A stretch of DNA of 64,000 bases from Rhodococcoides kroppenstedtii (GTDB lineage Bacteria; Actinomycetota; Actinomycetes; Mycobacteriales; Mycobacteriaceae). The translations under genes and the position numbers were made by a program. The notes beneath the pieces are model-generated. The model saw only the letters and a list, made by a program, of their open reading frames with translations, was not told where the DNA came from and made no database searches. The stretch lies in contig NZ_FOJN01000002.1 in assembly GCF_900111805.1 (NCBI RefSeq), positions 186,001 to 250,000 on the forward strand, read 5' to 3'. Below, one piece after another: positions 1 to 64,000 of this stretch (position 1 is the stretch's first letter; each line of letters starts with the position of its first letter).

Positions 1-96
1 GTCGGCGTAGGTCCGGGCGGCGGGCGTCGCGCCGAGAGTCGGTGCGGCCGAGTCGGTCTCGCGGGATTCGGTGTCGGTGAGGACGGTGTCAGACAT
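1..96 (-). CDS. N-terminus of an inositol-cluster gene (partial)
   Basis: The first 32 codons of a minus-strand gene run off the left edge of the window. The ATG at 96-94 overlaps the iolC stop codon (91-89), so the two genes are probably translationally coupled in one operon. The visible residues are Asp/Thr/Ala-rich and polar, with no recognisable motif. In actinobacterial inositol operons the gene after iolC is often a class I aldolase (Cgl0158/IolJ-like), iolB or iolA; the fragment is too short to choose between them. The start is supported only by the overlap. Confidence 0.5.
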   Translation of the reverse strand, partial: MSDTVLTDTESRETDSAAPTLGATPAARTYAD

Positions 97-1087
97 GGGC
101 GGGCTCCGTCGGGTCGGCTGCGGACGCGTCCGCGAGTGCGGCGACTTCGTCCGCGGTGGGCATGGCGGTGGAGCATTCGAGCCGGGAGGCGACGATGGCG
201 CCGGCGGCGTTGGCGTGACGCAGGATCTTCTCGAGCGGCCAGCCGGCGAGCAGGCCGTGGCAGAGCGATCCGCCGAAGCTGTCGCCCGCGCCGAGTCCGT
301 TGACCACGTCGACGGGGTTCGGCGGGACCTCGACCCGCTCGGTGCGGGTCTTGCCGAGCACGCCCCGCGGGCCCTGCTTGACGATGGCCAGATCCAGGCC
401 GAGGTCGAGGAGGGCGTCGGCCGCGCGATCGGGATCGGTCTCACCGACGGCCACCTCGCACTCCTCGCGGTTGCCGACGGCGACGGTGACCTGCGCGAGG
501 GCGCGCTGGACCTGCTCCGTCGCGGCGGCGGGGGAGTCCCAGAACATGGGCCGGTAGTCGAGGTCGAGCACGGTGAGCGGCGCCCGACCGCGGGCGTCCC
601 ACGCCGTGAAATGCGCACTGCGGCTCGGCTCTTCGGACAGTCCGGTGACCGTGGACCAGTAGAGCGCGGCCGCCCGCACGGCGTCGGCGTCGATGTCGTC
701 GGGGCGGATCTGCAGGTCGGGGGCCGTCGGCTTCCGGTAGAAGTACAGCGGGAAATCGTCCGGCGGGAAGATCTCGCAGAAGGTGACGGGCGTGGCGTGG
801 GCGGGATCGGTGACGACGAACGACGCGTCGACGCCGAGGCGCTCGAGCTCGCCGCGCACGTAGCGTCCGAAGGGATCGTCGCCGGACCCGGAGATCAGGG
901 CGCTGCGCCGGCCGAGGCGCGCTGCGGCGACGGCGACGTTGGCGGCGCTGCCGCCCAGGAACTTGCCGAACGTGGTCACGTCCGCGAGGCCGACCCCGGT
1001 CTGCAGCGGGTAGATGTCGACACCGCTGCGCCCGATGGCCAGGACGTCGAATCCGGCGTGCGGCGTGTCGGGTGCGGCTGTGGTCAC
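89..1087 (-). CDS. iolC: 5-dehydro-2-deoxygluconokinase (IolC), PfkB family
   Basis: This is a cytoplasmic sugar kinase of 332 residues, normal length for IolC, which phosphorylates 5-dehydro-2-deoxy-D-gluconate in myo-inositol catabolism. It has the PfkB N-terminal signature GGSAANVAVAAARLG near residues 45-59. The C-terminal signature GLGAGDSFGG carries the catalytic Asp near residue 269. The start is GTG at 1087, preceded by GGGAGA about six bases upstream. It is the first visible gene of a minus-strand operon and overlaps the next gene by eight bases. Its promoter carries an operator shared with the sugar transporter at 3.4 kb. Other PfkB sugar kinases are possible, but the context of a GntR regulator, an IolG-like gene and an inositol-type transporter favours IolC. 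Confidence 0.88.
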   Translation of the reverse strand: MTTAAPDTPHAGFDVLAIGRSGVDIYPLQTGVGLADVTTFGKFLGGSAANVAVAAARLGRRSALISGSGDDPFGRYVRGELERLGVDASFVVTDPAHATPVTFCEIFPPDDFPLYFYRKPTAPDLQIRPDDIDADAVRAAALYWSTVTGLSEEPSRSAHFTAWDARGRAPLTVLDLDYRPMFWDSPAAATEQVQRALAQVTVAVGNREECEVAVGETDPDRAADALLDLGLDLAIVKQGPRGVLGKTRTERVEVPPNPVDVVNGLGAGDSFGGSLCHGLLAGWPLEKILRHANAAGAIVASRLECSTAMPTADEVAALADASAADPTEPAHV

Positions 1088-1164
1088 GTGATCTCCCGGG
1101 GTGTGGGTCGGCGGTGTCGGTAAACGGTGAGCGGATACGGCCCGCGACTACTGTGCGCCGCACC

Positions 1165-1196
1165 ACACCGGAATGTCAACAGTTTGTCCTGACATT
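1165..1196 (-). promoter_or_regulatory. iolC promoter with GntR/IolR-type operator
   Basis: Read on the minus strand, a TTGACA -35 box lies at 1179-1174. Directly upstream, at 1195-1184, is the inverted-repeat operator ATGTCAGGACAA (plus strand TTGTCCTGACAT). The same arrangement, including the 16-mer TTGACATTCCGGTGTG, precedes the transporter gene at 3464, and a near-identical operator precedes the gene at 13716. The core TGTCCTGACA fits the Corynebacterium IolR consensus KGWCHTRACA as I remember it. A repressor bound here would block the -35. The -10 is weak and not clearly assigned. A further copy of GATGTCATA sits at 1204-1212. Confidence 0.7.
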
Positions 1197-1318
1197 CTAA
1201 CTTGATGTCATATCGGCGCGGATCACCTACACTCACACCACTCGACGGTGCGCTGCGTCACGGTCGAGTCCGCATCCCGAGGTGACCACGCCTCGTCTCG
1301 CTGTCGATCGGAGACCGA

Positions 1319-2071
1319 GTGAACCACCCGCTCAGCGCGCCGCAGCTGGCCGTGGAGTTGGACCGATCCAGCCCCGTCCCGCTGTACTACCAGCTCGCCC
1401 GCGCCATCGAGGAGGCCGTTCTCTCCGGGCAGCTCGCGCCGGGTGACCGCTTCGAGAACGAGTTGGCCCTGGCGGAACGGCTCAACCTCTCCCGGCCGAC
1501 CACCCGTCGGGCGATCCAGGAGTTGGTGGACAAAGGCCTGCTCGTCCGCAAGCGTGGCGTCGGAACGCAGGTGGTGCAGAGCCCCGTGCACCGTCCGGTC
1601 GAGCTCACGTCGCTGTTCGACGACCTGGCCCGCGCGGGACAGCACCCGAGTACCAAGCTGCTCGAGTACTCCGTCGGTCTGCCGGGGGACGAGGTGGCGC
1701 GCGAACTCAACATCGGCCCGGACGAAACCGTGGTCACGATCGCACGACTGCGCAGCACGCAGGGCGAGCCGCTCGCGCTGATGACCAACTATCTCCCTCT
1801 CGACCTCGCTCCGGAGCCCGCCGAACTGGAGGCGCAGGGGCTCTACCAGTCGCTGCGTACCAAGGGTGTGCACGTCCGTCTGGCTCGACAACGGATCGGC
1901 GCCAAGTCGGCCGGCCGTGAGGAGGCCGAGTTGCTCGACGAGAAGCTCCGCGCTCCGTTGCTCACCATGAACCGCACCGCCTTCGACGATTCCGGCAAGG
2001 TCGTCGAGTACGGCGTCCACGTCTACCGCGCCTCCCGCTACAACTTCGAGACCACCCTCGTCGACCGCTGA
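1319..2071 (+). CDS. GntR-family (HutC/UTRA) transcriptional regulator, probable inositol regulator
   Basis: This 250-residue DNA-binding regulator has an N-terminal GntR winged helix (about residues 15-80, containing NELALAERLNLSRPTTRRAIQ and a GVGTQV wing). A C-terminal UTRA ligand-binding domain covers about 90-245. The start is GTG at 1319, with GGAGA at 1310-1314 as a close ribosome-binding site. The gene is divergent from iolC; the 231-bp spacer holds the shared operator and a TACACT candidate -10 at 1228-1233 for this gene. Position suggests it binds the TGTCCTGACA sites at 1184, 3349 and 13684, probably as a repressor released by an inositol intermediate. The ligand is inferred from context only. 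Confidence 0.85.
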   Translation: MNHPLSAPQLAVELDRSSPVPLYYQLARAIEEAVLSGQLAPGDRFENELALAERLNLSRPTTRRAIQELVDKGLLVRKRGVGTQVVQSPVHRPVELTSLFDDLARAGQHPSTKLLEYSVGLPGDEVARELNIGPDETVVTIARLRSTQGEPLALMTNYLPLDLAPEPAELEAQGLYQSLRTKGVHVRLARQRIGAKSAGREEAELLDEKLRAPLLTMNRTAFDDSGKVVEYGVHVYRASRYNFETTLVDR

Positions 2072-2105
2072 CGCGGTCGGCATCCACCCCGTCGTGTCCC
2101 GACGG

Positions 2106-2143
2106 GTGCTCGGCCGTGCCCGGACCGTCCTGTGCTCGGCCGT
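2106..2143 (+). repeat. 12-bp direct repeat GTGCTCGGCCGT between GntR and Gfo/Idh genes
   Basis: GTGCTCGGCCGT occurs at 2106-2117 and again at 2132-2143, 26 bp apart, in the short gap before the Gfo/Idh gene. The spacing is close to 2.5 helical turns. No function is assigned; it could be chance in GC-rich DNA or a protein-binding pair. Confidence 0.4.
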
Positions 2144-2172
2144 CCCCGACTTCCCGAAAGGTGTTCCCTACC

Positions 2173-3333
2173 ATGTCCTCTCGTCCACTTCGCGTCGGTG
2201 TCATCGGTTTCGGCTGGATGGGTCGCGTGCACACGCAGGCCTACGCCCGAGTGCGCCACCACTTCCCGGATCTGCCGCTGACTCCGGTCCTCGCCGCCGT
2301 GGCCGACGACGTGCCCGGCCGTGCTGCCGAGGCCACCGAGGTCTTCGGCTTCGCCGGACACACCACCGACTGGCACGACGTCGTCACCGATCCCGACGTG
2401 GAGGCGGTGTCGGTCACGGCGCCGAATTTCCTGCACCGGGAGATCGGCACCGCCGTCGCTCGCGCGGGCAAGCATCTGTGGATCGAGAAGCCCGTCGGTC
2501 TGACCCGCGACGACGCCGCTGCGGTGGCCGAGGCCGCCGCCGCCGCGAACGTGCGCACTGCCGTCGGCTTCAACTATCGCAACGCCCCGGCCGTCGACCG
2601 AGCGCGCGAGATGATCGCCGCGGGCGAGCTGGGCACGCTGACCCACGCGCGGTTCCGGTTCTTCAGCGACTACGCCGCGCACCCGGACGGCGCGCTGAGT
2701 TGGCGCTTCGAGCGTGCCCGTGGAGGCAACGGTGTGCTCGGCGACCTCGCCTCGCACGCAGCGGATCTCGAGTGGTTCCTGCTCGGGGACATCGGCAGTC
2801 TGGTCGCCGACACCGCGGTTTTCGTTCCCGAGCGCGCCCGGCCTACCGGGGCGACCAGCGGTCACAGTCGCGTCAGCGGCGGTGAGCGGGGCCCGGTCGA
2901 GAACGAGGACTACGCGAGCGCGCAGCTGCGCCTGGTCTCCGGTGCGCGGGCGACGCTCGAGGCCAGCCGCGTCGCGGTCGGCGAACAGAACGCGTACGGC
3001 TTCGAGATCCACGGGACGGCCGGCGCCGTGACGTGGGACTTTCGCCGGATGAACGAGCTCGTCGTCGGCCGCGGTACCGCCTATCAGGACCAGGCGATGT
3101 CCACGGTGTTCGTCGGCCCGGGCGCGGGGGACTACGCCGCGTTCCAGCCGGGGTCGGCGTCCGCGATGGGTTACGACGACCTCAAGGTGATCGAGGCGCG
3201 CAACTTCCTGCAGTCCGTTCACGACGGTCGGCCGCTGGGGGCGACCGTCGAGGACGCGGTGCGGAGTGCGGCGGTCCTCGACGCGATGGTCGAGTCGGTC
3301 GAATCGGGCTCCTGGACGGCTCCCCGCATGTGA
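2173..3333 (+). CDS. Gfo/Idh/MocA-family NAD(P)-dependent oxidoreductase
   Basis: A 386-residue predicted sugar or polyol dehydrogenase. The Rossmann motif GVIGFGWMGRVH is at residues 9-20, the family EKP motif at 105-107, and a SHAADLEWFL segment provides the likely catalytic His in the C-terminal alpha/beta domain. The ATG at 2173 is chosen because the Rossmann motif begins nine residues later and GAAAGG lies upstream; an upstream ATG at 2116 would add residues that do not look like this family. It follows the GntR gene by 101 bp and is co-directional with it and with the transporter. It is one of five paralogues within 12 kb. An inositol, scyllo-inosose or related substrate is likely but cannot be read from the sequence. 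Confidence 0.85.
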   Translation: MSSRPLRVGVIGFGWMGRVHTQAYARVRHHFPDLPLTPVLAAVADDVPGRAAEATEVFGFAGHTTDWHDVVTDPDVEAVSVTAPNFLHREIGTAVARAGKHLWIEKPVGLTRDDAAAVAEAAAAANVRTAVGFNYRNAPAVDRAREMIAAGELGTLTHARFRFFSDYAAHPDGALSWRFERARGGNGVLGDLASHAADLEWFLLGDIGSLVADTAVFVPERARPTGATSGHSRVSGGERGPVENEDYASAQLRLVSGARATLEASRVAVGEQNAYGFEIHGTAGAVTWDFRRMNELVVGRGTAYQDQAMSTVFVGPGAGDYAAFQPGSASAMGYDDLKVIEARNFLQSVHDGRPLGATVEDAVRSAAVLDAMVESVESGSWTAPRM

Positions 3334-3348
3334 GCCGCTGCAGTCCTA

Positions 3349-3393
3349 ATGTCCGAACAAAGTATTGACATTCCGGTGTGACCGGTATTACAT
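3349..3393 (+). promoter_or_regulatory. Promoter and operator of the sugar ABC transporter
   Basis: The operator ATGTCCGAACAA (3349-3360) lies just upstream of a TTGACA -35 (3365-3370). A 17-bp spacer then leads to TTACAT (3388-3393), a plausible -10. The block from AATGTC through TTGACATTCCGGTGTG aligns almost base for base with the iolC promoter on the other strand, which is strong evidence of co-regulation. Transcription would start near 3400, giving a leader of about 60 nt before the ATG at 3464. Confidence 0.72.
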
Positions 3394-3463
3394 CTACTCC
3401 AGGCGAGTGAGCCAGGCTCCTTCTCTCGAGCGAGCCGACCCGCATTTTCCGAGAGGACAATCA

Positions 3464-4495
3464 ATGAAGGTTCGTCAGGGTACGACCAGTGGCGGCCGGG
3501 CCGTCGGGCGTCGGGGTGCCGCACTGGCGCTCGGCGCTGTCGTCGCCGTGTCCGTCGCTGCGTGCTCGAGCACGGGGGGCGCACCGGAATCCAGTGGCGG
3601 CGGCGAGGGTGGGGGCGGCACCGTCGACACCCCTCGCGCCACCATCGCGATGATCACCCACGAGGTTCCCGGTGACACGTTCTGGGACCTCATCCGCAAG
3701 GGTGCGGAAGCCGCCGCGGCGAAGGACAACATCGAGCTGCGCTACTCGGCCGACCCCGAGGCGCCCAACCAGGCCAACCTGGTCCAGAGCGCGATCGACT
3801 CCGACGTCGACGGCATCGCGGTCACCCTGGCCAAGCCCGACGCCATGGCGCCGGCCGTGCAGGCCGCCGAGGCCGCCGGAATCCCCGTGGTGGCCTTCAA
3901 CTCCGGGTACGACGACTGGAAGGCGCAGGGCGTCGGCCAGTACTTCGGTCAGGACGAGACCATCGCCGGCCGGGCCGTGGGTGAGCGCCTGACCTCCGAG
4001 GGTGCCAAGAAGACCCTCTGCATCATCCAGGAGCAGGGCCAGGTCGCGCTCGAATCCCGGTGCGCCGGTGTGACGCAGGGCTTCACGGGCGGCTCCACCG
4101 AGATCCTCAACGTCAACAGCAAGGACATGCCGTCCGTCGAGGCGACCATCACCGCCAAGTTGCAGCAGGATCCGTCCATCGACCACGTGGTCGCCCTCGG
4201 CGCCCCGATCGCGCTCACCGCGGTGCAGTCCAAGGCCAACGCCGGCAGCAACGCCACCGTCGTCACCTTCGACACCAACTCCGCCCTGGTCGACGCCATC
4301 GAAGCCGGTGACGTGGCCTGGGCCGTCGACCAGCAGCCCTACCTCCAGGGCTACCTCGCCGTCGACTCGCTCTGGCTCTACCTGAACAACGGCAACACCA
4401 TCGGTGGCGGCACCCCGGTTCTGACCGGCCCCGCGTTCATCGATTCCTCCAACATCGACGCCGTCGCCGAGTACGCCCGGAACGGCACTCGCTGA
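3464..4495 (+). CDS. Sugar (inositol-type) ABC transporter substrate-binding lipoprotein
   Basis: A 343-residue periplasmic-binding-protein type I (Peripla_BP_4 / ribose-binding) lipoprotein. A twin-Arg-free signal peptide ends in the lipobox VAAC, with the acylated Cys at residue 34, followed by a Ser/Gly-rich linker. The mature domain starts with TIAMITHEVPGDTFWDLIRKG, typical of ribose/inositol/xylitol binders, and includes DGIAVTLAKPDAM. The start ATG at 3464 has GAGAGGA seven bases upstream. It leads the binding protein-permease-ATPase operon, and a strong hairpin follows its stop. Operator sharing with iolC suggests an inositol-like ligand; ribose or another sugar remains possible. Confidence 0.9.
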   Translation: MKVRQGTTSGGRAVGRRGAALALGAVVAVSVAACSSTGGAPESSGGGEGGGGTVDTPRATIAMITHEVPGDTFWDLIRKGAEAAAAKDNIELRYSADPEAPNQANLVQSAIDSDVDGIAVTLAKPDAMAPAVQAAEAAGIPVVAFNSGYDDWKAQGVGQYFGQDETIAGRAVGERLTSEGAKKTLCIIQEQGQVALESRCAGVTQGFTGGSTEILNVNSKDMPSVEATITAKLQQDPSIDHVVALGAPIALTAVQSKANAGSNATVVTFDTNSALVDAIEAGDVAWAVDQQPYLQGYLAVDSLWLYLNNGNTIGGGTPVLTGPAFIDSSNIDAVAEYARNGTR

Positions 4496-4500
4496 TTCCC

Positions 4501-4537
4501 GACACCCGGCGGCAGACCCTCGTCGCCGCCGGGTGTC
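4501..4537 (+). terminator. Intercistronic hairpin between binding protein and permease
   Basis: GACACCCGGCGGC (4501-4513) and GCCGCCGGGTGTC (4525-4537) form a perfect 13-bp stem with an 11-nt loop, directly after the binding-protein stop. There is no T-tract. Such hairpins commonly lower downstream transcription or stabilise the upstream mRNA end, so that more binding protein than permease is made. That role is inferred. Confidence 0.7.
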
Positions 4538-4559
4538 GCCCAGCACGGAAGGACCTCCC

Positions 4560-5618
4560 ATGACCACCCAGGCCGATCTGGATCCGTCGAAACACACCGT
4601 CGTGACCGACGAGCGCGTGCGGAAGCAGAAGCCGTTCCAGCGCTTGCTCGTTCGTCCCGAGATCGGCGCCCTGTTCGGCGCGATCATCATCTTCGTCTTC
4701 TTCGCGATCGTGGCTCCACCGTTCCGGTCGCCGGAGGCACTGGCCACGGTGCTGTACGCCTCCTCCACGATCGGCATCATGGCCATCGGCGTCTCCCTGC
4801 TGATGATCGGCGGCGAGTTCGACCTCTCCACCGGTGTGGCCGTGACCTTCTCGTCCATCGCCGCCTCGATGCTGGCCTACAACCTGCACCTCAACGTCTG
4901 GCTGGGATCGCTCCTCGCCCTCGGCCTGGCCCTCGGCGTCGGGTTTCTCAACGGCTACCTGGTGATGAAGACGAAGATCCCGTCCTTCCTCATCACGCTC
5001 TCGACCTTCCTCATGCTCACCGGCATCAACCTCGCCGTGACCAAGCTCGTCACGGGACAGGTGGCCACGCAGTCGATCTCGAACATGCAGGGCTTCGATT
5101 CCGCCAAGGCCGTCTTCGCCTCGTCGTTCACCATCGGCGGTGTCTCCATCCGCGTGACCGTCCTGTGGTGGGTGCTGTTCACCCTGATGTCGACGTTCGT
5201 GCTGATGAAGACGCGGATCGGGAACTGGATCTTCGCCGTCGGCGGCAACCAGGACTCCGCGCGGGCGATCGGCGTCCCGGTGACCAAGGTCAAGATCGGC
5301 CTGTTCATGTTCGTCGCGTTCTGCGCCTGGTTCGTCGGCATGCACCTGCTGTTCGCCTTCAACACCGTGCAGTCCGGTCAGGGCGTGGGCAACGAGTTCC
5401 TCTACATCATCGCCGCTGTCATCGGTGGCTGCTTGCTCACCGGCGGTTTCGGCACCACCGTCGGCGCCATGATCGGCGCGTTCATCTTCGGCATGACCAA
5501 CCAGGGCATCGTCTACGCCGGCTGGAACCCCGACTGGTTCAAGTTCTTCCTCGGCGCGATGCTGCTGTTCGCGGTCGTGGCCAACAATTCCTTCCGCTCC
5601 TACGCAGCCAAGAGGTGA
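4560..5618 (+). CDS. Sugar ABC transporter permease (RbsC/BPD_transp_2 family)
   Basis: A 352-residue integral membrane protein with about eight to ten hydrophobic segments. It contains the family signature region GGEFDLSTGVAVTFSS (about residues 90-105) and the C-terminal EFLYIIAAVIGGCLLTGG loop that contacts the ATPase. A polar N-terminal tail of about 40 residues precedes the first membrane segment. The ATG at 4560 is preferred over a GTG at 4533 because GGAAGGA lies seven bases upstream and the GTG falls inside the hairpin. It is six bases from the ATPase gene. The channel partner of the lipoprotein at 3464. Confidence 0.88.
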   Translation: MTTQADLDPSKHTVVTDERVRKQKPFQRLLVRPEIGALFGAIIIFVFFAIVAPPFRSPEALATVLYASSTIGIMAIGVSLLMIGGEFDLSTGVAVTFSSIAASMLAYNLHLNVWLGSLLALGLALGVGFLNGYLVMKTKIPSFLITLSTFLMLTGINLAVTKLVTGQVATQSISNMQGFDSAKAVFASSFTIGGVSIRVTVLWWVLFTLMSTFVLMKTRIGNWIFAVGGNQDSARAIGVPVTKVKIGLFMFVAFCAWFVGMHLLFAFNTVQSGQGVGNEFLYIIAAVIGGCLLTGGFGTTVGAMIGAFIFGMTNQGIVYAGWNPDWFKFFLGAMLLFAVVANNSFRSYAAKR

Positions 5619-5624
5619 CCCAAG

Positions 5625-6446
5625 ATGACCACCATCTCCGAAACCCCCACCCGGGAGCCGTCGGATCACGGCAGCGGCGGGAAGACCCCCTTGATCGAGC
5701 TGAAGGACGTCGGCAAGTCCTACGGCAACATCATCGCCCTGTCCGGCATCAACCTGCGCGTCGGCGCCGGCGAGGTGACCGGTGTCCTCGGCGACAACGG
5801 CGCCGGCAAGTCCACCCTGATCAAGATCATGGCCGGACTGCACCAGCAGAGCGAAGGGCAGCTGCTCGTCGACGGCGAGGAGACCCGGTTCGATTCGCCG
5901 AAGGACGCGCTGAACAAGGGCATCGCAACGGTCTACCAGGACCTCGCCGTGGTCTCGCTGATGCCGGTGTGGCGCAACTTCTTCCTCGGCCAGGAGCTGC
6001 GCAAGGGGCCGTTTCGCGCCCTCGACGCCGCGGCGATGCGCGCCACCACCAAGGAAGAGCTGCACAAGATGGGCATCGACCTGCCCGACGTGGACGCCCC
6101 CATCGGGTCCCTGTCGGGTGGTCAGCGTCAGTGTGTGGCGATCGCCCGCGCCATCTTCTTCGGCGCTCGCGTGCTGATCCTCGACGAGCCCACCGCCGCC
6201 CTGGGCGTCAAGCAGTCGGGCATGGTGCTCCGCTACATCTCGGCGGCCAAGGAACAGGGCTTCGGCGTCGTGTTCATCACCCACAACCCGCACCACGCGT
6301 ACATGGTCGGCGATCACTTCGTTCTGCTCAACCGCGGTCGGCAGAAGCTCGACTGCACCTACGACGAGATCAGCCTCGACGACCTGACCAAGGAGATGGC
6401 CGGCGGCGACGAGCTCGAGACGCTCACGCACGAACTGCGCCGCTGA
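5625..6446 (+). CDS. Sugar ABC transporter ATP-binding protein (single nucleotide-binding domain)
   Basis: A 273-residue ATPase with Walker A GDNGAGKS (56-63), the ABC signature LSGGQRQ (163-169), Walker B VLILDEP (183-189) and switch His in FITHNPHH. Classical RbsA/MglA-type ATPases are about 500 residues with two domains; this half-size form resembles FrcA-type proteins and would act as a homodimer. A basic, Ser/Thr-rich tail of about 20 residues precedes the domain. It is the last gene of the transporter operon, with a strong bidirectional terminator 20 bp beyond the stop. Confidence 0.9.
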   Translation: MTTISETPTREPSDHGSGGKTPLIELKDVGKSYGNIIALSGINLRVGAGEVTGVLGDNGAGKSTLIKIMAGLHQQSEGQLLVDGEETRFDSPKDALNKGIATVYQDLAVVSLMPVWRNFFLGQELRKGPFRALDAAAMRATTKEELHKMGIDLPDVDAPIGSLSGGQRQCVAIARAIFFGARVLILDEPTAALGVKQSGMVLRYISAAKEQGFGVVFITHNPHHAYMVGDHFVLLNRGRQKLDCTYDEISLDDLTKEMAGGDELETLTHELRR

Positions 6447-6466
6447 CCTCGGCGCACCGTCCACGG

Positions 6467-6504
6467 ACGAACGCCCCGCACCGAATGAGGTGCGGGGCGT
6501 TCGT
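6467..6504. terminator. Bidirectional terminator between convergent transporter and Gfo/Idh genes
   Basis: ACGAACGCCCCGCACC (6467-6482) pairs perfectly with GGTGCGGGGCGTTCGT (6489-6504) across a GAATGA loop: 16 bp, very GC-rich. It lies between the ATPase stop (6446) and the stop of the minus-strand gene (6515), so it can serve both. Confidence 0.85.
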
Positions 6505-6514
6505 CGTTCGGCGA

Positions 6515-7492
6515 TTAGCGCGGAGCGAGTCCTGCCGCCCGGTAGGCGTCGTCGACGAGGTCCATGGTGGCCACGGCGTCGTCGACGTCCAGAGGATAGG
6601 GCGCCCCGGTCTCCAGATGTGCTGCGAGAGCGTCCAGTTGGTAGAGGTACGTCGGCCGGGTGTCGAGGCGTTCGACGTGGACGCCGGAGGAGTCGGTGAC
6701 CGACACCCGCCCGTCGAGGTTCGGGCGGATGAAGTCGTGCGCGAAGACCTCGCCGGCGGCGAACAGCAGCCGCATCGTGAACTCGAAACGCGGATGCACC
6801 ATCGAGTTGACGCTGCGGGCCGGGACGCCGCTGGGGAACTCGAGGTCGATCGTGGTGGCCGCATCGACACCCGGGTCGCGTTCCTCGGCCTGCGCCGACA
6901 CCACGCGCGGTACGCCGCCGGCGCCGGCCGCGTCGGCCAGCATGCGGCACACGTGCAGCCCGTAGCACCCGAGGTCCATGATCGCCCCGCCCGCGAGTTC
7001 GAGCGACCATCGCGGGTCCCGGGCGTCGGGCTCCGGCATCGCCATGATCACCTCGACCCCGGTGAGGTCGCCGAGTTCGCCGGACCGGGCGATCTCGAAC
7101 ACTCGCTGGGTCACCGGGTGGAAGAGGTAGTGGAACGCCTCGACGATCCGCCCGCCCGTCCGCTCGGCGACCGCCGCGACCTCGCGCGCCTCGGCGGCGT
7201 TGCGGGCGAACGGCTTCTCGGTCAGAACGGTCTTGCCCGCCTCGAGAGCGCGGATGTTCCAGGGTGCGTGCAGGGCGTTGGCAAGGGGGTTGTAGACGAG
7301 GTCCACCTCCGGATCGGCGAGCACCGCGGCGTAGTCGTCGGACACGCGCTCGACCTCGTGCTGCTGCGCGAACTCCTCGGCCCGCGCCCGGTCGCGCGCG
7401 GCGACGGTGACCAGCCGGTGCCCGAGGGCGTGCGCCGGTCCGACGATCGCGGACTCCGCGATGCGGGAGGCGCCCAGAATTCCGATCCTCAT
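6515..7492 (-). CDS. Gfo/Idh/MocA-family oxidoreductase
   Basis: A 325-residue NAD(P)-dependent dehydrogenase with N-terminal Rossmann motif GILGASRIAESA (residues 4-15) and EKP at 92-94. The C-terminal domain includes GGAIMDLGCYGLHVCRML, with the conserved helix that carries the catalytic His. It resembles the trans-1,2-dihydrobenzene-1,2-diol / 1,5-anhydrofructose reductase branch more than inositol dehydrogenase, but the substrate is unknown. It is the last of four genes in a minus-strand operon and lies 12 bp after the TIM-barrel gene. The ATG at 7492 begins directly at the Rossmann strand. Confidence 0.82.
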   Translation of the reverse strand: MRIGILGASRIAESAIVGPAHALGHRLVTVAARDRARAEEFAQQHEVERVSDDYAAVLADPEVDLVYNPLANALHAPWNIRALEAGKTVLTEKPFARNAAEAREVAAVAERTGGRIVEAFHYLFHPVTQRVFEIARSGELGDLTGVEVIMAMPEPDARDPRWSLELAGGAIMDLGCYGLHVCRMLADAAGAGGVPRVVSAQAEERDPGVDAATTIDLEFPSGVPARSVNSMVHPRFEFTMRLLFAAGEVFAHDFIRPNLDGRVSVTDSSGVHVERLDTRPTYLYQLDALAAHLETGAPYPLDVDDAVATMDLVDDAYRAAGLAPR

Positions 7493-7504
7493 GCGGTCAC
7501 GGTC

Positions 7505-8392
7505 TCACACGGTCACGACGCGGGCGTCGGTCACCGAGCGCAGATACGCGACGCTGGCCTTCACGTCCAGCACCGGCCCCGCGTCGTCGGCGGGATCGTC
7601 CGTCAGGATGGTGTCCTGCTCGAGGACGAACCAGCCGTCGTACCCGGCGTCCAGCAACGTCTCCACCACCCCGCCGATGCCGACGTCGCCCGTCCCGAGC
7701 GGGGTGTACATCCCGGCCTGCACCGCGTCGGTGTAGGTCAGGTCGCCGGCCTGCACTCGCGCCGCGAGCGCTGCGTCGACGTCCTTGAGGTGCGTGTGCG
7801 TGATGCGCGACGACGCCTGACGGGCCAGCTCGGCGGGATCGGTCCCGCCGATCATCAGGTGCCCGGTGTCCAGGCAGAGGGGAATCGAGGAGCCGTCGAG
7901 CACGCGGTGGACCTCGTCGCGCTGCTCGATCATGGTGCCGACGTGCGGGTGGAGGACGGCCCGGATGCCGCGCTCCGCGGAGGCCGCGGCGAGGCGATCG
8001 AGGTTGCGCAGCAACGTCGTCCACTCGTCGTCGGTCAGTTCCGGGCGCGCGTCGTACCCGTCGCGCCCGCTCACCGCGGCGAGCACGATCACGTCCGCGT
8101 GCGCGGCGACGAACCCGTCCAGCAGACCGGAGATTCCGGGCACGGGATCGTGGCCGCGCTCGTGCAGGAGGACCGGCGCGAACCCGCCGACGGAGGTGAG
8201 ACCGTGATCGGCGAGCGTCCGCGCGAGCTCCTGCGGATCGGACGGCAGGAAGCCGTCGGGCCCGTTCTCGGTGGCGGTCAGGCCCGCCTCGCGCATCTCG
8301 CGCAGCACGCGGTCGACGCTGATCTGATGGCCCCAGCCGGGGACCTCGCAGACGCCCCACGAGATGGGTGCTCCGGCGATACGAACGGTCAT
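7505..8392 (-). CDS. IolE/IolH-like sugar phosphate isomerase/epimerase (TIM barrel)
   Basis: A 295-residue xylose-isomerase-like TIM-barrel protein. The N-terminus reads VRIAGAPISWGVCEVPGWG, typical of myo-inosose dehydratase (IolE) and related proteins. Metal-ligand type motifs ENGPDGF, VLHPHVGTM, CLDTGHLMIGG, THTHLKDV and the C-terminal FVLEQD are present. IolE removes water from 2-keto-myo-inositol; IolH-type relatives act as isomerases. ATG at 8392 overlaps the preceding gene's stop (ATGA), showing coupling with the Gfo/Idh gene. Its placement with dehydrogenases fits an inosose or keto-sugar pathway; dehydratase versus epimerase cannot be decided here. Confidence 0.8.
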   Translation of the reverse strand: MTVRIAGAPISWGVCEVPGWGHQISVDRVLREMREAGLTATENGPDGFLPSDPQELARTLADHGLTSVGGFAPVLLHERGHDPVPGISGLLDGFVAAHADVIVLAAVSGRDGYDARPELTDDEWTTLLRNLDRLAAASAERGIRAVLHPHVGTMIEQRDEVHRVLDGSSIPLCLDTGHLMIGGTDPAELARQASSRITHTHLKDVDAALAARVQAGDLTYTDAVQAGMYTPLGTGDVGIGGVVETLLDAGYDGWFVLEQDTILTDDPADDAGPVLDVKASVAYLRSVTDARVVTV

Positions 8393-9414
8393 GATCGAAC
8401 CTCTTCCAGGGTGACGGGGGCAGAGCGACGGAGCGACGCGGCGGCGGCCTCCGCGATCCAGGCCACCTCCAGCGCGTCGGCAGGGGTGCAGGGCGACGGA
8501 CGTCGGCCGGCGACGACGTCGAGGAACGCGGCGAGCTCGGCGCGGTAGGACTCGGCGAACCGGTCCATGAAGAACGAGTGCGGTGTCGCAGACGGGAACG
8601 GGTGTGGTCCCCGATCGCCGTGTGCGGGATCGAGATTGCGGACGGGCGCGGCGTCGTCCCACCCGGCGACGACGGTGTCGGCGCGTCCGTGCACTTCGAG
8701 CCGACAGTCGTAGCCGCGGCCGTTGAACCGGGAGTTCGACACGACGCCGAGGGTGCCGTCGTCGAACGTGAGCAGGGTGGTCGCGGTGTGCACGTCGCCC
8801 GCGGCGACGAAGCGGGGGTCGTCGGACGCGGTTCCCGCCGCGAACACCGAGACGACCTCACGGCCGACGATCCATCGGACGGTGTCGAAGTCGTGCACGG
8901 CGCAGTCGCGGAACAGGCCACCCGACGCCGCGATGTAGTCCGCCGGGGGCGGTGCGGGGTCGAGGGTGGTGGAGCGAACGGTGTGCACTGCGCCGAAGTC
9001 GCCGGCCCGCACGGCTCGATACGCCGCGGCGACGGCCGGATCGAACCGACGATTGAACCCGATCTGCACCGGGACGTCGGAGCCCGCGAGCCCCGCCACC
9101 ACGGCGGCGCTCTCGACCGCCGTGGACGCCAATGGCTTCTCGCAGAAGACGGGTACTCCAGCGTCAGCGGCGGTGAGCAGAACCGCCGCGTGGGCGGGGG
9201 TCGCCGCGGCGATCACCACCCCGTCGAGGTCGGCGCTCAGCATGTCGTCGAGCGTGGTGACCGCGGTGGCGCCGTGTCGGTCCGCGACGGACGCGGTGAC
9301 GTCCGGACGATCGTCGAGCACCACGAGCGAGGACACTCCGTCGAGCGCCGTGAGCGTGTCGCAGTGGAAGGCACCGATTCGCCCGAGGCCGACGACGCCG
9401 ATACGTGCGCCCAT
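8389..9414 (-). CDS. Gfo/Idh/MocA-family oxidoreductase (inositol 2-dehydrogenase-like)
   Basis: A 341-residue dehydrogenase with GVVGLGRIGAFH (residues 6-17), EKP at 92-94, and the inositol-dehydrogenase-like segments FNRRFDP and DCAVHDFDTVRWIVG, where the His is the likely catalytic residue. These features place it close to IolG. The start ATG (9414-9412) shares one base with the preceding SDR stop codon, and its stop overlaps the next ATG, so the genes are tightly coupled. Together with the SDR and the IolE-like protein it may form an oxidise-then-dehydrate/epimerise route. Confidence 0.85.
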   Translation of the reverse strand: MGARIGVVGLGRIGAFHCDTLTALDGVSSLVVLDDRPDVTASVADRHGATAVTTLDDMLSADLDGVVIAAATPAHAAVLLTAADAGVPVFCEKPLASTAVESAAVVAGLAGSDVPVQIGFNRRFDPAVAAAYRAVRAGDFGAVHTVRSTTLDPAPPPADYIAASGGLFRDCAVHDFDTVRWIVGREVVSVFAAGTASDDPRFVAAGDVHTATTLLTFDDGTLGVVSNSRFNGRGYDCRLEVHGRADTVVAGWDDAAPVRNLDPAHGDRGPHPFPSATPHSFFMDRFAESYRAELAAFLDVVAGRRPSPCTPADALEVAWIAEAAAASLRRSAPVTLEEVRS

Positions 9415-10244
9415 CAGTCCTGACCCCCGACGACCTGCTGGTCCCACTCGATCACCGAACCGGTGACCACGCCGCTGCGCGGCGAGAGCAGGAAGACGAC
9501 GGCGTCGGCGATCTCCTCGGGGCGTCCGAGGGTGCCCATCGGCTGCCGCGCCGCGGCCTGCTCGGCCCAGTCGTCCGGGGCGTCGTGGAACTGCTTCTGC
9601 GTCACTGCTTCTCCCTCGGTCTCGGTCCAGCCGATGTCGAGGGTGTTGATGCGAATGCGGTCGAACCGATGCGCGTGCGCGGCGTTCTTCGTCAGTCCGG
9701 CGAGCCCGGCCTTCGCGGCGACGTACGGGGCGAGGTAGGGCTGGCCGCCGCGGGCGGAGATCGATCCGATGCACACGATCGTGCCCGGCGCCCCGCGACG
9801 CACCATGTCGCGGACGGCGGCCTGCATGACGAAGAACGGTCCGCGCAGGTTGACGGCCATGTGCTGATCGAACAGCTCGGGCGTGGTGTCGAGCAGCGAC
9901 CCCCGGCTGGTCAGTCCGGCGCTGATGCAGACCGAGTCGACCCGCCCGTAGTGCTGGACGGTGCGCTCGACCGAGGTGCGGGCCTGCGTCGGGTCGGCGA
10001 CGTCCGCCTCGACGTAGAGAACGTCGTGCCCGGCTGCACGCAGCTCGGTCTCGAGGGCCGTGCCGACGTCGGTACGACGCCCCGAGAACGCCACGCGCGC
10101 ACCGTGCGCCAGGGCGCTCCGGACCACCGCCGCACCCACTCCGGCGGTGCCGCCGCTCACCAGGACCACCCGGTCCGTCAGAAGATCTCGCACTCGTCCG
10201 AGTCTTGCGGTCGAGCGCTGAGGAGACAACACTGCAGAGCACAT
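9414..10244 (-). CDS. SDR-family oxidoreductase
   Basis: A 276-residue short-chain dehydrogenase/reductase. The nucleotide motif SGGTAGVG is at residues 30-37, NAG-equivalent ISAG at 107-110, catalytic Ser near 161-163, and YVAAK with Tyr174 and Lys178. The ATG at 10244 is preferred because GAGGTG sits six bases upstream; a GTG at 10193 would remove an unconserved 17-residue tail but has no good ribosome-binding site. It leads the minus-strand operon that continues with Gfo/Idh, IolE-like and Gfo/Idh genes, and is divergent from the LacI gene with only 24 bp between start codons. Substrate unknown, probably a polyol or keto-sugar. Confidence 0.85.
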   Translation of the reverse strand: MCSAVLSPQRSTARLGRVRDLLTDRVVLVSGGTAGVGAAVVRSALAHGARVAFSGRRTDVGTALETELRAAGHDVLYVEADVADPTQARTSVERTVQHYGRVDSVCISAGLTSRGSLLDTTPELFDQHMAVNLRGPFFVMQAAVRDMVRRGAPGTIVCIGSISARGGQPYLAPYVAAKAGLAGLTKNAAHAHRFDRIRINTLDIGWTETEGEAVTQKQFHDAPDDWAEQAAARQPMGTLGRPEEIADAVVFLLSPRSGVVTGSVIEWDQQVVGGQD

Positions 10245-10268
10245 CAAAAACACCTCGAGGAGACTGCG
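10245..10268. promoter_or_regulatory. 24-bp divergent spacer with a palindrome serving both ribosome-binding sites
   Basis: The spacer contains CACCTCGAGGAGA (10251-10263). The palindrome CCTCGAGG supplies GAGGTG for the minus-strand SDR start (10244) and GAGGAG for the plus-strand LacI start (10269). The core CACCTCGAG recurs at 12571-12579 and 12582-12590, upstream of the dioxygenase gene, so it may also be the LacI-family operator (a palindrome with a central CG is usual for that family). CTCGAG is common in this DNA, so the operator idea is tentative. Confidence 0.5.
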
Positions 10269-11306
10269 GTGGCTCATCGCTACAAGGTGCGCGAGATCGC
10301 TCAGCAGGCCGGGCTGAGCGAAGCCACCGTCGATCGCGTCCTGCACGGTCGGCCGGGGGTGCGCGAGGACACGCGCGCCGAGGTGCAGCAGGCCGTCGAG
10401 GACCTCGACAAGCAGCGCACGCAACTGCGCCTGAACGGCCGGAAGTTCTTCGTCGACATCGTGATGCAGGCCCCGGAGCGCTTCTGCGCCGAGGTCCGCG
10501 CGGCGCTCGAAGCCGAATTGCCCACGCTCGCACCGGCGCTCGTACGCGCTCGCTTCCACTTTCGCGAAACCGAGTCGGTGGACGACGCGGTGGCGACCCT
10601 CGCCGGCATTCGTGGTCGGGGATCGCACGGTGTGATCCTCAAGGCGCCCGATCGGCCGGAGGTGGCGGCGGCCGTCGACGACCTCGTCGCCGGGGGCATT
10701 CCCGTCGTCACGTACGTGTCCGACATTCCCACCAGCGCGCGCGTCGCCTACGTCGGGATCGACGATCGGGCGGCCGGGGCGACGGCAGGCTACTTGGTGG
10801 ACCGGTGGTTCGGGCGCGGGGACGAGGACGCCGCCGTCCTGGTGACGCTCAGCCACGATTCGTTTCGCGCCGAGGGCGAGCGCGAGGCGGGGTTCCGGCG
10901 CGCGCTGCGGGATCTCGCCGCCGCCGAGCACCGACCGCCGCGGCGCGTCGTCGACATCGCCCGGAGCAGCGGACTGGACGAGACCGTGGAGGACCTGGTG
11001 ACGCAGGCGCTCCGGCGCGATCCCGCGGTGGCGGGCGTCTACTCCATCGGTGGGGGCAACGCCGCGACGGTCCGGGCCTTCGCGCGATCGGGCCGTCCGT
11101 GCCGGGTGTTCGTGGCGCACGACCTCGACACCGACAATCGACGCCTGCTCGCCGAGGGGGCGTTGTCGGCGGTGTTGCACCACGACCTCCGGGCGGACGT
11201 CCACCGCGCCTGCCGATTGTTGATGCAGGCGGCAGGCGCGGTGACGGGGGTGCGCACGGGGTCCTCCCCGGTGCACGTGGTGACGCCGTACAACGTTCCG
11301 GTCTGA
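10269..11306 (+). CDS. LacI-family transcriptional regulator
   Basis: A 345-residue repressor-type regulator. The N-terminal LacI helix-turn-helix (VREIAQQAGLSEATVDRVLHGRPGV, about residues 7-31) is followed by a hinge and a periplasmic-binding-protein-like ligand domain (about 60-340) containing VAYVGIDDRAAG and YSIGGGNAA. The GTG at 10269 is preceded by GAGGAG. It is divergent from the SDR-led operon and convergent with the dioxygenase gene. It probably controls the minus-strand operon, and perhaps the dioxygenase through the recurring CACCTCGAG elements. The sugar effector is unknown. Confidence 0.85.
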   Translation: MAHRYKVREIAQQAGLSEATVDRVLHGRPGVREDTRAEVQQAVEDLDKQRTQLRLNGRKFFVDIVMQAPERFCAEVRAALEAELPTLAPALVRARFHFRETESVDDAVATLAGIRGRGSHGVILKAPDRPEVAAAVDDLVAGGIPVVTYVSDIPTSARVAYVGIDDRAAGATAGYLVDRWFGRGDEDAAVLVTLSHDSFRAEGEREAGFRRALRDLAAAEHRPPRRVVDIARSSGLDETVEDLVTQALRRDPAVAGVYSIGGGNAATVRAFARSGRPCRVFVAHDLDTDNRRLLAEGALSAVLHHDLRADVHRACRLLMQAAGAVTGVRTGSSPVHVVTPYNVPV

Positions 11307-11337
11307 GCGGTCCGGATCGAGGTGCCGGTCCGAGCGA

Positions 11338-12525
11338 TCAGGGCGTGTGCCGGGCCGTGAGGGCGCGGACCTCGTCGACGAAGCGCTCCGGGGACATCGA
11401 ATCCCGCAGGGCCCGGTGCACCAGCTCGGCCTGGGTCTCCCCGGCCATGCCGGTCACGGGCGGGTCGAGGTCGAGGTTGGTCGGGAACGCGTAGCCCTCC
11501 GCGGACGCCGCCACGACCGCACGCACGTCGTCGTCGCGTCCGGCGGCGGCCAGGGCCTGCAGTTCGGGGTAGAGCGCGCACACCATCGCGTCACGGTCGA
11601 CGCTGTCGATCGCGCGGCCGAAGGCGGAGGACACCTGCAGCAGGTTCGCCATGCGGAAGATGTCGGTGGAGGTGTTGTGGCCGGCGGCGTGGAACAGCGC
11701 CGGGTTGAAGAACACCGCGTCGCCGGCCTCGAGCGGGAGTTGGACGTAGTGGTCCGCGAAGAATTCCCGGAACTCGGGCAGTCCGAACGCGATGTACCCG
11801 GGCTCGTACTGCTGGGAGTACGGGAGGTACATGGTGGGGCCGGACTCGATCGGCATCGTGCAGTGCGCCACGGCACCCTGGAGCGTGAGGGCTGGGGAGA
11901 GGCGGTGCACGTGCGCCCGGAACGCCGCCGCGGTCTCGGTGGACATGAACCCCAGGTGATAGTCGCGGTGCGGATTCTGCGCCGCGCCACCGGGATTGAC
12001 CACGTTGATCGACGACGTCACCTGATACATCGGGCCGAGCCAGGCCTCGGACACCAGGGCGAGGACGTCGTTGGCGTAATACCGGGCGAACAGGTCGGGT
12101 CGATCGACGGACAACTTCTGCAGAGCCGACCAGATGCGGTCGTTCGCACCGGGTTTCGCGAAGTGATCGCCACCGGCGAAGCCCTCGGCGTGCTGACGCG
12201 CGATGGTGTCGGTGAAGTAGGCCGTGGTGTCGGTGAGGGCGTGCTCGTCGGTGAACGCGCCACGGAACACGACGATGCCGGGCCCGTCGAGGAGGGCGCG
12301 GGCGATCTCGTCCTGGATCTCGGCGCGGGTGGACTCGTCGGTGATGCGGGTGCGGAGGCGGGCGGCGTCGTAGACGAGCACGCCGCGCTCGGTGTCGTCG
12401 GCGAACGGGTAGTCCGCGAGGTCGGTGGTGCGCTCGACGAGGGCGCGGAAGTCGTCGAGTCGACAGTCGGCTGCGGACAGCCGGCCGGCTCGGGCGGCAG
12501 TGGGGGCGGGGGCGGTGGAGGTCAT
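11338..12525 (-). CDS. Phytanoyl-CoA dioxygenase (PhyH)-family protein
   Basis: A 395-residue Fe(II)/2-oxoglutarate-dependent oxygenase-like protein. The iron-binding HxD occurs in NPHRDYHLGF and the distal His in FFNPALFHAAGHN; the barrel region covers about residues 80-320. ATG at 12525 is used; a GTG at 12558 with a distant GAGGTG would add eleven polar residues. It follows a Gfo/Idh gene on the same strand (about 55 bp) and is convergent with the LacI gene. The family hydroxylates small molecules as different as phytanoyl-CoA and ectoine; here a sugar- or polyol-derived substrate is suggested only by the neighbours. Confidence 0.78.
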   Translation of the reverse strand: MTSTAPAPTAARAGRLSAADCRLDDFRALVERTTDLADYPFADDTERGVLVYDAARLRTRITDESTRAEIQDEIARALLDGPGIVVFRGAFTDEHALTDTTAYFTDTIARQHAEGFAGGDHFAKPGANDRIWSALQKLSVDRPDLFARYYANDVLALVSEAWLGPMYQVTSSINVVNPGGAAQNPHRDYHLGFMSTETAAAFRAHVHRLSPALTLQGAVAHCTMPIESGPTMYLPYSQQYEPGYIAFGLPEFREFFADHYVQLPLEAGDAVFFNPALFHAAGHNTSTDIFRMANLLQVSSAFGRAIDSVDRDAMVCALYPELQALAAAGRDDDVRAVVAASAEGYAFPTNLDLDPPVTGMAGETQAELVHRALRDSMSPERFVDEVRALTARHTP

Positions 12526-12570
12526 GACTTCAGCGTGGCCCGTGTCGGACGCGCTCACAAGACCGAAAAC

Positions 12571-12590
12571 ACCTCGAGTTCACCTCGAGA
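12571..12590. promoter_or_regulatory. Tandem CACCTCGAG elements upstream of the dioxygenase gene
   Basis: CACCTCGAG occurs at 12571-12579 and 12582-12590, eleven bases apart, at the end of the Gfo/Idh gene and just before the dioxygenase gene. The first copy is preceded by AAAA as at the LacI/SDR spacer (AAAACACCTCGAG in both). They are candidate binding sites for the LacI-family regulator at 10269; one copy overlaps the stop codon of the upstream gene. Confidence 0.35.
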
Positions 12591-13608
12591 CGGGGAACTC
12601 GATCCCGACCTGCGCGCGCAGCTCGTCCAGGACGGCGAGGGTGCCGACGGCGTCGGCGAGGGGGTGGACGGACGACTGCAGACGCCCGTCCGCGATCGCG
12701 CGGGAGGCGTCCACGGCCGCGTAGTGCAACCCGTCCACCTGCAGGCCCGGTGCTTCGTCGTAGGTCACGCTCGCCCCCGAGTGCGCGGTGACCGTGAACG
12801 GCCCCGGCATGAAGAACGGCCCGCGGACGTGCAGGGTCGCCTCGGTCCCGCAGAGGGACGCGGTGGTGGGGGTGGTGCTCGTCATGGTCGTGGTGAGGAC
12901 GGCGTGCGCGCCGGATTCGGCGGTGAGCAGTGCCGAGATCTGCCCGTTGATCTCGTCGTTCGCCGGAAGCCCGACGGCGGACACCGTCGCCGGGGGACCG
13001 AGCACCGTGTACGCGAGGGAGACCACGTAGGTGCCGAGGTCGAGCAGCGGTCCGCCGGCCAACGTCGGGTCGAAGATGCGGTGATCGGGGCCGAAATGCT
13101 CGCCGTGATCGGCGATCACGGTGTCCACCCGTCCGAGCATCCCCGAGGACAGCACGGAATCGATCACGTCGAACTTCGGGAGAAAGTGTGTCCACATCGC
13201 CTCCCCGGCGAAGACGCCGGCACGCGCGGCGGCGTCGGCGATGTCGGTGGCACCGGCGGCGTCGAGAGCGAGCGGCTTCTCGACCAGCACGTGCTTGCCC
13301 CGGGCGATCGCGCCGAGGGCGCAGGACCGGTGTTCGGTGTGGGGCGTGGCGACGTAGACGATGTCGACGGCGTCGGATGCGCACAGCTCGTCGTAGCTGC
13401 CGTACGCGGTGTCGATGCCGGTACGGCCGGCGAAGGCCTGCGCGCGGTCCAGGCTGCGCGACGCCACCGCCGTGACCTGCTGATCGGTGAAGCGGCGAAG
13501 CGACCGGGCGAATCGCTCGGCGATCCATCCGGGCCCGACGATGCCCCACCGCATCGTGGGGGCGTCGCGCGGATCGGGAACGCGTGCGGCGGGGAGGGCC
13601 GTGATCAT
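12580..13608 (-). CDS. Gfo/Idh/MocA-family oxidoreductase
   Basis: A 342-residue dehydrogenase. A 17-residue lead precedes the Rossmann motif WGIVGPGWIAERFA (about 20-33); VEKPLAL carries the EKP motif (about 115). MWTHFLPKF and GGPLLDLGTYVVSLA are characteristic of the dihydrodiol dehydrogenase / glucose-fructose oxidoreductase-like branch. ATG at 13608 is chosen for AGAGGA six bases upstream; an internal ATG right before the Rossmann strand is possible. It is divergent from the IolG-like gene at 13716, and the operator in the 107-bp spacer may control both. Upstream partner of the dioxygenase gene. Confidence 0.83.
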   Translation of the reverse strand: MITALPAARVPDPRDAPTMRWGIVGPGWIAERFARSLRRFTDQQVTAVASRSLDRAQAFAGRTGIDTAYGSYDELCASDAVDIVYVATPHTEHRSCALGAIARGKHVLVEKPLALDAAGATDIADAAARAGVFAGEAMWTHFLPKFDVIDSVLSSGMLGRVDTVIADHGEHFGPDHRIFDPTLAGGPLLDLGTYVVSLAYTVLGPPATVSAVGLPANDEINGQISALLTAESGAHAVLTTTMTSTTPTTASLCGTEATLHVRGPFFMPGPFTVTAHSGASVTYDEAPGLQVDGLHYAAVDASRAIADGRLQSSVHPLADAVGTLAVLDELRAQVGIEFPVSR

Positions 13609-13620
13609 CGATCGTCCTCT

Positions 13621-13650
13621 GGTCGGTGGAGCGCAGGTCGGTGGAGCGCG
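13621..13650 (+). repeat. Tandem 15-bp repeat in divergent promoter region
   Basis: GGTCGGTGGAGCGC followed by one variable base is repeated exactly twice head to tail (13621-13635 and 13636-13650) between the two divergent Gfo/Idh genes. It could be a replication-slippage duplication or a double binding site. Confidence 0.75.
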
Positions 13651-13683
13651 GGGCTGCCGACAGCGTAGGGTCCCGAAACGCAT

Positions 13684-13701
13684 TTGTCAGGACAATAAGA
13701 T
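13684..13701 (+). promoter_or_regulatory. Operator and -10 of the IolG-like gene
   Basis: TTGTCAGGACAA (13684-13695) is the reverse complement of the iolC operator with one change. It abuts TAAGAT (13696-13701), which fits the actinobacterial -10 TANNNT. Transcription would begin within about ten bases of the ATG at 13716, giving an almost leaderless mRNA, consistent with the absence of a ribosome-binding site. GATGTCATA (13699-13707) is repeated from the iolC region (1204-1212). A repressor here would cover the promoter. Confidence 0.7.
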
Positions 13702-13715
13702 GTCATACTCGCACC

Positions 13716-14720
13716 ATGAGTCTTCGTGTCGGTGTGATCGGGGTCGGTGTCATGGGCGCCGACCACGCCCGGAATCTCGACCGCCGCGTCGGCGGGGCGG
13801 CCGTCACCGTCGTCGCCGACCACGACGCCGAGCGCGCCGCGGCGGTGGCCGGCGAGATGCGTTCCGCGCGTGCGGTCGACGACGCCCGGGCGGTCGTCGC
13901 GGCCGACGACGTCGATGCCGTCGTCGTCGCGTCGCACGACTCCACGCACCGGGACTTCGTGCTCGCCGCCCTGGACGCGGGGAAGCCGGTGCTGTGCGAG
14001 AAGCCGCTCGCGCCGACGGCGGCCGAGTGCCGCCGCGTCGTCGACGCCGAGGGGGACCGGGGACTGGTCTCGGTCGGCTTCATGCGCCGCTTCGATCCGT
14101 CCTACACGGACCTGCGCCGACTCGTGACGTCCGGCGAGCTCGGGGCCCCGCTGACCGCCCACTGCATCTCTCGCACCGTGCAGTCCGGTCCCGGTGACTC
14201 GGCCGCGACCATCACCAATTCGGCCATCCACGAGCTCGACGTGCTGCCGTGGCTGCTGGACTCGCCGATCACCGAGGTGACCTGGTTCGCCGGCCGGTCC
14301 TCGCGGCACTCGCCGGATCGTCGTGATCCGCAGATCCTGGTGCTGCGCACCGCATCCGACGTGCTGGTGACCGTCGAGGTCTTCCTCAACGCCCGCTACG
14401 GCTACGACACGCGCTGCGAGGTGGTCGGTGAGACGGGCGCCGCGGCCCTCACGCTGCCGGCGCGGGTCGTCGTCGATTCCGACCGGCGCCGCGGCGTGGA
14501 GTACCCGCCGGACTGGATCCCGCGCTACGCCGACGCGTACCGACTTCAGCTCCAGGCCTGGGTCGACGCGGTCGCCGGCGGCGGCCCGTCGTCGTTGGCC
14601 ACCGCGCACGACGGACTGCGTGCCGCTCTGGTCGCGGACGCCGCGGTCGAATCGATGACCACGGGTCGGACCGTCGCCGTGCAGTACGAGTCGGGCGAGG
14701 GCGGCCAACCGGTCCGCTAG
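13716..14720 (+). CDS. Inositol 2-dehydrogenase-like Gfo/Idh oxidoreductase (IolG-like)
   Basis: A 334-residue NAD-dependent dehydrogenase. The Rossmann motif GVIGVGVMGADHARN (6-20), EKP (95-97), GFMRRFDP and especially ITNSAIHELDVLPWLL match inositol dehydrogenases, where the His of HE-DVLxW is catalytic and converts myo-inositol to scyllo-inosose. The ATG at 13716 starts the Rossmann strand directly; there is no ribosome-binding site, in line with the near-leaderless promoter. It carries the same operator as iolC and the transporter, making it the strongest inositol dehydrogenase candidate among the five paralogues. Confidence 0.86.
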   Translation: MSLRVGVIGVGVMGADHARNLDRRVGGAAVTVVADHDAERAAAVAGEMRSARAVDDARAVVAADDVDAVVVASHDSTHRDFVLAALDAGKPVLCEKPLAPTAAECRRVVDAEGDRGLVSVGFMRRFDPSYTDLRRLVTSGELGAPLTAHCISRTVQSGPGDSAATITNSAIHELDVLPWLLDSPITEVTWFAGRSSRHSPDRRDPQILVLRTASDVLVTVEVFLNARYGYDTRCEVVGETGAAALTLPARVVVDSDRRRGVEYPPDWIPRYADAYRLQLQAWVDAVAGGGPSSLATAHDGLRAALVADAAVESMTTGRTVAVQYESGEGGQPVR

Positions 14721-14749
14721 TGAGAGGCCTCCGCGGGTACTCCGTGGAC

Positions 14750-15967
14750 ATGAGCACTCACGAGCCCCTCGGACCGTTGGACAAGGACTACCTCGCAGCC
14801 GACCTGTACGGCTATCAGGGCCTGCTCACCGAGGAGGAGAACGCCGCCGTCCTGCGCACCCGCCGGTTCCTCGAGGACGAGGTCCGTCCCCGCGCCAACG
14901 AGTTCTGGGAGAAGGCGGAGTCGCCCCGCCACCTGCTGCCGCGCCTCGCCGATCTCGACATCGTTGGCCTGGACTACGAATTCGACGGCAACCCGGCGTC
15001 CCGCAAGATCCTCAGCGGGTGGCTCTCCCTGGAATTCTCCCGCGTCGACCCGTCGACCGGAACGATGTTCACCGTGCACAGCGGGCTCGCGATGAGCAGC
15101 ATCGCCATTCTCGGCTCGGACGAGCAGAAGGATCGCTGGCTGCCGGCGATGAAGCGCATGGAGAAGATCGGCGCGTTCGGCCTCTCCGAGCCCCGCGGCG
15201 GATCCGACGTCGCGGGCGGTCTCGAGACCACCGCCCGCCGCGACGGGGACGAGTGGGTACTGAACGGCAGCAAGCGGTGGATCGGCAACGCCACGTTCGC
15301 CGATCTCATCGTGGTCTTCGCCAAGGACGAGGCCGACGGCGAAGTGAAGGGCTTCGTCCTCGAGAAGGGCGAGAACGGATTTCCCGACGGCTTCCGTGCC
15401 GAGAAGATCGAACGGAAGTACTCGCTGCGCGCGGTGGAGAACGCCGACCTGTACTTCGAGGACTGCCGCATCCCGGCCGCCGACAAGCTGGAGAACGCGA
15501 ATTCCTTCGCCGACACCGCGAAGGTGCTCTCGCTGACTCGCGGGGGAGTGGCCTGGGGCGCGGTCGGCATCATGATCGGCGCGTTCGAGCGGGCCGTCGA
15601 CTACGCCCGTGAGCGCGAGCAGTTCGGCGCCCCGATCGCGTCGTTCCAGCTGATCTCGGACCTCGTCGCCCGCATGGCCGGGAACATCACGGCCAGTCTG
15701 GGAATGGCCCTGCGCGTATCGCAACTCCAGGACTCCGGGGTGCGGCACGACGAGCACGCGGCCCTGTCCAAGGCCTACTGCACCACCCGCCTGCGCGAGG
15801 TGGTCGGCTGGGCACGAGAGATCCTCGGCGGCAACGGCATCGTTCTCGACTACGACGTGATTCGCTTCTTCGCCGACGCGGAGGCCGTCTACTCGTACGA
15901 GGGCACGTCCCAGATGAACAACCTGATCGTCGGTCGCGGAGTGACCGGCTACTCGGCGTTCGTCTGA
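14750..15967 (+). CDS. Acyl-CoA dehydrogenase family protein
   Basis: A 405-residue FAD-dependent acyl-CoA dehydrogenase. FAD/substrate segments GAFGLSEPRGGSDVAGG and the C-terminal SYEGTSQMNNLIVGR are present; the Glu of YEGT (about residue 384) is the likely catalytic base. Features such as GMALRVSQLQDSG resemble the glutaryl-CoA dehydrogenase branch. The ATG at 14750 is used; a GTG overlapping the previous stop (14720) would add ten residues. It lies 29 bp after the IolG-like gene but looks functionally separate, and ends at a strong bidirectional terminator. Exact acyl substrate unknown. Confidence 0.88.
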   Translation: MSTHEPLGPLDKDYLAADLYGYQGLLTEEENAAVLRTRRFLEDEVRPRANEFWEKAESPRHLLPRLADLDIVGLDYEFDGNPASRKILSGWLSLEFSRVDPSTGTMFTVHSGLAMSSIAILGSDEQKDRWLPAMKRMEKIGAFGLSEPRGGSDVAGGLETTARRDGDEWVLNGSKRWIGNATFADLIVVFAKDEADGEVKGFVLEKGENGFPDGFRAEKIERKYSLRAVENADLYFEDCRIPAADKLENANSFADTAKVLSLTRGGVAWGAVGIMIGAFERAVDYAREREQFGAPIASFQLISDLVARMAGNITASLGMALRVSQLQDSGVRHDEHAALSKAYCTTRLREVVGWAREILGGNGIVLDYDVIRFFADAEAVYSYEGTSQMNNLIVGRGVTGYSAFV

Positions 15968-15972
15968 CATGC

Positions 15973-16010
15973 ACGAAGCCCGCCCCTGCAGGTGCAGGGG
16001 CGGGCTTCGT
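15973..16010. terminator. Bidirectional terminator between acyl-CoA dehydrogenase and sdhB
   Basis: ACGAAGCCCGCCCCTGCA (15973-15990) is followed after GG by its reverse complement ending at 16010, a near-perfect long GC-rich stem between convergent genes. It can end transcription from both sides. Confidence 0.88.
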
Positions 16011-16026
16011 CGGCGGAGCGGGAGGG

Positions 16027-16809
16027 TCAGCGGGCGAAGAGCAGCGCGCGCTTGACCTCCTGGATCGCCTTGGTCACCTGGATGCCGCGAGGGCAGGCGT
16101 CGGTGCAGTTGAACGTGGTGCGGCAGCGCCACACGCCCTCGACGTCGTTGAGGATGTCGAGACGTTCCGGAGCACCCTCGTCACGGCTGTCGAAGATGAA
16201 CCGGTGTGCGTTGACGATCGCGGCGGGACCGAAGTAGCTGCCGTCCGACCAGTACACAGGGCACGAGGTGGTGCAGCACGCACACAGGATGCACTTGGTG
16301 GTGTCGTCGAAGCGCGCGCGGTCGGCGGCCGACTGGATGCGCTCACGGGTGGGCTCGTTGCCCGACACCATCAGGTACGGCTTCACGGCGCGGTACGCGT
16401 CGAAGAAGGGCTCCATGTCGACGATGAGGTCCTTCTCCACCGGCAGACCGCGGATCGGCTCGACCGTGATGGTCAGCGTCTTCGACTTGTCCTTCGGCAG
16501 CATGTCGCGCATGAGCACCTTGCACGCCAAGCGGTTCACACCGTTGACGCGCATGGCGTCGGAGCCGCACACGCCGTGCGCGCAGGAGCGACGGAAGGAC
16601 AGCGTGCCGTCCAGGTAGCTCTTCACGTACAGCATGAGGTTGAGCAACCGGTCCGTCGGCAGCGTCGGGACCTGGAAGCTGTCCCAGTGCGCACCGAGAT
16701 CGTTCTCGGGGTTGAAGCGAGCGATCTTCAGGGTGACCATGACGGCGCCTTCCGGCACCTCCGGCAGGTCGCTCTGGTCTTCGCTCTTGTCGATAGCGGG
16801 TGCGCTCAT
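16027..16809 (-). CDS. sdhB: Succinate dehydrogenase iron-sulfur subunit
   Basis: A 260-residue SdhB. The [2Fe-2S] ligands lie in SCAHGVCGSD plus a later Cys (RLACKV). The [4Fe-4S] motif is CILCACCTTSCP and the [3Fe-4S] motif CRTTFNCTDACPRG. It moves electrons from the FAD of SdhA to quinone in the membrane anchor, linking the TCA cycle to respiration. The ATG at 16809 overlaps the last base of the sdhA stop. It is the last gene of the sdhCDAB operon, which ends at the terminator downstream. Confidence 0.96.
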   Translation of the reverse strand: MSAPAIDKSEDQSDLPEVPEGAVMVTLKIARFNPENDLGAHWDSFQVPTLPTDRLLNLMLYVKSYLDGTLSFRRSCAHGVCGSDAMRVNGVNRLACKVLMRDMLPKDKSKTLTITVEPIRGLPVEKDLIVDMEPFFDAYRAVKPYLMVSGNEPTRERIQSAADRARFDDTTKCILCACCTTSCPVYWSDGSYFGPAAIVNAHRFIFDSRDEGAPERLDILNDVEGVWRCRTTFNCTDACPRGIQVTKAIQEVKRALLFAR

Positions 16810-18560
16810 CAGTACTTACGCTCCATCGGTTCGTAACGGGTCTGCACCACGGGCTTCCAGTCGAGGCGGATGTCCGACAGCAGCCCGTCGCCAACCTTGT
16901 AGGCCATGGTGTGGCGCATGTAGTTCACGTCGTCGCGCTCGGGGTAGTCCTCGCGGGCGTGTCCGCCGCGGGTCTCCTTGCGGTTGAGCGCACCGGCGAC
17001 GGTGACCTCGGCCATCTCGAGGAGGAAGCCGAGCTCGATGGCCTCGAGCAGATCGCTGTTGTAGCGCTTGCCCTTGTCCTGCACCGTGATTCGGCCGTAC
17101 CGCTCCTTGAGACCCTGGATGTCCGTGAGGGCCTGCTTGAGCGTGTCCTCCGTGCGGAACACGGACGCGTTGTTGTCCATCGACTGTTGGAGCTCGGTCC
17201 GGATGGTGGCGACCTTCTCGTGCCCGTGATCGGACAGGATCAACTCGAGCCACTCCTGCACCATCTTCGCCGGCTCCTCCGGGAGCGGGACGAACTCGGT
17301 GGAGTTGGCGTACTCGGCGGCCGCGATGCCGGCGCGACGGCCGAACACGTTGATGTCGAGCAGGGAGTTGGTGCCCAGTCGGTTCGACCCGTGCACCGAC
17401 ACGCACGCGCACTCGCCGGCGGCGTACAGGCCGGGGACGATGTCGTCGTTGTTGCGCAGGACCTCACCACGGATCTTGGTGGGGATACCGCCCATGACGT
17501 AGTGGCACGTCGGGTACACCGGGACGAGCTCCGTCACCGGGTCCACACCGAGGTAGGTGCGCGAGAACTCGGTGATGTCGGGGAGCTTCTCCTCGAGCAC
17601 GTCCTCGCCGAGGTGCGTGACGTCGATGTAGACGTAGTCCTTGTTGGGGCCGGCGCCGCGACCCTCGAGGACCTCGAGAACCATCGAGCGGGCGACGATG
17701 TCGCGGGGCGCGAGGTCCTTGATGGTGGGCGCGTAGCGCTCCATGAAGCGCTCGCCGTCCGCGTTGCGGAGGATGCCGCCCTCGCCGCGGACCGCCTCGG
17801 AGATGAGGATGCCCAGGCCCGCGAGACCCGTCGGATGGAACTGGTGGAACTCCATGTCCTCGAGCGGCAGACCCTTGCGGAAGATGATGGACATGCCGTC
17901 ACCGGTGAGGGTGTGCGCGTTGGACGTGGTCTTGTAGATGCGCCCCGACCCGCCCGTCGCGAAGACGATGGACTTGGCGTGGAAGACGTGGATCTCGCCG
18001 GTGGCCAACTCGTAGGCGATGACGCCGGTGGCGACGGGACCGTTCTCGGTCTCCGTCAGCGCGATGTCGAGGGCGTAGAACTCGTTGAAGAACTCCACGT
18101 CGTGCTTGACGCACTGCTGGTACAGCGTCTGCAGGATCATGTGGCCGGTGCGGTCCGCGGCGTAACACGCACGACGCACGGGCGCCTTGCCGTGGTCACG
18201 GGTGTGACCGCCGAAGCGACGCTGGTCGATCTTGCCCTCGGGGGTGCGGTTGAACGGCAACCCCATCTTCTCGAGGTCGAGCACCGCGTCGATGGCCTCC
18301 TTGGCCATGATCTCGGCGGCGTCCTGGTCGACCAGGTAGTCACCGCCCTTGACGGTGTCGAAGGTGTGCCACTCCCAGTTGTCCTCCTCGACGTTGGCGA
18401 GGGCGGCACACATGCCGCCCTGCGCCGCGCCGGTGTGGCTGCGGGTGGGGTAGAGCTTGGTCAGCACCGCGGTGCGGGCGCGCGGCCCGGCCTCGATGGC
18501 GGCGCGCATACCCGCACCACCGGCACCGACGATCAGTACGTCGTAACGATGTTCCTGCAT
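16809..18560 (-). CDS. sdhA: Succinate dehydrogenase flavoprotein subunit
   Basis: A 583-residue SdhA of standard length. GAGGAGMRAA at 12-21 binds FAD; the His of TRSHTGAAQGG (about residue 42) is the site of covalent FAD attachment. RAGxxAA and the substrate-binding HQFHPTG and RGEGGILRN segments are also visible. It oxidises succinate to fumarate. ATG at 18560, 12 bp after the sdhD stop. It is the third gene of sdhCDAB, and the order C-D-A-B matches mycobacteria. Confidence 0.97.
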   Translation of the reverse strand: MQEHRYDVLIVGAGGAGMRAAIEAGPRARTAVLTKLYPTRSHTGAAQGGMCAALANVEEDNWEWHTFDTVKGGDYLVDQDAAEIMAKEAIDAVLDLEKMGLPFNRTPEGKIDQRRFGGHTRDHGKAPVRRACYAADRTGHMILQTLYQQCVKHDVEFFNEFYALDIALTETENGPVATGVIAYELATGEIHVFHAKSIVFATGGSGRIYKTTSNAHTLTGDGMSIIFRKGLPLEDMEFHQFHPTGLAGLGILISEAVRGEGGILRNADGERFMERYAPTIKDLAPRDIVARSMVLEVLEGRGAGPNKDYVYIDVTHLGEDVLEEKLPDITEFSRTYLGVDPVTELVPVYPTCHYVMGGIPTKIRGEVLRNNDDIVPGLYAAGECACVSVHGSNRLGTNSLLDINVFGRRAGIAAAEYANSTEFVPLPEEPAKMVQEWLELILSDHGHEKVATIRTELQQSMDNNASVFRTEDTLKQALTDIQGLKERYGRITVQDKGKRYNSDLLEAIELGFLLEMAEVTVAGALNRKETRGGHAREDYPERDDVNYMRHTMAYKVGDGLLSDIRLDWKPVVQTRYEPMERKY

Positions 18561-18572
18561 CTGCCTGCCCCC

Positions 18573-19034
18573 TTAGCCTGCGGAGATGTTGGGGTCGAAG
18601 GTGAAGATCACGTAGGTGCCCAGGCCCATGATCAGGATCATGGACAGCACCAGCAGCGTCGTCAGCCAGAACCGGGTGGAGTCCTTGCGCGAGTAGTCGT
18701 TGATGACCGTGCGCAGTCCGTTGCCGCCGTGCAGCTGCGCGAGCCACAGCATTGTCAGGTCCCACACCTGCCAGAAGGGGCTGGCCCAGCGGCCGGCCAC
18801 GAAGGCGAAGTTGATGCGGTGCACACCGTCGTCGAGCAGCAGCATGATCGACATGTGCCCGAGGACGAGGATCACCAGGGCCAGGCCGGAGAAGCGCATG
18901 AACAGCCAGGCGTAGAGCTCGAAGTTGCCGCGGTTCTTCCGGCGCGGCGAGCGGGGGTTGTCCAGGCCGGCGGGCCGGTCGTGAGACGTCCCCAGCGTGA
19001 CGGCGCGCGCGGAACCGGCGTCGGTGGTCGCCAT
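18573..19034 (-). CDS. sdhD: Succinate dehydrogenase hydrophobic membrane anchor subunit
   Basis: A 153-residue membrane anchor with a charged N-terminus of about 45 residues and three transmembrane helices. The helix containing LVILVLGHMSIML supplies a probable heme or quinone-site His, and LAQLHGGNGLRTVINDY forms the conserved loop near the quinone site. ATG at 19034 lies two bases after the sdhC stop. It anchors SdhAB together with SdhC. Confidence 0.92.
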   Translation of the reverse strand: MATTDAGSARAVTLGTSHDRPAGLDNPRSPRRKNRGNFELYAWLFMRFSGLALVILVLGHMSIMLLLDDGVHRINFAFVAGRWASPFWQVWDLTMLWLAQLHGGNGLRTVINDYSRKDSTRFWLTTLLVLSMILIMGLGTYVIFTFDPNISAG

Positions 19035-19036
19035 GG

Positions 19037-19444
19037 TCAGTGCCCCCCGGTGAAGGTGTTGTAGAGGATGCGGCCGGCGGCGGGAACCATCAGCACGAAC
19101 CAGAGGCCGAGGATGATCCACAGCATCAGGCGCTGGTACTGGGTGCCCTTCGACCAGAAGTCGACGAGCATGACGCGGATGCCGTTCAACGCGTGGTAGA
19201 GCACGGCGGCCAGCAGGCCCAGCTCCATCAGGCCGACGATGGGCGTCTTGTAGGTGTCGATCACCTCGTTGTAGGCCTGCGGATCGACCCGCACGAGGGC
19301 GGTGTCGAGCACGTGGACGAACAAGAAGAAGAACGTGACGACGCCGGTGATCCGGTGCAGAACCCAGGACCACATGCCCGGATCTCCGCGGTAGAGAGAC
19401 CGCGTGCGCTCCCGCGCGGGCGCGGTCTCGGTCGTGGTAGCCAT
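19037..19444 (-). CDS. sdhC: Succinate dehydrogenase cytochrome b556 subunit
   Basis: A 135-residue SdhC with three hydrophobic helices. HRITGVVTFFFLFVHVLD opens the first helix, and YHALNGIRVMLVDF carries the conserved heme-ligand His region. ATG at 19444 is chosen because the family usually begins with a short polar MATxTE-type tail; GGAGG lies eleven bases upstream. First gene of sdhCDAB, divergent from cdd, with candidate regulatory elements in the 252-bp spacer. Confidence 0.92.
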   Translation of the reverse strand: MATTTETAPARERTRSLYRGDPGMWSWVLHRITGVVTFFFLFVHVLDTALVRVDPQAYNEVIDTYKTPIVGLMELGLLAAVLYHALNGIRVMLVDFWSKGTQYQRLMLWIILGLWFVLMVPAAGRILYNTFTGGH

Positions 19445-19534
19445 CGAGTGCAGTGCCTCCAACATCGGTGATGGACGCGACGAGCGCAGACTCCCCGTGG
19501 GCACCGGAAATATCCAGCTCGATCGTGTATGTGA

Positions 19535-19554
19535 AACGACTGAGAACGACTCTA
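19535..19554 (-). promoter_or_regulatory. Direct repeat AACGACT and -10-like box upstream of sdhC
   Basis: AACGACT occurs at 19535-19541 and 19545-19551, ten base pairs apart (AGTCGTT on the sdh strand). TAGAGT (19554-19549, minus strand) overlaps the second copy and fits TANNNT. This could be the sdhC promoter with a one-turn-spaced regulator site. Confidence 0.4.
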
Positions 19555-19615
19555 ATCCCCTTCTCGGAGCGGGAACCAATTCGCCTCGCGTTCACGTTTC
19601 GCGCCGCTCGAGAAG

Positions 19616-19633
19616 TTAGGTTTGCCTGTCCAA
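19616..19633. promoter_or_regulatory. Candidate DtxR/IdeR iron box between sdhC and cdd
   Basis: TTAGGTTTGCCTGTCCAA resembles the actinobacterial iron-box consensus TTAGGTTAGCCTAACCTAA, strongest in its left half TTAGGTT-GCCT. It lies in the sdhC-cdd spacer. SDH is iron-rich and is known to be iron-regulated in corynebacteria, so control by an IdeR/DtxR protein is plausible but untested. Confidence 0.4.
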
Positions 19634-19696
19634 TTCGCAGGCCGGCTCGTCGGGAGTGCCTGCGGTGGGCGGCGGGACGTGACAGGATCGGCGATC

Positions 19697-20137
19697 GTGC
19701 AGGACATCGACTGGAAATCCTTGCGAGACAGTGCTCGTGACGCCATGAGCCACGCCTACGCGCCGTATTCGAACTACCCCGTCGGAGCGGCCGCCCTGGT
19801 GGACGACGGCCGGGTGGTGACCGGGTGCAATGTGGAAAATGTCTCATACGGTCTGGGGCTCTGCGCGGAGTGCGGACTGGTCTCGGCGCTGAATGCATCC
19901 GGCGGCGGTCGACTGGTGGCGTTCGCGTGTTGCGATGCGCGCGGAGAGATTCTGCTGCCCTGCGGACGGTGCCGGCAGTTGCTGTACGAGTTCGGGGGTA
20001 CCGACCTGATCGTCGACACCACGTCCGGGCCTCGACCATTGGGTGACCTCCTCCCCGATGCGTTCGGTCCCGACGATCTCGCGACGGGCCAGGCCCACAC
20101 CGCCGCCTCGACCCCCCGGGCGGTGCAGCATGGCTGA
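19697..20137 (+). CDS. cdd: Cytidine deaminase
   Basis: A 146-residue zinc cytidine deaminase. CAE at 56-58 and PCGRC at 88-92 provide the zinc Cys ligands and catalytic Glu; APYSNYPVGAA and GCNVENVSYG are the substrate-binding segments. It converts (deoxy)cytidine to (deoxy)uridine. GTG at 19697 is used; CAGGAT eight bases upstream resembles the leaderless -10 boxes of the other salvage genes. It has a slightly extended C-terminal tail of about 15 residues. Its end overlaps deoA by eight bases. Confidence 0.94.
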   Translation: MQDIDWKSLRDSARDAMSHAYAPYSNYPVGAAALVDDGRVVTGCNVENVSYGLGLCAECGLVSALNASGGGRLVAFACCDARGEILLPCGRCRQLLYEFGGTDLIVDTTSGPRPLGDLLPDAFGPDDLATGQAHTAASTPRAVQHG

Positions 20138-21407
20138 CGCCGTGTCCGTCATCGCGGCCAAGCGCGACGGCAACGTCCTTGGTTCGGACCAGATCGCCTG
20201 GATGGTCGACGCCTACACCCGCGGCGAGGTCGCCGACGAGCAGATGTCCGCCCTCACCATGGCGATCCTGCTGCGCGGCATGAACCGTCGCGAGATCGCG
20301 GACTGGACGGCGGCCATGATCGCGTCCGGTCGCCGCATGGACTTCTCGATGCTCGCGCGTCCCACCGTCGACAAACACTCGACCGGCGGCATCGGAGACA
20401 AGATCACCCTGCCGCTGGCGCCGCTGGTCGCCGCGTGCGGCGCGGCCGTCCCGCAGCTGTCCGGCCGCGGCCTCGGCTACACGGGCGGGACGCTGGACAA
20501 GCTCGAATCGATTCCCGGCTGGCGCGCCGACCTCACCGCCGACGAGATGACGCGCATCCTCGACGACCCGGCCGTCGGGGCAGTCGTCTGCGCGGCCGGA
20601 GCCGACCTCGCTCCCGCGGACAAGAAGCTCTACGCCCTGCGTGACGTGACGGCCACCGTCGAGTCGATCCCCATGATCGCGGCGTCGATCATGAGCAAGA
20701 AGATCGCCGAGGGCACCGGTGCGCTGGTCCTCGACGTCAAGTGCGGCTCCGGGGCGTTCATGTCCACCCTCGGCGACGCGCAGGAACTCGCGCGCACGAT
20801 GGTCGACCTCGGTACCGATGCCGGTGTTCGCACCGTCGCCCTGGTGACGGACATGAACACCCCGCTCGGTCGCACCGCGGGCAACGCCCTCGAGGTCGAG
20901 GAGTCGGTGGAGGTGCTCGCCGGCGGCGGCCCGGCGGACGTGGTCGAGCTGACCCTCGCCCTCGCCCGCGAGATGGTCGCCGCGGCGGGGCTCGACGTCG
21001 ATCCGGCCGACAGGCTGGCCGACGGCACCGCGATGGACCGCTGGCGCGCGATGATCGCCGCGCAGGGCGGTGACCCCGACGCCGCGCTTCCCGTCGCGCG
21101 CCACACCCACGAGGTCACGGCGGAGCGCTCGGGAGTGCTCACGCGTCTCGACGCCCGCGCCGTCGGGATCGCGGCGTGGCGGCTCGGAGCCGGACGCGAA
21201 CGGCAGGGGCAACCGGTCCAGGCGGGGGCGGGCGTGCGGTGGCACGCCGCCCCCGGCGATGTCGTCACGGCGGGGCAGCCGTTGCTCACGCTGTGCACCG
21301 ACACGCCCGAGCGATTCGACCGCGCGCAGGACGCGCTGACCGACGGCTGGACCATCGAGGACGGAGCCGCACGGGAGCGTCGGCTGATCCTGGACCGGAT
21401 CGGATGA
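20130..21407 (+). CDS. deoA: Thymidine phosphorylase
   Basis: A 425-residue pyrimidine-nucleoside phosphorylase. The substrate/phosphate loop DKHSTGGIGDK, SGRGLGYTGGTLDKLESIPG and VDVKCGSGAFM-like (LDVKCGSGAFM) motifs are clear, with the C-terminal alpha/beta domain intact. It cleaves (deoxy)uridine or thymidine with phosphate. ATG at 20130 lies inside the end of cdd, giving a translationally coupled pair that turns cytidine into uracil plus pentose phosphate. Its stop overlaps the start of an ABC transporter gene. Confidence 0.95.
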   Translation: MADAVSVIAAKRDGNVLGSDQIAWMVDAYTRGEVADEQMSALTMAILLRGMNRREIADWTAAMIASGRRMDFSMLARPTVDKHSTGGIGDKITLPLAPLVAACGAAVPQLSGRGLGYTGGTLDKLESIPGWRADLTADEMTRILDDPAVGAVVCAAGADLAPADKKLYALRDVTATVESIPMIAASIMSKKIAEGTGALVLDVKCGSGAFMSTLGDAQELARTMVDLGTDAGVRTVALVTDMNTPLGRTAGNALEVEESVEVLAGGGPADVVELTLALAREMVAAAGLDVDPADRLADGTAMDRWRAMIAAQGGDPDAALPVARHTHEVTAERSGVLTRLDARAVGIAAWRLGAGRERQGQPVQAGAGVRWHAAPGDVVTAGQPLLTLCTDTPERFDRAQDALTDGWTIEDGAARERRLILDRIG

Positions 21408-22900
21408 TCGGCGGGAGGCGGCGCGCCGGGGCGGTGCTCGCCGCGCTCGTCGCCGTGCTCGCTCTGCTCGGCGTGGCCGGCTGCTCGTCGGGCAGCGGCG
21501 CCTCCGATCTCGACGACGGGGTGCTCGTCGTCGGGACCGAGGGAACCTACAGCCCCTTCAGTTACCAGGGCGACGACGGGCAGTTGACCGGATACGACGT
21601 CGACGTGGTGCGGGCCGTCGGCGAGCGTCTCGGCGTCCGAGTCGACTTCGTCCAGACCCCGTTCGACTCCATCTTCGCCGGCCTCCAGAGTGGCCGGTTC
21701 GACCTGATCGCCAACCAGGTGACGATCAACGACGAGCGTCGCGAACGCTACGACCTCTCTCGGCCCTACACGGTGTCCGAGGGCGAGATCCTCGCGCGGA
21801 CGGGGGACACGTCGATCACCTCGCTCGCCGATCTGGCCGGGCGCACCACCGCGCAGTCGTCCACGAGCAACTGGGCGGAGGTGGCGGCCGACGCCGGTGC
21901 CCGCGTGGAGGCCGTCGAAGGGTTCGTCCAGGCCGTGCAACTGGTCAAGGACGGACGCGTCGACGCCACCGTCAACGATTCCCTCGCCGTCGCGGAGTAC
22001 TTCGCGCAGACCGGCGACACCGGCGTCGCCGTGGCCGCGCAGACGGGTGACACCAGCCTGCAGGCCTTCGCCGCACGCAAGGACAGCGGCCTGATGGACC
22101 GCGTGAACGAGGCCCTGCAGGGTCTCTACGACGACGGCACGCTGACGCGGATCTCCGAGCAGTACTTCGGGTCCGACGTCGCGGTGCCGGACGAGGCCGA
22201 GTTCGCGGCGACCGAGGAGGCGAGCGGCGGATCCGGTACCTCGACCGGCGACCTGATCGCACGCAACCTCGTACCGATGCTGAAGGCGACGGTCACGATG
22301 ACGCTGCCGCTCACCGCGATCAGCTTCGTGATCGGTCTGGCGATCGCGTTGGCCGTCGCGCTGGCGCGCATCTCGTCCATCCGCCCGCTCGCCCTGGCGG
22401 CCCGGTTCTACGTCTCGATCGTGCGCGGCACGCCGCTGCTGCTGCAGCTGTTCATCGTGTTCTACGCGCTGCCCCAGTTCGGCGTCGTCATCTCCCCGTT
22501 CCCCGCGGCCGTCGTCGCGTTCAGCATCAACGTGGGCGGATACGCCGCGGAGATCATCCGGGCGGCGATCCTCTCGGTTCCCAAGGGGCAGTGGGAAGCC
22601 GCGCAGACCATCGGCATGGGCTACCGCACGACCCTGCAGCGGATCGTGCTGCCGCAGGCACTGCGGACCGCCGTGCCGCCGCTGTCGAACACGCTGATCT
22701 CCTTGGTGAAGGACACCTCGCTCGCGTCGACCATCCTCGTGACCGAACTGCTGCGCACGGCGCAGCTGGCGGCAGCTCCGACGTTCGACTTCTTCGCTCT
22801 GTATTCCGTTGCCGCGCTGTACTACTGGGCGATCTGCATCGCCCTGTCGTTCGTGCAGGGCAGGCTCGAGACCCGACTGGACAGGTACGTGGCGCGATGA
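21404..22900 (+). CDS. Amino-acid-type ABC transporter: fused substrate-binding protein and permease
   Basis: A 498-residue fusion. A lipoprotein signal ending in GVAGC is followed by a family-3 solute-binding domain (about residues 35-265; VLVVGTEGTYSPFSYQ, GYDVDVVRAVGERLG). A His/Glu/Gln/Arg-type permease domain (about 290-495) follows, with the EAA-type loop EAAQTIGMGYRTTLQRIVLPQA. In most systems these are separate proteins. The ATG at 21404 overlaps the deoA stop (ATGA) and its own stop overlaps the ATPase start, so it belongs to the cdd-deoA operon. The family predicts a polar amino acid, but the operon raises the chance of a nucleoside- or base-related ligand. Confidence 0.88.
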   Translation: MIGGRRRAGAVLAALVAVLALLGVAGCSSGSGASDLDDGVLVVGTEGTYSPFSYQGDDGQLTGYDVDVVRAVGERLGVRVDFVQTPFDSIFAGLQSGRFDLIANQVTINDERRERYDLSRPYTVSEGEILARTGDTSITSLADLAGRTTAQSSTSNWAEVAADAGARVEAVEGFVQAVQLVKDGRVDATVNDSLAVAEYFAQTGDTGVAVAAQTGDTSLQAFAARKDSGLMDRVNEALQGLYDDGTLTRISEQYFGSDVAVPDEAEFAATEEASGGSGTSTGDLIARNLVPMLKATVTMTLPLTAISFVIGLAIALAVALARISSIRPLALAARFYVSIVRGTPLLLQLFIVFYALPQFGVVISPFPAAVVAFSINVGGYAAEIIRAAILSVPKGQWEAAQTIGMGYRTTLQRIVLPQALRTAVPPLSNTLISLVKDTSLASTILVTELLRTAQLAAAPTFDFFALYSVAALYYWAICIALSFVQGRLETRLDRYVAR

Positions 22901-23667
22901 CATCACCGTTGATCGAGGTGACCGGACTGCGACGCGCGTTCGGTGACCGCACCGTCCTGGACGGCATCGACTTCACCGCCGAGCGCGGGTGCGTCACCGT
23001 CGTCATCGGCCCGTCGGGATCGGGCAAGACGACGTTGCTCCGCGGTCTCAACGCACTCGACGCCCCGGATGCGGGGCAGGTGCGCATCGGGGACGCGGCC
23101 GTCGATTTCGGCGCGTTGCCGTCGGGTCGGGGGGAGGCCCGTCGGGCGATCGCGCGACTGCGAGCGCAGAGCGGCATGGTCTTCCAGAACCACAACCTGT
23201 TCCCGCACCGCACCGTCCTCCAGAACGTGACCGAGGGGCCGGTGGTGGTGCAGGGACATCCTCGCGCCGAGGCCGAACGCGAGGCGCGGGAGCTGCTGGA
23301 CCGCGTCGGACTCGCCGGCACCGAGGACCGCTTCCCGTTCCAGCTCTCCGGGGGCCAACAGCAGCGCGTCGGGATCGCGCGGGCGCTCGCGCTGCACCCG
23401 GAGATCGTGTTGTTCGACGAGCCGACGTCGGCCCTGGATCCGGAACTGGTCGGCGAGGTGCTCGCGGTGATGAAGCAGCTCGCGAGCGAGGGCTGGACCA
23501 TGGTGGTGGTCACCCACGAGATCCGCTTCGCCCGGCAGGTGGCCGATCAGGTCCTTTTCCTGGACGGCGGGGTGGTGGCCGAGCGGGGGAGCGCCGAGCA
23601 GGTGCTCGACCACCCGACGCAGGAACGAACGCAGCGGTTCCTCACCCGCATTCTCGACCCGCTGTAG
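22897..23667 (+). CDS. Amino-acid-type ABC transporter ATP-binding protein
   Basis: A 256-residue ATPase. Walker [10 protein letters not shown] (about 37-45), Q-loop [11 protein letters not shown] signature LSGGQQQR (about 143-150), Walker [14 protein letters not shown] and switch His in VVTHE are all intact. It is the GlnQ/HisP-type motor for the fused binding-protein/permease upstream, with which it shares an ATGA overlap. Last gene of the cdd-deoA-transporter operon; add follows from its own promoter. Confidence 0.92.
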
Positions 23668-23697
23668 CGGCCGACCCGCGGTCACGGCGACCCGCAG

Positions 23698-23703
23698 TAG
23701 GGT
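23698..23703 (+). promoter_or_regulatory. Leaderless -10 of add (TAGGGT)
   Basis: TAGGGT ends exactly seven bases before the add ATG, which places the transcription start at or next to the start codon. The same TAGGGTCG box with the same spacing precedes upp and deoD. No ribosome-binding site is present. Confidence 0.65.
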
Positions 23704-23710
23704 CGGAGTC

Positions 23711-24844
23711 ATGGCTGCGGTGGACGAGACCGGAACGAACGCGACGACCACAGGCGGCCCCGCGCCGCTCGATCTACGCAACATCGCGCAGGCGCCGAAG
23801 GCCCTCCTGCACGACCACCTCGACGGCGGGCTGCGCCCGTCGACCGTGGTGGAACTCGCCGCCGACTGCGGGTACGACGGGTTGCCCGCCGCCGACGCCG
23901 ACAGTCTCGGCCGGTGGTTCCGCGACGCCGCCGACAGCGGGTCGCTCGAGCTGTACCTCGAGACGTTCGCCCACACCGTCGCGGTGATGCAGACGGCCGA
24001 GGGCCTGCAGCGCGTGGCGCGCGAATGTGCCGAGGACTTGGCCGCGGACGGGGTGGTCTACGCGGAGGTGCGGTACGCCCCCGAGCAGCACCTCGAGAAG
24101 GGCCTGACCCTCGACGAGGTGGTGCAGCACACCCTGGAGGGGTTCCGGCAGGGCGAGAGTGCGGCGCGGGCGGCGGGCAAACAGATCCGCGTCGGATGCC
24201 TGCTCACCGCGATGCGTCACGCCGCGCGGTCACGGGAGATCGCGGAACTGGCCGTGCGCTACCGCGATCAGGGTGTGGTCGGCTTCGACATCGCCGGCAA
24301 GGAAGCGGGCTTCCCGCCCAGCCGTCACCTCGACGCGTTCGAGTACATGCGAGCGAACAACGCGCACTTCACGATTCACGCGGGCGAGGCGTTCGGGCTG
24401 CCGTCCATCCACGAGGCGATCGCGTTCTGCGGCACCGACCGCCTCGGGCACGGCGTGCGCATCGTCGACGACATCCACCCCGGTGACGACGGCACCCCGC
24501 AGCTCGGCCGATTGGCGGCGTTCGTGCGCGACAAGCGCATCCCGCTCGAGCTCTGCCCCAGCTCGAACGTCCAGACCGGGGCCGTGGCCAGTATCGCCGA
24601 GCACCCCTTCGACGTGTTGGCGCGCTTGCGTTTCCGCGTCACCGTCAACACCGACAACCGGCTCATGAGCGACACGTCGATGAGCCGCGAGATGAAGGCC
24701 CTCGTCGACGCCTTCGGCTACGGGTGGTCGGACCTGGAGCGGTTCACCATCAACGCGCTGAAGTCGTCGTTCCTCCCGTTCGACGAGCGCCTCGCCCTCA
24801 TCGACGACGTCGTGAAGCCGGGGTACGCGGTGCTGCTGGGGTAG
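23711..24844 (+). CDS. add: Adenosine deaminase
   Basis: A 377-residue metal-dependent adenosine deaminase. HDHLDGG gives the first two zinc His (34 and 36), TIHAGEAFG the third, GHG the catalytic His region, and [10 protein letters not shown] the C-terminal Asp. This is the actinobacterial form with a short N-terminal extension. It converts (deoxy)adenosine to (deoxy)inosine for purine salvage. The start is supported by the leaderless -10 box. The gene ends at a strong terminator shared with the convergent glycosyltransferase operon. Confidence 0.95.
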
Positions 24845-24975
24845 ACGCCCGGCCGTCGGTGCCCGCCGATCCGCTTCTGTTTCGGCGATCCGCGCCGGTT
24901 GCAGCAGGCGCGGATCACTGGGAGTCACGCGGATCGGGCCCAGTCCGACGCCCAGCTCAGGACGCGCGCACTTCT

Positions 24976-25010
24976 GTGCAGTAGTCCACCTCTGAGGTGG
25001 ACTACTGCAC
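24976..25010. terminator. Bidirectional terminator between add and the glycosyltransferase gene
   Basis: GTGCAGTAGTCCACCT (24976-24991) and AGGTGGACTACTGCAC (24995-25010) form a perfect 16-bp stem with a three-base loop between convergent genes. Confidence 0.88.
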
Positions 25011-25019
25011 CGAAACTCG

Positions 25020-27023
25020 TCAGGCCGTGAGGTCGTAGACCTGCACCCCGTCGACCGTCTGCGCGGTGAAGATGGACTCCACCCACGCCGCGATCTCGGC
25101 GGCGGGGCCGGAGCTCCGGCCGCCCTGGCCGCCCGCGAGGAAGAAGTGGATCCGCCCCTCGGCGACGTACTGCTGGAACTGCTCGAGCGTCGGCGACGGA
25201 TCGCTGCCGTTGAACCCGCCGATGGGCATTACCGGATCCTGCGTCGCCAGTTGGTAACCCGAGGCGGCGTTGGATCCGACGGTGGCGGCTACCCAGGTGT
25301 ATTGCTCGGAGTCCTGCTCGAGCATCGCGGTCAGCTCGGCGCCGGGGGTGCTGCCGTTCAGCAGTCCGCCCGGGCCGCCGCCTCCGGGAGCACCGTCGGC
25401 CTGCACACCGGGCGGCGGGCCGCCGGCGGGACCGCCTGCGGGGACGCCCCCGGTCGGAGCCCCGGGGACCGTTCCCGCGGCCCGCCCGTCTCCCTGCCCA
25501 CGCCCGTCTCCCTGCCCACGCCCGTCGCCCGGGCCGCCGAAGCCGCCGCGGCCACCCTCGACGGCCGGGCCGGCGGAGACGATCGAGCCGGTGTGCGGAG
25601 TCGCGATGGTGTGTGCGGCGTAGGCCGTGGGACCGGCCAGCCCGGCGATCAGCGCGGCCGCCACCGTGGCGGCGGCGAGGCGACCGCGGGTGAGCCGGGG
25701 CACGACCAGGCCCACCACCGCCACCGCACCGGCGACGACCACGACGATTCTCAGCCACGGAACGAAATCAGCGCTGCGCGACAACAGAATCCACGCGGTC
25801 ACGACGGTCGCGATCACCGCCGCGGCGAGCACGAGTCGCGACGCGATGCGGTCCCGTCGACGCCAGATCACGACAGCCCCGGTGCCCACCAGGGCCGCGA
25901 CGGCGGGAGCGAGCGCCACGGTGTAGTACGCGTGGAAGATCCCGGCCATGAAGCTGAACGTCAGGCCGGTCACCACCAGCCAGAGACCCCACAGCACCAG
26001 TCCGGCGCGCAACCCGTCCGTGCGGGGCGCCCGGCCGCGGCCGACCAGTGCGGCGAGTCCGAGGATCAGCGCGGCCGGAATCAGCCAGGCGATCTGACCG
26101 CCCTGAGCCGCCTCGAACAGGCGGAGAATGCCCGTCTCGCCCCACTGGCCGCCGCGCCCACCGCCACCGCCGGGAACGACGGAGCCGGTCTCCTCACCGT
26201 TCAGACGGCCCAGACCGTTGTATCCGAGCGTGAGCTCGAGAATCGAATTGTTCTGCGACCCACCGATCCACGGCCTCGACGAGGCGGGCCAGAGCTCGAC
26301 GACGGCGATCCACCACCCGGCGGTGACGACGGCGGCACCGAGCGCGGCGACCAGCTGCCCGAGGCGGCGGGGCAGCGAGACCGGACCGGCGAGGACGTAG
26401 GTGAGCGCGATGGGCGGCACCACCAGCATGACCTGCAGCTGCTTGGTCAGGAACCCGGCGCCCACCGCGACGCCGGCCACGACGAGCCAACGGGTGCGAC
26501 CGTCGTCCACGGCGCGCAGCGCAGCCCACACCGCGACGATCATGAGCAACACCAGCAGAGCGTCGGGGTTGTCGAACCGGAACATCAGCGCCGCGACGGG
26601 TGTCAGTGCGAGGGTGAGTCCGGCGAGCAGTCCGGCGGCCGGGCCCGCGTGGCGGCGCACCGTGCGCCATAGCAATGCCACCGAGGCCGCCCCGATGATC
26701 ACCTGCGGTGCGAGCACCGACCAGGAGTTCAGGCCGAACAGGCGCACAGACAATCCCATGACCCACAAAGACATCGGCGGTTTGTCCACCGTGATGGAGT
26801 TCGCGGCGTCCGAGGACCCGAAGAAGAAGGCCGTCCAGGACTGCGATCCCGCCTGCACGGCAGCGGCGTAGAAGGAGTTGCCCCATCCGCTCGCCGAGAG
26901 GTTCACCAGGTAGGCGACGGCGGTGCCGACGATCAGCGCGATCGCGGCGGGCGTCTCCCAGTGCGGTGCCCGGCGAAAGGGTGCGGGGGTGGGGGCGGGC
27001 CGAGAGGGCAGCAGGGTGGTCAT
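25020..27023 (-). CDS. Membrane glycosyltransferase (ArnT/YkcB-like, GT39 superfamily)
   Basis: A 667-residue polytopic membrane protein. The first extracytoplasmic loop has NSFYAAAVQAGSQSW and DKPPMSLWV, the Asp-containing motif expected for polyprenyl-phosphate-dependent glycosyltransferases. About ten to twelve hydrophobic helices run to residue 470, then a Gly/Pro-rich linker with GDGRGQ repeats. A conserved C-terminal extracytoplasmic domain follows (MPIGGFNGSDPSPTLEQF). This is the YkcB-type architecture. It should transfer a sugar from a lipid carrier to a cell-envelope acceptor. Its ATG overlaps the GT2 gene stop (ATGA), matching the bacterial pairing of a YkcC-type sugar-lipid synthase with a YkcB-type transferase. 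Confidence 0.85.
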   Translation of the reverse strand: MTTLLPSRPAPTPAPFRRAPHWETPAAIALIVGTAVAYLVNLSASGWGNSFYAAAVQAGSQSWTAFFFGSSDAANSITVDKPPMSLWVMGLSVRLFGLNSWSVLAPQVIIGAASVALLWRTVRRHAGPAAGLLAGLTLALTPVAALMFRFDNPDALLVLLMIVAVWAALRAVDDGRTRWLVVAGVAVGAGFLTKQLQVMLVVPPIALTYVLAGPVSLPRRLGQLVAALGAAVVTAGWWIAVVELWPASSRPWIGGSQNNSILELTLGYNGLGRLNGEETGSVVPGGGGGRGGQWGETGILRLFEAAQGGQIAWLIPAALILGLAALVGRGRAPRTDGLRAGLVLWGLWLVVTGLTFSFMAGIFHAYYTVALAPAVAALVGTGAVVIWRRRDRIASRLVLAAAVIATVVTAWILLSRSADFVPWLRIVVVVAGAVAVVGLVVPRLTRGRLAAATVAAALIAGLAGPTAYAAHTIATPHTGSIVSAGPAVEGGRGGFGGPGDGRGQGDGRGQGDGRAAGTVPGAPTGGVPAGGPAGGPPPGVQADGAPGGGGPGGLLNGSTPGAELTAMLEQDSEQYTWVAATVGSNAASGYQLATQDPVMPIGGFNGSDPSPTLEQFQQYVAEGRIHFFLAGGQGGRSSGPAAEIAAWVESIFTAQTVDGVQVYDLTA
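25485..25520 (-). repeat. Two tandem 18-bp repeats encoding GDGRGQ
   Basis: CCCGTCTCCCTGCCCACG occurs twice head to tail, with a partial third copy after. It encodes repeated GDGRGQ in the Gly-rich linker of the glycosyltransferase. Likely a slippage-prone, length-variable linker. Confidence 0.8.
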
Positions 27024-28276
27024 CGAACGAGGTCCTTTCCGGACGGACGAGTGGCGGGGGAGCGGAACACCCGGCGAAGGGCGACGAATCGGATGACGGT
27101 GGCGACGGCGTTGGCCAGGACCAGGACCGTCAGTTCGAGGTGCTTCGACGCGTCCGGGCTCCAGCGGTGCAGCAGCAGAAGGGATCCCGCGGTCACCGCC
27201 CAGCCGAGCGCGAAGATCGCCAGGCCCTGCAGGTGGTGACCGACGGCACCCGCTGCCCCGCGGACCCCGAAGGTGACGGCGCGGTTGGCCGCGGTGTTGA
27301 GGACGGCCGTCACCGCGAGGGCGAGGAGGTTGCTCACCTGGGCTCCGAGCACGGGGTGGAGCAGTAGGTAGAGCACGGCGTACGCGATCGTGCTGAGCAC
27401 CCCGATCGCGGCGAAGCGCACCAGTTGGCCGACCATGCCCACCGGCACCCCCTCGACCAGTGGCTCCCGCCCGACGCTCCGGCGCAGATCGCCGAGCGGC
27501 AACGCGCCCGTCGCCAGCGCGCGGCCGACGCGCCAGCATCCCTTCAGATCGGCGACCGCGGTGGCGACGATGTCGACGGTCGAATCCGGATCGTCGACCC
27601 AGTCGACCGGGACCTCGTGGATGCGCAGGCCGGCTCGCTCGGCCAGAACCAGCAGTTCCGTATCGAAGAACCAGCCGGTGTCCTGCACCAGCGGCAGGAG
27701 TTCCCGAGCGACATCGGTGCGCATCGCCTTGAAGCCGCACTGAGCGTCCGAGAACCGGACGCGCAGCGACGTCCGCAGGATGAGGTTGTAACCGCGAGAG
27801 ACGATCTCCCGCTTGGGACCTCGGACGACCCGTGACTGTGGGGCGAGCCGTGACCCGATGGCGACGTCGGAGTGTCCCGACGCCAGCGGGGCCAGGAGAG
27901 GGAGCAACGCGCGCAGGTCCGTCGAGAGGTCGACGTCCATGTACGCGACGATCGTGGCCGACGACGCCCGCCAGACCGCGTCGAGAGCGCGTCCTCGGCC
28001 CTTGAGGTCGAGTCGGACGACCTCCACGCGGTCCAGCTCGGCGGCGAGGGCCGCGGCGACGACGGGCGTGTCGTCGGTGCTGGCGTTGTCCGCGACGACG
28101 ATGCGGGTGCGGTAGGGCACGTGGTCGCCCAGGTGCCGGTCCAGACGCCGGATGCTCTCCTCGAGGACGTCGGCCTCGTTGTACACGGGGACGACGATGT
28201 CGACGGTGACGGCCGTGGCCGGGGGTCCGTCCGGGTGCCTCGCGAGCCGGCCGGTAGCGACGTGATCGGTGGTCAT
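27020..28276 (-). CDS. GT2 family glycosyltransferase with C-terminal GtrA domain
   Basis: A 418-residue fusion. A DPM1-like GT-A domain (about residues 20-265) has VDIVVPVYNEADVLEESI, YMDVDLSTDL (the DxD region) and QCGFKAMR. A GtrA-like four-helix membrane domain (about 290-405) follows. The GT2 part would load a sugar onto undecaprenyl/decaprenyl phosphate and the GtrA part help flip it. It overlaps the GT39 gene and is transcribed away from the two-component system across a 156-bp spacer holding a phased palindrome array. Close in design to YkcC/YkoT with a GtrA fusion. Confidence 0.87.
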   Translation of the reverse strand: MTTDHVATGRLARHPDGPPATAVTVDIVVPVYNEADVLEESIRRLDRHLGDHVPYRTRIVVADNASTDDTPVVAAALAAELDRVEVVRLDLKGRGRALDAVWRASSATIVAYMDVDLSTDLRALLPLLAPLASGHSDVAIGSRLAPQSRVVRGPKREIVSRGYNLILRTSLRVRFSDAQCGFKAMRTDVARELLPLVQDTGWFFDTELLVLAERAGLRIHEVPVDWVDDPDSTVDIVATAVADLKGCWRVGRALATGALPLGDLRRSVGREPLVEGVPVGMVGQLVRFAAIGVLSTIAYAVLYLLLHPVLGAQVSNLLALAVTAVLNTAANRAVTFGVRGAAGAVGHHLQGLAIFALGWAVTAGSLLLLHRWSPDASKHLELTVLVLANAVATVIRFVALRRVFRSPATRPSGKDLVR

Positions 28277-28299
28277 GTGATCCGACGATGGTGGGGCTG

Positions 28300-28399
28300 C
28301 CCGGGTCGGGCCCGGGTGCTCCCCGGGAGTCACCCGGGAGTTCTCCTGGCCGGAACCGGCCGCGATCGGCTCCCGGGAAGTTCCCGGGTTCGTCCCGGG
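28300..28399. repeat. Helically phased CCCGGG array in the divergent regulatory spacer
   Basis: Seven perfect CCCGGG palindromes begin at 28300, 28311, 28322 and 28333, then at 28372, 28383 and 28394. Steps are exactly 11 bp within each group, and the groups are 39 bp apart (about 3.5 steps). Degenerate copies (TCCTGG at 28344, ACCGGC at 28355) continue the first phase. OmpR/PhoB-type regulators bind direct repeats about 11 bp apart, so this is a likely operator array for the response regulator at 28433 acting on itself and on the divergent glycosyltransferase operon. Confidence 0.7.
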
Positions 28400-28432
28400 A
28401 AACACACGGAGTCGAGGTCGATCCTGGGCGTC

Positions 28433-29167
28433 ATGAGCGAGAATGCCGTGGTGACGATCGATCGAGCTGCCGGCGCCCCCGAGGCGACGGTCCTGGTGGT
28501 CGACGACGAGCCGACCATCGTGGAGTTGCTCGCTGTCAGTCTGAAGTTCCAGGGCTTCGAGGTGCACACGGCCCGCAGCGGTCCGGCGGCGATCGACGTG
28601 GCGCGCAGCCTGCGCCCGGACGCCCTGATTCTCGACGTCATGATGCCGGACATGGATGGGTTCGGGCTGCTGCGGCGACTCCGGGCCGACGGCATCGACG
28701 CGCCGGTGCTGTTCCTCACCGCGCGGGATGCGGTGGAGGACAAGGTCACCGGGCTGACGATGGGGGCCGACGACTACGTCACCAAGCCGTTCAGCCTCGA
28801 GGAGCTCGTGGCGCGGCTCCGGGTGATTCTCCGTCGTCGTTCTCCGGGGACCGAACCGCAGCCGTCCCGGCTCACGTTTGCCGACATCGAGCTCGACGAC
28901 GACACGCGGGAGGTGTGGAAGGCCGGGGAGCCGGTTTCCCTGTCGCCCACCGAGTTCACCCTGCTGCGGTACTTCATGGTCAACGCCGGAACGGTGCTCT
29001 CGAAGCCGCGCATCCTCGATCACGTGTGGCACTACGACTTCGGCGGCGAGGTCGGTGTGGTCGAGTCGTACGTGTCCTACCTGCGGCGCAAGATCGACAC
29101 CACCGAACCGCGCCTGCTGCACACACTCCGCGGGGTGGGGTACGTGATGCGGATGCCGCGGCGGTGA
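28433..29167 (+). CDS. OmpR/PhoB-family response regulator
   Basis: A 244-residue response regulator. The receiver domain has Asp pair DDE (24-26), phospho-acceptor Asp68 in LILDVMMPD, Thr96 and Lys118 in YVTKPF. A winged-helix trans_reg_C DNA-binding domain fills about 145-243 (SLSPTEFTLLRYFM, VESYVSYLRRKID, LRGVGYVMR). ATG at 28433 has only a distant GAGG. Its stop overlaps the kinase start (GTGA), a coupled pair. The phased CCCGGG array upstream is the likely binding site. The pairing with YkcB/YkcC-type genes recalls ykoGH-ykoST of Bacillus. Confidence 0.94.
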   Translation: MSENAVVTIDRAAGAPEATVLVVDDEPTIVELLAVSLKFQGFEVHTARSGPAAIDVARSLRPDALILDVMMPDMDGFGLLRRLRADGIDAPVLFLTARDAVEDKVTGLTMGADDYVTKPFSLEELVARLRVILRRRSPGTEPQPSRLTFADIELDDDTREVWKAGEPVSLSPTEFTLLRYFMVNAGTVLSKPRILDHVWHYDFGGEVGVVESYVSYLRRKIDTTEPRLLHTLRGVGYVMRMPRR

Positions 29168-30597
29168 GGGGCCCCGGATCCGTCCCGCTGCGGGTCACCC
29201 TGGTCGCGGCGTTGCTGCTTTTGGTCGCGGTGGGTCTCGCGGCCTCCGGACTCGCGGTGACCACCGCATTGCAGAACACCCTGCTGGCCCGCGTGGACAC
29301 GCAACTCGAGGAGGCCGCGTCCGGGTGGGCACGCCCGCGCGAGGACCGCCCACCCCCGCCGTCGGGTGACATCGGGCCGGGTCGCCCGCCGACGTCGTTC
29401 TACGTCCGGTCCGTCACCGCCGACGGCACCGTGCGCACGTCGATCAACGACAACTCCTCGCCGGGACCGGATCTCACCGCGGCCGGGTCCCCCACCCCGG
29501 TGACGGTGGGATCGGCGGGCGGTGGCGACGAGCAGTGGCGCGTGGTCACCGTCTCGAACCAGGACGGGTCGACCACCGTCGGCGTGTCCCTGGCGGAGAA
29601 CGCCGCGATCGTCGGACGCCTGGTCGTGTTGGAGGTCTCGATCGGCGCCGGCGTCCTGGTCGTGCTGGGCGTCGTGGCCTGGTGGGTGGTGCGACGCAGC
29701 CTGCGTCCGCTGCGGGAGGTGGAGGCCACGGCGGAGGCGATCGCCGCGGGAGACCTGCATCGCCGTGTTCCCGAACGGGATCCGCGCACCGAGGTCGGTC
29801 GGTTGTCGGCCGCGCTCAACGGCATGCTGGCGCAGATCCAGCAGGCTGTCGCCGAGTCCGCGGCCTCGGAACGCACGGCGCGGGAATCCGAGGATCGGAT
29901 GCGACGGTTCGTCGCCGACGCGTCGCACGAACTCCGGACCCCACTGACCACCATCCGCGGGTTCGCCGAGTTGTATCGGCAGGGCGCGACCACCGACGTC
30001 GAGCTGATCATGACCAGGATCGGCGGCGAGGCGGCACGGATGGGGATGCTGGTGGAGGACCTCGTGATGCTCGCGCGTCTGGACGCGGAACGTCCTGTCG
30101 CCAGCGCACCCGTCGACCTGTTGCAGATCGCGGCCGACTCCGTCCACGACGCCGCCGCCTCGGCCCCCGACCGGACCGTGAACCTGGAGGTGCTGCCGAA
30201 CAGCGGTGTCCCGGAGGTTCTCGGGGACGACGCGCGGCTGCGCCAGGTGCTGGGCAATCTGGTGAGCAACGCGCTGCGTCACACGCCGCCCTCAGCGGTG
30301 GTCACGGTGGCCGTGGGGACGGTGGGGGAGTCGGCGATTCTCCAGGTGCGCGACACCGGGCCGGGACTGTCCGACGAGGACGCGACACGCGTCTTCGAGC
30401 GCTTCTACCGAGCCGACCGCTCACGCACGCGCGAGAGCGGCGGCAGCGGGCTCGGACTGTCCATCGTGGCGGCTCTCGTCGCCGCACACGAGGGTCGCGT
30501 CACGGTCGACTCGGCGCTCGGTCGGGGGGCGACCTTCACCGTCGAACTTCCTCTGCTGCAGCGTGAGTCGACGACGGGGTTGCGGACGGAGGTCTGA
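29164..30597 (+). CDS. Sensor histidine kinase (HAMP-HisKA-HATPase)
   Basis: A 477-residue membrane kinase. One helix (about 11-33) leads to an extracytoplasmic sensor region of about 120 residues rich in Pro, Gly and Asp; a second helix follows (about 153-175), then HAMP (176-230). HisKA has phospho-His255 in DASHELRTPL. The HATPase domain has the N box NLVSNALRH, G1 DTGPGL and G2 GGSGLGLSIV. The GTG at 29164 overlaps the response-regulator stop. It probably senses an envelope signal; the ligand is unknown. Confidence 0.93.
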   Translation: MRGPGSVPLRVTLVAALLLLVAVGLAASGLAVTTALQNTLLARVDTQLEEAASGWARPREDRPPPPSGDIGPGRPPTSFYVRSVTADGTVRTSINDNSSPGPDLTAAGSPTPVTVGSAGGGDEQWRVVTVSNQDGSTTVGVSLAENAAIVGRLVVLEVSIGAGVLVVLGVVAWWVVRRSLRPLREVEATAEAIAAGDLHRRVPERDPRTEVGRLSAALNGMLAQIQQAVAESAASERTARESEDRMRRFVADASHELRTPLTTIRGFAELYRQGATTDVELIMTRIGGEAARMGMLVEDLVMLARLDAERPVASAPVDLLQIAADSVHDAAASAPDRTVNLEVLPNSGVPEVLGDDARLRQVLGNLVSNALRHTPPSAVVTVAVGTVGESAILQVRDTGPGLSDEDATRVFERFYRADRSRTRESGGSGLGLSIVAALVAAHEGRVTVDSALGRGATFTVELPLLQRESTTGLRTEV

Positions 30598-30880
30598 CCG
30601 TCGCGGCCACTCGGCGAAGGTTTTCCGCCGTCAGTTCGCGATCACCGCCGAAGACGAAGCGGTCCGGTCGAACGAGCAGCCCGCGCACCCGCGCGCGACG
30701 CATCCGGCGTTCGAGCACACCCTCGCTGTCGATCCACTGACCCGGCGGGACGCGGTGCGAGGCGAGCGCATGCGCCGACACCAGACGTATCTCGGGCACC
30801 CCGGCGTCGGCGAGAGCGGTCGGGATGGGTGAGTCGGCGAACCCCAGCCAGGCCCACGAGGAACCGTTCGACCTCGAGGA
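30536..30880 (-). pseudogene. C-terminal remnant of a flavin-dependent monooxygenase
   Basis: The minus strand between the kinase and TetR genes has one uninterrupted reading frame of about 95 residues with the C-terminal features of class A FAD hydroxylases (MhpA/PheA-type): FADSPIPTAL, VSAHALASHRVPPGQW, RVRGLLVRPDRFVFGG and ELTAENLRRVAATV. There is no start codon context and no FAD-binding N-terminus: the region upstream is the TetR gene. The frame runs into the 3' end of the kinase gene. It looks like a deletion remnant of an oxygenase that once belonged with the TetR/MFS pair. The left boundary is approximate. Confidence 0.65.
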
Positions 30881-30884
30881 ATCG

Positions 30885-31562
30885 TCAGTGTTGGGATCGA
30901 GTGTCCGGCCCGGTCGACGTTCCGGGCCGGACCGTCGCGAGGGGCCGGGACGACAGGTCCCGAGCCTCGTCGTCGTCGAGACCGAACATGCGCAACAGGC
31001 CCAGTGCGCACGACGACGCCGTGGCGTCCGGATCGACGGACGGGTCCGACGCGAGAAGATGCAGACAGCCGAGGATCGCGCCCGCGGTGCAGGCGAGAGC
31101 GGTGTCGAGATCGCCGGGCAGGTCGAGGCGTCCACTCGCGCGGGCGGCCTCCAGACCGGCCGCGGCCCGAGGAGCGAGAGCGGTGTCGCGAGCGAGGAAC
31201 TCGAAGCCGAGCCGCCGGAGGATTTCCGAACCTCCGCGGTGCGTCGTGCGCAGGAGCAGGGTGGCTCGGACGCCGTTGGCGAACAACAGGGCCGGATCGG
31301 CCACATCCGCGTTGACCTGGTCGAAGGTGGCACCGAAGTCGTCGAGGGTGGACGCGACGGCGGCGTCGAACAGCGCGTGTTTGTCGGCGAAGTGCCCGTA
31401 CAGTGTCCCGACGCCCACGTCGGCCCGGGCGGCGAGTTGCTGCACGCTCGCGGCCGTGCCGACGTCGCTCGCCAGGTAGTCGCACGCTGCCGCGATCAGG
31501 CGTGCACGGGTGTCCTCCCGTCGACGACGGTGGCGATTGTCGCTCCGAGGGGAGGAGCTCAT
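30885..31562 (-). CDS. TetR-family transcriptional regulator
   Basis: A 225-residue repressor-type protein. An Arg-rich N-terminal tail is followed by the TetR helix-turn-helix (about 18-65: LIAAACDYLA, VQQLAARADVGVGTLYGHFADKHALFDA) and a helical ligand-binding domain. ATG at 31562 overlaps the MFS stop (ATGA), so it is co-transcribed downstream of the exporter it probably controls. Its 3' end borders the monooxygenase remnant, and the C-terminal tail after residue 200 (Pro/Thr/Ser-rich) could have been altered by that rearrangement. Confidence 0.88.
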   Translation of the reverse strand: MSSSPRSDNRHRRRREDTRARLIAAACDYLASDVGTAASVQQLAARADVGVGTLYGHFADKHALFDAAVASTLDDFGATFDQVNADVADPALLFANGVRATLLLRTTHRGGSEILRRLGFEFLARDTALAPRAAAGLEAARASGRLDLPGDLDTALACTAGAILGCLHLLASDPSVDPDATASSCALGLLRMFGLDDDEARDLSSRPLATVRPGTSTGPDTRSQH

Positions 31563-32734
31563 GCCGGTCTCGATCGGAACAGGGCGCTCCACGTGGACAC
31601 CGCGGCACCTGCGAGCAACCCCCCGGTCAACACGAACACCGCACCGGCGCCCGCGGATCCGGCGATGGCGCCCGCCGCCAGCGGAATCACCACCTGCCCC
31701 AGCCGATTGCCGGTCAACCGGAGCGACAGGGCGGAGGCGCGGTTGGACGGGTTCACCAGCCCGGCCACCCACGTCATGGTCAACGGTTGCGCCAGTCCCC
31801 AGAAGAACCCGGCGATCGACACCAGGATGCCGACCACCCACGGGTGGGGGAGCACGGGCACCAGAACCATCGGCAGCGCCGAGCACAGACTTCCCGACAC
31901 CAGGAGCCAGTTCCGCGGCGCCACCGCGAGCAGTCGGGTGAGCAGGGTGCGCGAGACGATCGCGGCGACCGACCGTGCGGTCAGGATGACCGTCACCACC
32001 AGCACGCTGTAGCCGTGGTGTTCACCGAACACCGGAAGGTACGCGATCATGAGGTCCATCGACGTCAGGATGATGAGGCTGGAGAACACCGCCGGCCGCA
32101 TGCCGCGCGTGGTGAGCATCGCGCGCGCCGACTGGGTCTCGTACTCGGTGCGCACCTGCCCGGAGTTCTGGCGGATGGTCAGCGAGGGTGCCGCCGTCAG
32201 AGCAGTCGCGGCGGCGGCGACGCCCAGCATGGCGATCAGCGCGCCGGTGGTGTCGACGTGCCCGACATCGCTGCGCGAGGCGAGAATGCCCACCACCGGA
32301 ATACCGATCGACTGACCCACCGAGATCCAGACCGTGAGACCGCCGAATCTGCGGTCGTAGTCCTCCGGCCGTGAGCGGACCGGGACGTAGCCCTGACTGG
32401 AGACCATCGTGAGGATGTGGCTGAAGCCCAGCAGGACGCAGCCGACCGCGAGAATAGGAATTGCCTCGCTGGCCATCACGATCGCCACGGCGACGAGGGA
32501 CAGTGCCGTTCCCACGCGGAGGATCGTGGCGGCGCGTCGACCGTCGACCGCGCGGCCGATGCGCATCGCGGCCACCAGGGGAACCAACGAATAGAGGGCG
32601 GTGAGCACACCGACCGTCACGCCGTCGCCCCCGAGTTCGAGGGCCTTGTAGGTGATCATCACGCGCACCGCGGCGTAGACGGCCTGGACGAGTGCCGTGG
32701 TGGCACACAGCATCACGAACCACGATCGCATCAT
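31559..32734 (-). CDS. MFS transporter
   Basis: A 391-residue major facilitator with about twelve hydrophobic helices. The RxGRxxDGRR-type loop ([15 protein letters not shown]) between helices 2 and 3 and [23 protein letters not shown] in the second half fit the family. Start chosen at the first of two adjacent ATGs (32734). Coupled to a TetR regulator, so a drug- or metabolite-efflux role is likely. The substrate is unknown, but the adjacent flavin-hydroxylase remnant hints at an aromatic compound. Confidence 0.85.
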
Positions 32735-32770
32735 CGGAGACGAACCTACGCCGACAGACGCGCCCGGAAC

Positions 32771-32776
32771 TACACT
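32771..32776 (+). promoter_or_regulatory. Leaderless -10 of the DUF2200 gene (TACACT)
   Basis: TACACT fits TANNNT and ends six bases before the GTG at 32783, so the transcript should begin at or next to the start codon. No ribosome-binding site is present. Confidence 0.55.
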
Positions 32777-32782
32777 CTGCCC

Positions 32783-33124
32783 GTGCATCGCATCTTCACC
32801 ACCCCGGTCTCCTCGGTCTACCCGCACTACGTCGCCAAGGCGGAGCGCAAGGGGCGGACCAAGGACGAGGTCGACGAGATCCTGCGATGGCTCACGGGCT
32901 TCGACGACGCCGAACTGGCCCGTCACCTCGCTGAGGACACCACGTTCCTCGACTTCTTCGACGCGGCGCACCTCAACCCGAACGCACCGCTGATCACCGG
33001 GTCCGTGTGCGGGGTGCGCGTGGAGAACGTCGAGGACCCGCTCATGCAGAACATCCGCCGACTGGACAAGCTGGTCGACGAGCTGGCCAAGGGCCGTCCG
33101 ATGGAGAAAATTCTGCGGACTTGA
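32783..33124 (+). CDS. DUF2200 family protein
   Basis: A 113-residue soluble protein recognised as DUF2200 by its N-terminal [24 protein letters not shown], central WLTGF and [18 protein letters not shown], and the terminal [19 protein letters not shown]. The family has a YdhG-like small fold with no established biochemical role. It is divergent from the MFS gene and monocistronic. GTG start supported by the leaderless -10 box. Confidence 0.88.
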
Positions 33125-33153
33125 TTCGGCGGCACCGGGCGGCACCTGCCTGG

Positions 33154-33226
33154 ATGTACACGACTCGGCCCGATCGACGGAAACCCGCCGATCGGGCCGA
33201 CCTGTGTGCGCTGGGGCAGGTCGATC
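33154..33226 (+). repeat. Left copy of a 73-bp repeat flanking the Nit1 cluster
   Basis: This segment aligns without gaps to 40607-40679 at the far end of the cluster. About 50 of the first 72 positions are identical, with exact blocks GTGTGCGCT and GCAGGTCGATC separated by three bases in the right half. It sits upstream of the MSMEG_0572 gene and partly overlaps the hairpin. It could be an island boundary repeat, a duplicated regulatory element, or relics of a short coding sequence. Confidence 0.55.
33165..33200 (+). terminator. Hairpin after the DUF2200 gene
   Basis: TCGGCCCGATCG (33165-33176) and CGATCGGGCCGA (33189-33200) form a perfect 12-bp stem with a 12-nt loop, 40 bp after the DUF2200 stop. 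ACCTGCC (33144-33150) and GGCAGGT (33215-33221) can extend it as an outer stem. No T-tract. It could end the DUF2200 transcript or be part of the 5' leader of the Nit1 cluster. Confidence 0.6.
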
Positions 33227-33388
33227 CAAGGAGAGCCCCGCGTGTCGTCCGGGTTACGCGAGTGAGCACAACGAAACACGGTGGTGTTCCAGCGATGACC
33301 AACCGGACACGCGCCGAGCGTGTACTCGATGTCGAAGGCGCACCACAGGTTTCGGTCCAGCGCCTTCCACGACTCCGGGAGGCACGCC
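33227..33388 (+). promoter_or_regulatory. Leader region of the Nit1 cluster
   Basis: Together with 33125-33226 this is the 264-bp gene-free stretch before the MSMEG_0572 gene. No clear TANNNT -10 with a matching -35 was found close to the gene, which has a good GGGAGG ribosome-binding site at 33377-33382. A long structured leader is possible. Checked for guanidine (ykkC) riboswitch landmarks without a convincing match. Confidence 0.3.
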
Positions 33389-33913
33389 ATGGCCGCGTTC
33401 GATCAGACCATTCTCGACAACATGTCCGCCTCGCTGGCGGAGATCCCGCACCCGTCGTTGCCCAAGGGCAGCACCATCTACGGCGGCACCAAGATCTTCC
33501 CGGACTACAAGGCGGAGAACGGCGAGTCCTACTTCACCCTGGTGCACGGGATCGCGCACGAATCGTCCGTCAGCTTCGTCGCCGTCCTCCAGGCCACCCG
33601 CGCGCTGCGGAAGGGCTACGAGTCGGCGATGTACTTCTACGGCCCCGGTGCGATCAACTGCCTCGCGACGCGAGGGTTCCCCACCACCGGTGACTCCGGC
33701 TTCCCCGGCGAGCAGAACATCAACGACGCGCTGGCGACGTTCATCTCCGAGGGCGGCACCGTTTTCTGCTGCCGCTTCGGGCTCGCGCTGCACGGCGGCC
33801 GCGAGGAGGACCTCATCGAGGGTGTCGTGCCCGCGCATCCGCTCGACGTGCAGGACGCGCTGATCCACTACGCACGCAAGGGCGCGATCATCAACTCCAC
33901 GTACATGGTCTGA
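33389..33913 (+). CDS. MSMEG_0572/Sll0783-family nitrogen starvation response protein
   Basis: A 174-residue protein of the MSMEG_0572/Sll0783 family, first member of the conserved Nit1 cluster. Recognised by PKGSTIYGGTKIFPDYKAENGESYFTLVHG-type N-terminus, YFYGPGAINCLATRGFPTTGDSGFPGE and the VPAHPLDVQDALIHYARKGAIINSTY C-terminus. The fold resembles DsrE-like proteins. In cyanobacteria the homologue is strongly nitrogen-regulated; its biochemical role is not established. Start ATG at 33389 with GGGAGG seven bases before. Confidence 0.9.
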   Translation: MAAFDQTILDNMSASLAEIPHPSLPKGSTIYGGTKIFPDYKAENGESYFTLVHGIAHESSVSFVAVLQATRALRKGYESAMYFYGPGAINCLATRGFPTTGDSGFPGEQNINDALATFISEGGTVFCCRFGLALHGGREEDLIEGVVPAHPLDVQDALIHYARKGAIINSTYMV

Positions 33914-33926
33914 GGGGGCGAGACCC

Positions 33927-35000
33927 GTGTTCGACGCCACCGTACGAACGAGGAACCACCGGGTGGACCTCGCGCTGCTGGGCATCCGGGGAACGCCCCC
34001 GGTGCGACGGACGGCCGGGGCGGGCCCGAGCGACGACGGTCATCTGAGCATCGAGGGACTGGGTGCCGCGTTGCCCCGCAATCCGGCGAGTCCCTATGTA
34101 CTGGAGGGGGATCGGGTCCTCTTCGACGGCGACGACATCGGTCTCGACGTCGCCGCGATCGCTCGGCCGGCGTTCTACGACCTCACCACCGACGACGGAG
34201 TTCCCTACGAGAAGCTCGCCAAGCTGCACGGCATCGGCGTTCTCGCGAGCACCGTAGTGCAGACCTGCATCCGCTACGAGGAGTCACAGCGCTGCCGTTT
34301 CTGCTCGATCGAGGAGTCGCTCCGCTCCGGGGCCACCGTCGCGGTGAAGAAGCCTGCGGACCTGGCGGCGGTCGCCGAGGCCGCCGTACGTCTGGACGGC
34401 ATCACGCAGATGGTCCTCACCACAGGGACGTCGGCCGGGCGCGACCGCGGCGCTCTGCACCTGGCCCGGTGCGTACGCGCGGTGCGCGCCGCGGTGCCGG
34501 ACCTGCCGATCCAGGTGCAGTGCGAACCCCCTGGTGACCTGGCGACCATCCAGGAGCTGTACGACGCGGGTGCGCGCTCGATCGGCATCCACGTCGAGTC
34601 GCTCGACGACGACGTGCGTCGCCGCTGGATGCCGGGCAAGGCGTCGGTGTCCCTCGCCGAATACCGCGCGGCGTGGGCCGAGGCGGTAAGGGTGTTCGGC
34701 CGCAACCAGGTGTCGACCTACCTGCTGGTGGGCCTGGGCGAGAATCCCGACGAGCTGATCGCGGGTGCCCGCGAGCTGATCGAGATGGGGGTCTACCCGT
34801 TCGTCGTACCGTTCCGGCCGCATCCGGGAACGCTGGCGGTCGACGTGGACGGGGCCGGCGCACCGTCCGCCGAGCTGCTCTCCGACGTCAGCGTCCGCGT
34901 CGCCGCAGCGCTGACCGAAGCCGGCATGCTCGGCGCCGACCAGCAAGCGGGGTGCGCTGCCTGCGGCGCCTGCTCGGTCCTGCAGACGATGGGCGGCTGA
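33927..35000 (+). CDS. MSMEG_0568-family radical SAM protein
   Basis: A 357-residue radical SAM enzyme. The cluster motif is Cys114, Cys123 and Cys126 (CX8CX2C in TCIRYEESQRCRFCSIE), wider than the usual CX3CX2C. SAM-barrel segments VLTTGTSAGRDRG, IQVQCEPPGD and LLVGLGENPDELI follow, and the C-terminus has CAACGAC, possibly a further metal or cluster site. GTG at 33927 with GAGGGGG upstream, 13 bp after the MSMEG_0572 gene. Reaction unknown; its constant company with a nitrilase and a flavoprotein suggests a shared nitrogen-containing natural product. Confidence 0.9.
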   Translation: MFDATVRTRNHRVDLALLGIRGTPPVRRTAGAGPSDDGHLSIEGLGAALPRNPASPYVLEGDRVLFDGDDIGLDVAAIARPAFYDLTTDDGVPYEKLAKLHGIGVLASTVVQTCIRYEESQRCRFCSIEESLRSGATVAVKKPADLAAVAEAAVRLDGITQMVLTTGTSAGRDRGALHLARCVRAVRAAVPDLPIQVQCEPPGDLATIQELYDAGARSIGIHVESLDDDVRRRWMPGKASVSLAEYRAAWAEAVRVFGRNQVSTYLLVGLGENPDELIAGARELIEMGVYPFVVPFRPHPGTLAVDVDGAGAPSAELLSDVSVRVAAALTEAGMLGADQQAGCAACGACSVLQTMGG

Positions 35001-35001
35001 C

Positions 35002-36413
35002 ATGACCGTCGACCTGTCCATTCTCACCGGGCCACCCGCGACGCCCACCGCACCGTTCCTGGTGCGGCAGGCAGAATCGGTCGCCGATCTGGCCGCGTAC
35101 CGGTCGCTGCGCCGGCAGGCCTTCGTGGTCGAGCAAGGGCTGTTCGACGGCACCGACCTCGACGAGGTGGACGACGATCCCCGCACGGTGGTCCTGGTGG
35201 CGACCGCTCCCGACGGCACGATTCTCGGCGGCGTGCGTGTCGCACCCCGCACGGAACCCGACTCCGGCTGGTGGGCGGGAAGCCGACTCGTCGTCGCGCG
35301 GGGGAGTCGTCGCGGCGCCGTGGGTCCGGCACTCGTGCGAGCGCGTGCGCGTTCGTGGAGACGGCCGGGGTGCTGCGGTTCGACGCGGTGGTGCAAGCGA
35401 GGTACGCGGCGATGTTCGCGTCGATCGGCTGGATCACGACGGATCGGACCGCGGTGCACGGCACGCCCCACGTGGTGATGCGGTGGCCGATCGGTGCGGT
35501 GCAGCGACTGGTCGACTCGACCAAAGCCGTGCTCGCCACCGCACTCGCGCCGTTCGCCGACGCGCGGGTGGGGCTGGGCGGCAGCGGGTTCCGCGGTGAC
35601 GACGGTGCCCCCGTGCCCGGCTCCGACCTCGTCGCCGCGTGCGATGCCATCGTCCCGTCGATGGTCGAACGCGATCCGGAGTGGGCGGGATGGTGCGCCG
35701 CCCTGGTGAACGTCAACGACCTGTCGGCGATGGGGGCCGCTCCGGTCGGCCTGCTCGATGCGGTCGGCGCGCCCACGGCGTCGCATCTCGCGCGCGTCGT
35801 GCGCGGTCTGGCCCGGGCGTCGCAGGTCTGGGGCGTTCCGGTGCTGGGTGGCCACACGCAGGTCGGGGTCCCGGCGGCCCTGTCCGTGACGGCACTCGGA
35901 CGAACGTCGTCGCCGGTGCCCGCGGGCGGGGGTCGGGTGGGCGACCACCTGCGTCTCACCGTCGATCTCGGCGGTGGCTGGCGCCCCGGATACACCGGAA
36001 CGCAATGGGATTCGACCTCGACCCGCTCGTCGGACGAGTTGCGCGCGATGGGCTCGTTCGTGGCGCGGGCCGCCCCACATGCGGCGAAGGACGTGAGCAT
36101 GGCGGGCCTCGCCGGCACCGCGGGCATGCTCGCCGAGGCGTCGGGCACCGGCGTGGAACTCGACGTGACCGCGATCCCGCGGCCCGACGGCGTCGAGACG
36201 GGTCGCTGGCTCACCTGCTTCCCGGGTTTCGCGATGATCACGGCCGACAGCCCGGGACACACCGTCCCGGATGCGGGTCCGGCCACCACTGCCGTCTGCG
36301 GACGGCTCACCTCCACTCCGGGCGTCACCTTGCGGTGGCCCGACGGAGTGACCACCACTGCGGTCGAGTCCGCAGTCACCGGATTGGGACGAGCATGGTC
36401 ACGATGTCCGTAG
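35002..36413 (+). pseudogene. MSMEG_0567-type GNAT/AIR-synthase fusion interrupted by a frameshift
   Basis: The intact family fuses an N-terminal acetyltransferase (Sll0786-like) to a PurM/AIR-synthase-like domain (Sll0787-like). Here frame one carries the GNAT part from ATG 35002 to about 35345 (FLVRQAESVADLAAYR, GSRLVVARGSRRGAVGPALVRA). The homologous continuation (CAFVETAGVLRFDAVVQARY) lies in another frame. One missing base in GAGCGCGTGCGCG near 35340-35350 would restore the frame. Frame one then reads unrelated Arg-rich sequence to TGA 35476-35478, which overlaps ATG 35478 of the second domain (TGATG). Sequencing error, true mutation or gene fission are all possible; no slippery heptamer is present. 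Confidence 0.75.
35478..36413 (+). CDS. Sll0787-like AIR-synthase-related domain (3' part of the broken MSMEG_0567 gene)
   Basis: If translated on its own from ATG 35478 this gives a 311-residue PurM-like protein: MRWPIGAVQRLVDSTKAV, VGLGGSGFRGDD, LVNVNDLSAMGAAPVGLLDAV (the Asn/Asp metal-ATP region), VLGGHTQVG and KDVSMAGLAGTAGMLAEASG. The ATP-grasp-free AIR-synthase fold binds ATP at a dimer interface. Cyanobacteria carry this domain as a separate protein, so stand-alone function is possible. The frame is open upstream to 35271 without a better start. Its end overlaps the nitrilase start by 19 bases. Confidence 0.6.
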   Translation: MRWPIGAVQRLVDSTKAVLATALAPFADARVGLGGSGFRGDDGAPVPGSDLVAACDAIVPSMVERDPEWAGWCAALVNVNDLSAMGAAPVGLLDAVGAPTASHLARVVRGLARASQVWGVPVLGGHTQVGVPAALSVTALGRTSSPVPAGGGRVGDHLRLTVDLGGGWRPGYTGTQWDSTSTRSSDELRAMGSFVARAAPHAAKDVSMAGLAGTAGMLAEASGTGVELDVTAIPRPDGVETGRWLTCFPGFAMITADSPGHTVPDAGPATTAVCGRLTSTPGVTLRWPDGVTTTAVESAVTGLGRAWSRCP

Positions 36414-37297
36414 CGGCGGAACGGTTCGGCCGCGACATGGAGGAATCCTTCGCCACCATCGGGCGCCTGATCGACGAGGCGCGCCGCCGAGACACGTCGT
36501 TGCTGGTGCTCCCGGAGGCATGCCTCGGGGGTTACCTGCCGAGCCTCGGCGGCGGCGACGAGTCCGAGGAGACCCGACAGCGCCGACTCCGCAACCTGCC
36601 GCCGGCGCTGGACCTCGACGGTCCCGAGATCGCTCGCGTGGCGGCGATGGCCGGCGACATGGTGGTGACGTTCGGCTTCTGCGAGGCCGACGGAGCGGAC
36701 CGCTACAACGCGGCCGTGACGGTCCACGGGGACGGCGTGCTGGGCTCGTACCGCAAGGTGCACCAGCCGCTCGGGGAGAACCTCTGCTACGCAGCCGGTT
36801 CCGAGTACCGCGCGTTCGACACCCCGGTCGGTCGGATGGGGATGCAGATCTGTTACGACAAGGCCTTCCCGGAGGCCGCGCGCGAGCTCGCGCTCGACGG
36901 CGCCGAGATCATCACCTCCCTCTCGGCCTGGCCGACGTCCCGGACGGGGCGCGCGGAGAACATGGCCGACGACCGGTGGACGCACCGCTTCGACATCTAC
37001 GACCGGGCCCGCGCGCTCGAGAACCAGGTGGTGTGGGTGGCGTCGAACCAGGCCGGATCCTTCGGCTCGCTCGACTTCGTGTGCAGCGCCAAGATCGTCG
37101 GACCGGGCGGTGAGGTCCTGGCGGGAACCGGGGTGCGCCCCGGTCTCGCGACGGCCACCCTCGACGTCCGGGACGCCATCGCGGCGGCACGCGGCGGAGG
37201 CATGTACAACCTGCGCGACCGGCGACCGTCGGTGTACGGCACGTTGGTCGACCACGACAGCATGTCCCGCGTGGATCGGGTGATGAGCCGTGCCTGA
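36395..37297 (+). CDS. Nit1-cluster nitrilase (Sll0784-like carbon-nitrogen hydrolase)
   Basis: A 300-residue nitrilase-superfamily enzyme with the whole catalytic set: Glu41 in VLPEACLGGY, Lys121 in SYRKVHQP, and nucleophile Cys153 in QICYDKAFPE. It should hydrolyse a nitrile or amide; cyanobacterial Nit1 has broad aliphatic/aromatic nitrilase activity. ATG at 36395 lies inside the preceding gene; ATG 36404 is an alternative. The MSMEG_0570 gene overlaps its stop by eight bases. Compare the second, cysteine-less copy at 38672. Confidence 0.92.
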   Translation: MVTMSVAAERFGRDMEESFATIGRLIDEARRRDTSLLVLPEACLGGYLPSLGGGDESEETRQRRLRNLPPALDLDGPEIARVAAMAGDMVVTFGFCEADGADRYNAAVTVHGDGVLGSYRKVHQPLGENLCYAAGSEYRAFDTPVGRMGMQICYDKAFPEAARELALDGAEIITSLSAWPTSRTGRAENMADDRWTHRFDIYDRARALENQVVWVASNQAGSFGSLDFVCSAKIVGPGGEVLAGTGVRPGLATATLDVRDAIAAARGGGMYNLRDRRPSVYGTLVDHDSMSRVDRVMSRA

Positions 37298-37415
37298 GAT
37301 GACCTTCACCGTGCGCTGGCCCGACGGACGTCGACGGCGGTACTGGTCGGCGTCCCTCGTGATCACCGAGCACCTCACCGTCGGTGCTCGATACGACGTC
37401 GGGGGTGGGCGATGA
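37290..37415 (+). CDS. MSMEG_0570-family small protein, short form
   Basis: A 41-residue reading frame from GTG 37290 (VPEMTFTVRWPDGRRRRYWS...) to TGA 37415. The N-terminal EMTFTVRWPDG and SASLVITEHLTVGARY match the MSMEG_0570 family, whose members I recall as roughly twice as long. It overlaps the nitrilase stop (8 bases) and the flavoprotein start (ATGA), so its boundaries look real and coupled. It ends right after the conserved N-terminal beta-rich part; the expected C-terminal helical half is absent. Either a shortened but retained protein or a decaying one. Confidence 0.7.
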   Translation: MPEMTFTVRWPDGRRRRYWSASLVITEHLTVGARYDVGGGR

Positions 37416-38662
37416 CCGAGCATCACACCGCCGTCGTGATCGGCGCGGGCCAAGCCGGACTCTCGATGAGTTGGCACCTGACGCAGCGGGGCGTCGACCA
37501 CGTGGTCCTCGAGCGGGACACCGTCGCCCACGAGTGGATCGACGGCCGCTGGGACAACTTCACGCTGGTGACCCCGAACTGGCAGTGCGTCCTGCCCGGA
37601 TACGCCTACGACGGTGACGATCCCGACGGGTTCATGACGCGGGATCTGGTGTACGACTTCGTTCGTCGCTACGCCGACTCGTTCGACGCGCCGGTGCGCG
37701 AGCACGTGGCGGTCGACTCGCTACGGCAGCGACTCGGCGGCGGCTACCACCTCGAGACGTCGGCCGGGGCGATGACCGCGGATCAGGTGGTGGTGGCCGT
37801 GGGCGGATACCACCTCCCGTCGATTCCCCGCCTGGCGGAACGCATCTCACCGGAAGTCGCGCAGATTCACTCGTCGGAGTACCGCAACGGCGCCGCGCTG
37901 CCGGACGGCTCCGTGCTGGTCGTCGGGACGGGCCAGTCGGGCGCCCAGATCGCCGAGGATCTGCATCTCGAGGGGCGGCAGGTGCACCTGGTCGCCGGGT
38001 CCGCACCGCGCGTGGCACGGTTCTACCGCGGACGCGACTGCGTGGCGTGGCTTCAGGACATGGGCGTCTACGACGTCTCGATCGCCGACCATGCGGGCGG
38101 ACTCGCCAAGCGCGAGAGCACCAACCACTACGTGACGGGACGGGACGGCGGGCGCGACATCGACCTGCGTGCCTTCGCGCTCGAAGGGATGCGCCTCTAC
38201 GGGCGGCTCACCGACGTCGACGCAACCGGCATCCTGCGAATCGCGCCAACCCTCGAGCAGTCGTTGGACGCCGCGGACGCCGTGGCCGACGGCATCAAGA
38301 ACGACATCGACGCGTACATCGACGCCGCCGGCATCGACGCGCCCACCGAGCCGCGCTACACCCCGGTGTGGCGACCGGACGTCGAACCGACCGAGCTGAA
38401 CCTCGCCGCTGCGGGCATCACGTCGGTGGTGTGGGCGGTCGGGTTCCGTCGTGACTATCGGTGGGTGAAGGTCGGGGTGTTCGACGGCGAAGGCCATCCC
38501 GCCCACGTCCGTGGCGTCACCGGTGCCGAGGGTCTTTGCTTCCTGGGTCTGCCGTGGCAGAACACCTGGGGGTCGGGACGTTTCGCGGCCGTCGCCCGCG
38601 ACGCCGAGTACCTCGCCGAACACCTGGCGTCGATCTCCTCCCGCGAGCCGGCCGGGGTCTGA
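37412..38662 (+). CDS. MSMEG_0569-family flavin-dependent oxidoreductase
   Basis: A 416-residue flavoprotein. FAD motif VVIGAGQAGLSMSWHL (8-23), a second nucleotide motif VVGTGQSGAQIAEDL (about 170-184) for NADPH, and a C-terminal VVWAVGFRRDYRWV and FLGLPWQNTWGSGRF. The design resembles flavin monooxygenases/N-hydroxylases. It is a fixed member of the Nit1 cluster and may oxidise the nitrogen-bearing substrate on which the radical SAM and nitrilase proteins act; that order is not known. ATG overlaps the MSMEG_0570 stop. Confidence 0.9.
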   Translation: MTEHHTAVVIGAGQAGLSMSWHLTQRGVDHVVLERDTVAHEWIDGRWDNFTLVTPNWQCVLPGYAYDGDDPDGFMTRDLVYDFVRRYADSFDAPVREHVAVDSLRQRLGGGYHLETSAGAMTADQVVVAVGGYHLPSIPRLAERISPEVAQIHSSEYRNGAALPDGSVLVVGTGQSGAQIAEDLHLEGRQVHLVAGSAPRVARFYRGRDCVAWLQDMGVYDVSIADHAGGLAKRESTNHYVTGRDGGRDIDLRAFALEGMRLYGRLTDVDATGILRIAPTLEQSLDAADAVADGIKNDIDAYIDAAGIDAPTEPRYTPVWRPDVEPTELNLAAAGITSVVWAVGFRRDYRWVKVGVFDGEGHPAHVRGVTGAEGLCFLGLPWQNTWGSGRFAAVARDAEYLAEHLASISSREPAGV

Positions 38663-38671
38663 GGGCGCACC

Positions 38672-39541
38672 GTGGTCACGATGCGCGTCGGGGCGCTCGC
38701 CGGGCATTTCGGACGGGACGTCGACCGATGTGTCGACAAGGTCGTGGGGATCATCGAGGACGGTCACCGCCGCGGGGTCGATCTGATCGTGTTTCCCGAC
38801 GCGTGCCTCGGCGGTTACCTGGGCGACCTGAGCGACCCCGACGTGGACGACCTGCCGCCGGCGCTGGATCCCTCCGGCCCCGAACTGACGCGGATCGTCG
38901 GGGCCGCCGGCGGCATGACCGTCTGCCTCGGCTACACGGAGTGTGCCGCCGGCGAGCGCTACAACGCGGCGGTCTGTCTCACCGGTGACGGGATCCTTGG
39001 CTCGCACCGCAAGGTGCACCGACCTGCCGGGGAGCATCTGGCCTACGCGGCGGGGGAGTCGTTCTCCGCCTTCGACACTCCCGTCGGGCGCATGGGGCTG
39101 CTCATCGACTACGACAAGACGTTCCCGGAGGCCGCCCGCACCCTCGCCCTCGACGGCGCCCGCGTGATCGCAGCACTGTCCGCGTGGCCCGCCAGCGTCA
39201 CCGACCGGGCGTCGAAGTTGGCCAACGACAGGCAGTCTCGCCTGTTCGACCTCTACGACGGAGCGCGGGCGGCGGAGAATCAGGTGGTGCTGCTGTCGTC
39301 CAACCACACCGGTGTGATGGGTTCCCTGCGGTTCCTGGGGCAGGCGAAGGTGGTCGGCCCCGGCGGCGAGGTGCTGTGCCGCACGCGGGACAAGGGCGGC
39401 CTGGCGTGGTGCGACCTCGACATCGACGCGGAGGTCGAGCGGGCCCGCCGCACCCTGCATCACCTGTGCGAACGGCGTCCGGAAACCTATCGCTCCCATC
39501 ACCGTGTCGACCAGGGGGACCCGTGCGTGTCGCACTCCTGA
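38672..39541 (+). CDS. Second nitrilase-fold protein lacking the catalytic Cys (pseudoenzyme)
   Basis: A 289-residue paralogue of the nitrilase at 36395. The fold and the Lys (114, SHRKVHRP) are kept, but the nucleophile position reads LIDYDKTFPE (Asp146 for Cys) and the general-base Glu is Asp43 (VFPDACLGGY). The codon at the nucleophile is GAC, two or more substitutions from a Cys codon. It should not work as a nitrilase. Both copies start with xTGGTCACGATG, supporting local duplication. The reading frame is intact, so it may be a structural or regulatory partner forming mixed oligomers. The glycosyltransferase gene overlaps its end by 19 bases. Confidence 0.88.
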   Translation: MVTMRVGALAGHFGRDVDRCVDKVVGIIEDGHRRGVDLIVFPDACLGGYLGDLSDPDVDDLPPALDPSGPELTRIVGAAGGMTVCLGYTECAAGERYNAAVCLTGDGILGSHRKVHRPAGEHLAYAAGESFSAFDTPVGRMGLLIDYDKTFPEAARTLALDGARVIAALSAWPASVTDRASKLANDRQSRLFDLYDGARAAENQVVLLSSNHTGVMGSLRFLGQAKVVGPGGEVLCRTRDKGGLAWCDLDIDAEVERARRTLHHLCERRPETYRSHHRVDQGDPCVSHS

Positions 39542-40584
39542 CCTACTCCACCAAGCCGCGGGGCGGCGTCGTGCACACCGTCGAACTGGCGGAGGCGCTG
39601 GCCGCCGCCGGAGCCGACGTCACGCTGTGGTCGCTCGCACGCGGGGGCGACGAGGGCTTCTACCGTCCGATCGATCCCGCCGTCACCGTCCGGCTGGTGC
39701 CGTTCCCGCACCGGGAGGGCGAGTCGGTCGGTGACCGGATCCTGCGCTCGATCGCGTTGCTCGGCAGCGCGTTCGAGGCCGGCTCCGCGGACATCGTCCA
39801 CGCCCAGGACTGCATCTCGGCCAACGCCGTCGGGCGCTGCATCCGCACGATCCATCACCTCGAGACCTTCACCACGCCCGCCCTGGCCGCCTGTCACGAG
39901 AAGGCCATCGTGCAGCCCTACGCGCATCTCTGCGTGTCGCGGTCCGTCGCGGACGAGGTGGCCGCGGGCTGGGGCCTCGACCCGACCGTCATTCCGAACG
40001 GTGTCGACGCGGCGCGATTCGCGACGGCGCACGGCGACGAGTGGCGGGCCCGACTGGATCGGTACGTCCTCGCCGTGGGCGGGATAGAACCGCGGAAGGG
40101 CAGCCTCGACCTGCTCGAGGCGTACGCGGTGCTGCGCGAGCGGCGTCCGGACGTGCGGTTGGTCTTCGCCGGGGGCGAGACCCTGTTCGATTACCGCGAC
40201 TACCGCGCGCGGTTCGACGCGCGGCTCGCCGAGCTGGGCGGGACACCGCCGGTGGTCCTGGGCACCGTCGACCACGACGTGCTCCCGTCCGTGGTGGCCG
40301 GCGCCGCGGCGTTCGCGTTCCTCTCGACCAAGGAGGGATTCGGGCTGGCCGCGATGGAGGCGCTGGCGGCGTCGGTCCCCGTGGTGGTCCGCGACCTGCC
40401 GGTCTTCCGGGAGGTGTTCGGGCACGCCGTGCGCTACGGGGGGTCCCCCGAGGCGACGGCCGACGCCCTGGAGACGGCGATGGACTCGAATTCCCTGGCG
40501 GCCGCGGGGCGTGCGCTTGCGGGGTCGCTCACCTGGGCCGACGCCGCGGCCCGACACCTCGAGTTCTACGAGCGCGTGGGGTGA
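39523..40584 (+). CDS. MSMEG_0565-family glycosyltransferase (GT-B)
   Basis: A 353-residue GT4-type glycosyltransferase, the last gene of the Nit1 cluster. N-terminal RVALLTYSTKPRGGVVHTVELAEAL, central VIPNGVDAARF, YVLAVGGIEPRKGSLDLLEA and the EX7E-type FLSTKEGFGLAAMEALAASVPVV segment bind donor and nucleotide. GTG at 39523 with AGGGGG nearby. It suggests that the cluster makes a glycosylated product. It is followed by the right-hand 73-bp repeat. Confidence 0.9.
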   Translation: MRVALLTYSTKPRGGVVHTVELAEALAAAGADVTLWSLARGGDEGFYRPIDPAVTVRLVPFPHREGESVGDRILRSIALLGSAFEAGSADIVHAQDCISANAVGRCIRTIHHLETFTTPALAACHEKAIVQPYAHLCVSRSVADEVAAGWGLDPTVIPNGVDAARFATAHGDEWRARLDRYVLAVGGIEPRKGSLDLLEAYAVLRERRPDVRLVFAGGETLFDYRDYRARFDARLAELGGTPPVVLGTVDHDVLPSVVAGAAAFAFLSTKEGFGLAAMEALAASVPVVVRDLPVFREVFGHAVRYGGSPEATADALETAMDSNSLAAAGRALAGSLTWADAAARHLEFYERVG

Positions 40585-40606
40585 CGGGCCCCACGGGCAT
40601 GCCCTG

Positions 40607-40679
40607 GTGCACACAGATTCGCCCAATCAGCGGGATCCGGTCTATCGGTGCGACTCGTGTGCGCTCAAGCAGGTCGATC
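40607..40679 (+). repeat. Right copy of the 73-bp repeat flanking the Nit1 cluster
   Basis: Direct-orientation partner of 33154-33226; see that entry for the alignment. It fills most of the gap between the MSMEG_0565 gene and the convergent acidic-protein gene and touches the latter's stop codon at 40680-40678. Confidence 0.55.
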
Positions 40680-41991
40680 AGGAGGTGACGCGCAGCCGGG
40701 TCTCGAACTCCCGCTCGAGGTCGCGCCAGGACTCCGCCTCGGCGTCGAACGGCGGGCTCGGCGCCATCCGACCGGGCGTCGGCTCGAGGATCCCCGATAC
40801 CAACCACCCCAGCGGCGTGGACGGTGCGAGTGCCTCCTCGACCGACGAGTCGCGCGCGAAATCCGCTGCGTCGGAGACGAGTTCGACGGCCAGATCGAGC
40901 TGGTCGGCGTCGACGGCCTCGGGTCCGCGAGCGAGGTCGTCGGCGATGCCCGGCAGAACGTAGACGTTCTCGTCGGTGACCGTCACGTCGAGGGAGCCGT
41001 CGATCGCCGCGGTCCGCACGTCGTCGTACGTCTCGAGGGAGGCGAGGTCGTGCTCGTGGTCGTCGGCGAGGTAGCGCGCGAGAGCGCGTTCGCTGGTGAA
41101 GACCAGGATGGCGCCGGAGCGGCCGAGGAAGATCGGCTCGTCGTCGAGGTAGCAGCGCAGCGTGTAGTACGTGTTCTCGCCGGTGATGATGCGGATGGGG
41201 TCGATGCCCACCGAGGCCCAGAAGTCGTCCTCGTCGAGATCCTCCTCGTCGAGAGTGTCCTCTGCGTCGTCGGCACCCCGGCTCGCCGATGCCCCGCCGA
41301 CGGCGGGAATCGCGGCGGCGTCGGTGCGGGGCTCGACGTCGAGGTCGGGATTGTCGGTCTCGTCGGGTGCGTCGGCATCGACGATGTTCTCGGCGGCCGC
41401 GACGATCTCGGCGTCCGCGTCCGCCACTGCCTTGTCGTCGACCTCGGGGGTGGTGAGCACGCCGTCGATCTCGTCCAGGACGTCGTCCCACCCGGTGGCC
41501 AGGGCCGCGCCGATGCGATTCCACAGCTGCTTGCCCTCGCGGCCGACGAACGCGTCGGCTCCCCGTCCGAGCACGGCGAAGAGGTGGTTGGCCGAGAAGT
41601 AGCGCGTGACGGTGTCGAGTTCGCAGACCTCACCGAGGGTGCGCGCCATCCCCAGTGCTCGGGCGAGCTCGATCACGGTCTCCTCGGTCGGCTCCTCCGC
41701 TGCGAGCTCGGGGACCCCGACGAGGTCGTACACGTGATCGTCGTCCGGCTCGATGTGCTCGGCGGACAGGGCGCGCACGGTGCGCCACTGCGGATGGTCG
41801 ACCAGATCGTTGTCGTCGTCGGCGCGGATGAACGCCGCGAGGTGGGCGACCGACGGGAAGGCGAACAGCGCATCGTCGCGGCCGAGGAAGGCCTCCCACT
41901 CCTCGCCGTCCTCGCGCCATTCCGGCGCCCACAGGGTGACCAGGTCGCCGGCGGTGACTCCGAGCTCGATCGGGACGATGTCCTGTGCCAT
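40678..41991 (-). CDS. Conserved acidic actinobacterial protein (Rv3311-like, sometimes annotated primosomal protein)
   Basis: A 437-residue acidic soluble protein. Two similar halves, each with a sandwich-like segment (DLVTLWAPEWREDGEEWEAFLGRDDALFAFP and YTLRCYLDDEPIFLGRSGAILVF) followed by an AHLAAF/ARYL helix, suggest an internal duplication. They are joined by a very acidic Ala/Asp/Glu linker of about 90 residues. The N-terminus MAQDIVPIELGVTAGDLV is typical of the Mycobacteriales family next to upp and the salvage genes. Function unknown; the name primosomal protein has no support here. Confidence 0.8.
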   Translation of the reverse strand: MAQDIVPIELGVTAGDLVTLWAPEWREDGEEWEAFLGRDDALFAFPSVAHLAAFIRADDDNDLVDHPQWRTVRALSAEHIEPDDDHVYDLVGVPELAAEEPTEETVIELARALGMARTLGEVCELDTVTRYFSANHLFAVLGRGADAFVGREGKQLWNRIGAALATGWDDVLDEIDGVLTTPEVDDKAVADADAEIVAAAENIVDADAPDETDNPDLDVEPRTDAAAIPAVGGASASRGADDAEDTLDEEDLDEDDFWASVGIDPIRIITGENTYYTLRCYLDDEPIFLGRSGAILVFTSERALARYLADDHEHDLASLETYDDVRTAAIDGSLDVTVTDENVYVLPGIADDLARGPEAVDADQLDLAVELVSDAADFARDSSVEEALAPSTPLGWLVSGILEPTPGRMAPSPPFDAEAESWRDLEREFETRLRVTS

Positions 41992-42043
41992 GCGCGCGAG
42001 CCTATCTCAGCGCCGGGGCGGTGGCGGTCCGCGCACCGAGGCC

Positions 42044-43132
42044 TCATTCCGTGGGCCGATAGAACCCGTGAAAGGCCATGCCCGCGTTGGTGGTTCGGAC
42101 GGGTGAGACGGACACCGGGTCGCCCGCCTCGACGAGTTGCCCGTTGCCCACCACCATGGCGACGTGGCCGTCCCAGACGGCGAGATCTCCGGGCATGAGG
42201 TTCTCCACCGACACCGGGCTCCCGACCGACTGCTCGGCCGCGAGGCGGGGGAGATCCACTCCGGCCTGGCCGTACGCGCTCTGCGTCAGGCCGCTGCAGT
42301 CCAGCCCTTGGCCGGGCGTGGTGCCGCCCCAGACGTACGGGGTGCCCTGCTGCGCGAGGGCGAATCGGACGGCCTCGGCCGCTCGGGCGTTGGGCGCCAG
42401 CGCGGTGGAGCCGTCCGGCAGCACGACCTCGCGGCCCGTACCTCCGGCGGCGGGGTCGTAGGCCCGGTGTCCGGGTGCGGACTCGGCGGGTCCGGCGTCC
42501 GGCGTGCCGGGCATCGGGTCGAGCGTGCGCTGGAGGAACCGCTCGACGTCGGTGACGAGGGACGGTGGGCCCGGCAGGGAGGGCACGACCGGCGGAACCA
42601 GAGCCGCCACCTCACCGCCCAGCGCATCCAGTTCCGCGCGGACCCGAGCGGCGACGGCGGCCGCCTGCGCGAGGGCCGTGTCCGCGAGTGTCGCCACGGC
42701 CGCGGCCCCGGCCGGGGTCACGGCGGTCGGCAGCAACGGCGTCGCGGCCGCGACGAACGAGGACGCGATTGCCCCGACCTCGGCGGTTCCGCGCGCGACC
42801 ACCTCGCAGGCCCGAGCGGCGAGCGACGCCAGCGCCTCGGATTCGCGCGCCAACGCCGTCGCGGCCTCGGCGGCGCGGGCCACCAGGTCACCGGCGGCGG
42901 TGGCGGCGGGACCGGACCAGTCGACGTCGTCGACCGCGGTCCGCAGCGCGGAGCCGACGGCATCGGCGGCCTGCGCGCCGGCCGCGAGGACGGTGTCCAC
43001 GGAGCCGGGCGGCAGGACGCCACGGCCCATCTGGGCGAGCACCCCGTCGATCGGGGCGAGCAGGGAGTCGAGGCCGGGCACCGTCAGGGTGACGGTGATC
43101 GTGTCCGGTGCCGGCTCGGCGGTCGCCCTCAT
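42044..43132 (-). CDS. NlpC/P60 family peptidoglycan endopeptidase with WXG-like N-terminal domain
   Basis: A 362-residue protein. The C-terminal NlpC/P60 domain (about 245-360) has catalytic Cys279 (GLDCSGLTQ) and His323 (WDGHVAMV). The N-terminal 180 residues are Ala-rich helices with a central W-S-G at 72-74, like ESX/WXG100 substrates, joined by a Pro-rich linker. There is no signal peptide. ATG at 43132 overlaps the stop of the small EspC-like gene (ATGA), so the two probably travel together through a type VII system to cut cell-wall stem peptides. Confidence 0.85.
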
Positions 43133-43431
43133 CCGCGCAGGTCCGCGGCCGTGGCGTCGTCACCCTCGGTGTACGCGTGCGCGGCCGCCCCGACCCGCGC
43201 GCCGACGGCGTCGACCACCTCGCCGAGCGAATCGAGCGACGCGCAGTGGCGGCCGACGGCCTCGCCGAAGACGGCGGCGAAGGCGCCCCCGATCGGGCCC
43301 AGGGCAGGACCCACGACGGCGGCCGCGCGCCCGGCTCCGGCGACGTCCGCCGTGGTCGCGGCGGTGCGGTGCAACGCGGCAGCCAGGGCGAGCAGATGCT
43401 CCGGGTCGACGTGGACGGCGGGGGTGGTCAT
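43129..43431 (-). CDS. Small EspC/DUF2580-like protein with type VII secretion-type motif
   Basis: A 100-residue helical protein, Ala-rich. The C-terminal YTEGD (Tyr87...Asp91) fits the YxxxD/E secretion signal of type VII substrates and follows a predicted helical hairpin (12-82). N-terminus [15 protein letters not shown] is typical of the DUF2580/EspC group. AAAGGA seven bases before ATG 43431. It is the first gene of a two-gene operon with the NlpC/P60 hydrolase, where the pair may form the export-competent heterodimer. Confidence 0.75.
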
Positions 43432-43526
43432 GGGCGTGTCCTTTCTCGAACGGTCGCGGCACCGCCCGCGCACGGAGCGGCCGCTGTCGTCTTGGACGCC
43501 GCGCCGCCGGTTCCGGTTCCGCCCTC

Positions 43527-43532
43527 TAGGGT
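43527..43532 (+). promoter_or_regulatory. Leaderless -10 of upp (TAGGGT)
   Basis: TAGGGT followed by seven bases and the GTG at 43540. TAGGGTCGACG is shared with the deoD promoter on the other strand at 46653, with the same distance to the start codon. Confidence 0.65.
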
Positions 43533-43539
43533 CGACGGC

Positions 43540-44181
43540 GTGACCACCACCCCCGGTATGGAGACGATCGTCCTCGACCACCCCCTCGCGTCCGCGCTGT
43601 TGACCCAGATGCGTGACCGGGCCACCGACAACCCCGGTTTCCGGTCGGCGCTCCGACAGCTCACCCAGATGCTGGTGTACGAGGCGTTGCGGGACGCACC
43701 CCTCGAGACCTTCGACGTCGACACCCCCGTCGCGACGACCACGGGCTACCGCCTGGCCTCGCCGCCCCTGCTGGTCCCGGTCCTGCGCGCCGGGCTCGGC
43801 ATGGTGGAGAAGGCGAGCTCGCTCATCCCGCAGTCGCGCGTCGGATTCGTCGGCATCGCCCGCGACGAGAAGACTCACCAGCCGACGCCCTACATGGAAT
43901 CGCTGCCCGACGACCTGGCCGGCTACCCGGTCTACGTCCTCGACCCCATGCTCGCCACCGGCGGGTCGATGGTGCACACCATCGAACTGCTCGTCCAACG
44001 CGGCGCCGACGACGTCACGGCGATCTGCGTCGTCGCGGCCCCGGAGGGCGTCGAGACACTCGGCGCGGCGGGATTGCCCGTCCGTTTGATCGCGGCCGCC
44101 GTCGACGAGGGCCTGAACGAGAACGCCTACATCGTTCCCGGTCTGGGCGATGCGGGGGATCGGCAGTTCGGACCGCGCTGA
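43540..44181 (+). CDS. upp: Uracil phosphoribosyltransferase
   Basis: A 213-residue UPRT. The PRPP loop [13 protein letters not shown], the N-terminal [16 protein letters not shown], and the C-terminal [23 protein letters not shown] uracil-binding region are complete. It makes UMP from uracil released by the cdd/deoA route. GTG at 43540 is preferred over ATG 43558 because of the leaderless -10 box. Convergent with pmmB, with three bases between stops. Confidence 0.95.
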
Positions 44182-44184
44182 CGG

Positions 44185-45819
44185 TCAGAACGTTCGGGCG
44201 AACTCCTCGAGCTCGGTGAGCACGGTGCGCGCGCGTGCCCGCGCCGAGTCGAGGTCCGCCCGGCCGTCCACGGGCTCGATCACCTCGAGGTAGGCCTTGA
44301 GTTTCGGTTCGGTTCCCGACGGCCGCACCACCACCCGGAAGCGATCGCCGACGAGTTCCAGTGCGTCGGTGCGGAGTTCGTCGGTGCGATCGTTCATGTC
44401 CGACGTCGTGACGGGGGACCCGGCCAGGGTGGTCGGCGGGTTCCGCCGCAGCCGCGTGGTCATGGCGCCGATCTCGGCGAGGTCATCGACCCGTCGGGAC
44501 ACCTGCGCGCCGACGCGGGCACCGAACTCGACGTCGAGGTCGTCCAGGACGTCGAGGACGGTGCGGCCCTGCTCGGCGAGGTCCGCCGCGAGGTGGGCGA
44601 GCAGGACGGCAGCGGAGATCCCGTCCTTGTCGCGCACCGCGTCCGGGTCGACGCAGTGGCCGATGGCTTCCTCGTACGCGTAGACCAGTCCGTCGCCGGC
44701 ACGCACGAGCCACTTGAATCCGGTCAGCGTCCGGCGGTGGCGTGCGCCGCGGGCCGCGGCCAGCGGACCGAGCAGCGTGGACGAGACGATGGTGGTGGCC
44801 ACCAGGGCGCCCGGTGCGCTCGTGCGCAGAATGTGGTCGGCCAGCACGGCGCCCGTTTCGTCGCCGCTGAGCATCCGCCACCCGCCGGGGCCTCGGACGC
44901 CGACGGCGCACCGGTCCGCGTCGGGGTCCAGGGCCACGGCGAGGGTCGCCCCGGTGCGCTCGGCCAGTGCGAGCAGGAGGTCGGCGGCTCCCGCTTCCTC
45001 GGGATTCGGGAACGTGACCGTCGGGAAGTCGGGGTCGGGGTCGAACTGCTCGTCGACCGTGACGACGTCGGTGAAGCCTGCCCGGCCCAGCGCCTCGACC
45101 GCGATGGCGCCGCCGACACCGTGCAGGGGTGTCAGCGCGATCCTGATGCGGGAGTGGCCGTCTCGCGGGGGTACGCGGTCCCGGAGCCGGTCGAGGTAGG
45201 GGCCGACCACGTCGTCGGTGGTCGGGGTGACGGCGGTCCGGGGGATGCGGGCCGCGCCGTCCGCCGCTCGGATGAGGGCCTCGATCTCCCGGTCGGCGGG
45301 GGAGACCAACTGCGCTCCGCCGTCGAGATAGAGCTTGTAGCCGTTGTCGGCGGGCGGATTGTGCGAGGCCGTGATCTGGACGCCCGCGACGGCGCCGCGC
45401 GCCCTGGTGGTGAACGCCAGGATCGGCGTCGGCAGCGGGTCCGGGAGCAAGGTCACGCGAAAACCGCTCGCCGCGAACACCTCCGCGGCGGCGGTGGCGA
45501 ACGCCGCCGAACCGTGTCGCGCGTCGCGACCGACCACGATCTCCGACCCCGGCTCGTGGCGCGCCGCCAGGTACGCGGCGACACCGGCGCTCGCGCGGAC
45601 GACGACGGCGACGTTCATGCCGTTCGGGCCGGCGCGGACCGGACCGCGCAGACCGGCGGTGCCGAAAGCGAGAGTGGCGGCGAAACGATCGGCCAGGTCG
45701 TCGTCGGACACGCTCAGCAGCTCGGCGCGCGCGTCCGGATCGGGATCGTCGGCGAGCCAGCGTTCCAGGCGGTCCCGGAGGTCCCGGAGGTCCCGGCGGT
45801 CCTGGTCCGGGGCGGTCAC
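44185..45819 (-). CDS. pmmB: Phosphomannomutase/phosphoglucomutase (PmmB-like)
   Basis: A 544-residue alpha-D-phosphohexomutase. The phospho-Ser loop is TASHNPP, the metal loop [10 protein letters not shown], the sugar loop [12 protein letters not shown] and the phosphate-binding loop [13 protein letters not shown]. It interconverts hexose or pentose 1- and 6(5)-phosphates; next to deoD and upp a phosphopentomutase (ribose-1-P to ribose-5-P) role is plausible. GTG at 45819 overlaps the deoD stop. The N-terminus has a short Arg/Asp/Leu repeat encoded by 9-bp repeats (about 45775-45800). Confidence 0.9.
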
Positions 45820-46640
45820 AGGTGCGGAACCAGCTCGCGCAGCAGCGTGCCCATCCGGACTGCCGACGCGGCGCCGGCGGCGATGACCTCCTCGCCGTCC
45901 AACGGCTCACCGGTGATGCCCGCGGCCAGATTGGTCACCAACGAGATACCCAGCACGCGGGCTCCCACGGCCCGCGCGGCGATGGTCTCGTGGACCGTCG
46001 ACATCCCCACCAGGTCCGCGCCCAGGGTCCGGAGCATGCGGATCTCGGCGGGCGTCTCGTAGTGCGGGCCCGGCAGTCCGGCGTAGACACCCTCGGCGAG
46101 CGTCGGGTCGATGGACCGGGCCACCGCGCGCAACTCGGCGGAATAGGCGTCGACGAGGTTCACGAACTGCGCCCCGATCATCGGGGAGCGGCCCGTCAGG
46201 TTCAGGTGGTCGGAGATGAGAACGGGGTCGCCCACGGCCATCCCGTCCCGGATACCGCCCGCGGCATTGGTCAGCACCACCGTCCGCGCGCCCGCCGCAG
46301 CCGCCGTCCGCACCGGATGGACGACGCGCGCGAGGTGATGCCCCTCGTAGGCGTGTGTGCGGCCCAGCAGGATCAACACCGGCGTCTCGCCGACCCGGAC
46401 CGACCACATGGCGTTCGCATGACCCAGCGCGCGCGGAGCCGCGAAGCCCGGCAGTTCGGACATCGGGACGACGTGGTCCGGCTCGCCGAACTGCTCGGCG
46501 GCCTGCTGCCACCCCGACCCGAGCACGACGGCGACGGGATGACGCTCGACGCCCGTGATCTGCACGAGGGCTGCCGCGGCGGCCTCGGCGGCGGTGGTGG
46601 GGTCGAGTTCCGGGTCGGCGACTGCGCTGGGGGTGCTCAC
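45816..46640 (-). CDS. deoD: Purine-nucleoside phosphorylase
   Basis: A 274-residue PNP of the trimeric (PunA) type. VVLGSGW at the phosphate site, [21 protein letters not shown], the purine site [13 protein letters not shown] and [11 protein letters not shown] are all present. It cleaves inosine/guanosine to base plus ribose-1-phosphate. GTG 46640 is chosen from the leaderless -10 box; an adjacent GTG is at 46643. Its stop overlaps pmmB, so ribose-1-phosphate made here can pass directly to the mutase. Confidence 0.94.
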
Positions 46641-46647
46641 CACGTCG

Positions 46648-46653
46648 ACCCTA
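46648..46653 (-). promoter_or_regulatory. Leaderless -10 of deoD (TAGGGT)
   Basis: On the minus strand TAGGGT (46653-46648) is followed after seven bases by GTG 46640. The sequence TAGGGTCGACG is identical to the upp promoter. Confidence 0.65.
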
Positions 46654-46666
46654 ATGCCCCGGACCG

Positions 46667-46822
46667 TCAATCCGAGAAGGTCCGGTAGAGCCGCCAGAAC
46701 CACACCGCGGATGCCGATCCGAGGACCACACCGGAACCGTAGGCGCCCACCGACACCAACATCGCCGACGCCGCCACGAGAAGGACGATCGCGACGGTCT
46801 GCAGCACGGCGGCGAGGTCCAC
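46667..46822 (-). CDS. Small two-helix membrane protein
   Basis: A 51-residue reading frame from GTG 46822 to TGA 46667, too short for most gene finders. It reads as two hydrophobic segments ([19 protein letters not shown] and [13 protein letters not shown]) with a basic C-terminal tail (RLYRTFSD). GAAGGGA lies about twelve bases upstream. It precedes deoD on the same strand and ends 26 bp before it, with the deoD promoter between. No family recognised; coding status rests on the hydrophobic pattern and location. Confidence 0.5.
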
Positions 46823-46923
46823 CCGGACATCGTTCCCTTCGATCGGGGTCGGCGCACCTCGTGAACGGGCCGGTGGTCCGGTCGCCGTGGGCCAGCGCCC
46901 GACGGCCCGAGGTTACCGATGAG

Positions 46924-46929
46924 TACCAT
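46924..46929 (+). promoter_or_regulatory. Leaderless -10 of the enoyl-CoA hydratase gene (TACCAT)
   Basis: TACCAT fits TANNNT and ends six bases before ATG 46936; no ribosome-binding site is present, so the mRNA is probably leaderless. Confidence 0.5.
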
Positions 46930-46935
46930 CCGATC

Positions 46936-47637
46936 ATGCCTGCACTCGAGCGCGACGGGGACGTCTTCGTCCTCACGCTTGCCCATGCCGACGGTGTCAA
47001 TCCGGAGAACCGCTTCCATCCGGACTGGATCGAGCAGGTGCACGCCCTGCTCGACGAGGTCGACGCGACCGAGGGGCCGGCTGCTCTGGTGACGGTCGGG
47101 GCGGGCAAGTTCTACTCCAACGGACTCGACACGGACTACCTGTTCGCGCACGCCGACCGCATCCCGGAGTACCTCGACCTCGTGCACACCGTCTACACAC
47201 GGTTGCTGCGGTTCCCGATGGCCACCGTCGCCGCGATCAACGGTCACGCCTTCGGGGCCGGAGCCATGCTCGCGTTGTGCCACGACACGTCCGTCATGCG
47301 CGCCGACCGCGGCTTCTTCTGCCTGCCCGAGGTGAGTCTCGGTATGCCGTTCACCGAGGGCATGTCCACGTTGCTGCTCGAACGGTTGCCGAACGCCACG
47401 GCCGTGGAGGCCATGACGACCGGCCGCCGGTACGGGGCCGCGGACGCGGTCGAGCACCACATCGTCGGCGAGAGCGCGGCCGAGGACGCCGTCGTCGCCC
47501 GGGCGGTCGAAATCGCCGCCGCGCGCACCGCGACGCACGGCCCGAACCTGACGTCGATCAAGGACAGCATCCACACGCGGACGCTCGCCGCGCTGTCGGT
47601 GCAGACCGGCGAGAGCTCGTTCTCCTTCGGCTCCTGA
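46936..47637 (+). CDS. Enoyl-CoA hydratase/isomerase family protein
   Basis: A 233-residue crotonase-fold protein, shorter than the usual 255-260. The oxyanion-hole segments [11 protein letters not shown] and [17 protein letters not shown] are present, but the usual catalytic Glu pair is not obvious: the position after GAG reads AM and [10 protein letters not shown] supplies one Glu. The sequence resembles delta3,delta2-enoyl-CoA isomerase-like proteins of actinobacteria. The C-terminus ends SFGS. Monocistronic and divergent from the small membrane protein. Confidence 0.85.
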
Positions 47638-47671
47638 CGGGTGGCACTCGACCGGTGACAGACTGTCCGGC

Positions 47672-48856
47672 GTGACCTCCTCCCCGGCCGACGCTCTCGA
47701 CGGCGTCGTCACCGCTGCCGCTTCGGACCTCCTCGCGCTGTCGCACGCGATTCACGCCCGCCCGGAGCTGGCGTTCGAGGAGACGTTCGCCTCGGCGGCC
47801 ACGGCCGATCTCCTCGCCTCCGGCGGTTTCGAGGTCGACCGCGGCGTGGCGGGTCTGCCGACGGCGTTCGACGCGCGGTTCGGCTCCGGAGAGCTGGTGA
47901 TCGCCCTGTGCGCGGAGTACGACGCGTTGCCGGAGATCGGCCACGCGTGCGGGCACAACGTCATCGCGGCGTCGGCGGTGGGGGCGGGGCTGGCGCTCGC
48001 TTCCGTCGCGGACGAGTTGGGCCTGACCGTCCGGGTCCTCGGCACGCCGGCCGAGGAGACCGGCGGCGGCAAGGTGGTCATGCTCGAGGCCGGACTGTTC
48101 GACGACGTGGGCGCGGCGATGATGGTGCATCCCGGCCCGTTCGACATCGTCGCGGCGCGCTCGCTCGCCCTGGCGGACATCGCGGTGCGCTACACCGGCC
48201 GGGAGGCGCACGCGTCCGCGGCACCCGAGTGGGGGATCAACGCCGCCGACGCCGCCACCGTCGCGCAGGTGAGCATCGGCCTTCTCCGACAACATCTGCG
48301 GCCGGGTCAGCAGGTGCACGGCATCGTCGGCCACGCGGGAACGGCGCCCAACATCGTCCCCGGGTCGGCGGAACTCCTGTACTACCTGCGGGCCGACACC
48401 GCGGACGAGTTGGCCGATCTGGACCGGCGAGCACGCGGGTGCTTCGAGGCCGGTGCGGTGGCCACCGGGTGCACCCACGACGTGGTGACGGTGTCGCCGA
48501 CGTACACGGAACTGACGCCGGACCCGTGGCTGGTCGAGCGCTACCGCGACGTGGTCGGCGACCTCGGGCGCACCGCCGCGCCCCGCGAGTTCGAGACGTC
48601 GCGGCCGTTCGGCAGTACGGACATGGGTAACGTGACTGCGCGCGTCCCGGGCATCCACCCGGTGATCGGGTTGGATTCGCAGGGATCCGTCACCCACCAA
48701 CCACAGTTCGCTGCGGCGTGCGTGACCGAGTCCGCCGACCGCGCCGTGGTGGACGGTGCCCGAGCTCTGGCGCGGGTCGCCGCGCTCGCGGCCACCGACA
48801 CGCACCACCGCGACCGCCTCGTCGCGGCGGCACACGAAAGGACGAGACGACCATGA
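47672..48856 (+). CDS. M20 family amidohydrolase (AmiB1-like)
   Basis: A 394-residue M20D peptidase/aminoacylase-type zinc hydrolase. LCAEYDALPEIGHACGHN carries the metal ligands, PAEETGGGK the catalytic Glu pair, and the lid domain follows (AHASAAPEWGINAADA). It resembles the AbgB/p-aminobenzoyl-glutamate hydrolase branch and AmiB1 of mycobacteria. GTG 47672 has CAGACT seven bases upstream, again leaderless-like. Coupled by ATGA to a second M20 gene; AbgA and AbgB also act as a pair. Confidence 0.88.
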   Translation: MTSSPADALDGVVTAAASDLLALSHAIHARPELAFEETFASAATADLLASGGFEVDRGVAGLPTAFDARFGSGELVIALCAEYDALPEIGHACGHNVIAASAVGAGLALASVADELGLTVRVLGTPAEETGGGKVVMLEAGLFDDVGAAMMVHPGPFDIVAARSLALADIAVRYTGREAHASAAPEWGINAADAATVAQVSIGLLRQHLRPGQQVHGIVGHAGTAPNIVPGSAELLYYLRADTADELADLDRRARGCFEAGAVATGCTHDVVTVSPTYTELTPDPWLVERYRDVVGDLGRTAAPREFETSRPFGSTDMGNVTARVPGIHPVIGLDSQGSVTHQPQFAAACVTESADRAVVDGARALARVAALAATDTHHRDRLVAAAHERTRRP

Positions 48857-50019
48857 ATCCCGCCGACGCCTGGATCGATGCACACGGTGCGGATCTGGTG
48901 CCGTGGCGTCGTCGCATCCATGCGCATCCGGAGCTGGCGCGGCAGGAGTTCGCGACCACGGCGCTGGTGGTCGACACCCTCCGCGCGGTCGGGCTGTCGC
49001 CGACGGTGATGCCGGGGGGTACCGGCGTGGTGTGCGACATCGGTCCCGCGGGTCCGCGGATCGCGCTGCGGGCGGACATGGATGCGCTCCCGCTCACCGA
49101 GTTCACGGGCGCGGAGTACTCGTCGACGGTGCCGGGGGTGTCCCACGCCTGCGGTCACGACGCGCACACGACGGTCCTGCTGGCGACGGGCGTGGTGCTC
49201 GCGTCGCTGCCGAGTCTCCCGCACGGGGTCCGGCTGATCTTCCAGCCCGCCGAGGAGGTCATGCCCGGCGGTGCGCTGGACCTGGTGGCGGCCGGGGTGC
49301 TCGACGGCGTCACCCAGATCCACGCCCTGCACTGCGACCCCCGGCTCGAGGTGGGGAAGGTGGGCATCCGTGTCGGTGCGATCACCTCGGCCGCGGACAC
49401 GGTCGAACTGCGACTGCACTCGGCCGGCGGGCACACCTCCCGCCCGCACCTGACCTCCGACCTCGTGTACGCGCTGGGGTCGGTCGTCACGGCGCTGCCG
49501 GGACTGTTGAGCCGCCGCGTGGATCCGCGGACCAGCACCGTCATGGTGTGGGGTGCGGTGGTCGCGGGCCAGGCGCCGAACGCAATTCCGCAGACGGGCA
49601 TGCTGACCGGCACCGTCCGCACCGGCGACCACCAGACGTGGGAACTCCTCGAACCGCTCGTGCGCGAGATCGTGGCCGGGGTGCTGGCACCCACCGGGGT
49701 GAAGTTCGAGGTCGACTACCGCCGCGGCGTCCCGCCCGTCGTCAACGACGAGCACGCGACGCGCCGCTTCGAGGCGGCCATCCGCACGCTCGGTCCGGAC
49801 GCGCTCGCGGACACGGCCCAGTCCGGCGGTGGGGAGGACTTCTCCTGGTACCTCGAGCACGTGCCGGGGGCAATGGCGCGCCTGGGCGTGTGGTCGGGCC
49901 ACGGACCGCAGCTCGACATCCACCAACCGACGTTCGACCTCGACGAGCGGGCGCTCGCCGTGGGGACGCGGGTCATGACCGCACTGGCCCTCGGACTCGA
50001 AGGCCCCGAGCACGCCTGA
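48853..50019 (+). CDS. M20 family amidohydrolase (AmiA1-like)
   Basis: A 388-residue M20D zinc hydrolase. LRADMDALPLTE, HACGHDAH, QPAEEVMPGGA and GGEDFSWYLEHVPG motifs are intact, the last providing a C-terminal metal ligand region. It probably hydrolyses N-acyl or p-aminobenzoyl-glutamate-type amides. The ATG at 48853 overlaps the stop of the AmiB1-like gene. The two share about a third of residues by eye, consistent with old duplication or AbgAB-type partners. Confidence 0.9.
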   Translation: MNPADAWIDAHGADLVPWRRRIHAHPELARQEFATTALVVDTLRAVGLSPTVMPGGTGVVCDIGPAGPRIALRADMDALPLTEFTGAEYSSTVPGVSHACGHDAHTTVLLATGVVLASLPSLPHGVRLIFQPAEEVMPGGALDLVAAGVLDGVTQIHALHCDPRLEVGKVGIRVGAITSAADTVELRLHSAGGHTSRPHLTSDLVYALGSVVTALPGLLSRRVDPRTSTVMVWGAVVAGQAPNAIPQTGMLTGTVRTGDHQTWELLEPLVREIVAGVLAPTGVKFEVDYRRGVPPVVNDEHATRRFEAAIRTLGPDALADTAQSGGGEDFSWYLEHVPGAMARLGVWSGHGPQLDIHQPTFDLDERALAVGTRVMTALALGLEGPEHA

Positions 50020-50043
50020 GCCGTCGGCGGCCGGGACGCGTGA

Positions 50044-50508
50044 TCAGGGCGCGGTGCCCGGCCCCACGTTGCGGGAATTGCGGGTGCGCAGATCGCGCAC
50101 GTAGTCGGCGGGGGCGCCGGCGATCTCGGCCGCTTCGGCCATCACGCCGAGGTAGCGCGCACTGGGCAGGCCGCCCTCGTACGCGTCGAGGACGTAGAGC
50201 CACGCCAGGACCGGCCCGTCCGGGGTGTCCACGCGGAGGCGGATCTTGCGATGGATGCCGAGCTCGGATCCCTCCCAGCGGTCCAGGCGGTCCTCGTCCT
50301 CCGGCGGCACGTCGTAGAGAACGACGAACACGCGCGAGTCGGGGTCCTCGACCACCGTGGCCAGCGCGCCTTCCCACCCGATGTCGCCGCCGCCGAAGGT
50401 CAGGCGCCAACCCTGCAACCATCCGGTCCCGGCCACCGGGGAGTGGGGGCACCGCTCGAGCATCTGCTCGGGATGCATGTTGGAACCGTAGGCGGCGTAG
50501 ATCGGCAC
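50044..50508 (-). CDS. Gamma-glutamylcyclotransferase-fold (GGCT/AIG2-like) protein
   Basis: A 154-residue GGCT-fold protein. The substrate-binding loop YAAYGSNMHPEQM is at the N-terminus; DRLDRWEGSELG holds the likely catalytic acidic residue. It resembles Rv3304 of M. tuberculosis, between amiA1 and lpdA as here. GTG 50508 is selected because TAGGCT lies seven bases before. Substrate unknown: gamma-glutamyl or other cyclising amine transfer is possible. Confidence 0.85.
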   Translation of the reverse strand: MPIYAAYGSNMHPEQMLERCPHSPVAGTGWLQGWRLTFGGGDIGWEGALATVVEDPDSRVFVVLYDVPPEDEDRLDRWEGSELGIHRKIRLRVDTPDGPVLAWLYVLDAYEGGLPSARYLGVMAEAAEIAGAPADYVRDLRTRNSRNVGPGTAP

Positions 50509-50515
50509 GGCGGTC

Positions 50516-50521
50516 AGCCTA
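50516..50521 (-). promoter_or_regulatory. Leaderless -10 of the GGCT-fold gene (TAGGCT)
   Basis: On the minus strand TAGGCT (50521-50516) is followed by seven bases and GTG 50508. On the plus strand TAGGTT (50575-50580) is a separate -10 candidate for lpdA with a leader of about 55 nt. Confidence 0.55.
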
Positions 50522-50640
50522 ATCCGTCCGCGCGACGGGCTCGGGTCGGGGAGCGGACCGTCGGTGCGGTGAATTAGGTTGGACGGTGTGAGTGACCCTC
50601 ACGCTCGCTTCTTCTCCCGCACATCCACCACGGAGGCTTC

Positions 50641-52044
50641 ATGACCCGCATCGTGATCATCGGCGGCGGACCGGCCGGCTACGAGGCCGCCCTGGTCGCC
50701 GCACAACACGGCGGGTCGGTCACCCTGGTCGATTCCGACGGGGTGGGCGGAGCGTGCGTGCTGTGGGACTGCGTCCCCTCCAAGACCTTCATCGCCTCCA
50801 CCGGCATCCGGACGGACATGCGCCGCGCGACGGACCTCGGTATCGAACTCGATCCGTCGTCGGCCGTCGTCGACCTGCCGCAGATCCACAATCGCGTCAA
50901 ATCGCTTGCGCAAGCTCAAAGTTCGGACATCCGCGCCCGACTGCAGACCGTCGGAGTGCGCGTGCTCTCCGGCACGGCGAAGGTGGTGGACACGCAGCCG
51001 GGACTCGCCGCGCACACCGTCGAGGCGGCCCTGTCGACGGGGCAGACCGAGCGCATGGACGCCGAGGTGGTGCTCGTCGCCACCGGCGCGAGCCCCCGGG
51101 TGCTGCCGGGTGCCCAGCCGGACGGCGAACGCATCCTGACCTGGCGCCAGCTCTACGACCTGCACGAGCTCCCGTCGCATCTGATCGTCGTCGGATCCGG
51201 CGTGACCGGTGCGGAGTTCGTCTCGGCGTACACCGAGATGGGCGTCAAGGTGACGGTGGTGTCGAGCCGTGACCGCGTGCTCCCCGGCGAGGACGCCGAC
51301 GCCGCCCTCGTGCTCGAGGACGTGCTGTCCGAGCGTGGTGTCACGCTGGTCAAGCAGGCGCGCGCCGATTCGGTGACGCGCACCGAGGACGGCATCGTGG
51401 TCACGCTCTCCGACGGGCAGACGGTCGAGGGCTCGCACGCGCTCATGACCGTCGGGTCCGTGCCCAACACCGCGGAACTGGGGCTCGAGAACGTCGGCCT
51501 CGAACTGGACCGTGGGGGATACCTCCGCGTCGACCGCGTGTCGCGCACCAGCGTGCCCGGCATCTACGCCGCCGGTGACTGCACCGGCCTGCTCCCGCTC
51601 GCGTCGGTCGCGGCGATGCAGGGTCGCATCGCGATGTACCACGCGCTCGGTGAGGGCGTCAGCCCGATCAAGCTCAAGACCGTCGCCTCTGCCGTCTTCA
51701 CCCGCCCCGAGATCGCCACGGTCGGCGTCGGTCAGTCGGCCATCGACAACGGCGAGGTGCCGGCCCGCACGGTGATGCTGCCGCTCAACACCAACCCGCG
51801 CGCCAAGATGTCCGGTCTGCGGCGCGGTTTCGTGAAGATCTTCTGCCGCCCGGCCACCGGTGTGGTGATCGGTGGCGTCGTGGTCGCGCCCACCGCGTCG
51901 GAGTTGATCCTGCCCATCGCGATCGCCGTGCAGAACAACCTCACCGTTCGCGATCTCGCCCAGACCTTCTCGGTCTACCCGTCGCTCACCGGGTCCATCA
52001 CCGAGGCCGCGCGTCAGCTCATCAGTCACGACGATCTGGACTGA
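50641..52044 (+). CDS. lpdA: NAD(P)H-quinone dehydrogenase (LpdA)
   Basis: A 467-residue flavoprotein disulfide reductase homologue. IIGGGPAGYEAALVA binds FAD, CVLWDC (Cys39, Cys44) keeps a Cys pair, VVGSGVTGAEFVSAY binds NAD(P)H, and YAAGDCTG is the second FAD motif. The C-terminus has VYPSLTGSITEAAR, where lipoamide dehydrogenases have the catalytic His; its loss is known for mycobacterial LpdA, which reduces quinones. GGAGG precedes ATG 50641. Although beside an E2 gene, it probably is not the E3 of a 2-oxoacid complex. Confidence 0.92.
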   Translation: MTRIVIIGGGPAGYEAALVAAQHGGSVTLVDSDGVGGACVLWDCVPSKTFIASTGIRTDMRRATDLGIELDPSSAVVDLPQIHNRVKSLAQAQSSDIRARLQTVGVRVLSGTAKVVDTQPGLAAHTVEAALSTGQTERMDAEVVLVATGASPRVLPGAQPDGERILTWRQLYDLHELPSHLIVVGSGVTGAEFVSAYTEMGVKVTVVSSRDRVLPGEDADAALVLEDVLSERGVTLVKQARADSVTRTEDGIVVTLSDGQTVEGSHALMTVGSVPNTAELGLENVGLELDRGGYLRVDRVSRTSVPGIYAAGDCTGLLPLASVAAMQGRIAMYHALGEGVSPIKLKTVASAVFTRPEIATVGVGQSAIDNGEVPARTVMLPLNTNPRAKMSGLRRGFVKIFCRPATGVVIGGVVVAPTASELILPIAIAVQNNLTVRDLAQTFSVYPSLTGSITEAARQLISHDDLD

Positions 52045-52049
52045 GCCCG

Positions 52050-52661
52050 TCAACTCCCGGTGACCGGTTGGCGCAGGATCGTTCGCAGGCGCTCGGGGGC
52101 GGTACGACGGGCGTCGTTGAGGTAGATCTCGTGGTGGCGGCCGGTGAGCGACCGGCCGCGTGCCGCTGCGTCGTCGTGCATCGCCGCGATGACCGGTCCC
52201 TCGTCGTCGTACGGACCGACGTGGAGGGTCTGCACGATTGTGCCTTCCTCGACGGTGCGCAGGTCGACCGTGCGTGGCGGCGGCCCGCCGGCGCGGTCCC
52301 GCACCCGGCCGAGCACGGTTTCGAGGTGCTCGGCGGTGATCCACTCGGGGACGACGGTGAGCACCGTCCAGTGCCACCGATCCTTGTTCCGGCCCGCGGT
52401 GAACGCCTCCATGTCGTCGGCCCACCACAACGCCTCGAGCGGTGGCACGCGGTATGCGCGGCCCAGCTCTCGGGAGGACAGAAATTTCAGTCCGTAGGTG
52501 ACGGGATAGAGCGACGCGAGGGCGTCGGCGTAGGACGACGACGTGTTCGGGTCGCCCGAACCGTCGACGGCGAGGTAGTGACGCGCGGGTAGCTCGAGCA
52601 GGTCGACGCGGCAGCGGCGGGCGGAGTACCCGACGAGTTCGCGGCGGGGGTCGAACGGCAC
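52050..52661 (-). CDS. GyrI-like small-molecule-binding protein
   Basis: A 203-residue SHS2/GyrI-like domain protein. DLLELPARHYLAVDGSGDPN, LYPVTYGLKFLS, LEALWW and RLRTILRQPV match the stand-alone GyrI-like/CGI-type family, in which a pocket binds or hydrolyses small hydrophobic molecules. GTG 52661 has GGAGGAG four bases upstream. Convergent with lpdA (five bases between stops) and divergent from the E2 gene. Ligand unknown. Confidence 0.83.
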   Translation of the reverse strand: MPFDPRRELVGYSARRCRVDLLELPARHYLAVDGSGDPNTSSSYADALASLYPVTYGLKFLSSRELGRAYRVPPLEALWWADDMEAFTAGRNKDRWHWTVLTVVPEWITAEHLETVLGRVRDRAGGPPPRTVDLRTVEEGTIVQTLHVGPYDDEGPVIAAMHDDAAARGRSLTGRHHEIYLNDARRTAPERLRTILRQPVTGS

Positions 52662-52914
52662 GGGCTCCTCCGAACGAGACGGTGCGCGGGCCGAGTCCGG
52701 GTGTCGACGGTGGTCGTCCGGCGACGGGCCGCCTCGTGCCCGCGGTGATGTGACGCAGACGGTACGTCGGGTCGCATCCTTCGGGCCAGCCATCGGGCAT
52801 CGTGCGCAATCCGCTGCACATCTGTTGCGCGAACTGCGTCCCGGTGCTGGAGTTGTGTGGATCACACCGGAGACGATCTCGCCGGGTGACGACCGACGAC
52901 GAGAGGACCCCACC
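52662..52914. promoter_or_regulatory. Divergent spacer with inverted repeats upstream of the E2 gene
   Basis: This 253-bp gap holds GTGTGGATCACAC (52855-52867), a perfect inverted repeat about 50 bp before the E2 start, and GCGCAA/TTGCGC (52804-52809 and 52825-52830). The first is a candidate operator; its arms are too close for a CRP/GlxR site. No protein-coding signal was seen. GAGAGGA at 52901-52907 is the E2 ribosome-binding site. Confidence 0.4.
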
Positions 52915-54288
52915 ATGGGCGCCCGCAGTTTCCTTCTCCCCGACCTCGGCGAAGGTCTCACCGAAGCCGAGTTGATCAGTTGGTCGGTCGGCCCGGGTGA
53001 CACGGTTGAACTGAACCAGGTCATCGCCGAGGTGGAAACGGCCAAGGCGTCGGTCGAACTGCCGTCCCCCTACGCCGGCACCGTCCTGGCGCTGCACGTC
53101 GAGGCCGGCAGCACCGTCGAGGTGGGCACGCCGATCATCGACATCGGCGACGGCCAGGACGAGGCCGTGCCGGACGCCACCGTGCCGGCCACCGCCGAGC
53201 CGGCCGAGGCCCCGAGCGCCGCCCCGAGCGAGGCGCCGACCGACGCCTCGACGGCTCCTCCTGCCACGAACGGACACGAGGCGACGGGGGGCCGGGTGCC
53301 GGTGCTGGTCGGCTACGGCGTCACGGGGGAGACGGCCGGCCGCCGCGGAGGCCGTCCGGCGACCGGGTCCGTGGCCGATGCGGGGCCGAGCGACCACCCC
53401 GCTCCGTCGGCGGAGTCGTCCCGGCCGCTCGCGGCTCCGCCGGTGCGCTTCCTCGCGCGACAGGAGGGAATCGATCTGGCGGACGTGCCGCCGACCGGCC
53501 CACACGGCGAGGTGACCCGCGAGGACGTGACCGCGTATCTCGACCGGAACGCCCACCCGGCCGACACCGCGCCGCTGGGCACCCCGACACGGGAGACCCG
53601 GACGCCGATCAAGGGCGTACGCAAGCACACGGCCGACGCCATGGTGCGCAGTGCCTTCACCGCGCCACACGTGACGGAGTTCGTCACGCTCGACGTCACG
53701 CCGACGATGGAGTTGCTCGACCGCCTGCGCGAGTCCAGGCACCTCGCCGGTGTGCGGATCACGCCCCTCGTTCTGGTGGCGAAGGCCGTGCTCGCCGCGG
53801 TCCGTCGGAACCCGTCGTTGAACTCCGCCTGGGACGAGGAAACCCGGGAGATCGTCACCAAGCACTACGTGAATCTCGGCATCGCCGCCGCGACCCCGCG
53901 CGGACTCATGGTGCCGAACGTCAAGGACGCCGACCGGATGAGCCTGCGCGACCTGGCGGTCGCCCTCGCCGATCTGACCGCCGTCGCCAAGGAGGGCAAG
54001 ACGGGTCCGCGCGACCTCGAGGACGGCACCATCACGATCACCAACGTCGGCGTGTTCGGCGTCGACGCCGGCACCCCGATCCTCAATCCGGGTGAGGCCG
54101 CGATTCTGTGCATGGGCGCGATCCGGCGGCAGCCGTGGGAGTTCGAGGGCGAGATCGCCCTGCGGCAGGTGACGACGCTCGCCGTGTCCTTCGACCACCG
54201 ATTGGTCGACGGCGAGCAGGGGTCGCGGTTCCTGGCCGACGTCGCCGCGATGCTGTCGGATCCCGTGGCGCTGGTCGCTCTCGGCTGA
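52915..54288 (+). CDS. 2-oxoacid dehydrogenase dihydrolipoamide acyltransferase (E2, BkdC-like)
   Basis: A 457-residue E2. One lipoyl domain (about 4-78) has lipoylation Lys44 in ETAKASVEL; an Ala/Pro-rich linker follows. The peripheral-subunit-binding domain (about 180-218; RFLARQEGIDLADVPPTGPHGEVTREDV) leads to a catalytic acyltransferase core ending SFDHRLVDGEQGS with catalytic His and Asp. The sequence is closest in style to branched-chain (BkdC) E2. No E1 alpha/beta genes are adjacent, so its partners must be elsewhere. ATG 52915 with GAGAGGA. Confidence 0.88.
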   Translation: MGARSFLLPDLGEGLTEAELISWSVGPGDTVELNQVIAEVETAKASVELPSPYAGTVLALHVEAGSTVEVGTPIIDIGDGQDEAVPDATVPATAEPAEAPSAAPSEAPTDASTAPPATNGHEATGGRVPVLVGYGVTGETAGRRGGRPATGSVADAGPSDHPAPSAESSRPLAAPPVRFLARQEGIDLADVPPTGPHGEVTREDVTAYLDRNAHPADTAPLGTPTRETRTPIKGVRKHTADAMVRSAFTAPHVTEFVTLDVTPTMELLDRLRESRHLAGVRITPLVLVAKAVLAAVRRNPSLNSAWDEETREIVTKHYVNLGIAAATPRGLMVPNVKDADRMSLRDLAVALADLTAVAKEGKTGPRDLEDGTITITNVGVFGVDAGTPILNPGEAAILCMGAIRRQPWEFEGEIALRQVTTLAVSFDHRLVDGEQGSRFLADVAAMLSDPVALVALG

Positions 54289-54301
54289 CGGCTCGGGCGG
54301 C

Positions 54302-55372
54302 CTAGAACGCGTACCGCACGGTGAGCCAGGGTGCGCGGTCGGCGATGATGTCCGTCAACCGCGCGACCGCGGCGGCCTTGACGTCGTTCCGATAGCGGAC
54401 GTTGAGCGCACCGTTCTGGGATCGCTTGGCCTGTTGCGTCCCCGGGGTCCACAGCACCCGTTCCGCCTTCGGGTGCCAGCCGAGGTTCACCTGGTGCAGG
54501 TCACGGTTGTGGGTCAGCATGATGACCTCCACTGCGGCCTGCTTCTTGAAGTCGTCACCCGTTGCGGCGGCGACGGAGTCGATCAACGTCGTCCACCGGT
54601 CCTCCCACCCCTCGACGAGCACGACCGGGGAGAAGTTCAGATGGACCTCGTAGCCGGCGGCCACGAAGTCGTCGAGCGCGGCCAGTCGCTCCGCGATGGG
54701 GGAGGTGCGGATGTCGAGCAGGCGCGACTCCTGCTCCGGCATCAGCGAGAAGCGGATGCGGGTGCCCCGGCGCGGGTCCAGTGACAGCAGGTCCCGGTTG
54801 ACGTACTTGGTGGCGAAACTGGCTTTCGCGCCGTCCCACCCCGCGAAGGCACGGATGAGGTCGGCGACGTTGTCGCTCACCGTGGCGTCGACACTGCAAT
54901 CACTGTTCTCCCCGATGTCGTAGACCCAATCCGTCGGATCGCACTGATTCGGCGCGGGCTTGGGACCCTGCCGTGTCACGTGGCGGCCGAGGTAGCCGAC
55001 GATCCTGTCGATGTTGGTGAACACCGTGATCGGGTTGGCGTAGCCCTTGCGGCGGGGCACGTAGCAGTAGGCGCATGCCATCGCGCACCCGTTGGCCGTG
55101 GACGGCGCGATCCAGTCCGCCGACCGTCCGTTCGGCCGCGCGGTCAGCGACTTCTTGACCCCGAGCACCAGGTCCTCGGTCTTGACCCGCACCCATCGGT
55201 CGATGTTGCCCTCGTTGCCGTGCAGCGACGGAATCTGCCAGTGCGAGTCGACCTCGATCAACTCGGCGGAGGGGAAGCGGGCCAACACCTCCTGGCCGCG
55301 CAGGTCCGCGATCGCCTCCGGTTCGGCCCAGATGCGGCGAGGATCGATCAGGGCGTGGGTGCGGATAGTCAC
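54302..55372 (-). CDS. Spore photoproduct lyase-like radical SAM protein (SplB family)
   Basis: A 356-residue radical SAM protein with Cys96, Cys100 and Cys103 (CAMACAYCY, CX3CX2C) binding the [4Fe-4S] cluster. The PSTANGCAMACAYCYVPRRKGYANPI segment is typical of the SplB-like family; further features are VSDNVADLIR and FSLMPEQESRLLDIRTS. True SPL repairs thymine photoproducts in spores; this actinobacterium is not expected to sporulate, so another DNA or RNA photoproduct role or a different reaction is likely. GTG 55372 has GAGG directly abutting, an unusual spacing, so the start is uncertain. Confidence 0.85.
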   Translation of the reverse strand: MTIRTHALIDPRRIWAEPEAIADLRGQEVLARFPSAELIEVDSHWQIPSLHGNEGNIDRWVRVKTEDLVLGVKKSLTARPNGRSADWIAPSTANGCAMACAYCYVPRRKGYANPITVFTNIDRIVGYLGRHVTRQGPKPAPNQCDPTDWVYDIGENSDCSVDATVSDNVADLIRAFAGWDGAKASFATKYVNRDLLSLDPRRGTRIRFSLMPEQESRLLDIRTSPIAERLAALDDFVAAGYEVHLNFSPVVLVEGWEDRWTTLIDSVAAATGDDFKKQAAVEVIMLTHNRDLHQVNLGWHPKAERVLWTPGTQQAKRSQNGALNVRYRNDVKAAAVARLTDIIADRAPWLTVRYAF

Positions 55373-55519
55373 CTCCCCGGGCTATCACGGCCCACCGACA
55401 CCGGACCGTCGGTACCGCCCCGAGAAGTCGAGTACAAGCGAACTGCAAGCGGCGCCGCGCACAGTCCTCGTGACGGCCGACCCGACCTCCCGGGTCCGGC
55501 CCCGACGAGAGGAACCGCC

Positions 55520-56197
55520 ATGGGCACCAGCCCCGCCCGCCCCACCACGTACGACGACACCCTCGGAATGCGGCTGTCGCACCGCGCGATGATCGCCGAC
55601 GCGAGTCGACTCACCGATCTGTTGGCCGGCCTGGCCGCGGGTGCACCCACCGATGCCCGGCACGGCGCGGCCGTCGCCGCGTACCTGCAGCTGTTCTGCA
55701 CCAGCATCGAGCACCATCACCGCACGGAGGACGACGTCCTGTGGCCGATTCTCGTCGAGAACGCCGGCCCGCACGTCGACCTGTCCGAGCTCACCGAGGA
55801 CCACGACGCGCTCGATCCGATTCTCGCGGCCGTGCGTGAGCTCGCCCCGCAGTTGCCCGATCGAGCGGCTGCCACGGCACTCGCCGGCCACCTCGGTCGG
55901 TTGCGCGATCTGCTCACCGAACACATCGCGGAGGAGGAGGCGACCATCTTCCCGATGATCACCGGGTTCGTTCCCCTCGATCGGTGGGCGCAGGTGGAGA
56001 AGGCCGCCAAGAAGGGTGCCCGGCCCGATTTCGAGATCGCCCGCGCGCTCGACTGCCTGACCGACGCCGAGCGCCCGGCCATTCGTCGGGAGTTCCCGCT
56101 GCCGGCGCGCCTGATGGTCAAGGTGATGGCGTCGCGGCACCACCGTCGGGAACGGGCGGTGTTCGGGCCGTCAGCAGTGCTCGCGCAGCATGCCTGA
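55520..56197 (+). CDS. Hemerythrin domain-containing protein
   Basis: A 225-residue four-helix protein. The diiron ligands are spread as LSHRAMI, SIEHHHRTEDDVLWP (HHxxED), TEDHDALDP and LLTEHIAEEEATIFP (HxxxE). A C-terminal extension of about 70 residues (EIARALDCLTDAERPAIRREFPLPARLMVKVM) is usual in actinobacterial forms. Likely roles are O2/NO sensing or iron handling. GAGAGGA seven bases before ATG 55520. Its last 80 bases overlap the 3' end of the convergent BTAD regulator gene. Confidence 0.88.
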   Translation: MGTSPARPTTYDDTLGMRLSHRAMIADASRLTDLLAGLAAGAPTDARHGAAVAAYLQLFCTSIEHHHRTEDDVLWPILVENAGPHVDLSELTEDHDALDPILAAVRELAPQLPDRAAATALAGHLGRLRDLLTEHIAEEEATIFPMITGFVPLDRWAQVEKAAKKGARPDFEIARALDCLTDAERPAIRREFPLPARLMVKVMASRHHRRERAVFGPSAVLAQHA

Positions 56198-59100
56198 CCC
56201 GGTCCTCCGTCTCCTCGGCGCGGCGGCGATGGACCGCGGCGTCGTCGTCCCGGCCGAGCGCGGCGGCGGTCGCCGCCAGCGCGGCGTCGACGGTGCCCAC
56301 CGAGAACGAGCCCGCGTCGAGCCCGCCGAACGTGCCGGTGAACGGACGCAGCGCGTCGTAGACGAGCCGGCACTCCTCGAGATCCACGGCGGCCGCGGCG
56401 AGGTGGGCGCGCATGACCGTCCGGGCACGCCACGCGTAGTCCCGCGCCGGTCTCGGGCTCCGTCGATACAGCGCGGCAGCGGTTCCCCGGTCGCCGGCGA
56501 GGAGGTGGACGAACGCGGTGGGCACTTCGACCGGGAACCAGGTGTCGTTCGCGGCTCGCCGGGTTCGCTGCCACAGGTCGTCGTCGACGACGCCGGTGGC
56601 CTGCGCCCGCATCACCCGGCTGATCAGGCCGAACACCGAGGCGAGCGAAAGTCCCTGCTCGGCCATGTCTCGGGACAGGGCGTCGTAGCGGCGGACGGCC
56701 TCGTCGACGTCGCCGGCGAGGGCGTGGACCAGGGCGTCGAACAGTTCGGCGACCCCGACGAGTTCGAGCAGCTGAGTGCCTGCGGCCGCCGCCAGCGCCC
56801 GGTCGAGCTCGGCCCGCGCGGCGACGAGGTCGGCGCGGGCACAGGCGGCCAGGAAGAGCTGGAAGTACGCGACTGCGACGTGGTCTCCGCTTTCCCGATC
56901 CGCGGCAATCGCGAGCAGTCGACGAGCGGCCGGCTCGCGGGCGTCGTCGTGGTCGGGCCCGTAGGCGAGGTACCCGAAGGCGCCCAACGCTCGGCACACG
57001 GCCTCGGGGTCGCCGCTGCGGTCCGCCTCGCGCACGGCGGAGACGGCGTGACGTTCCGCTGCGGCATCGTCGAGGCCCTCCCACTCGAAGAACGCCGCGG
57101 CGTGCAGGCGAGCGCGATCACCGGGATCGACGGTTTCGTCGAGCAACCGGTCGAGCACGGCGATCATCGGCCGGTCCGGCTCGGCCGAGTCGCGGAGCGA
57201 CCACACCGGGGGCGCGGTCCACCCCGTGGCCGCCGCGAACGGTGACCGGCCTAGGCGGTCCGCGAGCTCGATGGCCTCGCGGCGCAGTCGACGCGCGCCG
57301 GTGGCGTCGCCCGCGCGCGCCGCCGACCCGATCAGCGGAACCAGCACGTCGTGCAGCAGGGCCGGGTCGGGTGGATCCGCGGTCTCGGCGACCTCGCGAG
57401 CTCGGCGCCGAAGATCCAACGACGTCGACCACGCTCCGGCCTCGTCCGCGTCGCGTGCCGCGGCGAGGGCGAGGGCGACGCTGTCGGCTGCCGTGGCCGC
57501 CGTCGCCGAGGCGAGTGCGTGGTGAGCGACCGCCGTCGTCTCGGGCTGCGGCCGACGGCGCAGGGCGGCGGCGACCCGCGCGTGCACCCGAGCGCGTCGC
57601 AGCCGCGGCTGGTCCGCGTAGAGCACGTCTCGAAACAGTGTGTGCGAGAAGCGGACCCGCGTCGGTGCGACGTCCTCGAGAACGCCGTCGACGATTGCCG
57701 GCTCGAGGGCGTCGAGCCAGTCCTCCTCGTCCGTGATGTCGGCGAGAACGTCGAGATCGACGTCGCGGCCGAGGACGGCGGCGCGCCCCAGCAGTACCGT
57801 CGTGTTCTCGGGGAGACGAGCTAGCCGTGCCCGCAGGACGGCGTCGATGCCGTCGGGCACCGCGACGTCCGCCTGCCGCGGTCCGTGCGAGCCCACCAGT
57901 CGGGCGAGTTCGCGGGCGAAGAGCGGGTTGCCACCGCTGCGACGGGCGATGCGGTCCGCGACGTCCTGCGACAGGACGACCCCGACGGCGCGGGCCACCG
58001 CCCGAACGCCCTCGGAACCCACCCCTGCCAACGCGACGGTGTCCGACCGGTGTCGACCCGGGGCCAGCGCCGGAAGCAGCGTCGGAGTCACTTCGGACGG
58101 CCGATAGGTGGCGACGACGGCGAACGGCCGGTCCCAGAACGCGGCGACGAGGTGGCGCAGGACGTGCACCGTGGTCTCGTCGGCGCGGTGCAGGTCGTCC
58201 AGGACGAGAACCAGAGCGCCGCCACCGGCCAGGTGCCGCTCGCAGATCTCCTCGAGGTGGTGAGCGCGCTCGAAGGCCGACCTCGTGGGGACCCGTGTCG
58301 CCGTGGGGTCCTGCGGTGCCGTGGGGTCCTGCCCGGCCAGCTCCTGCTCGATCCGCTCCCAGGGCCATCCGGGCGGCGCCCCCGGCACTTCCGAGCACCG
58401 TCCCGTCGCGACGGTCGTCCCGTGGGCGCGGACCTCGTCGGCCGCGCGGCCGGCCAGGGTGGTCTTGCCGTCGCCGGCCTCGCCCGTCACCCAGATCGTG
58501 GTGGCGCGCGACTGCACCCTCGTTCGCGCGAGCAACTCCTGCAGCCGGGCCGACTCGGCAGGGCGTGCGTCGACCGCGGGCTCGGCGGACGGTCTCGCGC
58601 GGGGCGCCTCCACGGTGGCCACGGGCGTGGTCGACGGTTCCTCCCGGTCGGGTGGGAGCGCCGGGACGTCGACGTCCCGGTGCGCGAGAATGTCGGATTC
58701 CAGGGACCGCAGCCGCGGCGCAGGATCGACGCCGAACTCGTCGGCCAGATGGCGTCGGCTGCGCGCGAGCACGTCCAGGGCGTCCAGTTGGCGGCCCGAG
58801 CGGTACAGCGCGGTCGCGAGCAGACGCACGCTCTCCTCGCGGTCCGGCCGATCCCGCACGATGCCCGTGAGTTCCGCGACGACCGCCGCGTGGTCCGCGA
58901 GGCGGAGACCGCACGCGGCGTGCATCTCGCGGGCGACGAGGCGGAGATCGTCGAGCCGAGCCGCTTCCGCGGTCGCCCAGGGGAAGTCGCGCACCTCGGC
59001 GTAGGCGGCGCCGCGCCAGAGCCCCAGCGCGTCGGCGAGAATCCGCCGTGCGTCGGCCGCGTCGGCGGCCGTGCGGGCGCGGATCAGCGCGCCGTCGACG

Positions 59101-59462
59101 CGGCGGGTGTCCACCGCGTCCTCGGGGAGGATCAGGCCGTAGCCCGGGGACGCCCCGACCAGCACCCGCGGACGGCCACGGGCCGGGCGGTGCGGTTCGA
59201 GGATGCGGCGCAGGTTGGACACGTGCACCTGCAGAGCCGCAAGTGCACGCGGGGGAGGTGCGGTCCACAGATCGCCGATCAGGGTGTCCACCGGAACCAC
59301 GTCGGAGCCGCCGATCACCAAGCGCTGCAGCAATGCTCGCTGGCGGCGGCTGCCCGCCGAGACCTCGCGCCCGCCGACCGTGACCACGAGGGGGCCCAGG
59401 ACGGAGACCGTGACCGGACCGGAGCCGGTGTCCCCGAGCGCGTCCGGGTGCAGCGTCGCCAC
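56118..59462 (-). CDS. Large AfsR/SARP-type transcriptional regulator (BTAD-AAA-TPR)
   Basis: A 1114-residue regulator. An OmpR-like winged helix (about 10-100; VLGPLVVTVGGREVS, RALAALQVHVSNLRRIL) is followed by a BTAD domain (about 105-250) and an AAA/STAND ATPase. The ATPase has Walker A GEAGDGKTTL and Walker B LVLVLDDLHRAD. A long helical TPR-like C-terminus fills about 600-1110. GTG 59462 is selected from the leaderless TAGCCT box. It lies ten bases after nei on the same strand. Target genes are unknown; such regulators often control specialised metabolism or stress. Confidence 0.88.
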   Translation of the reverse strand: MATLHPDALGDTGSGPVTVSVLGPLVVTVGGREVSAGSRRQRALLQRLVIGGSDVVPVDTLIGDLWTAPPPRALAALQVHVSNLRRILEPHRPARGRPRVLVGASPGYGLILPEDAVDTRRVDGALIRARTAADAADARRILADALGLWRGAAYAEVRDFPWATAEAARLDDLRLVAREMHAACGLRLADHAAVVAELTGIVRDRPDREESVRLLATALYRSGRQLDALDVLARSRRHLADEFGVDPAPRLRSLESDILAHRDVDVPALPPDREEPSTTPVATVEAPRARPSAEPAVDARPAESARLQELLARTRVQSRATTIWVTGEAGDGKTTLAGRAADEVRAHGTTVATGRCSEVPGAPPGWPWERIEQELAGQDPTAPQDPTATRVPTRSAFERAHHLEEICERHLAGGGALVLVLDDLHRADETTVHVLRHLVAAFWDRPFAVVATYRPSEVTPTLLPALAPGRHRSDTVALAGVGSEGVRAVARAVGVVLSQDVADRIARRSGGNPLFARELARLVGSHGPRQADVAVPDGIDAVLRARLARLPENTTVLLGRAAVLGRDVDLDVLADITDEEDWLDALEPAIVDGVLEDVAPTRVRFSHTLFRDVLYADQPRLRRARVHARVAAALRRRPQPETTAVAHHALASATAATAADSVALALAAARDADEAGAWSTSLDLRRRAREVAETADPPDPALLHDVLVPLIGSAARAGDATGARRLRREAIELADRLGRSPFAAATGWTAPPVWSLRDSAEPDRPMIAVLDRLLDETVDPGDRARLHAAAFFEWEGLDDAAAERHAVSAVREADRSGDPEAVCRALGAFGYLAYGPDHDDAREPAARRLLAIAADRESGDHVAVAYFQLFLAACARADLVAARAELDRALAAAAGTQLLELVGVAELFDALVHALAGDVDEAVRRYDALSRDMAEQGLSLASVFGLISRVMRAQATGVVDDDLWQRTRRAANDTWFPVEVPTAFVHLLAGDRGTAAALYRRSPRPARDYAWRARTVMRAHLAAAAVDLEECRLVYDALRPFTGTFGGLDAGSFSVGTVDAALAATAAALGRDDDAAVHRRRAEETEDRVRHAARALLTARTPPVPDGGAATPSP

Positions 59463-59469
59463 GCCGGAC

Positions 59470-59475
59470 AGGCTA
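59470..59475 (-). promoter_or_regulatory. Leaderless -10 of the BTAD regulator (TAGCCT)
   Basis: On the minus strand TAGCCT (59475-59470), overlapping the last codon of nei, is followed by seven bases and GTG 59462, placing the transcription start at the start codon. Confidence 0.55.
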
Positions 59476-60267
59476 CTGCGCCGCGGTGACCCCCACCGGC
59501 GGTTGACAGCGCGGGCACCAGTAGATCTGCCGCTCCTCGGTGGGGTCGTCGCCGAGGAGACCGAATCGCACGGCCGTGCCGCATCGACGGCACGGCTTGC
59601 CGTCCCGGCCGTAGACCCAGAAGTGACGCCCGGCGCGGAGATCCCCGGTGAACGTGCGGGCGTTCCGATCCTTGTTGGCGACGATGCTGCGGTACGACAG
59701 GTCGACCATCGGCGCGAGCTCGACCTCGCGGACGGGCGTGCGGGGGTCGACCCCGCGGACGAAGCAGATCTCGTTGCGATAGACGTTGCCCAGACCGGCG
59801 AGGTTGCGTTGATCCAACAACGCGAGTCCGATCGGTCGATTCGGGTCCGCGGCCAGGTTCGCGACCGCGAGTGCGGCATCCCAGCTCGGTCCCAGCAGGT
59901 CGGGACCGAGATAGCCCACGGCCTCGTCCAGGGTGTCCAGGATCTCGACCACGCCGAGCTCGAACCCGACGGCCACGCGGTCGTCCGTGGCGAGGACGAT
60001 GCGCGCCTGGTACGCGGGGCGACGCCAGCGGGTTCCGGGCCGGTACACGTGCCAGGCGCCCTCCATCTTCAGGTGCGAGTGGATGACGTGATGCGCGACC
60101 TCGATGGCCAGGTGTTTGCCCACCGAGTGCACGGCCTGCACCCGGTGACCGGAGAAGTCGACGGTGGCGTACCTCGGCACGCGGACGTCGCAGACGGTGA
60201 GAACCTTGCCGTCGAGCGCGTCGCGAAGGGTGTTGGCGGTGCGCCAGACGGTGTCGCCTTCGGGCAT
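59473..60267 (-). CDS. nei: Endonuclease VIII-like DNA glycosylase (Nei2-type)
   Basis: A 264-residue Fpg/Nei enzyme. The catalytic N-terminus is PEGDTVWRTA with Pro2 as nucleophile after Met removal and Glu3. H2TH region NLAGLGNVYRNEICFV follows, and the C-terminal zinc finger has CRRCG and CPRCQ. It excises oxidised pyrimidines. ATG 60267 follows the lhr stop with no gap, so it is co-transcribed with the helicase; the same lhr-nei pair occurs in mycobacteria. Confidence 0.93.
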   Translation of the reverse strand: MPEGDTVWRTANTLRDALDGKVLTVCDVRVPRYATVDFSGHRVQAVHSVGKHLAIEVAHHVIHSHLKMEGAWHVYRPGTRWRRPAYQARIVLATDDRVAVGFELGVVEILDTLDEAVGYLGPDLLGPSWDAALAVANLAADPNRPIGLALLDQRNLAGLGNVYRNEICFVRGVDPRTPVREVELAPMVDLSYRSIVANKDRNARTFTGDLRAGRHFWVYGRDGKPCRRCGTAVRFGLLGDDPTEERQIYWCPRCQPPVGVTAAQ

Positions 60268-63200
60268 TCAGGTGACCCTGATCCGCAGTCCGCGCGGGGT
60301 GGCGGTGAACCCCGACTCGGCGAGCACGGACGCGAGCACGGTTCCGTGGATGTCCTCGCCGTCGGTGCGTTCGACCAGCAGGCGGTCCACCGACCTCGTG
60401 GTCACCAGGGACCCGAGCGCCGCACCGGCAGCGGACAGTGCGTCGCGGTCGGCGGTGAAGGTCAGGATCGACTTGCCGCCCCGCTCGACGAAGAGCACCA
60501 GGTGGCCGTCCACCAGCACGACGAGGGCGCCCGCCTTGCGTCCCGGGCGGTGGCCGGACGCGCCCTCGATCTCGCTCTTGGGCCACGGGAGGGCCGCGCC
60601 GTAGGGGTTGGCCGGATCCGTCGCCGCCAACGCGACGGCACCGATGCTGCGTTCGGATTCGCTGCGCAGACGATCGACCACGTCCGACGTCGAGAACTGA
60701 GCGCCGCCGAGGGAGTCGACGAAGTAGCCACGCCGGGCGCGACCCGAATCCTCGAAACCGGTGAGCACCTTGTAGACCCCGCCGAAACCACCGGGGATGC
60801 CCTCGTCCATCACCGACCCCCGCGTGACGACGCCGTAGCGCTCGAGCAGGATCTCCGCCGTCGCGTGGGCGCGCACCGTGGGATCGGTGTCGACCTCGGG
60901 GACCAGCGCCCACCGACCCCCGACGGTGGGTGGTCCGGTGCGCTTGGGCAGGGTCGGCCGGGCGTAGCGCTGATACGACCGCGCGCGGGGGGAACGCCGG
61001 GCGGGGCGGTGACTCGGCGCCGACCGCGCGGTGCCGTGCAGTAGCGCCCGCAGCGGCGCGAACGTGTCGTTGGTCAGGTGCCCGGTCCACACGAGGTCCC
61101 ACAGTGCCGCCGCGAGCGTCGTGTCGTCCGGCGGGTCGACCGCGCGTTCGCGCAGCACCGTCCCGACGGTGTCGGAGAGCTGCCGGAAGAAGAACGCACC
61201 GCCGCCCGACAGTGCCTGCAGGACGGCGTGTTGGAGATCGCTCAGCTCGTCGCCGCGGGGAAGGGGAAGCGTGACCGGCGCGGCGTCGGCGGGATGCAGA
61301 CACACCCAGCCGTCCTTCGACGAGATGGACCCGTGGCCGGACCACACCACTTCGCCGGTGGCCGTGAGTTCGTCGAGCAGGGCGGGGGAGTAGTCCCGCA
61401 CCCGCTGCGGCAGGATCAGCGACTCCCAGGCCGACGCAGGAATCGGGACACCGGCGAGCTGGTCGATCACGGTGACCACGCCGTCGAGTCCGCGCAACGT
61501 GCCGCCCACGTGCTGCCAGCGCGGAAGGAACCGGCCGAGCACGTGCGTCGGCACCGGCTCGACGTCCTGACGGGCCGCGGCGAGGGAGCGCCGTCGCAGT
61601 CGGCGGAGCACCTCGGCGTCACACCATTCGCTGCCCGACCCGCCGGGACGGAACTCGCCCTCGACCACCCGTTTCGCCGCGGCGAGGCGGAGCAGGACGT
61701 CACGCGCCACGGCGGAGCCGACACCGAACCGGCCGGCGACGTCGGCCACCGAGAAGGGGCCGTGGGTGCGGGCGTACCGGCTCACGAGATCGCCCATCGG
61801 ATCCTCGACGGGTTCGACGAACGCGTCCGGAACGCCGATCGGGAGCGGAACCCCGAGGGCGTCGCGCAGCCGGCTCGCGTCCTCGATGGCCACCCACCAC
61901 GACGACCCGGCGAACGACACCTCGAGGGCACGCCGGTCCGACACCAGGTCCGCCACCCATCCGGCCGCGGCCTCCGGGGTCTCGCACCGTGCCTCGAGCT
62001 CGGCGGTCGTGAGCGGACCGAGCAACCGCAGCAGGTCGGCCACGCCCTCCTTGTCGCGCGCCTTCCGATCCGCCGCGAGCCGCTGCAGTTCGGTCTCGGT
62101 GTCGGCGACCACGGCGGCGTCGAGCAGGTCCCGCAGCTCCACCCGGCCGAGCAGCTCGGCGAGCAGCGAGGCGTCGAGAGACAGGGCGGCAGCGCGACGT
62201 TCGGCCAGCGGCGAATCGCCCTCGTACATGAACTGACCCACGTACGAGAACAGCAGCGACGCTGCGAACGGCGACGGCGTGTCCGTGTCGACCGTCAGCA
62301 CCCGGATCTGGCGCCGGGCGATACGGGTGCTCAGCGCCTCCAGCGACGGGAGGTCGTACACGTCCTGCAGGCACTCGCGGACCGTCTCGAGCAGGATCGG
62401 GAACGTCGGGTACTTCCGCGCGACGTCCAGCAGCTGGGCGGCGCGCTGGCGCTGTTGCCACAGCGGCGCCCGCTTTCCGGGGTTACGACGCGGGAGAAGC
62501 AGTGCGCGCGCGGCACATTCGCGGAACCGAGACGCGAACAGGGCGGACCCGCCCACCTGCTCGGTGACGATGTCGGCGATCTCGTCGCGATCGAACACGA
62601 ACAGATCGGCGCCGGGCGGTTCGTCCTCGGTGTCGGGGAGCCGGACGATGATCCCGTCGTCCGACGCCGTCGGCTGGGAGTCGATGCCGAACCGCTCGAT
62701 CAGCCGCGCGCCGACGGCCAGCGCCCACGGCGCGTGCACCTGCTGGCCGTAGGGCGAGTGCAGCACCAACCGCCAGTCGCCCAGCTCGTCCCGGAACCGC
62801 TCCACCACGAGCGTGCGGTCGGTCGGCAGATGGCCGGTCGCCGTGCGCTGTTCGGCCAACAGCGCCAGCAGATTCGTCACGGCGTTGTCGTCCAGACCGC
62901 CGGCAGACAACCTCTCGCGCATCGCGTCGTCGTCCGTCGCGGACCGCAGGAAGCCACCGAGGGCCTCACCGAGCTCGGCCGGACGCCCCAGCCCGTCCCC
63001 GTGCCAGAACGGGAGCCGGCCGGGTTGGCCGTACGCGGGGCTGACCAACACCCGATCGTGCGTGATCTCCTCGATGCGCCAACTGGTCGCGCCGAGGGCG
63101 AACACGTCGCCCACGCGGGACTCGTAGACCATCTCCTCGTCCAGTTCGCCCACCCGGCTGGCCTTCTCGCCGACCATGAAGACACCGAAGAGTCCGCGGT

Positions 63201-64000
63201 CCGGGATCGCGCCACCGGAGGTGACGGCCAACCGTTGAGCGCCGGGCCGGCCGGTCAGCGAGCCGCCGTCGCGGTCCCAGACCAGGCGCGGGCGGAGCTC
63301 GGCGAACTCGTCCGAGGGATACCGCCCGGACAACAGATCCAGGGTCGACTCGAAGGCGGACCGGGGCAGCGTCGCGAAATTGCCGGTGCGACGGACGGTG
63401 TCGAACCACTCGTCGGCGTCGATCGGTTCGAGCGCGCAGGCGGCGACGGTCTGCTGGGCGAGAATGTCGAGCGGATTGGCCGGTACCTGCAGGGCCTCGA
63501 TGTGACCCTCGGTCATCCGCTGGACCGTGACGGCGCAGTGGATGAGATCGGTGCGGTGCTTCGGAAAGAGCACACCGCGGGAGATCTCGCCGACCTGGTG
63601 CCCCGCGCGGCCCACCCGCTGCAGGCCGCTGGCCACCGACGGCGGCGCCTCCACCTGGACCACGAGATCGACTGCACCCATGTCGATGCCGAGCTCGAGG
63701 CTGCTGGTGGCCACGACGCACTTGAGGCGGCCGGACTTCAGGTCGTCCTCGATCAGGGCACGCTGATCCTTGCTGACGCTGCCGTGATGGGCGCGCGCGA
63801 GCAGGGGTTCCGATCCGTGGACCACCTCGCCGGAGGAGCCGATCTGCGACGGCGGCGCGTGGTCCGTGGGCACCCCCTCGCCGAGCCGTTCGGCGTACAC
63901 CTCGTTGAGGCGGGCGGTGAGCCGTTCCGACAGGCGCCGGGAGTTGGCGAACACGATCGACGACCGGTGTTCGAGCACGAGGTCGACGATCTGCGCCTCG
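60268..64000 (-). CDS. lhr: ATP-dependent helicase Lhr (5' end outside window)
   Basis: The visible 1244 residues are the C-terminal part of a very large superfamily-2 helicase (about 1500 residues in full). Present are helicase motif IV (SIVFANSRRLSERL), motif V (VATSSLELGIDMGAVDLVVQ) and motif VI (GLQRVGRAGH). They are followed by the Lhr winged helix and the long Lhr-CTD (HTH tandem and beta barrel) that assembles oligomers. Motifs I-III lie beyond position 64000. Lhr is a DNA-damage-inducible 3'-5' helicase preferring RNA:DNA hybrids. No frameshift was seen. Confidence 0.95.
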   Translation of the reverse strand, partial: EAQIVDLVLEHRSSIVFANSRRLSERLTARLNEVYAERLGEGVPTDHAPPSQIGSSGEVVHGSEPLLARAHHGSVSKDQRALIEDDLKSGRLKCVVATSSLELGIDMGAVDLVVQVEAPPSVASGLQRVGRAGHQVGEISRGVLFPKHRTDLIHCAVTVQRMTEGHIEALQVPANPLDILAQQTVAACALEPIDADEWFDTVRRTGNFATLPRSAFESTLDLLSGRYPSDEFAELRPRLVWDRDGGSLTGRPGAQRLAVTSGGAIPDRGLFGVFMVGEKASRVGELDEEMVYESRVGDVFALGATSWRIEEITHDRVLVSPAYGQPGRLPFWHGDGLGRPAELGEALGGFLRSATDDDAMRERLSAGGLDDNAVTNLLALLAEQRTATGHLPTDRTLVVERFRDELGDWRLVLHSPYGQQVHAPWALAVGARLIERFGIDSQPTASDDGIIVRLPDTEDEPPGADLFVFDRDEIADIVTEQVGGSALFASRFRECAARALLLPRRNPGKRAPLWQQRQRAAQLLDVARKYPTFPILLETVRECLQDVYDLPSLEALSTRIARRQIRVLTVDTDTPSPFAASLLFSYVGQFMYEGDSPLAERRAAALSLDASLLAELLGRVELRDLLDAAVVADTETELQRLAADRKARDKEGVADLLRLLGPLTTAELEARCETPEAAAGWVADLVSDRRALEVSFAGSSWWVAIEDASRLRDALGVPLPIGVPDAFVEPVEDPMGDLVSRYARTHGPFSVADVAGRFGVGSAVARDVLLRLAAAKRVVEGEFRPGGSGSEWCDAEVLRRLRRRSLAAARQDVEPVPTHVLGRFLPRWQHVGGTLRGLDGVVTVIDQLAGVPIPASAWESLILPQRVRDYSPALLDELTATGEVVWSGHGSISSKDGWVCLHPADAAPVTLPLPRGDELSDLQHAVLQALSGGGAFFFRQLSDTVGTVLRERAVDPPDDTTLAAALWDLVWTGHLTNDTFAPLRALLHGTARSAPSHRPARRSPRARSYQRYARPTLPKRTGPPTVGGRWALVPEVDTDPTVRAHATAEILLERYGVVTRGSVMDEGIPGGFGGVYKVLTGFEDSGRARRGYFVDSLGGAQFSTSDVVDRLRSESERSIGAVALAATDPANPYGAALPWPKSEIEGASGHRPGRKAGALVVLVDGHLVLFVERGGKSILTFTADRDALSAAGAALGSLVTTRSVDRLLVERTDGEDIHGTVLASVLAESGFTATPRGLRIRVT

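Follow-up and report, generated by a model that had tools for sequence, protein, structure and literature searches.

Introduction

The closest described system is the PhoP regulator of Mycobacterium tuberculosis, which, according to the published account (PMC4832192), binds TCACAGC-n4-TCACAGC as a head-to-tail dimer and needs the 4-bp spacer between the half-sites. Its affinity for sites of two, three and four units is given there as 19.2, 4.6 and 2.2 nM, respectively, and at the middle three base pairs of the half-site both bases contact the protein. An ahpC site with one half reading TCACgGC was bound at 103.8 nM, so that G at position 5 is tolerated there by M. tuberculosis PhoP. A literature search whose coverage lacks most subscription journals found no report of a Rhodococcus PhoP box or of a CCCGGG array.

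Here we analysed a 64,000-nucleotide stretch of DNA from Rhodococcoides kroppenstedtii (the window), in which a 156-bp intergenic region carrying a CCCGGG array separates a divergent glycosyltransferase operon from the two-component system phoPR. From sequence comparison we give a probability of about 0.68 to the reading that this array is a pair of tandem operators for the neighbouring PhoP, set back to back and built from a derived variant of the PhoP box.

Results

A CCCGGG array between phoPR and a glycosyltransferase operon

The genes and predicted elements of the region are as follows.

25020..27023, minus strand: PMT_2/YkcB-like membrane glycosyltransferase gene, next in the glycosyltransferase operon (domain match)
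27020..28276, minus strand: GT2 glycosyltransferase with a membrane domain, divergent from phoP (Glycos_transf_2 and GtrA_DPMS_TM)
28300..28339, minus strand: predicted glycosyltransferase-facing operator, four 7-bp units at 11-bp phase, with orthologous four-unit CAG operators in the genus
28333-28339 TCCCGGG, 28322-28328 TCCCGGG, 28311-28317 ACCCGGG and 28300-28306 ACCCGGG, minus strand: units of the glycosyltransferase-facing operator
28345..28364, no strand: insertion of about 20 bp between the operators, from alignment, the exact edges depending on the alignment
28371..28410, plus strand: predicted phoP-facing operator, four units at 11-bp phase, located where relatives have their TCACAGC-type box
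28371-28377, 28382-28388 and 28393-28399, all TCCCGGG, and 28404-28410 ACACGGA, plus strand: units of the phoP-facing operator
28420..28425, plus strand: possible -10 element with the sequence GATCCT, read by eye 7 nt upstream of the phoP start
28433..29167, plus strand: phoP-type response regulator of the OmpR family (Response_reg and Trans_reg_C)
29164..30597, plus strand: phoR-type sensor histidine kinase, overlapping phoP (HAMP, HisKA, HATPase_c)

The best PDB match of the regulator was M. tuberculosis PhoP (E 1.6e-118), the next other regulator being PrrA (4e-53), and on its domain and PDB matches it belongs to the PhoP group, having a receiver and a winged-helix domain and M. tuberculosis PhoP as its closest match; the NCBIfam models shown for it all scored below their own cut-offs. 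Within the PMT-like gene, an 18-bp tandem repeat at 25483-25530 encodes a repeated Gly/Arg/Gln/Asp stretch.

CCCGGG starts at 28300, 28311, 28322 and 28333 and again at 28372, 28383 and 28394, which makes seven copies in two 11-bp runs, with every position and the step exactly as claimed in the first-pass annotation. In 200,000 first-order Markov simulations of the 156-bp region, the composition of the window gave a mean of 0.16 copies and a maximum of 4, so that 7 was never reached; under the composition of the region itself, 7 or more copies arose at a frequency of 5e-6 and five pairs at 11 bp never. The CCCGGG array is real and lies far beyond chance. Genome-wide, CCCGGG-n5-CCCGGG occurs at seven places, five of them inside the array and two elsewhere. 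Among the three sister species the CCCGGG columns were invariant throughout (42 of 42), as against 64 of 93 other columns (Fisher p 6e-6), and AT content was 14% in the units and 36% in the spacers; GC-rich units among less GC-rich spacers, together with unit columns invariant between sisters, argue against a drift of base composition. Rfam, sigma-70 and terminator scans of the intergenic region found nothing, and Tandem Repeats Finder at a score of 40 did not report the array.

Three CCCGGG at 11-bp steps were found in 14 of 397 genomes of the order (3 for the reversed control), three of the 14 being the window's clade, in a sample that holds five members of the genus. In ten of the eleven other genomes, taken at one locus each, neither phoPR nor the glycosyltransferase gene lay beside the array, as judged from reading frames read by eye in 1.5-kb flanks and with L224 and a second site of G100 set aside. 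In another genus of the order, three copies of CCCGGG at 11-bp steps are conserved in two loci (L221 and L222, around 1501), where they lie between the genes for EF-Tu and ribosomal protein S10.

Two rows of four units in mirror-image layout

Read with its direction, the array resolves into two four-unit rows, both strict direct repeats with a 4-bp spacer. The eighth unit, ACACGGA (28404-28410), is degenerate and in phase, and had been missing from the first-pass annotation. From unit 1 to the start codon the distance is 63 bp in the glycosyltransferase-facing row and 62 bp in the phoP-facing row, a mirror-image layout. The step from one unit group to the other measures 39 bp in this species and 19 bp in each of the two sisters, a difference explained by the insertion of about 20 bp (28345..28364) between the operators, which is absent in both sister species. 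A half-step shift between the groups had been proposed as a device placing two promoters on opposite faces of the DNA; with 39 bp here against 19 bp in the sisters the shift is not conserved, and its functional role is left unsupported. The supposed degenerate copies at 28344 (TCCTGG) and 28355 (ACCGGC) match CCCGGG at 4 of 6 bases, lie in or at the edge of the 20-bp stretch that the sisters lack, and were dropped.

At the candidate -10 element GATCCT (28420..28425) the sigma-70 scan found nothing; by eye, relatives have a -10-like sequence, GATGAT or CATGAT, near the same place. As a -10 element, GATCCT suggests, from the sequence, a leaderless phoP transcript with units 3 and 4 lying over the -35 region.

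Four-unit operators at phoP and at the glycosyltransferase gene in relatives

Upstream of phoP, TCACAGC-like units at 11-bp phase are present in Rhodococcoides, Rhodococcus, Nocardia, Gordonia, Williamsia and others. The core was CAG in 131 of 138 scored units from 46 loci, a set that includes four Rhodococcoides genomes also counted elsewhere (L038, L039, L040, L051) and leaves aside L035-L037, as duplicates of counted genus loci, and L084-L114, with a regulator identity of 60% or less. The other seven units comprise four with other triplets and three with CGG (L060 twice, L065 once); these three immediately precede a CAG box and appear to be errors of register. On the phoP side of the window's species and its sisters (G000; G001, G002), three TCCCGGG are followed by ACACGGA, GCACGGA or GCACGGG.

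The orthologous glycosyltransferase gene in the genus also has a four-unit operator at 11-bp phase, for example TCCCAGG-TGCCAGG-TCGCAGC-GTCCAGC. In the small set of Williamsia, Prescottella and Antrihabitans loci compared by eye, most show similar boxes before the gene. In other members of the genus this gene lies kilobases from phoP and is divergent from another gene, whose counterpart in one genome (G029) encodes a HIT-domain protein. Rows of four CAG[G/C] units in 11-bp phase were matched 55 times in 37 Rhodococcoides genomes, as against 14 times for the reversed pattern; 21 lay within 200 bp upstream of phoP, 26 within the same distance upstream of the glycosyltransferase gene and 8 elsewhere, the last being background level, with one of them an orphan box of G029. 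Strong four-unit operators thus form a set of two members in the genus, one at each of these genes. Counted by genome, CAG operators were found at phoP and at the glycosyltransferase gene in 30 other members of the genus each (24 scored, 6 by eye). By position, the two rows in the window descend from PhoP-type boxes at the same genes.

The first-pass annotation had suggested looking for the array in relatives, and there orthologous four-unit, 11-bp operators indeed stand at both genes, even where these are kilobases apart. Its proposal that the 11-bp phase reflects OmpR/PhoB-type tandem units next to such a regulator, which is of PhoP type, is likewise backed by the comparison. Operators for both directions are supported as well, though they are better described as two separate ones on opposite strands than as a single array.

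Two genomes lack the regulator or part of it. G029 is the only member of the genus without a phoP orthologue, its best remaining regulator being 49% identical, and it gave no phoR match at 1e-90 and no glycosyltransferase match at 1e-80; this joint absence would count in favour of a phoP-glycosyltransferase regulon. It carries an orphan four-unit PhoP-type box at about 1511-1553 of L253 (G029:C30:402014-402053), with the HIT gene (3096-3542) retained nearby, and since both are still present the loss looks recent. In G034 (G034:C36:170254-171710) the phoP match breaks off after residue 167; three bases further on, the phoR match sets in at residue 135. PhoP thus lacks its DNA-binding domain there and the sensor part of phoR is missing too, and both CAG operators are kept despite the shortened phoP. 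As G029 and G034 show that boxes can outlive the regulator, finding a box is poor evidence that it is still in use.

The core switch from CAG to CGG

Compared with the published consensus TCACAGC, TCCCGGG is changed at positions 3, 5 and 7, the first two of which belong to the three central ones. The half-sites here therefore depart from TCACAGC, and above all from its central ACA, so that the array is a derived variant and not a canonical PhoP box. In 24 other genomes of the genus for each operator, position 5 was A in 95 of 96 glycosyltransferase-operator units and in 68 of 72 phoP-operator units and G in none, the five exceptions (one and four units, respectively) being register errors of the scorer; the twelve promoters read by eye (6 phoP, 6 glycosyltransferase) were CAG. 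The same position was G in all 24 glycosyltransferase-operator units of the six array species and in all 12 phoP-operator units of the window's clade. In the window's species the core is CGG in all eight units, whereby most of them become CCCGGG palindromes, and here and in the two sisters the glycosyltransferase-PMT block adjoins phoP divergently, with both operators back to back.

An intermediate clade (G011, G012, G016) combines both forms: its glycosyltransferase operator reads TCCCGGG-TCCCGGG-[CG]CCCGGG-TCCCGGG, with CGG in 4 of 4 units, and its phoP operator has CAG, CAG, CCCCGGG and CAG in one phase. We considered CCCGGG as a trait of the phoP promoter only and rejected it, as the four-copy array of these three genomes stands at the glycosyltransferase gene, about 3.5 kb from phoP.

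In the regulator itself the recognition helix VVESYVSYLRRK is kept, with Gly in place of Asn212 of M. tuberculosis PhoP and His in place of Arg204, as in 30 Rhodococcoides loci. A change in this helix as the cause of CCCGGG was rejected, since CAG-box species have the same helix including Gly at Asn212. Comparison of the array species with 24 species of the genus that have CAG boxes gave no fixed difference at the reported DNA-contacting residues of PhoP, and consequently no PhoP change obviously explains the uniform A-to-G switch in eight units. The differences in the DNA-binding domain common to both array clades are at Thr224 and Pro226 (window numbering), in the turn that follows the recognition helix; further shared differences lie in the linker and in the receiver domain.

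Related motifs occur at other promoters. A CAG-type pair precedes a yceI-like gene (L174, 954-970; L189-L218) in 29 of 30 loci, L204 showing another stretch, and the six array species are included. A genome-wide CAG-to-CGG switch is unsupported, because this pair is kept in 6 of 6 array species. The yceI box also persists in the phoP-less G029; as an orphan phoP-type box persists there too, this says little about its use by PhoP. In the three sisters, a TCCCGGG-n4-TCCCGGG pair is conserved between greA and an ApbE-like gene (L168, 800-816; L169, L170), and none was found before the ApbE-like homologue in G011, G012 and G016. A periplasmic-binding-protein gene is preceded by TCACAGTAGGGTCACAG, or by TCACAGTAAGG... 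in the second clade (L175, 950-966, and L178); among the 37 genomes, the exact TCACAGTAGGGTCACAG/TCACAGTAAGG patterns occur only in the six array species.

Discussion

On the reading that the array is a pair of PhoP operators, each row would hold phosphorylated PhoP in head-to-tail order, its four 7-bp half-sites following one another every 11 bp. The right-facing row would control phoPR itself, an autoregulation with units over the -35 region, and the left-facing row the GT2/GtrA-PMT glycosyltransferase operon. All half-site cores of the window's clade have changed from CAG to CGG, turning most half-sites into CCCGGG palindromes, and four-fold cooperativity may let PhoP use the CGG half-sites, for which the tighter multi-unit binding and the bound ahpC TCACgGC half-site of PMC4832192 give grounds. 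Binding, presumably by PhoP, would activate.

A more tentative proposal, to which we give well under even odds, is that PhoP changed its preferred core from CAG to CGG and that the operators followed in steps, a co-evolution caught midway. Its steps would be seen in living species: all units CAG; the glycosyltransferase operator and one of four phoP units changed; and all eight changed. The driver would then lie outside the known DNA-contact residues, Thr224 and Pro226 being candidates.

The main rival to the PhoP operators, in our judgement unlikely, is a takeover in this subclade: a different regulator that reads CCCGGG would have displaced PhoP from both operators, with the inherited 11-bp layout retained, and PhoP would no longer bind there. 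That all units changed at the same, otherwise near-invariant base points to a changed reader; the contact residues given in PMC4832192 show no fixed difference; and a third TCCCGGG-n4-TCCCGGG pair, before the ApbE-like gene, is conserved in the three sisters. Nevertheless, position, unit number and orientation are those of a PhoP-type operator, and the mixed CAG and CCCCGGG units in one phase at phoP of the intermediate clade fit one reader better. Less probable by a good deal is a dual use, in which PhoP still binds weakly and an additional protein that binds the CCCGGG palindrome, a nucleoid or methylation factor for instance, was selected on the same units. The symmetry of CCCGGG and its depletion in the window are what a protein or enzyme reading this sequence would lead one to expect: 35 copies were observed where shuffles predict 66.5, and outside the intergenic region, on both strands of the window, 56 where 100 are expected, about half the expected frequency. 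In short stretches, however, the depletion is slight, with 18 against 21.9 in the sisters (arrays masked) and 34 against 38.6 in the intermediate clade. A functionless GC-biased minisatellite of neutral or mutational origin is very improbable. In its favour are the high GC content (71% in the window) and the simple CCCGGG tandem repeats that certain other genomes of the order contain. Against it, the spacers vary from unit to unit, between species the units are better conserved than the spacers, the AT contrast between units and spacers shows that GC did not rise generally, Tandem Repeats Finder did not report the array, and CAG-form four-unit operators stand at the same places in relatives.

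Taken as PhoP operators, the rows would define a small candidate regulon of phoPR and a single glycosyltransferase operon, with a flip at an otherwise near-invariant base in all repeats of its operators. They would also link a PhoPR-type system, throughout the genus, with a glycosyltransferase operon of GtrA/PMT type. With intermediate species still living, the joint change of a conserved two-component regulator and its sites becomes testable, as does the role of tandem cooperativity as a buffer of site change.

Among known systems, the CAG-type boxes upstream of phoP in relatives resemble the phoP-facing row in their orthologous gene and their phase and, as measured in Rhodococcoides, lie at a similar distance from the start codon, but their core is CAG and not CGG. 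With the M. tuberculosis PhoP box, as described in PMC4832192, both rows share 7-bp units, the 4-bp spacer, the 11-bp phase and the tandem head-to-tail arrangement, and that box too can be extended to three or four units; compared with it, CGG stands here in 8 of 8 units, position 3 is changed from A to C in seven, the units are palindromic, and two operators, known from their sequence, stand back to back. The E. coli pho box and the Streptomyces PhoP site GTTCACC-n4-GTTCACC are, as listed in that source, likewise direct repeats with about one unit per helical turn, and they differ in their half-site sequences from the palindromic units found here.
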